Part shown: piece by piece, positions 1 to 29,618 of the stretch | Layout of the letters: the number at the start of each line of letters is the position of its first letter | Numbering within the stretch: the stretch's first letter is position 1 | Source of the DNA: a virus | Strand: one strand, 5' to 3' | IMG/VR virus record: IMGVR_UViG_3300022929_000133 | Location: 1 to 29,618 of that record | Length of the DNA stretch: 29,618 nucleotides | Made by a program: the position numbers and the translations under genes | Notes under the pieces: generated by a model | Told to the model about the DNA's origin: nothing | The model's database searches: none | The model's input: the letters and a program-made list of their open reading frames with translations, nothing else

Positions 1-791
1 ATCTGTTCTTTCAACTCGTCAGGTATAATTTGATCTGGAGTCATACGGTTAGCTTGAGCTGGTTTTTTCTTAGCAAGCATACGTTGTAGATATTCATCAG
101 GTACTAAACTCTTGCCACCAGGCCATTCGTCAATAAATCTTTTAAGCGTTGTAATCTTGTCAATATATTCTACAAAAGTATCTAGATCTTTATTAACTTT
201 AATTTCTATTTCGCCAATTGGTGATAACTGCTCACATAGTTTAGGGTCAGTAACAATAATAGCCATATTACCTACATGTGGTGCATATTGTTTTTCGCCC
301 CAACCTCTTTGATAACTAACACCAAGATTAGTTGGTGAATAAAAAGGTTCTAAGTCTTTAAGTTTTACAGGTATGTCACCTTCTACATAATTATCAGAAG
401 CTGGTCTTATTGAACCTTCAGTGCTGTACATATCTTTGTATTCTGTATGCCAGTCTGTAATATAAGTACCATCTTCTGAAGCTGGTCTGTTTGGATTACA
501 AATAAGACCAAGTTCTGTTGATGTATCTACAATACTTTCGCATATGCGTTTGTTACTATTATAGTAACCACCAGTTGAATACCTGTTTTTAACAGATTCG
601 ATAGTTTTCTTGTGTGCTTCTTGCAGTTGGCACAGTACCGAGAATTCAGGATCGTTGTCCGTGATTCGGTGTATGATTGTATCAATTGCACCTTGTACGT
701 TGTGCGATTTACGGTACGCACTATACAATTGTTGTTTATAATTTTCTGTTATTTGGTCACGTAATGTTTGTGACATTTGTACACTAGCCAT
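1..791 (-). CDS. Phage protein of unknown function, C-terminus cut by window edge
   Basis: An open frame runs from an ATG at 791 to the left edge with no stop (263 complete codons). The start is set by a GGAGG site just upstream (797-801 on the plus strand as cctcc). The N-terminus starts MASVQMSQTLRDQI and the last visible part contains TTLKRFIDEWPGGKSLVP. That segment and the short N-terminal helix resemble the 218-residue protein at 2703-3359 (which has STLNQLLKAAPYIKDLVP), so the two may be distant paralogues. Both show a loose likeness to phage Nmad5-type proteins, which I could not verify. It is the last visible gene of the minus-strand operon, directly after a small membrane protein (1 base between the stop and this start). 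Function is not recognised. Confidence is high that it is a gene and low for any function. Confidence 0.85.
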   Translation of the reverse strand, partial: MASVQMSQTLRDQITENYKQQLYSAYRKSHNVQGAIDTIIHRITDNDPEFSVLCQLQEAHKKTIESVKNRYSTGGYYNSNKRICESIVDTSTELGLICNPNRPASEDGTYITDWHTEYKDMYSTEGSIRPASDNYVEGDIPVKLKDLEPFYSPTNLGVSYQRGWGEKQYAPHVGNMAIIVTDPKLCEQLSPIGEIEIKVNKDLDTFVEYIDKITTLKRFIDEWPGGKSLVPDEYLQRMLAKKKPAQANRMTPDQIIPDELKEQ

Positions 792-792
792 A

Positions 793-1128
793 TTATTTCC
801 TCCAAGATGGTTCGACTCTGCGCCAGCCAGCTTTAACTGTTGGCACTTTTACATTAAATGGTTTAGTCATAACGACTTTGTTTACTTTTTTGACTTCAAG
901 CACTTCGTGAGTCATAGTCTTTTTGAGAACAAACAAGACAAGAGATGCAGTCAAGCCGCCGACCATAGCTGCAGTCATACCGCTGAAGGTACCGTAGAAA
1001 CAAACCATCAGCGTAACTGTAATAAGCACGTCGACAAAAATATCGTTACCGATAGTCTTACGACCACCAGCTTTAAGCGCCAGCAAAAGCAGTCCTAGCG
1101 CGCTGAGTATGCCTACTAGTAACATCAT
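793..1128 (-). CDS. Small membrane protein, 111 aa
   Basis: A 111-residue protein with two or three hydrophobic segments: about residues 2-18, 30-50 and 50-68. A Lys/Arg-rich tail follows (ending WRRVEPSWRK) that would lie in the cytoplasm. A longer open frame begins at 1179, but the Shine-Dalgarno run AAAGGAGGA directly before the ATG-ATG at 1128/1125 favours this start; the second ATG has the better spacing. The gene overlaps the end of the preceding 50-residue membrane protein by 56 bases in another frame. With its two upstream neighbours it forms a set of three tiny membrane proteins. A lysis role (holin or spanin-like) is possible from size and topology only; no family was recognised. 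Confidence 0.75.
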   Translation of the reverse strand: MMLLVGILSALGLLLLALKAGGRKTIGNDIFVDVLITVTLMVCFYGTFSGMTAAMVGGLTASLVLFVLKKTMTHEVLEVKKVNKVVMTKPFNVKVPTVKAGWRRVEPSWRK

Positions 1129-1225
1129 TCCTCCTTTGCCATGCAAGAAAAGCCATATACGCAAACTGTATAAGCTCAATTAGAATCCACAATGCTGTGG
1201 TAATAGTACCGACTACATTAGTCAT
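1073..1225 (-). CDS. Very small membrane protein, 50 aa
   Basis: The start is the ATG at 1225, preceded by GGAGGTTAATCT (good spacing). Its A is the last base of the TAA stop of the upstream 59-residue gene (TAATG overlap), so translation is probably coupled. The product has one hydrophobic segment at about residues 5-27 (VGTITTALWILIELIQFAYM) followed by a basic tail (WQRR...SRHTQRAR). One membrane pass with a charged C-terminus would fit a small holin, pinholin or membrane anchor, but no family is recognised. The gene ends inside the next one, overlapping it by 56 bases. An upstream in-frame start at 1258 lacks a ribosome site and was not used. Confidence 0.7.
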   Translation of the reverse strand: MTNVVGTITTALWILIELIQFAYMAFLAWQRRNDVTSRHTQRARTAFAGA

Positions 1226-1404
1226 TAGATTAACCTCCATAATAAATAGATAATACACCCAAGGCCGACTCCGACTCCGAGCAGAAGCAACGAGTACTGA
1301 ATACTAGTTGCAAGACCGAATAATAGAAACAACACAGCTGTGCCGGTCAACACAGAAATACCAAACTCTTTGGCGTATTGTTTACATTTTGATAACTTCT
1401 CCAT
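1225..1404 (-). CDS. Small two-pass membrane protein, 59 aa (holin candidate)
   Basis: A 59-residue protein starting at the ATG at 1404 with GGAGG 6 bases upstream. This start lies inside the end of the VWA/metallopeptidase gene (23-base overlap). A basic N-terminus (MEKLSKCKQYAK) precedes two closely spaced hydrophobic helices, about residues 17-36 and 38-57, which gives a helical hairpin like many two-pass phage holins. The stop TAA overlaps the next start by one base. An in-frame extension to 1542 lies wholly within the preceding gene and lacks a ribosome site. Calling it a holin rests on size, topology and the two neighbouring mini membrane genes; no endolysin is visible nearby, so the call is tentative. 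Confidence 0.7.
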   Translation of the reverse strand: MEKLSKCKQYAKEFGISVLTGTAVLFLLFGLATSIQYSLLLLGVGVGLGCIIYLLWRLI

Positions 1405-2488
1405 AGGGAGCCTCCTCTGCATTAGTTGATATAAAGAGTACTGGATATTGTGGTTTGTCTCCAAAATCTGATTCATGCACCTCAAGATCAGTAAGATAGA
1501 CAAGAGCAGCAACATTTGGATAATTAGCATTAACAACATCAATTACTGGGCTAATACTTGTACCACCTCTGCCTTTGTATGTAATTTCAAGAGGCAATGA
1601 TTCACGCGTGTACTCGCATATATCTTGTACTTCATAGTCACATTGAATAAACTGCACACGCTCAGGGTTGAGCTCATGTAATATGTACGAAGTCTCAGAA
1701 GTAAACTGTGCTAACTCGTCATCTGAAATAGAACCAGAGGTATCTACCGCAATCGCAATCTCTTCGAGACATGGATTATGGAGACTAGGCAGATACATGC
1801 CTTGGCCAATGAATCGTCTGTTAGGACGAGCCCATGTAAAATCAGATTTGTTGTTCGCACGTAAGAAACGAGCCAACACAGCTTTCCAATCAACTTTTGG
1901 ATCTGTAATCTCTGACACTAGTTTTTGCATATTGCCAGATAGTTTGCCTTGTGCTTTGGCAGCTTCAGCTGCTTGGTTAACTGCTACTTGCAGTTCCGAT
2001 TCGATAGCACTAGCAGTACCGCTTGTACCATCAGAATCGGGATGATCCAGCACGCCACCACAACCACCGCTATCTTTGTATGCAGCGTCCCATCCCTGAG
2101 GAGGTTCAGGTAGCATATTGTAGATAGCTTCGGTGGTCATGTTTTCGTACTGGTCATCCACCAGACCGCCTTTAGGCAGAATAAAACCTTCAGCTATGAG
2201 ATGATTGTTAATAGCGTAGTCAGCTGCAACATTCCATTTGTGACCGTTGCGTTCTTGTCTACGCGTGTGATGCATAAGAACCAGGTGCATAACTTCGTGC
2301 GCCAGGAAACCCACACGCTCCATCTCTGTAAGCTTTTCAAACCACTTGGGATTGTAGAACAAATGTTTACCGTCTACTGCACCAGTTGGCTGATCCCATT
2401 CGGTAGGCTTCTGCCTGAGGCACAGCGTACCGAAAAATGGGTTGTCAAGAATAAGTCTTGACCTAGCTTTTTGAAATAGTTGATTCAT
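1382..2488 (-). CDS. DUF2201-type metallopeptidase-like protein with VWA-like domain
   Basis: A 368-residue protein with two recognisable parts. Residues about 1-120 carry the zinc-protease signature HEVMH (64-68) followed by H73 and H74 and a downstream AADYAINNHL stretch, as in the putative metallopeptidase domain of the DUF2201 family. Residues about 242-368 form a VWA-like domain with the metal-site motif DTSGS (249-253). The linker (about 135-190) is Gly/Ser/Ala-rich. In bacteria, DUF2201 proteins are commonly encoded next to MoxR-type AAA ATPases and are thought to act with them on protein complexes, by insertion of metals, remodelling or maturation. Here the ATPase gene lies two genes upstream in the same operon. 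The substrate is unknown. The start at 2488 overlaps the upstream stop (ATGA). Confidence 0.9.
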   Translation of the reverse strand: MNQLFQKARSRLILDNPFFGTLCLRQKPTEWDQPTGAVDGKHLFYNPKWFEKLTEMERVGFLAHEVMHLVLMHHTRRQERNGHKWNVAADYAINNHLIAEGFILPKGGLVDDQYENMTTEAIYNMLPEPPQGWDAAYKDSGGCGGVLDHPDSDGTSGTASAIESELQVAVNQAAEAAKAQGKLSGNMQKLVSEITDPKVDWKAVLARFLRANNKSDFTWARPNRRFIGQGMYLPSLHNPCLEEIAIAVDTSGSISDDELAQFTSETSYILHELNPERVQFIQCDYEVQDICEYTRESLPLEITYKGRGGTSISPVIDVVNANYPNVAALVYLTDLEVHESDFGDKPQYPVLFISTNAEEAPYGEVIKM

Positions 2489-2703
2489 TCTTTATACTCC
2501 AATATTTTTTGTGCATACTTTTGTAATATATGAAATCCAATTTCATTTTTTTTAATAAAATTATCGACTCCTGTCCAATGGATTCCATATTTTCTCCACA
2601 TAGCTTTATGCGTACTAATTTTTGTAGCACCAGCGTTTAAATAACTATTGACTTCATTAGTAAGAATATTTCTAGCTTTTTCTATTTGATCTGCATTTAA
2701 CAT
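2485..2703 (-). CDS. Small hypothetical protein, 72 aa
   Basis: The 72-residue protein starts at the ATG at 2703, whose A is the last base of the upstream TAA (TAATG), and it ends with a TGA overlapping the start of the VWA gene. It is thus held between two genes by stop/start overlaps and is probably translationally coupled; GGAGATGATTA just upstream supplies a ribosome site. It is predicted helical and mixed-charge, with no membrane segment or cysteine motif. The sequence KISTHKAMWRKYGIHWTGVDNFIKKN could hold a small helix-turn-helix, but I do not recognise a family. Its position between the ATPase-side genes and the VWA protein suggests a small subunit or regulator of that module, which is inference from context. 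Confidence 0.75.
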   Translation of the reverse strand: MLNADQIEKARNILTNEVNSYLNAGATKISTHKAMWRKYGIHWTGVDNFIKKNEIGFHILQKYAQKILEYKE

Positions 2704-3359
2704 TAATCATCTCCTAATAATGCATCTTCTAACAGAACTTCACGCAGTCCTTGTAGCTGGTCGTCTGCTAGTTCAGCGAGTTCTTGACGTCTACCTGAAC
2801 GGTCGTCTTTCTCGTACATTTTGGTAAGTTTTTCTTGTGGCACTAAATCTTTGATGTAAGGTGCAGCTTTAAGTAACTGATTTAATGTACTAAAATTACT
2901 CATTGCATCATCGAGTTGTCGTATTTGAGTATATCTTTGATCACTTAAGCTTTTGTTGTAGTTCTCAATAGCCATGCACTCAACAATAGTTGGGTCATCG
3001 CATGGTACGTCAAGTCTTAGCTCATCGTAATAACATAAGAACTTAGGCACATCCGTTGGTGGACAACGAAGTTGATACGATAATTTAGTAGCATATTGAT
3101 TGCCATCAGGGTCATTATCAGATTCTACAACTTCTGATCTAAGTGTAATGTAATCAACACTTTGAACAGGCATACTCCTGTCCCAAATGTCTTTGAACAT
3201 TTTTTTAGTCTTTTCAACCTTGTCAACAATGCCTAGTCTTTGCATAACAGAGTACCCATCATCTGGGTACTCTTTCTTAGGATTAGCATTGTCAAACTTT
3301 TTACGAGCAGCATCTTTGATGTCTTCTTGTAATTGTGCAGATAGTCTAACTGTTTTCAT
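2703..3359 (-). CDS. Phage protein of unknown function, 218 aa (possible paralogue of the gene at 1-791)
   Basis: A 218-residue soluble protein. The start at 3359 is preceded by a GGAGG-type site and lies 8 bases after the ATPase stop. The N-terminus MKTVRLSAQLQEDIKDAARKKF is a charged helix, the middle is mixed, and the C-terminal third contains STLNQLLKAAPYIKDLVP (about residues 155-172), followed by a strongly acidic tail ending LLEDALLGDD. The helix-first layout and the STL...LVP motif match the partial protein at 1-791, suggesting a diverged pair around the AAA/VWA genes. A loose likeness to Nmad5-type phage proteins was noted but is not secure. It may be a client or adaptor of the ATPase, by context only. 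Confidence 0.8.
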   Translation of the reverse strand: MKTVRLSAQLQEDIKDAARKKFDNANPKKEYPDDGYSVMQRLGIVDKVEKTKKMFKDIWDRSMPVQSVDYITLRSEVVESDNDPDGNQYATKLSYQLRCPPTDVPKFLCYYDELRLDVPCDDPTIVECMAIENYNKSLSDQRYTQIRQLDDAMSNFSTLNQLLKAAPYIKDLVPQEKLTKMYEKDDRSGRRQELAELADDQLQGLREVLLEDALLGDD

Positions 3360-3367
3360 ATAACCTC

Positions 3368-4384
3368 CTATAAAACAACGTTAGCGTTGTCAACGATCCA
3401 CTTACGCACATCGTTGTGTGATTTGAGTTGTCTGTCTTTGGCCAAACAACCTTTAACTAAGACAACTTGAAACTCAACTGGTAACTTGTTGTTTAGCTTC
3501 ATAATGTTTTCCATCATGTCATCCTGTGCTCTAGTAGCCACAGCAGTAGCAAGAGCGTACAACAACGCTGGGTTGTCGTCTTTCTTGTACGTAGATGGGT
3601 CTTTGAGCAACTGATCAATATCTGGTAGCTTGTTTGCAATTTCTTTGAATGCAATAAACTCACCAGCTGGCCCATCACCGACTAGTGATGACACACCAAA
3701 GAACAGACGTTCTGGATCTGTGTTTGCCCTGGATAGTTTTTTGCTGACCATTGACCAAGCACGTGGCGTTGGGAATGCATATTCGTCAGCGTCAAACTGT
3801 GACAACAGATTAGGTCTGTACTGTATAAACGAGATAACATCTGGATCGATGTTGTGCTGATAAGCCCACTGCACCCAGTCGTCGAGGGTTGGCTCGAGCT
3901 CGTAGTGTGCAAGTCTGTTACGTACAGGCGATGGCATTTGATAAACAGCTGCTGCATCGGTTAGTCTGTTGCCGGCACAGATGATTTGCCAACCGGCAGG
4001 CAATCTGTATTCACCAATCTGTTTTGTTAGTAACAGTTGTAAGAATGCGTTTTGCGTTGCTGGCGGTGCAGTTGGTAGCTCGTCGATGAAGAGTAAACCA
4101 CGTTCACCGTCGCGTTCAGCGATTGGGAACACATCAGGCACAGCCCATGATGTAAACCGTTTACCGGTTTCTTTGAGCTGTTTAATATATGGAATACCAC
4201 GTACATCGACAGGGTCGAACAAGTTAGCACGAAAGTCGATGAGCGGGACGCCCATCTCATCGGCAACTTGTCTTGGTATTTCTGATTTACCAATGCCTGG
4301 CCCACCCCATATCATTGCAGGGTAGCCGGCATTGATGCAGTCAGTCAATTCTTGTTTAAGTTTTACTGGATTAATTGTGTGCAT
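3368..4384 (-). CDS. MoxR-type AAA+ ATPase
   Basis: A 338-residue AAA+ ATPase. Walker A is GGPGIGKS (27-34), Walker B is LLFIDE (97-102), sensor 1 is in CAGNR (N139), and the arginine-finger region SPVRNR is at about 152-157; a helical lid follows. Length and motif spacing fit the MoxR branch, whose members are chaperone-like ATPases that usually act with a VWA-domain partner. The VWA/metallopeptidase gene in the same operon supplies exactly that partner. The start at 4384 has GGAGGTAAAT before it. CobS-like chelatase ATPases belong to the same broad AAA branch, so a chelatase-like role cannot be excluded. The substrate is not visible in this window. Confidence 0.92.
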   Translation of the reverse strand: MHTINPVKLKQELTDCINAGYPAMIWGGPGIGKSEIPRQVADEMGVPLIDFRANLFDPVDVRGIPYIKQLKETGKRFTSWAVPDVFPIAERDGERGLLFIDELPTAPPATQNAFLQLLLTKQIGEYRLPAGWQIICAGNRLTDAAAVYQMPSPVRNRLAHYELEPTLDDWVQWAYQHNIDPDVISFIQYRPNLLSQFDADEYAFPTPRAWSMVSKKLSRANTDPERLFFGVSSLVGDGPAGEFIAFKEIANKLPDIDQLLKDPSTYKKDDNPALLYALATAVATRAQDDMMENIMKLNNKLPVEFQVVLVKGCLAKDRQLKSHNDVRKWIVDNANVVL

Positions 4385-4399
4385 ATTTACCTCCTAAAA

Positions 4400-4837
4400 T
4401 TACCACGAGCAGTCGTACCAAACCTTTTTGCCTTCATCAAGCCACTTGAGTGCTTGCTTACAGAACTTAAGGTCGAGTTCTTTATACTCTTTCATTGATT
4501 CTTCTTGGAACTGTTGTCCCCAAAAGAATCCGTCTGGGCAGAAAGGCAAGTCATCATTTTCAACAAGTTCTTGTAATCTAACGATGTCTTCACGTTCTAG
4601 AAACATAACTTCAGCATAGTCATGTTTGCCATCCATATGAAGTCCTTGCATGTATTTGCCTTCTTTACCAAATTTTCTTTCACGCCATACTTTTTGCATA
4701 TATTCTTGCAGTCTGGCATGTTTACGCCAATAGAATTCATCACCGCCTTGTAATGTTTCGTAAAGGGCATCGCTGTTAATTGGTTCTACATTCTCAGGTT
4801 GTGGCTCCTGAAAGCCTGCGTAAGCATCTAATCCCAT
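4400..4837 (-). CDS. Conserved phage protein, MGLDAYA / YWRKH family, 145 aa
   Basis: A 145-residue soluble protein starting at 4837 with AAGGAGG before it. It begins MGLDAYAGF and has FYWRKHARLQEYM at about 36-48 and a C-terminal KALKWLDEGKKVWYDCSW-like end. I know this pattern (MGLDxYA start, then YWRKH) from many phage and bacterial proteins of unknown function; in some phage records related proteins carry an unsupported kinase label, which I would not transfer. It is the first gene after the intrinsic terminator at 4861-4884, so it may open a separate transcript running into the ATPase genes, or receive readthrough. No catalytic motif can be argued from sequence alone. Confidence 0.8.
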   Translation of the reverse strand: MGLDAYAGFQEPQPENVEPINSDALYETLQGGDEFYWRKHARLQEYMQKVWRERKFGKEGKYMQGLHMDGKHDYAEVMFLEREDIVRLQELVENDDLPFCPDGFFWGQQFQEESMKEYKELDLKFCKQALKWLDEGKKVWYDCSW

Positions 4838-4860
4838 AATTACCTCCTTGGAATAAAATT

Positions 4861-4884
4861 AAAAAAGGGGAGCCGAAGCCCCCC
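4861..4884 (-). terminator. Intrinsic terminator
   Basis: On the minus strand this reads GGGGGGC-TTCG-GCTCCCC followed by TTTTTT. The stem is seven pairs (one G-T) with a stable TTCG tetraloop, and the T-run follows directly. It lies 6 bases beyond the stop of the 259-residue gene at 4891 and before the start at 4837. It therefore probably ends or attenuates the transcript of the 6263-4891 genes. Confidence 0.9.
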
Positions 4885-4890
4885 GTTAGT

Positions 4891-5670
4891 TTAGGCTGAA
4901 GCAAACATGTTTGTAGTATGTTCTTTAGTAGCCTGATTAAGCTCAGTTGCAACTTTGACAGAAGAATCAGCGTGATTCTTGAAGTTCCACTCAGCTAGTC
5001 GCTGTTGACGTCTTTCGATCTCATTTCTGACACGAACATCTTTTAAAGACAGATCGTGCAATCCGAATGATTCACCGATGAGGCCAACAACAGCTGACAA
5101 CATACGAGCTTTGCGACCGAGACCGAACATCTTCTCCTCACGCTCAACCAACCATACTGGTAAGTCATCGTTTGGATTAGCTGATTCAGTTTCTTCTTTG
5201 TACTCGTACGCAATGGACGCGAACTCTGCCCAAGTCCTGGTTGTCAACTGTAAGAAGTTGATACCTGTTGATTGTGGGTCAGTCTCAAGCAATGGCATAA
5301 GACCGTCTGCAATCTGTTGGACTTGTTGAAGATAATAATCTTCTTCTTTTTTACGAAGCTCGTCGTCTGTTTGGTTAAATACCATTGGTGTATTCTTTTT
5401 AGACTTGAATACTTCCATGATACCTTCTACTCTTGATGGCTGAGCAATAGCTTTGCCTTCGCCATCAATAGCATACTTTCTGTAGTAAAAGTCAGGCAGA
5501 TGCACAGGGTCTTGTGTTGCTCTGGCTTCACTACCAACTGGGTCACCGTTGGTGTCTGGTTTCCACGCAGACTCTGGTGTTTTTTGGTCAGGCAAGAGTT
5601 CGCCTGTTTCACCGTTTGCCATGTCTACGATTTCTGGACCTAGGTCCGATGGGTCAAAATGATTCGCCAT
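4891..5670 (-). CDS. Hypothetical phage protein, 259 aa
   Basis: A 259-residue soluble, acidic protein. The open frame reaches 5727, but AAGGAGG with 5-base spacing before the ATG at 5670 (MANHFDPSDLG) decides the start. That start lies inside the end of the 52-residue gene (17-base overlap). The N-terminal 80 residues are Pro/Asp-rich and probably flexible; the middle (about 100-230) is helical and charged, with KKEEDYYLQQVQQIADGL and a conserved-looking GRKARMLSAVVGLIGESFGL stretch. No enzyme motif was found. A strong intrinsic terminator follows its stop, so it closes this transcription unit. It could be a replication or recombination accessory protein, but nothing in the sequence shows that. 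Confidence 0.85.
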   Translation of the reverse strand: MANHFDPSDLGPEIVDMANGETGELLPDQKTPESAWKPDTNGDPVGSEARATQDPVHLPDFYYRKYAIDGEGKAIAQPSRVEGIMEVFKSKKNTPMVFNQTDDELRKKEEDYYLQQVQQIADGLMPLLETDPQSTGINFLQLTTRTWAEFASIAYEYKEETESANPNDDLPVWLVEREEKMFGLGRKARMLSAVVGLIGESFGLHDLSLKDVRVRNEIERRQQRLAEWNFKNHADSSVKVATELNQATKEHTTNMFASA

Positions 5671-5812
5671 AATTTCCTCCTTGTGGCTTAGTTTCAATAC
5701 GTCTGATGAATCTCCTAAGAAACTCACCAGAATTTACATAATTAGCTTGCGATTGTGTTTCGCTTGCTTCGGCTTGTTGTAGCACCTCGTTGGGTACATG
5801 TACTTCCTCCAT
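5654..5812 (-). CDS. Small hypothetical protein downstream of hairpin chain, 52 aa
   Basis: A 52-residue protein starting at the ATG at 5812 with an ideal AAGGAGG 5 bases upstream. It is hydrophilic, with an acidic N-terminal half (MEEVHVPNEVLQQAEASE) and a basic stretch (EFLRRFIRRIETK). It overlaps the next gene by 17 bases, so the two are probably coupled. The frame stays open upstream to an ATG at 5956, giving 100 residues, but that longer start has no ribosome site and sits inside a hairpin, so the short form is preferred. The five-hairpin region immediately upstream (5839-6009) would be its mRNA leader and may control it. Function is unknown. Confidence 0.7.
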   Translation of the reverse strand: MEEVHVPNEVLQQAEASETQSQANYVNSGEFLRRFIRRIETKPQGGNYGESF

Positions 5813-5838
5813 ATCAACCTCCTTGTATATTATGGAAT

Positions 5839-6009
5839 GGGGAGTTACGAGCTCCCCGGTATTATCGAAGTTACTTTCATGGGCAGGTGCGACCTGCCAT
5901 TCTTTGATAAGGCTCGGCTTCTCATCCGAGCATGTGCTTTCGGTAACAACCCCCATGTGTGTTAACAGGCGTCACATGGTAGCCTTTGAGTGCTGGGTAG
6001 TCTCAAAGG
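5839..6009 (-). ncRNA. Candidate structured RNA or leader: five consecutive perfect hairpins
   Basis: In the minus-strand RNA direction there are five uninterrupted stems. H1: 6009-6002 with 5990-5983 (CCTTTGAG/CTCAAAGG, 11-nt loop). H2: 5979-5973 with 5959-5953 (CCATGTG/CACATGG, 13-nt loop). H3: 5931-5926 with 5917-5912 (GCTCGG/CCGAGC, 8-nt loop). H4: 5898-5892 with 5888-5882 (GGCAGGT/ACCTGCC, 3-nt loop). H5: 5857-5852 with 5844-5839 (GGGGAG/CTCCCC, 7-nt loop). All pairs are Watson-Crick. The region fills the gap between the stop at 6048 and the start at 5812, so it is either the 5' leader of that gene or a separate RNA. None of the stems has a T-run, so they are not simple terminators. No known riboswitch class was recognised. 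Confidence 0.6.
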
Positions 6010-6047
6010 ACGTTCTGTATATTCCCCCAGATTCACTCATTACCAAC

Positions 6048-6263
6048 TTAAGCTACTGCTTGAGCTGGCTGTTCAACAGACTGAGCTTTTGGCTCAATCT
6101 GTCTTTTGAAGACTTTCACTTGGTTGCCGTCACTGTCCAATGGAACAGCTACGTCAAAGTGTAGAGTCTCACTACCATCTTTGTTGGTAGTTGCAATTCC
6201 GATTTCTCTACTTCTAGATTTACCGTCTTTGCCTGCTTTTAAAATGTATAATGAATACAACAT
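6048..6263 (-). CDS. Small hypothetical protein, 71 aa
   Basis: A 71-residue protein with an excellent start: TAGGAGG then TAATT before the ATG at 6263. The sequence begins MLYSLYILKAGKDGKSRSRE and looks like a small beta-rich domain (alternating hydrophobic strands, GIATTNKDGSETLHFDVAVPLD), ending in a Gln/Ala/Pro-rich flexible tail (EPKAQSVEQPAQAVA). No signal peptide or catalytic motif is seen. Upstream is hairpin repeat copy 1 (6330-6361) and downstream is the five-hairpin region. A small DNA- or RNA-binding role would fit the fold type but is a guess. Confidence 0.75.
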   Translation of the reverse strand: MLYSLYILKAGKDGKSRSREIGIATTNKDGSETLHFDVAVPLDSDGNQVKVFKRQIEPKAQSVEQPAQAVA

Positions 6264-6329
6264 AATTACCTCCTAGGTAAGTAAAATTAAGTGGCTCGAT
6301 ACACCCGTATCAAACTCACACATACACCA

Positions 6330-6361
6330 GCAACGCCACCAAGCGTAGCGACTGGCGATAG
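6330..6361 (-). repeat. Hairpin repeat, copy 1
   Basis: Thirty-one bases (6331-6361) are identical to 6629-6659. The unit carries the inverted arms CGCCA (6334-6338) and TGGCG (6353-6357). It begins 3 bases beyond the stop of the gene at 6364 and lies about 70 bases before the start at 6263. Similarity continues weakly toward that start (ACTCAC and TAC words are shared with copy 2). Confidence 0.85.
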
Positions 6362-6363
6362 AT

Positions 6364-6594
6364 TTAAACTTCTAATATGCGTTGAAGTTGCTCGTAATTT
6401 ACAAGACCTCTTGCTATTAGTAAGTCAATAACATCTGCTCTATGAATCTCCATCATGGTTAAGTTTTCAAAACCATACTCTTCATAGTTGTTTCTTAATA
6501 TATTAGTGCGTAACTCTTTCTCGTACCCAAGAAGCATAGTATCTGGATATTCGTTAGGGTTTGCTGATGGTGTTTTATCGTAAGTAAAAGTCAT
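6364..6594 (-). CDS. Small hypothetical protein, 76 aa
   Basis: A 76-residue acidic protein (MTFTYDKTPSANPNEYPDTML...). The open frame extends to a GTG at 6621, but GGAG with 6-base spacing favours the ATG at 6594. The C-terminal half (LTMMEIHRADVIDLLIARGLVNYEQLQRILEV) is helical and resembles a small protein-interaction helix bundle, with no specific family recognised. It lies between copies 1 and 2 of the hairpin repeat, so each side of the gene has the same element. Whether that element is its promoter, an RNA processing site or a protein-binding site is not shown. Confidence 0.7.
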   Translation of the reverse strand: MTFTYDKTPSANPNEYPDTMLLGYEKELRTNILRNNYEEYGFENLTMMEIHRADVIDLLIARGLVNYEQLQRILEV

Positions 6595-6627
6595 AATAGT
6601 CTCCATAATTAATATACTCACCTACCG

Positions 6628-6659
6628 ACAACGCCACCAAGCGTAGCGACTGGCGATAG
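6628..6659 (-). repeat. Hairpin repeat, copy 2
   Basis: Identical over 31 bases (6629-6659) to copy 1. Arms are CGCCA at 6632-6636 and TGGCG at 6651-6655. It sits 34 bases upstream of the start at 6594 and directly beside the first GGTTCCAC repeats. Confidence 0.85.
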
Positions 6660-6665
6660 GTTTAT

Positions 6666-6951
6666 GGTTCCACTGGTTCCACTTGGTTCCACGAGTCATG
6701 GAACACAAAAAACCTGATAACGATGCGTAGTTAGAGGTTTGGTTCCACTGGTTCCACTTGTTTTAGGTTAAGTTAATCTTTATTCATTAACCGTTGTCCG
6801 TGGTCCGTTACAAAACCTAGTTTTGTTTTACGTGGAACAACGGAACCACAAGTGTTGCAGTTGCACGCAAACCAGCATTGCTATGCATGTTTGTCATGGT
6901 TCCACGACTTGGTTCCACATCTGCACATTCCCGTGGAACACAAGGAACCAC
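6666..6951. repeat. GGTTCCAC array in gene-free DNA (half-parS-like; origin or partition-site candidate)
   Basis: The gene-free stretch 6595-7034 holds seven exact GGTTCCAC words on the plus strand at 6666, 6675, 6685, 6741, 6750, 6898 and 6911. Inverted GTGGAAC words are at 6832 and 6933, with related GGAACCAC at 6842 and 6944. Spacing inside clusters is 9-13 bases, about one helical turn. GTTCCAC is the known half-site of ParB-binding parS in some gammaproteobacteria (from memory, Pseudomonas), and a complete palindrome of this type occurs at 17607. Iteron origins and operator arrays also look like this. A plus-strand ORF at 6852-7055 crosses the array but has no ribosome site and was not accepted. 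Confidence 0.75.
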
Positions 6952-7011
6952 AAATGCGTGGCGATGCACAAGCACGCACGCATGATGATAGTAGTCAAAT
7001 GATAGTAGATA

Positions 7012-7030
7012 AGGGGGTGGTTAGCCCCCT
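7012..7030 (-). terminator. Probable terminator hairpin after the gene at 7035
   Basis: AGGGGG (7012-7017) pairs with CCCCCT (7025-7030) around a 7-base loop, starting 5 bases beyond the stop of the 81-residue gene. On the minus strand it is followed by TATCT rather than a full T-run, so it is a weaker terminator than the one at 4861. It would separate the 7540-7035 genes from the gene-free array. Confidence 0.6.
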
Positions 7031-7034
7031 GTGG

Positions 7035-7280
7035 TTAGATTTTAGACCAGAATAAGTAAGATGCCATTGAGTTCATGGCGAAGATAAAGATTAGAGTTGG
7101 GATAGTCCATGTGAATAGACCAATGATAACGCCTATGCCTATGAAGACAATAAGGTAAGGTTGATAGTCAGTGATTAAACTTGCGTCCTCGTTAGCTGAG
7201 AAGTTTTCGTAGGTGAATGCTACAAGTAACACCCACCCCACGATTGCTAGAGAACATAGTATCGATGATAGTATGCTCAT
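7035..7280 (-). CDS. Small membrane protein, 81 aa
   Basis: An 81-residue very hydrophobic protein with about three membrane segments: residues about 4-22 (LSSILCSLAIVGWVLLVAF), 41-57 (PYLIVFIGIGVIIGLFT) and 58-77. An acidic loop (ENFSANEDASL) separates the first two. The ATG at 7280 overlaps the stop of the preceding gene by 4 bases (ATGA), so the pair is coupled. No family is recognised; a membrane-active early protein or a superinfection-exclusion-type role would be plausible for a phage gene of this kind but is unsupported. Confidence 0.75.
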   Translation of the reverse strand: MSILSSILCSLAIVGWVLLVAFTYENFSANEDASLITDYQPYLIVFIGIGVIIGLFTWTIPTLIFIFAMNSMASYLFWSKI

Positions 7281-7540
7281 ATATCCATCTCCGCTTGTAT
7301 TGGTTTACTATGAACCGGAGAACCTTCAGCGATTCTCTCCATACATTGATTCATAAGTTCTGTATCAGCTTGTAGTTGCTGTTTGAACTTATCATCTGAA
7401 GACTCAGCTTTAGCCATTTTGTATCCGTTAGTATAATCAGTCCATGCTTTACCTGGATTAGATAATACTTTACCAATAGCGTGCTGTGTTTTAAATGTAT
7501 AACGACCTAGGTTATACGATACTTTATATAATTTACTCAT
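7277..7540 (-). CDS. Small basic hypothetical protein, 87 aa
   Basis: An 87-residue soluble protein and the first gene of the minus-strand arm. The ATG at 7540 is preceded by TGGAGG with 6-base spacing. The N-terminal half is basic and aromatic (MSKLYKVSYNLGRYTFKTQH); the C-terminal half is helical and acidic (SSDDKFKQQLQADTELMNQCMERIAEG). It overlaps the following membrane protein by 4 bases. No family is recognised. Being first after the divergent junction, it is likely among the earliest transcribed genes of this arm, by position only. Confidence 0.75.
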   Translation of the reverse strand: MSKLYKVSYNLGRYTFKTQHAIGKVLSNPGKAWTDYTNGYKMAKAESSDDKFKQQLQADTELMNQCMERIAEGSPVHSKPIQAEMDI

Positions 7541-7710
7541 GATGTACCTCCATGTACTTAAGAGTTAATAACACAAACATACTAACAACGTCACAAAGCG
7601 ATAGCGACTGACGACAAAAAACCAAAACAAGGTTCCAAAGGTCAAAAGTCAAAGTGCGATGTACGATGTCAAAAGGGTCGGGGATGGGTGTCTGGTGATA
7701 GAAGGAGAAG
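7541..7710. other. Divergent intergenic region between the two arms
   Basis: This 170-base stretch separates the minus-strand genes from the plus-strand packaging genes and should hold promoters for both. It contains hairpin repeat copy 3, a near-match to the array word (GGTTCCAA at 7631-7638), and TTGAC-like words on the minus strand. I found no convincing paired -35/-10 sequence in either direction. Confidence 0.5.
7585..7616 (-). repeat. Hairpin repeat, diverged copy 3
   Basis: Related to the copies at 6330 and 6628 but changed at several bases. The arms are CGTCA (7589-7593) and TGACG (7609-7613), so the central pair of the stem changed on both sides (C-G to T-A) and pairing is kept. It lies 45 bases upstream of the start at 7540, the same type of position as copy 2. 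Confidence 0.7.
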
Positions 7711-7803
7711 ATGTCTGAGCGATATATTATAAAATTTTCAAAAAAAATTTTTCCACAAAAAATTTACAAGTTATCCACAAATAAGCTATGCTTACGAATA
7801 TGA
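7711..7803 (+). CDS. Possible leader peptide ORF, 30 aa, overlapping terS
   Basis: ATG at 7711 follows GAAGGAGAAG (good Shine-Dalgarno but short spacing). It encodes 30 residues (MSERYIIKFSKKIF...) ending in TGA at 7801-7803. That stop overlaps the ATG at 7800 in the small terminase gene by four bases (ATGA), the usual layout for translational coupling, and the terminase start has no ribosome site of its own. The tract is very A+T-rich and includes a DnaA-box sequence, so the ORF may be incidental. Confidence 0.4.
   Translation: MSERYIIKFSKKIFPQKIYKLSTNKLCLRI
7749..7779 (+). promoter_or_regulatory. DnaA-box-like sites in A+T-rich tract
   Basis: TTATCCACA (7771-7779) is an exact copy of the strong E. 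coli-type DnaA box, and TTTTCCACA (7749-7757) differs from it by one base. Both point the same way, and the flanking 7721-7770 is almost pure A/T, like an unwinding element. This could be a host-DnaA-dependent origin or a regulatory site, but only two boxes are present. Confidence 0.4.
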
Positions 7804-8321
7804 GCTTAGCTACAGATCAATCGACCACGGTCACCGAACAAGATAGATTGGAACTCCAATCACATTTTCCGTACGCGGGTGTAAAGTTATCCGAGCTCTC
7901 GGTCCAAGAAGAAAGATTAATTTTGTATTTTTTACGTGGCATGAGCAAAGCGGCAGCGGGCCGTGCAGCAGGGTACCGGAACCAAGATTCCGTGTACGAA
8001 GCTTTTAAGCGACCAAAGATTATGCAGGCTATAGAGTATCTAAGAGAAGAGATGCGTGAAGAGGTTAAGTTCGATAAAAATACCGCGACCCAATTATATT
8101 TAGAAGCACATCGTAAATCAGCAACCGCGACTGAAGAGAAAAATGTCGTAGATTCGTTGTGCAAGCTCCACGGTCTATTTGCCCCAGAGCAAGCAACCCA
8201 GGTTAATATTAATTTAGATAAAATTCAGCAACTAGAAAGACTGCCCGATTCTGAGCTGTTAAAGTTAGCTGGAGTAGATACAAAGTATCTAGAACCCCAA
8301 GGAGAAAATAATGGCGAGTAA
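7800..8321 (+). CDS. terS: Terminase small subunit
   Basis: The protein has 173 residues from the ATG at 7800 (177 from 7788). The later start is preferred because it overlaps the leader ORF stop as ATGA; neither start has a clear ribosome site. Residues about 36-82 form a helix-turn-helix domain (EERLILYFLRGMSKAAAGRAAGY...) typical of small terminases that recognise the packaging site. The middle is helical (oligomerisation), and the tail after about 136 (INLDKIQQLERLPDSELLKLAG) is the segment that usually contacts the large subunit. The large terminase gene lies 1.3 kb downstream, separated by seven tiny basic ORFs, which is an unusual interruption. Confidence 0.85.
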   Translation: MSLATDQSTTVTEQDRLELQSHFPYAGVKLSELSVQEERLILYFLRGMSKAAAGRAAGYRNQDSVYEAFKRPKIMQAIEYLREEMREEVKFDKNTATQLYLEAHRKSATATEEKNVVDSLCKLHGLFAPEQATQVNINLDKIQQLERLPDSELLKLAGVDTKYLEPQGENNGE

Positions 8322-8466
8322 ATATCAGCAACAAGCGAAGGCTACAAAAAAGAAAAGAAAAGTTTCAAAAATGAAAAAATTTCCAGATTATTCTGGAGAT
8401 GGTAAGGTAACAAAGAAAGACATTCTCATGGGTAGAGGAGTCATTCCAAAAAAGAGAGGTAAATAA
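8311..8466 (+). CDS. Small basic protein with EF-hand-like loop, 51 aa
   Basis: ATG at 8311 follows GGAGAAAATA and overlaps the end of the small terminase gene by 11 bases. The product is 51 residues. A Lys-rich N-terminus (KATKKKRKVSKMKK) precedes DYSGDGKVTKKD (residues 26-37), which matches the 12-residue EF-hand calcium-binding loop: D1, S3, D5, G6, V8 and D12. The end is ILMGRGVIPKKRGK. I remember similar short proteins (GDGK-TKKD-GRGVIPK) from marine phages, always without assigned function. Only one loop and little flanking helix are present, so true calcium binding is uncertain. It is the first of the seven basic ORFs between the terminase genes. Confidence 0.75.
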   Translation: MASKYQQQAKATKKKRKVSKMKKFPDYSGDGKVTKKDILMGRGVIPKKRGK

Positions 8467-8467
8467 T

Positions 8468-8650
8468 ATGGGTACACACAGTAAAAAGAAAACTACAAAA
8501 ATGGAAAATGGAGTAAAAACTACTTCCTATAGAAATATGCCAGAAAGTTATGGCTTTCATAAGGCTTCTAAAAAGAAAAAGAAAGCGCCCACGGCTTATA
8601 CTATGACATCAAAAGATATTGTAAATAAGTTTAAAAAGAAAACAGCTTAA
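8468..8650 (+). CDS. Small Lys-rich protein, 60 aa
   Basis: The ATG at 8468 lies one base after the previous stop. The 60 residues include two lysine clusters (SKKKTTK and SKKKKKAP) and end DIVNKFKKKTA. There is no membrane segment. The tyrosine/proline stretch in the middle (SYRNMPESYGFHK) is the only part that looks folded. It is strongly cationic, as are its neighbours, which suggests binding to DNA or to the acidic scaffold. No named family is recognised. The ribosome site is weak (AGAGAGGTAAATA), so translation is probably coupled to the upstream gene. Confidence 0.65.
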   Translation: MGTHSKKKTTKMENGVKTTSYRNMPESYGFHKASKKKKKAPTAYTMTSKDIVNKFKKKTA

Positions 8651-8657
8651 GGAGTAG

Positions 8658-8762
8658 ATGATGCATTGTATAAACGCACCGGTAAAAAAGATGTCTATGA
8701 AAAAGGGCAAAAAGAATAAAGGTTATTCAGGAGGAAAAAATGCCGGCAAAAAGAAAAAGTAG
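8658..8762 (+). CDS. Tiny Lys-rich ORF, 34 aa
   Basis: AAGGAGTAG lies directly before the tandem ATGs at 8658 and 8661. The product is 34 residues (MMHCINAPVKKMSMKKGKKN...GGKNAGKKKK), with 13 lysines. It overlaps the following ORF by 23 bases. It is too short for any family call. Its place in the run of basic ORFs and a usable ribosome site support it, but it could be non-coding. Confidence 0.5.
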   Translation: MMHCINAPVKKMSMKKGKKNKGYSGGKNAGKKKK

Positions 8763-8913
8763 TAAAAAGAAAAGCGGAGCTAAACCTACTAACCCTACCC
8801 TGTATGCAAGGGTAAAAGCAGAAGCTAAAAGAAAATTTAAAGTTTACCCATCAGCCTATGCCAACGGTTGGTTAGTAAGGACTTATAAAAAACGTGGCGG
8901 TGGGTATAGGTAA
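8740..8913 (+). CDS. Small basic protein with YPSAYANGWLV motif, 57 aa
   Basis: GGAGG with 5-base spacing precedes the ATG at 8740. The 57-residue product has a Lys/Ser-rich start (MPAKRKSSKKKSGAK) and then a compact core, YARVKAEAKRKFKVYPSAYANGWLVRTYKKRGGGY (about residues 22-56). I recognise the pattern VYPSAYANG-W-V--YK-RGG from short proteins in many aquatic phages and some large eukaryotic viruses, where function is unknown. The stop overlaps the next start (TAATG). A nucleic-acid-binding role is suggested by charge and the conserved aromatic core. Confidence 0.8.
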   Translation: MPAKRKSSKKKSGAKPTNPTLYARVKAEAKRKFKVYPSAYANGWLVRTYKKRGGGYR

Positions 8914-9233
8914 TGGCTAAGCCTACCGGTGGCCTAACCGCATGGTTTGGCAAAGGACCAAAAGGTGATTGGGTCGATATCGGTGCTCCTAAGAAAAAAG
9001 GTAAATACCAATCTTGCGGTAGGAAATCTGCAAAAGGTAAAAGTAAACGTAAATATCCAAAATGCGTTCCAAGATCAAAAGCTCGGACTATGACTGCAGC
9101 GCAAAAACGAAGCGCAGTTACAAGAAAAAGAGCAGCGGGTAATCCAGGCGGGAAGCCACGTAACGTAAAAACTATAGTTAGGAAGACAAAACCGACTACA
9201 AGAAGGAGGACCCGTGCCAAGAAAAAGAGATAA
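8913..9233 (+). CDS. Basic protein, DUF5872-like, 106 aa
   Basis: A 106-residue, very basic protein whose ATG overlaps the previous TAA by one base. The N-terminal part, GGLTAWFGKGPKGDWVDIGAP followed by KYQSCGRK and KYPKCVPRSKA (two cysteines), matches my memory of the DUF5872 family of viral proteins, which share WF-(x)n-WVDI and SCGR motifs. After about residue 60 it is almost wholly a Lys/Arg/Ala tail like a histone tail (ending RRRTRAKKKR). Cellular location and partner are unknown; binding to packaged DNA would fit the charge and the terminase context. No acidic stretch balances the charge. Confidence 0.8.
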   Translation: MAKPTGGLTAWFGKGPKGDWVDIGAPKKKGKYQSCGRKSAKGKSKRKYPKCVPRSKARTMTAAQKRSAVTRKRAAGNPGGKPRNVKTIVRKTKPTTRRRTRAKKKR

Positions 9234-9498
9234 TATGCCCAAAAGGAATAAAAAGAACTTTAGGCCAACAAAAAAAGGCGCTGGAATGACTAAAGCGGGT
9301 GTAGCAGCCTACAGAAGAAAGAACCCAGGGTCAAAATTAAAGACAGCAGTAACAGGAAAAGTTAAAAAAGGCTCAAAAGCAGCAAAAAGACGTAAGTCTT
9401 ACTGCGCAAGAAGCGCAGGACAGATGAAAAAGTTTCCAAAAGCAGCAAAAAATCCAAATTCAAGGCTAAGACAAGCTCGTAAAAGATGGAAATGTTAA
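9214..9498 (+). CDS. Basic protein, DUF6321-like, 94 aa
   Basis: The GTG at 9214 follows AAGGAGG by 4 bases, which supports this unusual start over the ATG at 9235, and the gene overlaps the previous one by 20 bases. The 94 residues hold GAGMTKAGVAAYRRKNPGS, KTAVTGKVKKGSKAAKRRKS, CARSAGQMKKF and NSRLRQARKRWKC blocks. I recognise these as the DUF6321-type viral protein, also of unknown function. The two cysteines (in SYCARS and the final C) recur in that family. The whole protein is cationic and probably binds nucleic acid. Confidence 0.82.
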   Translation: MPRKRDNMPKRNKKNFRPTKKGAGMTKAGVAAYRRKNPGSKLKTAVTGKVKKGSKAAKRRKSYCARSAGQMKKFPKAAKNPNSRLRQARKRWKC

Positions 9499-9513
9499 TA
9501 AAAGGAGAAGGAA

Positions 9514-9603
9514 ATGGGATACGCAGGTATGTACAAAAAATCGTCACCAAAAAAAACTAAAAAAGCTAAGAAAAAAACAGCAAAAAAGAGCAAGAAAAAG
9601 TAA
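9514..9603 (+). CDS. Tiny Lys-rich ORF, 29 aa
   Basis: AAAGGAGAAGGAA precedes the ATG at 9514, a good ribosome site. The product is only 29 residues: MGYAGMYKKSSPKK followed by a run of lysines with scattered Ala/Thr/Ser, 16 lysines in all. It stops exactly one base before the GTG of the large terminase gene. It may serve mainly to bring ribosomes to that GTG, which has no ribosome site of its own, or act as a polycation. Confidence 0.55.
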   Translation: MGYAGMYKKSSPKKTKKAKKKTAKKSKKK

Positions 9604-11247
9604 GTGACAGACATTGCAAAGATAGAATGCTATAAGTGCAAGAAACTTTTAGCAGATAATTTAGTCCTGCCTAAAGGACTATGTGTTTACTGCGCGGCCG
9701 ACGAAGCAGACGAACTACCACAGCCTCAAAAACAAGAAAAAATTTCACAAAAAGAACAAAACGCTCAAGTTAGAGCTGAACAAGAGTTGGCTAAACGTAT
9801 TTTATCTAGAAAACGTATGCTGCCTTTTGTAGAGAAGTTTAACCCAGACTACCAAGCAGGTTGGGTACACAAAGATATATGTAATAGGTTAGAAAAATTT
9901 AGCCAAGACGTCGCAGATGAGAAATCCCCAAGACTTATGCTGTTCATGCCCCCTCGTCATGGTAAATCTACCTTAGCAAGTATTGCTTTTCCTGCTTGGC
10001 ACCTCGGACGTAACCCCGGACATGAGTTTATTAGTTGTTCGTACTCTGGATCTTTAGCTATGAGTTTCTCAAGAAAAGTTAGACAGGTACTTAGAGAGCC
10101 AAATTATAAAAAAGTTTTTGAATCTACTAAATTAGACAAAGATTCTCAGTCAGTAGAATCTTGGCAAACAACCCAAGGCGGTGGTTATGTGGCAGCTGGT
10201 GTCGGAGGTGGTATCACCGGTAAAGGTGCGCACATATTATTGATCGATGATCCGGTAAAAAACAGAGAAGATGCGGAATCAGAAAATAACAGAGAAGCAA
10301 CCTGGGATTGGTACACTTCTACTGCCTATACTCGTTTGGCTCCAGGTGGTGGTATTTTAGTTATTTTAACAAGGTGGCATGATGACGATCTAGCGGGCCG
10401 TTTGCTAACGGCTAGTGAAAACGGTGCGGACGATTGGGAAGTAGTTAAGTATCCAGCAATTGCAGAAGAAGATGAAGAGTTTCGTGCAACAGGTGAGCCG
10501 CTGCATCCCGAACGGTACAGTGTAGAATCTTTAGAAAAAATACAAAAAGCCATAGGGCCTAGAGACTGGACTGCTTTGTATCAACAAAACCCAGTATCAG
10601 ATGAGGGTGATTATTTTACTAGGGACATGATTCAATATTATGACCCAGCTGATATAGACTATGATAAGATGCGTTATTATTGCGCATGGGATTTAGCTAT
10701 TGGGCAAAGAGATAGGAACGACTACTCTGTTGGCATAATGGTAGGTATCGATGAATACGATAATATGTTCGTGGTTGATTTGGTTCGTGGCAAGTACGAT
10801 GGTTTTGAACTTGTAGAAAAAATATTAGATTTCTACGAACAGTGGAGACCTGGTATAGTAGGGATAGAACGTGGACATATAGAAATGGCCATCGGCCCGT
10901 TCTTAGAAAAACGTGTGGCAGAGCGTAGATTACATTCTGCATATTTTAAAGATTTAAAAGTAGGGAGACGTGACAAAGAAGCAAGAGCTAGAGCTATTCA
11001 AGGTAGGATGCAACAGGGTAGAGTTTTTGTCCCTGAAGATGCAGTTTGGACTGGGCCTCTTGTGGCTGAACTTTTGCGTTTTCCTAACGGCGTACATGAT
11101 GACCAAGTTGATGCTTTGGCCTGGGTTGGTTTGATGATGACAGAGTATGCATCTTTTTATGAAACACCAGAGCATGTACCTTCGTGGAGAGATAGGTTAG
11201 AATTAATGGCAAAAGGGCCGAAAAAGAAATCGGCAATGAGTGCGTAA
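9604..11247 (+). CDS. terL: Terminase large subunit with N-terminal zinc-ribbon-like extension
   Basis: A 547-residue packaging motor and nuclease. The ATPase part has Walker A PPRHGKST (116-123) and Walker B ILLIDD (211-216). The RNase H-like nuclease has D363 in AWDLAIG, E422 in GIERG, and D499/D500/D503 in HDDQVDALAW. It cuts the concatemer and drives DNA into the prohead together with the portal and the small subunit. Residues 1-34 form an extra piece with paired cysteines C9-x2-C12 and C27-x2-C30, likely a zinc ribbon, then an acidic Gln/Glu-rich linker. The start is a GTG joined directly to the preceding stop; the cysteine motif right after it supports this start. Confidence 0.95.
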   Translation: MTDIAKIECYKCKKLLADNLVLPKGLCVYCAADEADELPQPQKQEKISQKEQNAQVRAEQELAKRILSRKRMLPFVEKFNPDYQAGWVHKDICNRLEKFSQDVADEKSPRLMLFMPPRHGKSTLASIAFPAWHLGRNPGHEFISCSYSGSLAMSFSRKVRQVLREPNYKKVFESTKLDKDSQSVESWQTTQGGGYVAAGVGGGITGKGAHILLIDDPVKNREDAESENNREATWDWYTSTAYTRLAPGGGILVILTRWHDDDLAGRLLTASENGADDWEVVKYPAIAEEDEEFRATGEPLHPERYSVESLEKIQKAIGPRDWTALYQQNPVSDEGDYFTRDMIQYYDPADIDYDKMRYYCAWDLAIGQRDRNDYSVGIMVGIDEYDNMFVVDLVRGKYDGFELVEKILDFYEQWRPGIVGIERGHIEMAIGPFLEKRVAERRLHSAYFKDLKVGRRDKEARARAIQGRMQQGRVFVPEDAVWTGPLVAELLRFPNGVHDDQVDALAWVGLMMTEYASFYETPEHVPSWRDRLELMAKGPKKKSAMSA

Positions 11248-11248
11248 T

Positions 11249-13369
11249 ATGGCATATAGTAAGAAACCAAAAAAGAATTTAACAAAAGCCGAGCAGTTGA
11301 CACTTGCAAATAACCAGTGGAACGCGTACACGCGCGCAAGGGATCACGGCCATGAAGAGTACGTACACTTAGCAAAAAAATGCGATATGTATTATCGCGG
11401 AGACCAATGGGACGAGTTTGATATGCAACAACTCGATGACCAGGGTCGACCCGCTTTAACTATTAATACTATATTGCCTACTGTTAATGCAGTGCTTGCA
11501 GAACAAAGTTCAAAAAAAGCAGACATACAGTTTAAACCCAGGGGTGGTGGTAACCAAGATATTGCAGATGTTCTTACTAAAGTTTACGCACAAATAGCAG
11601 ATAACAATAAACTAGACTGGATAGAACAACAAGTTTTTTCGGACGGCCTTATTCAAGATAGAGGCTGGTTTGATGTTCGTATAGATTTTGATGATCATGT
11701 TAATGGGGAAGTACGTATTGAAGCAAAAGATCCATTAGATATTCTTATAGACCCAGATGCAAAACATTATGACCCAAGGACTTGGAACGAGATATTTGAA
11801 ACTAAGTGGATGAGCTTAGATGAAATAGAAGAACAGTACGGACAAAAACAAGCAGATCAGTTACGTATGTTGGCCGAAACAGGCACTACTTTAGGCGCAG
11901 ACTCTATGGAGTTTGAAGAAGAGAGATACGGAGATACTGATGAGTATAACTACGGACAACAGTATCCCGGAGACCCAGAAAACGCACGGATGCTCAGGTC
12001 TATTAGGGTTATTGAACGACAGTACTATAGATTAAAAGATTGTATGTTTTATGTTGACCCTATTACAGGTGATAAAAGGCAAATTCCTTATAACTGGGGC
12101 AAGAAAAAAAGAGAACAATTTGCAGACCAGTTTGGCCTAGATATTATCGAGAAAAAAATGCGAAAGGTCCGTTGGACCGTGACCGCGGATACCGTAGTTT
12201 TGTTCGATGATTGGTCTCCTTATGATCATTTTACTTTAGTGCCTTTTTTCCCATATTTTAGAAGAGGTAAACCATTCGGTATGGTTAGGAACTTGTTATC
12301 ACCACAAGAGCAGTTAAATAAAATAACTTCTCAAGAGTTACACATCGTAAATACAACTGCAAACAGCGGTTGGATTGTAGAAAATGGTTCTCTTTCGGGC
12401 ATGACTGCAGATGATTTAGAAGAACACGGAGCAGAAACCGGGTTAGTATTAGAGTTTAATCGTGGGTCTACGCCTCCAGCAAAGATACCACCCAACCAAA
12501 TACCTACAGGTTTAGATAGATTAGGGCAAAAAGCAGCATCTAATATCAAACAGATTAGTGGTATAACAGACGCCATGCTCGGTATGGATAGTCCAGAAGT
12601 TTCTGGAGTTGCTATTAATGCTAAACAAAACAGAGGTTCTTTACTTTTACAAGTACCGTTAGATAATTTAGCTAAAACAAGACAATATTTAGCTGAAAAA
12701 ATATTATATTTAGTTCAAGCCTATTACACAGAAGAACGTGTAATACAAATTACTGATGAGTCAGACCCTTATAAGCCAAGAAACAAATTAAGAGTTAATG
12801 AAATGACTCCCGAGGGTCAGGTTATAAATGATTTAACTATAGGAGAATATGACGTAGTGGTTGGTACTGCTCCTGCTAGAGATAACTTCGATGAAATGCA
12901 ATTTGCTGAGGCTATTGAACTTAGACAAGTTGGTGTACCGATACCAAATGATATGATTGTTGAATATTCACATTTATCACGTAAAGCAGACATAGCAGAA
13001 AGAATAAGACAATTAGAAGGTACTGCTCCTCCTACACAAGAACAAATACAATTACAACAGTTCCAAATGGAGTCACAAATCAGAAGTACGCAGCTTGAGA
13101 TAGCTAAGCTAGAAGCTGAAGTAACTAATTTACAAACTTCTGCAGAGCTAAATATGGCTAAAGCACAAAACGAACAAATAGATCCACAGTTGAAGGTTGC
13201 AGAATTACAAAGTAAAATTCAATCTAAACGTGAAGAACTGGGCTTACGTGAGAAGTTGTCACAGTTGACAAACTCGATGCGTAAAGACCAAAGCGATACT
13301 GCAGCTGCTGCTAAATTAGCGGCTGCGGCCATGAAACCACAAGGAGGTAACAGAAATGGCGAAAGATAA
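11249..13369 (+). CDS. Portal protein, P22-like
   Basis: A 706-residue protein of the size class of the P22 portal (about 725). It follows the large terminase by one base. The N-terminal core (DMYYRGDQWDEFD, GRPALTINTILPTVNAVLAEQ) and the central part (DPLDILIDPDAKHYD, then SGVAINAKQNRGSLLLQVPLDN) are characteristic of P22-type portals, the dodecamer through which DNA enters and leaves. From about residue 595 onward is a long Gln/Glu-rich coiled-coil (QIQLQQFQMESQIRSTQLEI and on), corresponding to the helical barrel of P22. The ATG at 11249 is preferred over a GTG 9 bases earlier inside the terminase gene. Start context is weak, so coupling is likely. Confidence 0.93.
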   Translation: MAYSKKPKKNLTKAEQLTLANNQWNAYTRARDHGHEEYVHLAKKCDMYYRGDQWDEFDMQQLDDQGRPALTINTILPTVNAVLAEQSSKKADIQFKPRGGGNQDIADVLTKVYAQIADNNKLDWIEQQVFSDGLIQDRGWFDVRIDFDDHVNGEVRIEAKDPLDILIDPDAKHYDPRTWNEIFETKWMSLDEIEEQYGQKQADQLRMLAETGTTLGADSMEFEEERYGDTDEYNYGQQYPGDPENARMLRSIRVIERQYYRLKDCMFYVDPITGDKRQIPYNWGKKKREQFADQFGLDIIEKKMRKVRWTVTADTVVLFDDWSPYDHFTLVPFFPYFRRGKPFGMVRNLLSPQEQLNKITSQELHIVNTTANSGWIVENGSLSGMTADDLEEHGAETGLVLEFNRGSTPPAKIPPNQIPTGLDRLGQKAASNIKQISGITDAMLGMDSPEVSGVAINAKQNRGSLLLQVPLDNLAKTRQYLAEKILYLVQAYYTEERVIQITDESDPYKPRNKLRVNEMTPEGQVINDLTIGEYDVVVGTAPARDNFDEMQFAEAIELRQVGVPIPNDMIVEYSHLSRKADIAERIRQLEGTAPPTQEQIQLQQFQMESQIRSTQLEIAKLEAEVTNLQTSAELNMAKAQNEQIDPQLKVAELQSKIQSKREELGLREKLSQLTNSMRKDQSDTAAAAKLAAAAMKPQGGNRNGER

Positions 13370-14393
13370 TGCTACAACAGATGATAAGATCGAACTAGAC
13401 GCAATGCCTGGGGCAGATCCAAAGACTGAAGAAGACGCAAAAGGTTTTGAAGTTGATATGAACTTTGAAGCCCCAGAAGAAGATGAAGTAGAATTTCCCA
13501 AGGAGGAAGAAATTGAAGAAGTCGAAGAACTTAAGGCTGAAGAAGAACCATCTGAAGAGCCTGAAGAGGAAACAGAAGAGGAAGTCATTGAAGCTGCAGA
13601 CGCAGAAGCAGAAAGTTCAGGAGAAGAAGAGTTATTGGCAGAAGATGACGCAGATACACAACAACCTGTTGAGCCAGTACAAGAAGGACTTGATAAAGCA
13701 AAAGAGCCAATGATTCCAAAGTCTAGGTTTGATGAAGTCCTAGCGAAACAAAAAGCTTTACAAAAACAACTACAAGAGGCCACTAATCCAATAGAAAAAA
13801 TAGAAAATGTTCCTGAGTATGACTTTTCTGCTAAAGAGATAGAGTACCAAGAGCATATTTTAAATGGAGAAGCTGAAAAAGCTGCTGCACTCAGATCAGA
13901 AATAAGAGAAGCAGAAAGAAAAACTATGTTGTTTGAAGTGCAACAACAAATGGGTCAGACTGTGCAACAAAGCACGGAAGCTGTTGCTTTACAAAACAAA
14001 GCTATTGAGCTACAAACTGCGCACCCAGAGCTAGATGAAAACAGTGCTAATTATAACGCAGACCTAACTCAAGAAGTCATGGATTTAAGAGATGCGTTCA
14101 TGATTCAAGGTTTTAATGGAGCGGATGCCTTAGATAAAGCTGCAAAATATGTTTTACCGCCTGCTCCAGTAGTTCAAGAACCCGCTACAAATTCTACTTC
14201 ACAAGAAGTGGTGCAGAGAAAAAAAGTAGCCAATACAACTAAAAAGTTAGCAGCGGCTGAATCCCAACCCCCTACAATGAAAACAGGTAAACAAAAAGTT
14301 GAGAAGAAAGTTGATGTAAGTTTATTATCTGCAGATGAGTTTGAAGCTCTGCCGGATGAAACTTTACGCAGAATGCGTGGAGATTTCGGATAA
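13356..14393 (+). CDS. Scaffolding protein (acidic)
   Basis: A 345-residue protein between portal and coat genes, the standard place for scaffold. AAGGAGG precedes the ATG at 13356, which overlaps the portal end by 14 bases. Residues about 25-105 are almost continuously Glu/Asp-rich. Residues about 115-240 are helical and coiled-coil-like (AKQKALQKQLQEA, AEKAAALRSEIREAE). The C-terminal about 60 residues are basic (RKKVANTTKKLAAAE, GKQKVEKKV), as in P22 scaffolds, where a basic C-terminal hairpin binds the coat protein. No protease motif is seen. Its strong negative charge is a natural partner for the basic proteins of the terminase locus, which is inference. Confidence 0.85.
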   Translation: MAKDNATTDDKIELDAMPGADPKTEEDAKGFEVDMNFEAPEEDEVEFPKEEEIEEVEELKAEEEPSEEPEEETEEEVIEAADAEAESSGEEELLAEDDADTQQPVEPVQEGLDKAKEPMIPKSRFDEVLAKQKALQKQLQEATNPIEKIENVPEYDFSAKEIEYQEHILNGEAEKAAALRSEIREAERKTMLFEVQQQMGQTVQQSTEAVALQNKAIELQTAHPELDENSANYNADLTQEVMDLRDAFMIQGFNGADALDKAAKYVLPPAPVVQEPATNSTSQEVVQRKKVANTTKKLAAAESQPPTMKTGKQKVEKKVDVSLLSADEFEALPDETLRRMRGDFG

Positions 14394-14395
14394 AC

Positions 14396-14406
14396 TGTGG
14401 TATAAA
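14396..14406 (+). promoter_or_regulatory. Candidate extended -10 promoter before the coat gene leader
   Basis: TGTGGTATAAA contains TG-G-TATAAA, an extended -10 box for sigma-70 polymerase. The same nine bases TGTGGTATA recur at 15753, again 1-2 bases after a stop codon. No convincing -35 box is seen. It would start a transcript carrying the structured leader and the coat gene. Confidence 0.4.
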
Positions 14407-14605
14407 TTAAATAAGTTCGTGTGTAAGAGCGATATCTTACCGGGGTCGCGTCCGTAAAAAGCGTTATTCGCCTGTTAGTGCGTAAAACTAACCGGAGTCG
14501 TACTCCGTAATTAACGAGAGCGTTTCCCCTACGACAGTGGGTATACGGATAAAAAGTCGCTCCAAAAGTCGACTGGTTAATTAATTTAATGATAGGAGAA
14601 ATATC
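14407..14605 (+). ncRNA. Structured 5' leader of the coat gene, two repeated hairpin modules
   Basis: This gap holds a folded leader. Module 1: stem GTAAGA (14423-14428) with TCTTAC (14435-14440), then a weaker hairpin 14441-14454. Module 2: stem GTTAGT (14474-14479) with ACTAAC (14487-14492), then CGGAGT (14493-14498) with ACTCCG (14502-14507). The modules align (GTWAGW-GCG loops, CGGRGTCG loops, then TAA...GCG) while the stem bases differ and still pair. A longer stem GAGCG (14518-14522) with CGCTC (14558-14562) follows. No ORF fits. The coat gene ribosome site (ATAGGAGAA) is at the 3' end. Confidence 0.6.
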
Positions 14606-15751
14606 ATGGCAAATACTAACTTTGCTTCTTTGACCAGTGAACAGCTTACTATCTGGTCTAGAGATTTCTGGCGTGTAGCTAGAAATATGTCCTTCATTAA
14701 CCAATTCGCGGGTAGCGGCAACAACGCTATGGTTCAGAGAATATCTGAGCTTACCCAATCAGAAAAGGGAGCTAGAGCTGTATTAACACTTTTAGCTGAC
14801 ATGACTGGTGACGGTATTGTTGGAGACAACACTCTCGAAGGTAATGAAGAATCACTAAGAGCGTTCGACATAGTCGTAACAATCGACCAACTAAGATTTG
14901 CGAACAGACTGTCAGGTAGACTGGCTGATCAAAAATCAGTTGTGAACTTCAGGGAACATTCAAGAGATGCTCTTGCTTATGCAATGGCTGACAGAATGGA
15001 CCAATTAGCATTTCTTACACTAAGTGGTATTGGGTATAACCTTAAGAACAATGGTGCGTTAAGACCATCAATGAATTCAGGCCAAAACCTAAACGACTTA
15101 GAGTTCTCAAGTGCAGTAAGTGCGCCAACTTCTAATAGACATAGAAGAGTGGATGCAACTAACGGTCTTGTAGCTGGTGATGTTACTGCTTTAGAAGCAA
15201 CTGACAAATTAAGCTATAGCACTATTGTAGATCTAAAAGCTTACGCTAAAGATCAATACATTAGAGGACTAAGAGGTGCGGGTAACGATGAGACATTCCA
15301 TCTTTTCGTAACACCACAAGTTATGGCTGACCTAAAACTCGATTCAGATTTCCTTGCTAACGTAAGAAATGCTGGAGTAAGAGGACCAGGTTCAAGCTTA
15401 TTTTCAGGTTCATCATCTCTAATGGTTGATGGCATCATGGTTCACGAGTTTAGACATGTGTTTAATACAAGTGGCGCTTTAACCGGTACTTCAGCAAATG
15501 CTGGTGCTGCTGGTTATAAAGGTGGTGCAGACGCTGATATAAACTATTCAAGATGTTTATTCTGCGGCGCTCAATCATTAGCTATGGCAGATATTGGTAT
15601 ACCAGAAATAGTAGAAGATACTTTCGACTATGGTAACCAAAACGGTATTTCAATTGGTAAAATATTCGGACTCAAGAAGCCAGTCTACAATTCAGACCAC
15701 ACAGGTCAGGATGAAGACTTCGGCGTTATTGCGTTAGATGTAGCATACTAA
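14606..15751 (+). CDS. Major capsid protein, N4-gp56/DUF4043 family
   Basis: A 381-residue shell protein. The start has AGGAGA 7 bases before the ATG. The N-terminal region (SEQLTIWSRDFWRVARNMSFI), then GARAVLTLLADMTGDGIVGD, DIVVTIDQLRFANRLSGRLADQ and DALAYAMADRMDQLAFLTLSG (about residues 55-145), match the DUF4043 (N4-gp56) coat family of HK97-like fold. The C-terminal part includes SLMVDGIMVHEFRHVF and ends in a short DFGVIALDVAY strand. No proteolytic cleavage site is evident. Placement after the scaffold and before the head-completion genes agrees. It has its own leader and a following hairpin, as expected for a gene expressed in excess. Confidence 0.95.
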   Translation: MANTNFASLTSEQLTIWSRDFWRVARNMSFINQFAGSGNNAMVQRISELTQSEKGARAVLTLLADMTGDGIVGDNTLEGNEESLRAFDIVVTIDQLRFANRLSGRLADQKSVVNFREHSRDALAYAMADRMDQLAFLTLSGIGYNLKNNGALRPSMNSGQNLNDLEFSSAVSAPTSNRHRRVDATNGLVAGDVTALEATDKLSYSTIVDLKAYAKDQYIRGLRGAGNDETFHLFVTPQVMADLKLDSDFLANVRNAGVRGPGSSLFSGSSSLMVDGIMVHEFRHVFNTSGALTGTSANAGAAGYKGGADADINYSRCLFCGAQSLAMADIGIPEIVEDTFDYGNQNGISIGKIFGLKKPVYNSDHTGQDEDFGVIALDVAY

Positions 15752-15752
15752 T

Positions 15753-15763
15753 TGTGGTATATT
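15753..15763 (+). promoter_or_regulatory. Candidate extended -10 promoter after the coat gene
   Basis: TGTGGTATATT repeats the nine-base word found at 14396. It starts one base after the coat gene stop and 2 bases before the hairpin at 15766. It might drive the downstream head genes, or the word may be a protein-binding or RNA-processing signal. There is no clear -35 box. Confidence 0.35.
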
Positions 15764-15765
15764 TT

Positions 15766-15791
15766 ATGGGTGGCTTTTATTAGCCACCCAT
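15766..15791 (+). terminator. Hairpin after the coat gene, partial terminator or mRNA stabiliser
   Basis: ATGGGTGGC (15766-15774) pairs perfectly with GCCACCCAT (15783-15791) around an 8-base T/A loop. It is followed by ATTTAAGG, not a T-run, so termination would be incomplete at best. A 3' hairpin here would help give more coat mRNA than downstream mRNA. Confidence 0.6.
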
Positions 15792-15807
15792 ATTTAAGGA
15801 GAAAATT

Positions 15808-16176
15808 ATGTGGATAGTATCAAATGAAGATAAATCAGTAGCCTCTACTTGGGGTGCAGTTATACATTTAAAAGCTGGAGAACCTAGACAAGTTGGCAAT
15901 GATTTAGGTTTACTTTGTTTACAAGCCGGATGCACGGAAGTAAAAGATGTTAAAGAAGCTCCAGTAGCAGAACCTGCTCCTGTTGTAGAAGAAACACCAA
16001 TAGTAGATGAAGTTTCGGCTATAGAAGAAGCGCCGGTTGTAGAAATTTCAGTAGATTTTGAAGCTATGACTAAAGTTGAATTAGAAGAACATGGTCGCAC
16101 TATTGGTATCGAACTTGATAGAAGAAAAAAGAAAGCAGATTTAATTGAAGAACTAAAAGCTGCACAAAACATATAG
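15808..16176 (+). CDS. Head protein with C-terminal HeH/LEM-like domain, 122 aa
   Basis: A 122-residue protein after the coat gene, with AAGGAGA before its ATG. The N-terminal part (about 1-48) is a small beta-rich domain (MWIVSNEDKSVASTWGAVIH). A Pro/Ala/Val/Glu-rich linker follows (about 49-82, APVAEPAPVVEETPIVDEV). The C-terminal domain is FEAMTKVELEEHGRTIGIEL with a following KKKADLIEELK stretch (about 84-117), a helix-extended-helix of the HeH/LEM/SAP type known from phage head proteins. Such domains bind DNA or tie partners together. Its place suggests a head decoration or head-completion protein. No enzyme motif is present. Confidence 0.75.
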   Translation: MWIVSNEDKSVASTWGAVIHLKAGEPRQVGNDLGLLCLQAGCTEVKDVKEAPVAEPAPVVEETPIVDEVSAIEEAPVVEISVDFEAMTKVELEEHGRTIGIELDRRKKKADLIEELKAAQNI

Positions 16177-16184
16177 GATAAATT

Positions 16185-16898
16185 ATGGCAGGGACACTTA
16201 CAGGCACTAATTTACTAGATAGAATTAGGGACACTTTACAAGATACAACCAGTGTTAGATGGACTGAGGCTGAGCTCCTTAGATACATTAATGATGCACA
16301 AAGAGAAATTGTAAATTTTAGACCAGAATCCAGCGCTACTACAACAAACGTTCAATTAGTTACAGGTACTAAACAAACTTTACCATCAGGTGGGTTGAGG
16401 TTAATTAAAATAACCAGGAATATGTCTGATGCTTCTGGTGGTGCTACAGGTAAAAGGGCAATTAGGCTTGTTAATGTAGATATTTTAAATACCCAAGAAC
16501 CAGATTGGCATGATGGAAACATATCTACACACGGAGCAACTGTTAAACATTATGTTTTTGACGATGATGATCCTCGTAATTACTATGTTTACCCTGGAGT
16601 ATCCGGTAACGCTTACGTAGAAATTGTTTACTCAGCCGCACCTACAGATTTATCAGCAGCTAGTGACACTATTAGTGTTGATGATATTTATGCTAACGCT
16701 ATTATTGATTTTGTTCTTTATAGAGCATATATGAAAGATGCGGAATACGCCGGAAATTCTCAAAGAGCAAGCTCACACTATCAGTTGTTTACAGCAAGTA
16801 TAGGCCAAGGCGGTCAAGCCCAAACGTTGTTAGACCCAAACAATGATATGGTTTCTAATATAGGGTCTGTTCCAAAAATAATGCAGCAAGGAGGATAA
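16185..16898 (+). CDS. Head-tail connector (adaptor) protein, 237 aa
   Basis: The 237-residue protein begins MAGTLTGTNLLDRIRDTLQD, then SVRWTEAELLRYINDAQREI (about 22-41), the helical start usual for phage adaptor or head-completion proteins that dock under the portal. A beta-rich middle (RLVNVDILNTQEPDWHD, YVFDDDDPRNYYVYPGV) and a C-terminal helical part (IDFVLYRAYMKDAEYAGNSQ) follow. This layout matches connector proteins found after the coat gene in many short-tailed phages. A weak ribosome site (AGGATAAATT) lies before the ATG at 16185. The next gene follows after one base. Confidence 0.8.
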   Translation: MAGTLTGTNLLDRIRDTLQDTTSVRWTEAELLRYINDAQREIVNFRPESSATTTNVQLVTGTKQTLPSGGLRLIKITRNMSDASGGATGKRAIRLVNVDILNTQEPDWHDGNISTHGATVKHYVFDDDDPRNYYVYPGVSGNAYVEIVYSAAPTDLSAASDTISVDDIYANAIIDFVLYRAYMKDAEYAGNSQRASSHYQLFTASIGQGGQAQTLLDPNNDMVSNIGSVPKIMQQGG

Positions 16899-16899
16899 G

Positions 16900-17574
16900 G
16901 TGGCAGCCTATTCTTCTTTAGTTAAAGAAATTTTACCGTACGTGCCTTTATGCCCAGATCCTTTAGTGGAACAAAATATACGGTCTGCGACTATAGAGTT
17001 TTGCGAAAGGTCAAAAGCTTATGTATTAGACATGGATCCATTTAACACTATTTCTGGTGTTTACGAATATGATTTTGATCTTCCCGTAGCTACAGAGGTA
17101 CATCAAGTTTTATATATGACCCATGACGGAAACGACATGGATCCTATTAGCCCACGTAGTTTAGAATTAAACTACCCAGATTGGAGAAATAGAACAGGTA
17201 ATCCACATGTTTATCTACAAAAGTCGTCTAGTTTATTTTGGATTGTGCCTGTACCAAGCGGGTCAAAAGAAGTAATAGCCAGTGTTGCTTTAAAGCCAAC
17301 TCGAACAAGTAACAACATAGATACTACGGTTTCTAACCAGTACAGAGACGCTCTTATATACGGGACTTTGTATAGGTTACTGCGTATGCCAAATAGAGAA
17401 TGGACAGATATAGGAGCAGCGCAAGAGTATTTATATCAATTTAATTTAGAGATAAAACAAGCAGAACTTCGTGCAAGAGGCGGAGATCTAGGAGTAAAAC
17501 GAACAGTAAAATACAAAGGAATAGGTAAGCCAAGGAGGCGCTATGGAAGATACGGAAGGGAGATCGACTACTAA
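16900..17574 (+). CDS. Second connector / tail-tube-like protein, 224 aa
   Basis: GTG start at 16900, fixed by AAGGAGG with 5-base spacing. The 224-residue protein has an N-terminal helical half (SLVKEILPYVPLCPDPLVEQ, ATIEFCERSKAYV), a beta-rich core (GVYEYDFDLPVATEVHQVLY, YPDWRNRTGNPHVYL), and a C-terminal helix plus very basic tail (KYKGIGKPRRRYGRYGREID). It resembles the second connector or gp11-like tail tubular proteins of short-tailed phages by length, fold order and place. The basic tail could touch DNA leaving the portal. It overlaps the next gene by 32 bases in another frame. Confidence 0.75.
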   Translation: MAAYSSLVKEILPYVPLCPDPLVEQNIRSATIEFCERSKAYVLDMDPFNTISGVYEYDFDLPVATEVHQVLYMTHDGNDMDPISPRSLELNYPDWRNRTGNPHVYLQKSSSLFWIVPVPSGSKEVIASVALKPTRTSNNIDTTVSNQYRDALIYGTLYRLLRMPNREWTDIGAAQEYLYQFNLEIKQAELRARGGDLGVKRTVKYKGIGKPRRRYGRYGREIDY

Positions 17575-17986
17575 TGACTTTGTTGAGCCAGTGCTTACTG
17601 ACATACGTTCCACGTGGAACATTATCAAACCTGGTTTAGAAAGTATATTAGCAGACAACCCAAGTCTAACTTTTATTCCCGAAGATGTTTATAGTGATTG
17701 TGTAAATGAAAAAGCGTTTTTATTTACCTCACCAGTAGGGTTTTTGGTACTTACAATAGAAACAGATAGGTACACAAAAGACAAGACATTGTATATGTGG
17801 ATAGCGTATACTTATGAAAAGGGCGGAAGACATTGGCTAGCCCACCAAGACTGGATAAATGCGTTAGCAAAAGAGTCTGGTTGTAAGTACATAGAAGCGC
17901 AGTCTCATGTACCAGAGTTAGAACCTTATGCTATTGCACGAGGTTGGAATACAGACACGAGAGTGTATAGGAGAAAAGTTAAGTGA
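17543..17986 (+). CDS. GNAT-like protein, 147 aa (T7 gp13-type position)
   Basis: The ATG at 17543 has AGGAGG with 4-base spacing and lies inside the end of the preceding gene. The 147-residue product has a beta-strand pattern GFLVLTIETDRYTKDKTLYMWIA (about 72-94), a helix near HQDWINALAKESGCKYIEA, and a last block PYAIARGWNTDTRVYRRKV. This is like the GNAT acyltransferase fold, in which the ending GW-x(n)-V-Y-R strand is common. T7 gene 13 holds an equivalent virion-assembly place and has a similar fold. I do not see the usual acetyl-CoA loop, so catalytic activity is doubtful. The 14-base palindrome at 17607-17620 lies in this gene. Confidence 0.65.
   Translation: MEDTEGRSTTNDFVEPVLTDIRSTWNIIKPGLESILADNPSLTFIPEDVYSDCVNEKAFLFTSPVGFLVLTIETDRYTKDKTLYMWIAYTYEKGGRHWLAHQDWINALAKESGCKYIEAQSHVPELEPYAIARGWNTDTRVYRRKVK
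17607..17620. promoter_or_regulatory. parS-like perfect palindrome inside the GNAT-like gene
   Basis: GTTCCACGTGGAAC is a perfect 14-base palindrome made of the same GTTCCAC word that repeats at 6666-6918. It fits the core of bacterial chromosomal parS sites (TGTTNCACGTGAAACA family), and the C/G version is the one I remember from Pseudomonas. It encodes R-S-T-W-N in frame. Confidence 0.55.
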
Positions 17987-18567
17987 GTAAACCTAAATCG
18001 TCAGAATACAAGGCAAGCGAACAAGAAAAAGCACTTGCTTCTGTTTCTCTTGCGGAAAAAAATTATTTTAGGCAAAAGTATTTACCTAAACTTACACAGT
18101 TAAGAGATAGAGCTAGCACTGAAGATTATGAAGGTGTAGCAACAGGCCGTGCGCAAGCAGATACAATGCAAGCTTTATCAGGTAGGCCTTCACTAGCTGC
18201 TGCTCGTTCGGTTGATTCTGCAGCAGATATGGCTTCTGCAGCTGGCGCACAAGCTTTACAAGGTAGAGTTCAGGGTTTAACTGCACAAAGAGGGGATCAA
18301 GTAAATGTTCTCAAGAATGCTAGGGGTATGGCCGCAGATGCACAATCTGGTTTATCTAAAGCCGCACGAATATCATCCACTAAACAACTACAGTTTGCTC
18401 AAGCTAAACAAAATAGAAGAAACGCCAACTTTAGAGCGGCTACTCAACTTGTGGGACAAATGGGCGAAAACAGGCAAGAAAATTTAGGACTTCAAGACGC
18501 TGAAAACGATCAAGCTAATAAAGGTTTTTTCAGTACTTTACTTCCACCACAGGGGTTAGGACAATAA
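17983..18567 (+). CDS. Internal virion protein, Ala/Gln-rich, 194 aa
   Basis: GTG start at 17983 overlapping the previous TGA by four bases (GTGA), with AGGAG 9 bases upstream. The 194 residues are helical and rich in Ala, Gln and Ser (SAADMASAAGAQALQGRVQ, AARISSTKQLQFAQAKQNRR), with no cysteine or membrane segment. Length, composition and place between the GNAT-like and larger ejection proteins match the small internal virion proteins of T7-like phages (gp14 class), which are packed in the head and enter the cell envelope on infection. The likeness is by context and composition; sequence similarity could not be tested. Confidence 0.65.
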   Translation: MSKPKSSEYKASEQEKALASVSLAEKNYFRQKYLPKLTQLRDRASTEDYEGVATGRAQADTMQALSGRPSLAAARSVDSAADMASAAGAQALQGRVQGLTAQRGDQVNVLKNARGMAADAQSGLSKAARISSTKQLQFAQAKQNRRNANFRAATQLVGQMGENRQENLGLQDAENDQANKGFFSTLLPPQGLGQ

Positions 18568-19149
18568 ATGGCATTATACGACGGTTTATACAATACGAAG
18601 GATTACAGACGTGATGCTCAAACTGATTATACAAGCTCTCTTCCAAATGTAAGTGACCCAGAAGCTACGTATGCTGCTATTACTAGACAAGATTATAATG
18701 ATTATATAAATAATTTTAGGGATTTTGAGGAGCGTTTGTTAGGGCAAACAGACGATCAAGGGCTTATTAATAGAGCTAGAGAAGATCAGAAAACTCAAAA
18801 CAGAATTGCCCGAGAAGTTCAACAAAGAAACATAGAAAGATATGGCGGCGCTGGTTTATCAAATGCCCAAAGGCAACAACAACAAAGGACTTTACAAAGA
18901 GGCGGACAGTTAGCTATGGCCAACACTTCTAATAACTCAAGAATTCAACAAAGAGAAATAAACAATGCTTTATTAAATGAGTTAATAGGCATTGGGCAAG
19001 GCGTAAATCAAAGTTCTTTAAGTGGGCTTGGCGATGCCTCTGGTATGGCTGCGCAAAGACAAGCAGCATATAAAAATGCAAAAGCACAACATCATAGTAA
19101 TATGACAGGTTTAGGTGTTGCTGCTTTAGGAATGTTTTTAGGGATATAA
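18568..19149 (+). CDS. Internal virion protein with C-terminal hydrophobic end, 193 aa
   Basis: The ATG at 18568 follows the previous stop directly. The protein is 193 residues: a Tyr/Asp-rich start (MALYDGLYNTKDYRRDAQTD), a long Gln/Arg-rich helical middle (EVQQRNIERYGGAGLSNAQR), and a short hydrophobic C-terminus (GLGVAALGMFLGI). The order polar helix then terminal hydrophobic patch is common in ejection proteins that insert into the host membrane. It shares Gln-rich character with its neighbour but is not a copy of it. Weak ribosome site, likely coupled. Role as a virion ejection component is inference from context. Confidence 0.65.
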   Translation: MALYDGLYNTKDYRRDAQTDYTSSLPNVSDPEATYAAITRQDYNDYINNFRDFEERLLGQTDDQGLINRAREDQKTQNRIAREVQQRNIERYGGAGLSNAQRQQQQRTLQRGGQLAMANTSNNSRIQQREINNALLNELIGIGQGVNQSSLSGLGDASGMAAQRQAAYKNAKAQHHSNMTGLGVAALGMFLGI

Positions 19150-19150
19150 A

Positions 19151-21436
19151 ATGAGTATAAGGACAAGAGCTTATTTACAAGGTTTAGAAGGGAATAAGAA
19201 ACAAAATGAACTTAGGAATGAAGGCATAGTTTCAGACTTAGGGGTTTTGTCTAACAATAATTTTTTGTATCAAGGTGGCACAATCACTAAACAGAATGAA
19301 GATGGCACAAGTTCTACTTTAGTAAATAACACCTTAAACGAAAGGGGTAGAGCTGAGCTCTTAAAAAGAGATAAGAATGGTAACTTAGTCAATGAAAGAT
19401 TAATTACCAGTATTTTAACAGCCGACCCTGTAACAAGTTCTTACACAGATGTAAACACTGGCAAAAAAGCAAAAGGTAAGATTAGCAAAGTAAGATACGA
19501 TGCAGAACGTGGTGTTAATGTTCTAGAAGTCGATACCCCTCAAGGTTTTTTTCCTAAGACCCTTGGGTTGACTAATAAAGAAGATGACATAGTTGCTCAA
19601 ATAAGTGACGAAGATTTATTAGAAATGATTGATCAGTCTATTATCTACAATAAAAGCCTTGCTGCTGGTGGAGACATGCTTTACGCTGGCGGTAAAAGAC
19701 AAGGCGTAGAAACAATAGGCGCTGAACAAGATGATTATGGTTCTACCATAGCAGAAATAAATCAAGCAGTAGAGAACGATCAGATTAGTCCAGGCGAAGC
19801 TGCACAAATAAGAGCAGAGCTTGCAGAAGAAAAGAAAAGACTTGGTGGCGTTGCTCCTGCCGATGAAGCTCCAGCAGTAGACAGTCAACCCTCTTCAGGT
19901 TTTATTAGTTTAGAAGAAGCTAAGAATATAACTAAAAAATCTCCGCAAGTTACAGGCCCTTACGGAGGAAGCTCTGAACAATTTAATACCACTATTATAA
20001 ACAACCCTAAGTTTAGAAATTATATTCCAGACCCTAGTGCTAAAAATCCTTTTGGTTTATCTGACGAAGAGATGGATCAACTTACGGTGGGCGAAAGAAA
20101 AGACTTAGAAGGTAGGGAAAAAAGTTTAGTTAATATGAACGTAAATAGAATTGTTACACAGCAGATTAAAGGCCTTCGTGATGATCTACGTAATATTGAC
20201 GCTGCTCAGATTAATAGAGAAGAACAGGCTAATTTAGAAAAGCTAGGTAAAGCAGCAGGGATAGACCCTAACCCTTATGGTAGATTTCTCCCAACCGATT
20301 TTATAGACAATAAAAACCTAGAAAGAACTAAAAACTTTTTTAAAGAAAATCCTGCAGAGTTTAAAAAGTTTGTAGATGACCCAAGGGGTTATTTATCTGG
20401 TGCTCTTAGCGAAGATACACCAGATAGTTTTAATTTTGTAGCAGAACCTACAGGTGATCAAAATCTTGATGCTCAAGTTAAAGATTCTGGTATACCACCT
20501 ATTCCGGACCCAAAGACTGACCCAGAAGGTTTTAATAATCATATAACTACATATGCTCAACAGTATCAAGAATTAGGAGCAGATCCTAAAATAGTATCAA
20601 GGGCCCAAAGCTATGTGCAAAAACATAAGGTCACTGATCCTCAATCTTTTCAAGCTGCACCTGTAGTAGACAGGGATTTAAATGTTAGTAAGGCCCTAGT
20701 TTCAATAGCAATTGCAGAAAATGCTAGACTTGCAGGTGGTAGCTTTGAAGAGTCTTTCAAAGAAAACTACAATTTATTTGATGTAGGTACTCCTGGACAA
20801 GATAGATACACAGCAGCAGCTACAGATGCAAGTATTCTTAAGAACTATGAGTCAATTAGAAAATCAAGAGTAGAACAGTTATTCCCTGATTTTCAAGAAA
20901 AATATGATTATATTACAGATATAGATTTCTTTGTTACTGATAAAGACAGTGACGACAATGTTATTGCTAGTAGATACAAAGATCCTAGGTCTGATGTACA
21001 ACTAACCTCACAAGTTAGAAATGCTTTTGCTACTTTAAAAAACAATAATGGTTTTAGAGTCCTGCCAAATGGACAAGTTCAGTATGCTAGTGAACAAGAT
21101 AGAAGTGCTACTGCTTTACTGCATGGTGAGTACTTCTTATCTCTAGTAAACAATATAGGTTCTGTAGACTTTCCAGACTGGTTTGATGATTGGTTAGGTA
21201 CTTCAAATGCTGCAAACAGTCCTGCTGAAGTATTACAAAGAGTACGTGTAAATACTAAAATGGTTAAAGGCAAACCTGTTATAAATGAAATTTTCTTAAT
21301 TAAACCTATGACAGGTTCAGAAGCAGAAGAAAGTTTTAAACTACCAGAATTAGCTAACTTTTACGGTGACCAGTCTTCAGACTTTAGAGCTACCTTTATA
21401 CAGTTAATACCAAAGGACAGAAGAGGAGGAGGATAA
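19151..21436 (+). CDS. Large internal virion protein, 761 aa
   Basis: The ATG at 19151 follows the previous stop by one base. The 761 residues are mostly hydrophilic and helical, with no membrane segment and no enzyme motif I can identify. Residues about 35-110 look beta-rich (GGTITKQNEDGTSSTLVNNT). A low-complexity acidic linker around 235-250 (PADEAPAVDSQPSSG) separates this from the long helical C-terminal part (IVSRAQSYVQKHKV...ALVSIAIAENARLAGGSFEE). Its length and place directly before the 1,813-residue protein match the gp15-type ejection proteins of short-tailed phages. It ends in RRGGG, whose codons also form the ribosome site (GGAGGAGGA) of the next gene. Confidence 0.7.
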   Translation: MSIRTRAYLQGLEGNKKQNELRNEGIVSDLGVLSNNNFLYQGGTITKQNEDGTSSTLVNNTLNERGRAELLKRDKNGNLVNERLITSILTADPVTSSYTDVNTGKKAKGKISKVRYDAERGVNVLEVDTPQGFFPKTLGLTNKEDDIVAQISDEDLLEMIDQSIIYNKSLAAGGDMLYAGGKRQGVETIGAEQDDYGSTIAEINQAVENDQISPGEAAQIRAELAEEKKRLGGVAPADEAPAVDSQPSSGFISLEEAKNITKKSPQVTGPYGGSSEQFNTTIINNPKFRNYIPDPSAKNPFGLSDEEMDQLTVGERKDLEGREKSLVNMNVNRIVTQQIKGLRDDLRNIDAAQINREEQANLEKLGKAAGIDPNPYGRFLPTDFIDNKNLERTKNFFKENPAEFKKFVDDPRGYLSGALSEDTPDSFNFVAEPTGDQNLDAQVKDSGIPPIPDPKTDPEGFNNHITTYAQQYQELGADPKIVSRAQSYVQKHKVTDPQSFQAAPVVDRDLNVSKALVSIAIAENARLAGGSFEESFKENYNLFDVGTPGQDRYTAAATDASILKNYESIRKSRVEQLFPDFQEKYDYITDIDFFVTDKDSDDNVIASRYKDPRSDVQLTSQVRNAFATLKNNNGFRVLPNGQVQYASEQDRSATALLHGEYFLSLVNNIGSVDFPDWFDDWLGTSNAANSPAEVLQRVRVNTKMVKGKPVINEIFLIKPMTGSEAEESFKLPELANFYGDQSSDFRATFIQLIPKDRRGGG

Positions 21437-24400
21437 ATGGCTACTGAGACAGACTTAATAGGTGTCTCCGCCAGTCCTACTGAACCAAAAGGTAACGAGA
21501 CTGATCTAATAGGGGTCTCTGCTTCTCGTACTGCTGCGCCAGAAGGCGAAGTTATAGATGATCCTTTTCAACTTTTTAGAGCTTCTATAGATACAGGAGT
21601 CCAAAACACTGGCGCTCAGATAAATAACTTTAATGCAGCTGTAAATGCTCTTATGGGTAAAGAAGATGCAATGCAAAACAATTTAGCAAAAGCTAATAGG
21701 GTTACTGAGTCATCATCTTACTACCTTTCGAATATGGACACTTTTGAGGAGTTTCTAGATGAGCCTACTTTTGGCGGTTTTATAAATCAAGCCATCCAAG
21801 CAACTGGTCAATTTGTACCCTCTGCTGTGGCTAGTATAGGATTAGCTATGACAGGGGCTGGCGTAGGAGTTGCTGCAACTTCTACTGTAGCTAGAGGAGT
21901 CTCAACTAGAGCTCTTACAAAAGCGGCTAGTAAATCTGTTTTACCAACAAGCATAGCGAAAGAAGCAACAGAACGTAAAGCTGTGCAAAAAGCAGTCAAT
22001 AAATATACAGCTATACAACTAGCCAAAAATCAAAACAAACCAACAAAATTAAAAATGACAGCAGAGGAACAAGATCTTGTAGATAACTTGTATGCTTTCA
22101 TACGAAGTAAAAGACGTGGTACTGCTGCTAAAACAGGAGCGTTACTTGGAGCAGGGTCACAAGAACAAGTCATGGGTACTGGTATAGCTTTTGGTGATTA
22201 CGCAGAACAAGGCATGACATCCGCTCAAGATGCTATTGCATCTTTTGCTCAAGGTACTGTCTTTGCAGGGATTGGTTTAGGCAGTGAAGTAGCAGTAGCT
22301 AAATCGGTTGCTAACGTTGTAAAGAAAAAAGCACCTCCAGGTATTAATACTGCTAAGGATGCACCAATCGAAGGAATAAGAAGTAGGCTAGGAAAAGTTG
22401 TAGCAACAACATCTGTAGCAGAAGGGTTAGCAGAAGCAGGCCAAGAAGAACTTTCCGTGCAACAAAAATTTAGAATAGACGAAGACTACACACAATCTAT
22501 GGCAAACTTAGATAGGGCAAATGCTTTGTTTGCTGGTTTCTTTGGTGGCATAGGAGTAGGTACTGCTATTGGTACTCCGTCTGCTGTTGTAGGTAAAACA
22601 TATGACCAAATGAAGCAGGGCTATTTAGTTCAGGCCCAAGCAGAATTTGATGATGCTACTGCTGCTGGTATAACTTTGCCTGAAAGCGAAGCAGATTTAC
22701 GAGACCAGTTTGAGGCTATGGATAACCCTAACATCAACAAAGACATGGTCTGGGTGGTAAAACAAAACCAAGAGACTATGGATAACTTAGAACAAGAAAT
22801 AAAAGATAAATATCCAAATGTACAAGCTGTAGAAATAAATGATGTAGGGACTTTATATACAACGAACGCAGAAAAAGCACAGTCTTTTGCAGACTATATG
22901 GCTTCAAATCCATTAAGCAAAACAAAACTAGACCAATGGTTAGCTGATAATCTTGGCTACACTAGAAGAGGAGCTCCTTCAGATAGCGTGGCTGTAAGAG
23001 TTTTAAGCCCTAATGGAAACATAGTGTGGGAACAAACTACCACAACAGAAGGTGAAGCAGATGCTTTAGCTGCTGCAGATAACATTGTAAACAATACTCC
23101 TGGATATACTACGGACACTAAACCTTTAGATGAAGTCATAGCAGCACGAAAACAAAACATGAGCCCTATGCAAGACGAAGACTTGCAAGAAATAGAAAAT
23201 ATTTATGATGTTCAAGAACCAGCACCAATAGAAGAAGGCAAAGGTTCGTTTCTTGATCCTATAACTCCTAGACAAAAAGGTAAACAAGTGTGGACTATAC
23301 CTTCTACTGACATAACTTATGACCAAGCTTTAGTAGAAGAAGCTAGAACTTTAGTACCAGCAGAGTTTGAAAGAGAGTTCGATGAAAATATAAATAAGAA
23401 AAGATATTCAGAAAGTTTACTAAGAGCTTTTGTAAACGAAAATGTAAATGATACTACCGGCGCTTTTTATAAGATTAATGAAAACACTGACAGAGGTGGT
23501 TTTAATTTAATTAAATATAACATGGGGTATACCCCAGGTGTATCTACACCTTCTACTGCAGATATAACAAAAGTAATAAACAGAGCAAAAAGAAATGCAA
23601 GAGGCAGCCGATTCACTATTGAAACACCTGAAATGGACAAGCCTGTAGGAATAGATATGCCAACTCTAGTAAACCAGGGTAGAGTTCTTGCTAGAAGGTT
23701 TGGTGAGAGTTTGTCTCAAGATGAATTTGGTAGTGCTATAGATGGTTTATCTTTTATTTTAGGGTCTATGGAAGGTAATTTTGCTCTTTATTATGATGGC
23801 AAACTTATAAATAACGAGACTTTTAATGACCCTGGAGCTTTTATCTATACTAAATATAAGGGCAAAGAGAGATACACTTTACAGGACCTGCAAAGGGGTA
23901 GGGCAAGTCAAGTACAAAGCGCAGATTTCGAAGCCGGGTTTGACCCAAAAGAAGACATATCAGCCCAAGAACAAAACACAAGTAGACGGGTAAGCAGACC
24001 TTTAGAAAATGAAAAAGGTGAAGTTTTAGTTGGGCCCAATGTAGCAACAGAAGTAACTGTTGGACAGGGTCAAAAAGAATTAGGAGAAACTGAAGGCGCA
24101 ACAGAACCTACTCCAGACCAAAGAGCAGAAAACGAATTTAATAGACGTTTATTTAAAAACCCTTATGCTAAAGGCTCTTTTAAACAAGGTGGGCCTAAGC
24201 CTGGAATCTATTTTAGTAATGTAGTAGAACAGCATTTAGATTCTACTTTCTTACAAGATTTCAAACGTATTGCTACAACTAAATTAGGGCTTACTAAACC
24301 TTATAGAATATTTAGTACTACTGAAGATATAACCGCTGAGGCTTTAGACGGAGATGCAGATTTAGCAAACAGAGTGCAAATAGCACTTGAACAAATGGGC

Positions 24401-26878
24401 CCAGAAGGATCTACACGAGGTATGAATATACAAGGTGCAGATTTTGATGTAATACTTGTTCAAACTAGAGAAGGGTTAAACGCAGCAGAACAAGGAGCAA
24501 GAGCGTTTGTTGTTGCACATGAGATAGGTCATTCGTTTGTAAATCAAGAATTAGAAAAGAGTTTAAGTATTCCTAAATTGAGAGAAGGCTTGCTTGATGC
24601 CTACAATGAAGAACTGCAAAACAATGATACAGCTCAGTATACAAATGATGAGCAAGGCTTTAGGGAATGGATGTCTGATCAGGTAGGTTCCTATTTACTC
24701 GATGAGACTAAAAAAGCTCAGAACCAAACAGATTCTTTTTTCAAACGTCTAGCCAACAAGATAAACGCTTTTGTAAAAGAGTTTAGTAAGTTTGCTAACA
24801 GAAGGTATAACGTAGCTCCTGCTTTTGCTGACTATGTAACTGAACTAAAAAGAATTAATACAGACCCTGGTCACTTCATGGTCAACTATTTAGTTAGATC
24901 GGAAATAGAACAAACAGTAGAGAAGATAGGTAAAGAGATACCTCTAGGTGATCCTAAAGCGCCACAGAAAATACAACAAACTGTTAATAACCTAAAAGAA
25001 ACAGGACAGCTTCTTGGTGTAGGAGAGTTCATGAAAAGTGTTTTATTTGCTAAGGACAATCTACTTAGGGGCTATGGCAAAGCTGGTAAAGCTTTAGCTC
25101 AAATGTTTAGAGGACAATCTCAAAGCCAAGAAGAAGTAGGATTACTTACTGCAGCCGTTACTATGGCTAGGGCAAAAATGAATGAGATACAAGACATTTT
25201 AGGTGTGTATAAAACAGGTGATATGACACAAGAAAAAATGAAAATTCTTTTAGACGCAGAAAGTAGTACTCCAACAGAACAGTTAACCGATCCAAGAGCA
25301 AGAAGAATTAGAGAATGGTTAGTAGAACACTACGATAGTTTAAATTTGCAAGAATTAGGAATTGGTAGGTTGTCTAATTTCTTCCCTCGTTCTATAGCTG
25401 TCAATGAGATAGCTGGAGACGCTGGTAAAAAACAAGCCTTAGTAGAATTACTTATGGAGTTTAACGAAGGACTAAGCGAACAAGACGCTAACGAAGCAGT
25501 AGAAGCTACGCTTGCAGATGTGTCTAGTGAAATAGAAATAGAAAGTGATGGAGCTAAGTACAATATAGGATTACTTAAAGCAAGAGCTGAGTTATATAAA
25601 AACGTGCCTACAGAAAGGCTAAGACAAGCAGAAGTACTAGAAGAACCACATAGAGCTTTACAGAAATACATAGACAACACAGTAAAAAGAACAGAATTAA
25701 ATAAAAGAGGCGGACCACAAAGAATAGCTGAGCTTCTTAATGAGATAGAAGATCCTAAACAAAGAGAACAAGCAGAAAAAGCAGTATTGGCTATGTTAGG
25801 AAAAGTAACTCCTATATCAAATGGTATGTTTAGAGGGGCTAATCAAGTGGGTCTAGCATTCAATGTCGCTACACTTTTGACTTTTGCTACTTTTGCTTCT
25901 TTCCCAGATTTAGCAGGTCCTATACTTAGGTCTAAAGATTTTGGAGCTTTGCGTACTGCTACTAAAACTATTTTTAACATGATCGAAAATAAAGAAGAAG
26001 CTGCAAAACTTGCTAAGGATATAGGAGTTGTTGGCATTGACGCTATGATGGAAACTTTTGTAGGAGCTGGAGAACTAGATTACACAAGTGAAGGGACTAA
26101 AAAAGCTACAAATAAATTCTTTAGGCTTATAGGACTAGAACAATTTACTAGATTTACTAGAATCTTTGCGGCTGGTATGGGCAAAACTTTCTTACTAGAC
26201 AACGCTAAAAAAGCAGCAGCGGGTAATCAAAGATCTATAAGATATCTAAAAGAGTTAGGACTAACAGCAGAAGAAGTAAACAAATGGGCTGGCGGTAATA
26301 TTAATGAAGCAGGTAATGAGAAGATAAAACTCGCTTTAGCTAGATTTGTAGATGAGTCTATTGTAAGACCTAATGCAGCAGAAAGACCTATTTGGGCCTC
26401 TGATCCTAAATTTGCTCTGGTTTGGCAACTAAAATCTTTCTTCTATGCTTACGGTAAAACTATCGTAGGTGGTTCTATGAATGAAATGCAAAGTAGATAT
26501 ACAGAAGCAGGACTAAAAGGCGCAGCTGTACCTTTATTCCTGGGCGCTGCTACTTTACTACCTTTGACTATGCTTGGGTTTGACCTACGTGAAAGATTTA
26601 AAGTTGGTTTAGCTTGGGTTTTACCAGGAGTAAGTCCAGATGATAAGAACTACAGAAGGTCACAAGACATGGAGTGGGGCGAGTACACTACAGAGATTAT
26701 AGATAGATCAGGAGTACTCGGGCCCTTTACTTTAGCGCTTCCTTTGTTTATGGAAGATAAAAGGTATGGAGACCCTATGTGGGTAGGACCTCTTGGCCCT
26801 ACTGTAGAAAAAGGGTATGATTTATTTACGGGAGACTTAAGGCTCAAAGACTTAACTCCTTTTTATAACATTTTATAG
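21437..26878 (+). CDS. Giant internal virion / polyvalent protein with zincin motif, 1,813 aa
   Basis: The largest protein of the window. GGAGGAGGATAA directly precedes the ATG. Residues 4-13 and 21-30 are the same decapeptide ETDLIGVSAS. Hydrophobic Gly/Ala-rich segments at about 125-150, 270-290 and 365-385 could insert into membrane. HEIGH at 1028-1032 is a zinc-protease signature, and GFREWMSDQVGSYL downstream could supply the third ligand. Another hydrophobic stretch lies at about 1470-1497, and the C-terminal block near 1655-1700 (FALVWQLKSFFYAYGKT, then LFLGAATLLPLTMLG) resembles the large polyvalent protein-associated domains of phage ejection proteins (LPD38-type, tentative). The likely role is delivery into the cell with DNA, membrane passage and cleavage of host or virion protein. 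Confidence 0.85.
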   Translation: MATETDLIGVSASPTEPKGNETDLIGVSASRTAAPEGEVIDDPFQLFRASIDTGVQNTGAQINNFNAAVNALMGKEDAMQNNLAKANRVTESSSYYLSNMDTFEEFLDEPTFGGFINQAIQATGQFVPSAVASIGLAMTGAGVGVAATSTVARGVSTRALTKAASKSVLPTSIAKEATERKAVQKAVNKYTAIQLAKNQNKPTKLKMTAEEQDLVDNLYAFIRSKRRGTAAKTGALLGAGSQEQVMGTGIAFGDYAEQGMTSAQDAIASFAQGTVFAGIGLGSEVAVAKSVANVVKKKAPPGINTAKDAPIEGIRSRLGKVVATTSVAEGLAEAGQEELSVQQKFRIDEDYTQSMANLDRANALFAGFFGGIGVGTAIGTPSAVVGKTYDQMKQGYLVQAQAEFDDATAAGITLPESEADLRDQFEAMDNPNINKDMVWVVKQNQETMDNLEQEIKDKYPNVQAVEINDVGTLYTTNAEKAQSFADYMASNPLSKTKLDQWLADNLGYTRRGAPSDSVAVRVLSPNGNIVWEQTTTTEGEADALAAADNIVNNTPGYTTDTKPLDEVIAARKQNMSPMQDEDLQEIENIYDVQEPAPIEEGKGSFLDPITPRQKGKQVWTIPSTDITYDQALVEEARTLVPAEFEREFDENINKKRYSESLLRAFVNENVNDTTGAFYKINENTDRGGFNLIKYNMGYTPGVSTPSTADITKVINRAKRNARGSRFTIETPEMDKPVGIDMPTLVNQGRVLARRFGESLSQDEFGSAIDGLSFILGSMEGNFALYYDGKLINNETFNDPGAFIYTKYKGKERYTLQDLQRGRASQVQSADFEAGFDPKEDISAQEQNTSRRVSRPLENEKGEVLVGPNVATEVTVGQGQKELGETEGATEPTPDQRAENEFNRRLFKNPYAKGSFKQGGPKPGIYFSNVVEQHLDSTFLQDFKRIATTKLGLTKPYRIFSTTEDITAEALDGDADLANRVQIALEQMGPEGSTRGMNIQGADFDVILVQTREGLNAAEQGARAFVVAHEIGHSFVNQELEKSLSIPKLREGLLDAYNEELQNNDTAQYTNDEQGFREWMSDQVGSYLLDETKKAQNQTDSFFKRLANKINAFVKEFSKFANRRYNVAPAFADYVTELKRINTDPGHFMVNYLVRSEIEQTVEKIGKEIPLGDPKAPQKIQQTVNNLKETGQLLGVGEFMKSVLFAKDNLLRGYGKAGKALAQMFRGQSQSQEEVGLLTAAVTMARAKMNEIQDILGVYKTGDMTQEKMKILLDAESSTPTEQLTDPRARRIREWLVEHYDSLNLQELGIGRLSNFFPRSIAVNEIAGDAGKKQALVELLMEFNEGLSEQDANEAVEATLADVSSEIEIESDGAKYNIGLLKARAELYKNVPTERLRQAEVLEEPHRALQKYIDNTVKRTELNKRGGPQRIAELLNEIEDPKQREQAEKAVLAMLGKVTPISNGMFRGANQVGLAFNVATLLTFATFASFPDLAGPILRSKDFGALRTATKTIFNMIENKEEAAKLAKDIGVVGIDAMMETFVGAGELDYTSEGTKKATNKFFRLIGLEQFTRFTRIFAAGMGKTFLLDNAKKAAAGNQRSIRYLKELGLTAEEVNKWAGGNINEAGNEKIKLALARFVDESIVRPNAAERPIWASDPKFALVWQLKSFFYAYGKTIVGGSMNEMQSRYTEAGLKGAAVPLFLGAATLLPLTMLGFDLRERFKVGLAWVLPGVSPDDKNYRRSQDMEWGEYTTEIIDRSGVLGPFTLALPLFMEDKRYGDPMWVGPLGPTVEKGYDLFTGDLRLKDLTPFYNIL

Positions 26879-26879
26879 G

Positions 26880-26885
26880 TATAAT
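26880..26885 (+). promoter_or_regulatory. Possible -10 box abutting the BppU-like gene
   Basis: A perfect TATAAT ends 5 bases before the ATG at 26891, so a transcript made here would start at or next to the start codon (leaderless). No -35 box was found and the gene before it is co-directional, so this may be chance in A+T-rich DNA. Confidence 0.25.
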
Positions 26886-26890
26886 TAGTT

Positions 26891-27265
26891 ATGGCATACT
26901 CAGATACAATAAAGTTAGTAGTTGGAGATACACTACCAGAGCTTACTTTTAATCTAAAAGATAGTAACTCAGCAGCAAGTGGTCAGACTTTAGACATAGA
27001 AGATAGCACTACGTGGGCTCCTATTGATCTAACCAACGGCACTGTGAAGTTAAGAATAAGAGAAGTAGGTAAATCCACAGTTCTTTCTACTATTACTGCT
27101 ACTATTTCTGCCCCTAGTTCAGGGACTTGTACACTAATATTCCCGTCTGGAACTTGGACGGCAGCAGGTACATTTGAAGGAGAACTTGAGTTTACTAAAT
27201 CTGATGGCAACATTCAGACAGTACAAGACTTAATAAAGTTTAAAGTACGTGACGACTTTGATTAA
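26891..27265 (+). CDS. BppU-N-like tail/baseplate protein, 124 aa
   Basis: A 124-residue all-beta protein. The pattern KLVVGDTLPELTFNLKDSNS, then APIDLTNGTVKLRIREVGKS, and GTWTAAGTFEGELEFTKSDG ending KFKVRDDFD matches the N-terminal domain of BppU-type baseplate proteins (DUF2479), an Ig-like module used in phage tails and fibres. It stands alone here with no receptor-binding extension. The ATG at 26891 has no ribosome site; a TATAAT sits just upstream. Its TAA overlaps the next ATG by one base (TAATG). It probably joins the repeat-rich fibre-like protein to the tail. Confidence 0.8.
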   Translation: MAYSDTIKLVVGDTLPELTFNLKDSNSAASGQTLDIEDSTTWAPIDLTNGTVKLRIREVGKSTVLSTITATISAPSSGTCTLIFPSGTWTAAGTFEGELEFTKSDGNIQTVQDLIKFKVRDDFD

Positions 27266-28596
27266 TGGCATTCAAGTTTACCGTAGACTACAAACAGCTA
27301 CGGCTGATAATTCAGACAGACTCTACTGAGTCTGTAAGCTTATTTGAACATCTAAAAAGCACTGTAGATTTTATAGATCTACAACAAATTGTTGCCTTTC
27401 AACAACTTACAGCTGCAAATGTAAACATAGACGCTGATACCCTAAACAGATATTTTACTGAACAATACAATTCTCCTAACGCAGAGAGCTTTGGGTTTAG
27501 TGATGCTCAGGCATTAGCCCCCAGTTTAGTTAAAGCAGACTCATCTGTTATTAGTGAAATTTTAGCTAAAGACTTAGACAAAGCACTTGCAGATGCCCCT
27601 ACACTTACCGAAGAGCTAAGCAGAGTCGTACAATACGTACGAGACTTTACTGATGCGCCTGCTCTTTCTGAAGCCATAACTTCTTTAGATACGGCTTTAG
27701 GTAAAGAAGATACAACTTCTGTTACAGAAGAACTAGCAAAACTGTTTGAGACTTCTTTTTCTGATGCCTCTACAGTAACAGAAGAACTAGTACAAGATGT
27801 AGGCCTAGCTAAAGCAGACACTCCTACACTGACAGACTCTGAAGTTCTTGATACATCTTTAGCAAAAGACGACTCTACTAGCGTAACAGAAGATTTAGCT
27901 AGTTTATTTTCTGCTGCAAAAGCTGATACTACAAGCCTCTCTGAGTCTGATGCAAAAGAAGTAGGTAAAGCTGCAGACAATGACACTGTTAGCGTAACAG
28001 AATCTTTTGATAGAAATGTTACTTTCTTACGTACCTTTGCAGATGCAGCAGCATTAGATGACGTAGCTAGTGCTACAGATGACTTAGCAACACAATCTGA
28101 TCTAGTAAAAAACAACGTATTTGGTTTTACCGACTCTGAAGCAAAAGATTTTAGTAAGCCTGGAATTACTGACAGCCCAAGTTTAAGTGAAGATTTAAGT
28201 TATTTAGCCGGTTTGGCACCCTCTGATACTTTAGGTGCTTCGGACGCGGCCCCTGTTTTTTCTACTTCACTAACACGTGCGGATACTACATCTTTGTCTG
28301 AAGATTTAAGTATTGCTAGCGCTAATGCATTAGCGGATGCCTTTAGTATAACTGAATCAAGTAGTTTTAGTTTAGCTTCTAGCGCTGCAGATACATTAGC
28401 TATAACAGAAGTTTTGACACACGAATTTGGCCTTAGTTCGTCAGATGCTGTGTCTGTAGCAGAAAGTTTAGTGCAGAGTTTTGGCAAAACTGCAACAGAT
28501 AGTGCTACAATAACTGAGTCGATTAGTATTTTGTTTATACCCGGCGGTGGCTCTATACTTAATACTGCGGCTTTAAATACATTTGTATTAAATTAA
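27265..28596 (+). CDS. Tail protein of tandem 18-residue repeats, 443 aa
   Basis: A 443-residue, very acidic, Ser/Thr/Ala/Asp-rich protein. From about residue 91 to 430 it is a chain of about 18 degenerate units of about 18 residues, consensus D-[TSA]-x-[ST]-[VLI]-[TS]-E-x-[LF] followed by nine variable residues. Examples are DTTSVTEELAKLFETSFS and DAVSVAESLVQSFGKTAT. The N-terminal 75 residues are different (MAFKFTVDYKQLRLIIQTDS) and may fix it to the tail. It ends GGGSILNTAALNTFVLN. Such repeats usually make an elongated rod or solenoid, so a fibre shaft or tail spacer is likely. It has almost no Lys and no Cys. Start is coupled to the previous stop. Confidence 0.8.
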   Translation: MAFKFTVDYKQLRLIIQTDSTESVSLFEHLKSTVDFIDLQQIVAFQQLTAANVNIDADTLNRYFTEQYNSPNAESFGFSDAQALAPSLVKADSSVISEILAKDLDKALADAPTLTEELSRVVQYVRDFTDAPALSEAITSLDTALGKEDTTSVTEELAKLFETSFSDASTVTEELVQDVGLAKADTPTLTDSEVLDTSLAKDDSTSVTEDLASLFSAAKADTTSLSESDAKEVGKAADNDTVSVTESFDRNVTFLRTFADAAALDDVASATDDLATQSDLVKNNVFGFTDSEAKDFSKPGITDSPSLSEDLSYLAGLAPSDTLGASDAAPVFSTSLTRADTTSLSEDLSIASANALADAFSITESSSFSLASSAADTLAITEVLTHEFGLSSSDAVSVAESLVQSFGKTATDSATITESISILFIPGGGSILNTAALNTFVLN

Positions 28597-28608
28597 TGGA
28601 GACTATAG

Positions 28609-29034
28609 ATGATAAATGATGATCTAAAACTTAAAGGTAAACTTGCTATTGCTCTTAACGGAGAAGTAGTACAGGAGATAGACAACCTTGTAGTTACTGA
28701 TGGTAAAGAGTACGTTGCTTCTAGAATGAAAGACGCTACTGCAACAGCTATGTCGCACATGGCTATTGGTAGTGGTTCTACAGCAGCTGCCGCTTCAAAC
28801 TCCGCACTAGGCAATCAACTTGGTAGAGTATCTCTAACAAGTACTACTGTTTCTGGTGCTGTTGTGACTTACGTTGCGACTTTTGGAGCTGGTACAGGTA
28901 CTGGTGCCGTAACAGAAGCTGGCTTATTTAATGCTTCTTCTAGTGGTACTATGCTTTGCAGAACAGTTTTTTCAGTAGTAAACAAGGGTGCAGCCGACTC
29001 AATGACAATTACCTGGACAGTAACAGTCAGCTAA
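28609..29034 (+). CDS. Tail fibre-associated protein, 141 aa
   Basis: ATG at 28609 with GGAG 7 bases upstream, 12 bases after the previous gene. The 141-residue protein starts MINDDLKLKGKLAIALNGEV and then has VTDGKEYVASRMKDATATAM, HMAIGSGSTAAAASNSALGN and a beta-rich end (TMTITWTVTVS-like). The block MAIG-(S/T)G(S/T)-xxAxxxxxxLxxxLxRV is common in small proteins beside tail-fibre genes of phages. It is Gly/Ser/Thr-rich, without enzyme motif. A role in fibre attachment or trimer formation is the usual guess. It lies directly before the fibre gene, so the two products probably work together. Confidence 0.75.
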   Translation: MINDDLKLKGKLAIALNGEVVQEIDNLVVTDGKEYVASRMKDATATAMSHMAIGSGSTAAAASNSALGNQLGRVSLTSTTVSGAVVTYVATFGAGTGTGAVTEAGLFNASSSGTMLCRTVFSVVNKGAADSMTITWTVTVS

Positions 29035-29054
29035 TTTAACAGGAGGCTTTTACT

Positions 29055-29618
29055 GTGGGAATTGTTTTTAAGAACAATGCCAAGACTACACTTGCATCGA
29101 ACTTGTCAAACTCTGCAACGAGTGCGACAGTTACAGATGGAAGCGTTTTTCCGTCCTTATCTGCCGGTGAATTTTTTCTACTTACCTTTGATGACGGAAC
29201 GAATAATGAAATATGTAAGTGTACAGCTAGATCTGGCAATACCTTAACTATTGTACGTGCTCAAGAGGGCACTACAGCAAGGGCTTTCTCTTCTGGAGAT
29301 GCGGCCGAAGGTAGGGTAACGGCTGGAGTTCTTGAAACAATCCAAGAAAACATTGCAGCTAAGTCTGCAAACCAAACGGTTTACAATGCCACTACCGCAT
29401 CAAGTGCTACAGATTATGATATAGGCATAGATCCTAGCGTAGAAGCAAACGCTATGGTCTTTTTAAATGGTGTTATGCAGCACCATGATACTTTTTCTTT
29501 TAGTGGTAGCACTTTAACATTTGATGCAGCTCCGCCAAACGGCATGGCATTAGAAGTTATAGTTGATAACTTAATTAACCTACAGTCTTCTAATCTTACC
29601 GTAGATACTTTTACAGCT
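29055..29618 (+). CDS. Tail fibre protein, N-terminal part, cut by window edge
   Basis: A GTG start at 29055, set by AGGAGG with 8-base spacing; the frame is open to the right edge (188 codons). The visible N-terminus, MGIVFKNNAKTTLASNLSNS followed by ATVTDGSVFPSL, FFLLTFDDG and TLTIVRAQEGTTARAFSSGD (about residues 1-85), is the domain shared by many phage tail fibres and collar-type proteins. A second beta-rich domain begins near residue 110 (YDIGIDPSVEANAMVFLNGV, MALEVIVDNLIN). The receptor-binding end is not in the window. A shorter ORF from an ATG at 29062 in another frame is a shadow of this gene. Confidence 0.88.
   Translation, partial: MGIVFKNNAKTTLASNLSNSATSATVTDGSVFPSLSAGEFFLLTFDDGTNNEICKCTARSGNTLTIVRAQEGTTARAFSSGDAAEGRVTAGVLETIQENIAAKSANQTVYNATTASSATDYDIGIDPSVEANAMVFLNGVMQHHDTFSFSGSTLTFDAAPPNGMALEVIVDNLINLQSSNLTVDTFTA

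Follow-up and report, generated by a model that had tools for sequence, protein, structure and literature searches.

Candidate replication origin of a marine phage group: two iteron sets on either side of an AT-rich gap

The stretch of DNA analysed here (the window) comprises an entire IMG/VR record of 29,618 bp, yet the phage genome from which this fragment comes measures about 56-64 kb; that genome has capsid, terminase and tail genes of its own. At positions 6666-6951 the window carries an array of short repeated words. Minus-strand ORFs flank the array on both sides (6364-6621 and 7035-7280), and it contains no convincing gene; the earlier note on this DNA had called the region gene-free. 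To its right are the genes for TerS (7788-8321, 0.8 kb from the array), TerL, portal and capsid, and to its left AAA and VWA-type (DUF2201) genes.

The array, a candidate replication origin, consists of 12 words with a GTTCC core (consensus TGGTTCCAC), which span 283 bp and are arranged in four blocks. Block A (6666-6705, plus strand) has three direct copies of GGTTCCAC (6666, 6675 and 6685; 9-10 bp apart) and an inverted core, GGAAC, at 6700-6704; block B (6741-6757, plus strand) has two direct copies of the same word (6741 and 6750), 9 bp apart. An AT-rich gap of 73-74 bp (6758-6830), the candidate melting site, separates them from block C (6832-6847, minus strand) with its two inverted words, GTGGAAC at 6832-6838 and GGAACC at 6842-6847. 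Block D (6898-6951) has two direct GGTTCCAC words (6898 and 6911) that face two inverted words (6933 and 6944). The GTTCC cores are thus found at 6667, 6676, 6686, 6742, 6751, 6899 and 6912 on the plus strand and at 6700, 6834, 6842, 6935 and 6944 on the minus strand, with a spacing of 8-14 bp inside the clusters, save for one step of 23 bp in block D. All words listed in the earlier note are at their positions (the seven GGTTCCAC copies, GTGGAAC at 6832 and 6933, GGAACCAC at 6842 and 6944); its total was short by one, because the inverted core of block A had been overlooked.

The heptamer GTTCCAC occurs 14 times in the window (2.2 expected), a number that none of 100 shuffles reached. Nine of these copies are inside 290 bp, in the array, and the maximum in 400 Markov simulations was three; the rest of the window has five, with 1.8 expected. 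The observation of the earlier note is confirmed. On its right the array is adjoined by GATGATAGTAGT repeats (6984-7008, plus strand), which are conserved beside the arrays of relatives, including phages with the word TGTTCC (see below). A tandem element, GTCCGTGGTCCG, is present within the AT-rich gap (6796-6807), and relatives keep variants of GGTCCACGGTCCG or GGTCGACGGTC. Upstream of minus-strand genes there is a hairpin-forming repeat of 41 bp, AACGCCACCAAGCGTAGCGACTGGCGATAG, at 6326-6366, 6624-6664 and, as a partial third copy, 7588-7614; many relatives have a hairpin of other sequence left of the array. A comparison with Rfam matched no known RNA element.

Eighty relatives were fetched by their TerL, and 28 of them reach far enough upstream for the array to be judged. 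In 27 of the 28 there is an array, defined as 9 or more GTTCC cores in 300 bp, 2.3-4.4 kb upstream of TerL; the contig of the 28th begins inside the array. A pattern scan of viral contigs identified 103 arrays, versus none with a reversed-word control. When 52 non-redundant arrays are aligned, conservation is 95-100% in the words and about 40-60% in the spacers; for many of these arrays the collecting pattern itself demanded four of the 12 sites, and the eight free sites are about equally conserved. Information is highest in GTTCC (about 1.95 bits per position) and lower in the leading G (1.2), the next A (1.1) and C (0.9). At the CAC end of the word, the A is conserved to 81% and the C to 70%. 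Each array has 11-14 GTTCC cores, mostly 12, and between zero and 11 copies of GTTCCAC: the constant feature of the array is the GTTCC core, not the half-parS GTTCCAC.

In three sister phages (G035, G038 and G039), the block layout is identical and the word is TGTTCC; their primase-helicase is 67-70% identical. Pseudomonas phage R18 (Kochitakasuvirus) shares with the marine phages homologous TerL (42%), portal, capsid, primase-helicase (30%), polymerase and SNF2 helicase. At the matching locus R18 also has an AT-rich core, less stable than any other 50-bp stretch in the 25.5 kb examined, but the iteron word differs: TCGTAACA, TGTTACGA and TGTCACGA surround the AT-rich segment in both orientations. 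The Aeromonas phage phiA008 has neither a GGTTCC cluster nor a perfect parS.

The earlier note had offered three readings of the array: binding by the ParB of the host, binding by a ParB encoded elsewhere in the phage genome, or an iteron-type origin. Single GTTCCAC heptamers are in vivo targets of P. aeruginosa ParB, which also binds GTTTCAC (PMC10419367), so the resemblance to half-parS was a fair lead. Host ParB on the GTTCCAC words could position, condense or protect the phage genome, or could itself be titrated by them, and the word of the sister phages, TGTTCCAC, is an exact parS half-site; in nine of the 52 arrays the left side of block C even completes a perfect parS, and the family has further perfect parS sites. 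Yet it is the core with its leading G that is conserved while the CAC end drifts, GTTTCAC words are not enriched, and R18, whose host has this very parS, has an unrelated word at the array locus. The array of the window lacks the palindromic parS of 14-16 bp (the best match has two mismatches), and its words, although they contain GTTCCAC, are mostly not in the arrangement of the parS palindrome. Host ParB is weakened as the main reader of the array, a role that we now consider unlikely. With its locus and layout fixed and its word changing, the array suits a reader encoded by the phage better than a host protein that stays the same.

The second reading found no support when the proposed search was run: ParB_N, HTH_ParB and ParA gave no match above the cut-off in the records searched, and Pfam models found neither ParA nor ParB in 10 near-complete relatives. 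The one weak HTH_ParB match, in a single genome, is below the cut-off (E 0.006) and has a stop inside. As for a ParABS partition locus, parA and parB in cis are missing in the records searched, and a perfect parS is present in the window at 17607, outside the array. An attP of a tyrosine integrase with arm sites was likewise dropped, since no tyrosine integrase was found in 10 relatives and R18.

The missing half of the genome is supplied by the relative G003, which assembles as a circle of 60,932 bp with a 99-bp end repeat. It codes for a nuclease candidate, an SNF2 helicase, a PD-(D/E)XK nuclease, an 829-aa primase-helicase and a family A polymerase; two further, closely spaced genes at 46525-49804 (6525-9804 of the extracted locus L187) look FecR-like and CHASE2-like by eye. 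The cumulative minima of both GC skew (5648) and AT skew (5543) are inside the G003 array (5383-5660). The skew analysis that the earlier note had called for, run on this complete relative, is consistent with an origin, although gene orientation and coding bias cannot be cleanly told apart from it: gene direction flips at 6054/6303, 400-650 bp from the minima, which are slightly to the left. The segment between blocks B and C is 63-75 bp long and its AT content is 0.64, versus 0.48 in the rest of the array (51 arrays). In 47 of the 51, it is here that the array region is least stable over 50 bp; the window's own gap is at the 72nd percentile of its genome and hence not genome-extreme.

The nearby switch in gene direction also raises the possibility of transcription control, with a repressor or activator on the words that controls the two gene blocks diverging to the left and to the right. 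The array is near the divergence of these blocks and has hairpin elements to its left; however, it is placed between two genes of the same direction, off the divergence point itself, and there is no linked regulator gene. Twelve rigidly conserved sites with an AT-rich gap also exceed the usual needs of an operator, and we regard this explanation as very improbable.

The layout has a close parallel in mobile islands. The origins of SaPIs and of Gram-negative PICIs have two sets of short iterons that flank an AT-rich segment, are located directly 3' of the helicase gene, and are served by phage-type helicases or primase-helicases with a C-terminal DNA-binding domain (PMC6092414, PMC7581432); among known replicons, the two-set layout has been described as unique to phage-inducible islands (PMC6092414). 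The marine array also has two short iteron sets around an AT-rich segment and would act like an island-type origin, though it is not classed as one. It differs in its extra fourth block, in its distance of about 10 kb from the helicase gene (in G003) and in its carrier, an integrase-free phage with its own virion genes rather than an integrating satellite.

Of the three readings offered earlier, the iteron-type origin is the best supported, by layout, conservation, AT-rich gap and skew minimum. We infer, with a probability of roughly 0.7, that DNA replication starts at the array, with a melting site between two iteron sets as in the origins of phage-inducible islands, and that this origin is probably opened by the phage's own primase-helicase; the activity, the binder and all mechanistic steps given here are part of this inference. 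Against an origin are the 10 kb between array and helicase gene, unlike in island origins, and a TerS gene that is merely 0.8 kb away. Most likely the array is an iteron origin whose general type is known and whose setting is new; the marine phage group that carries it is widespread.

As an origin, the array would work as follows. A phage initiator would bind the GTTCC-core iterons, the likeliest candidate being a C-terminal, winged-helix-like domain of the primase-helicase. Blocks A and B on one side and block C on the other face each other over the AT-rich segment of about 74 bp; hexamers built on both sides could melt this segment and load the helicase, and block D may be an additional binding or bending element.

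All 12 genomes searched encode a DUF5906 primase-helicase. Its gene is outside the window; in G003 it is at 54016-56505 of the circle, on which the array begins at 5383. The helicase part matches the primase of phage NrS-1 (PDB 6K9C/6K9E, E 1e-33). Residues about 730-790 have a strand-helix-helix-strand-strand pattern that resembles a winged helix; the structure model of the helicase is of low quality (mean pLDDT 57), so this call rests on the pattern of sequence and secondary structure. Fixed differences between phages with GGTTCC and phages with TGTTCC are denser in this putative domain (5/60 versus 19/769, p = 0.024); they include T751K and Q754T, where the second helix is predicted to begin. 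With just one evolutionary split, the covariation of word and helicase is only suggestive. As an alternative binder, a conserved 259-aa neighbour (4894-5670) was considered and is unsupported, with no family match and an all-helical model.

The same pattern scan identified GGTTCC arrays in unrelated phages and prophages, among them freshwater and actinobacterial ones; a few matches in bacterial genomes (for example L195 and L199) resemble chance or other contexts. In the loci scanned (10 genes and L128), the array is at the 3' end of a gene for an AAA_25/RecA-like helicase. These arrays share with the marine array the hexamer, a spacing of about 10 bp and the presence of both direct and inverted copies, but are directly 3' of a helicase of another family, and the base that follows the hexamer is mostly C rather than A. 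No similarity is detectable between the marine helicase and the AAA_25 helicases. Loci with this arrangement are L100, L128, L140, L145, L162, L166, L174, L191 and L192; in L191 there is an adjacent second array with the word GTGTCC.

Repeats that adjoin terS are known for pac and cos sites, and the array could be a packaging site with TerS bound to the words, comparable to the terminases of lambda (cosB) and SPP1 (pac). Its location 0.8 kb upstream of TerS would suit this, as would the similar distance from TerL in relatives and the GGTTCC arrays that, by eye, are also near terminase genes in unrelated phages. The closest neighbour of the arrays in those phages, however, is the helicase gene; a skew minimum and word sets that face each other across an AT-rich gap are traits of origins, and the first half of the TerS HTH, MSKAAAGRAAGY, is unchanged while the word changes. 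Packaging is therefore, in our view, quite improbable as the function of the array.

As a replication origin, the array provides a concrete candidate for widespread uncultivated marine phages and for their cultured relatives KPP25 and R18, for which we found no description of the origin location in the literature; nor was any paper found on GGTTCC iterons, or on GTTCCACGTGGAAC, in phages. The layout of two iteron sets and an AT-rich segment would then probably extend to integrase-free phages, remote from the helicase gene.

Host ParB keeps a possible role for a reason different from that of the earlier note: a perfect parS that is outside the array and conserved at the DNA level. This 14-bp site of the window, GTTCCACGTGGAAC, which the earlier note does not mention, is at 17607-17620, within a virion-side ORF (17543-17986) and across the codons R-S-T-W-N; outside the array such a site is expected 0.00002 times under a second-order model. 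In 11 genomes (nine with gene identity down to 67%, and two fetched later) the site has no synonymous change. Elsewhere in the ORF, where the residue is conserved and the codon four- or six-fold degenerate, about two thirds of the codons have changed (unchanged are 8/27 four-fold, 3/14 six-fold and 16/31 two-fold codons), and the chance that all four degenerate parS codons stay fixed is estimated at about 0.007. Relatives that lack this site have unrelated codons at that place. The site at 17607-17620 is possibly a separate functional site.

Perfect parS sites are present in at most one copy per genome and in three unrelated places in different lineages: the virion-side (tail) gene, block C of the array and, in four of four KPP25-type Pseudomonas phages, the region between a scaffold-side gene and the major head gene. 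There the 16-bp host parS, TGTTCCACGTGGAACA, is directly before a terminator (R18 46919-46934, L190 16929-16944; 0.0006 expected in R18). Chance hardly explains three separate places of a single 14-mer. We regard the separate perfect sites, with their putative role, as a more surprising lead than the array. We hold it possible, if rather doubtful, that these apparently virulent phages carry host-type parS for the CTP-dependent ParB clamp to load and to help position, compact or protect their DNA; the half-parS-like array may hold further ParB or mimic its sites. If the parS sites work, lytic phages would tap the chromosome-segregation clamp of their host. No parS site within one mismatch is present in the long relatives G002, G006 and G008, and parS in array and tail gene together was seen in 0 of about 15 genomes, which is not significant. 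The counts among viral contigs, at least 120 stretches with parS versus 42 with the reversed word, do not establish a general enrichment.
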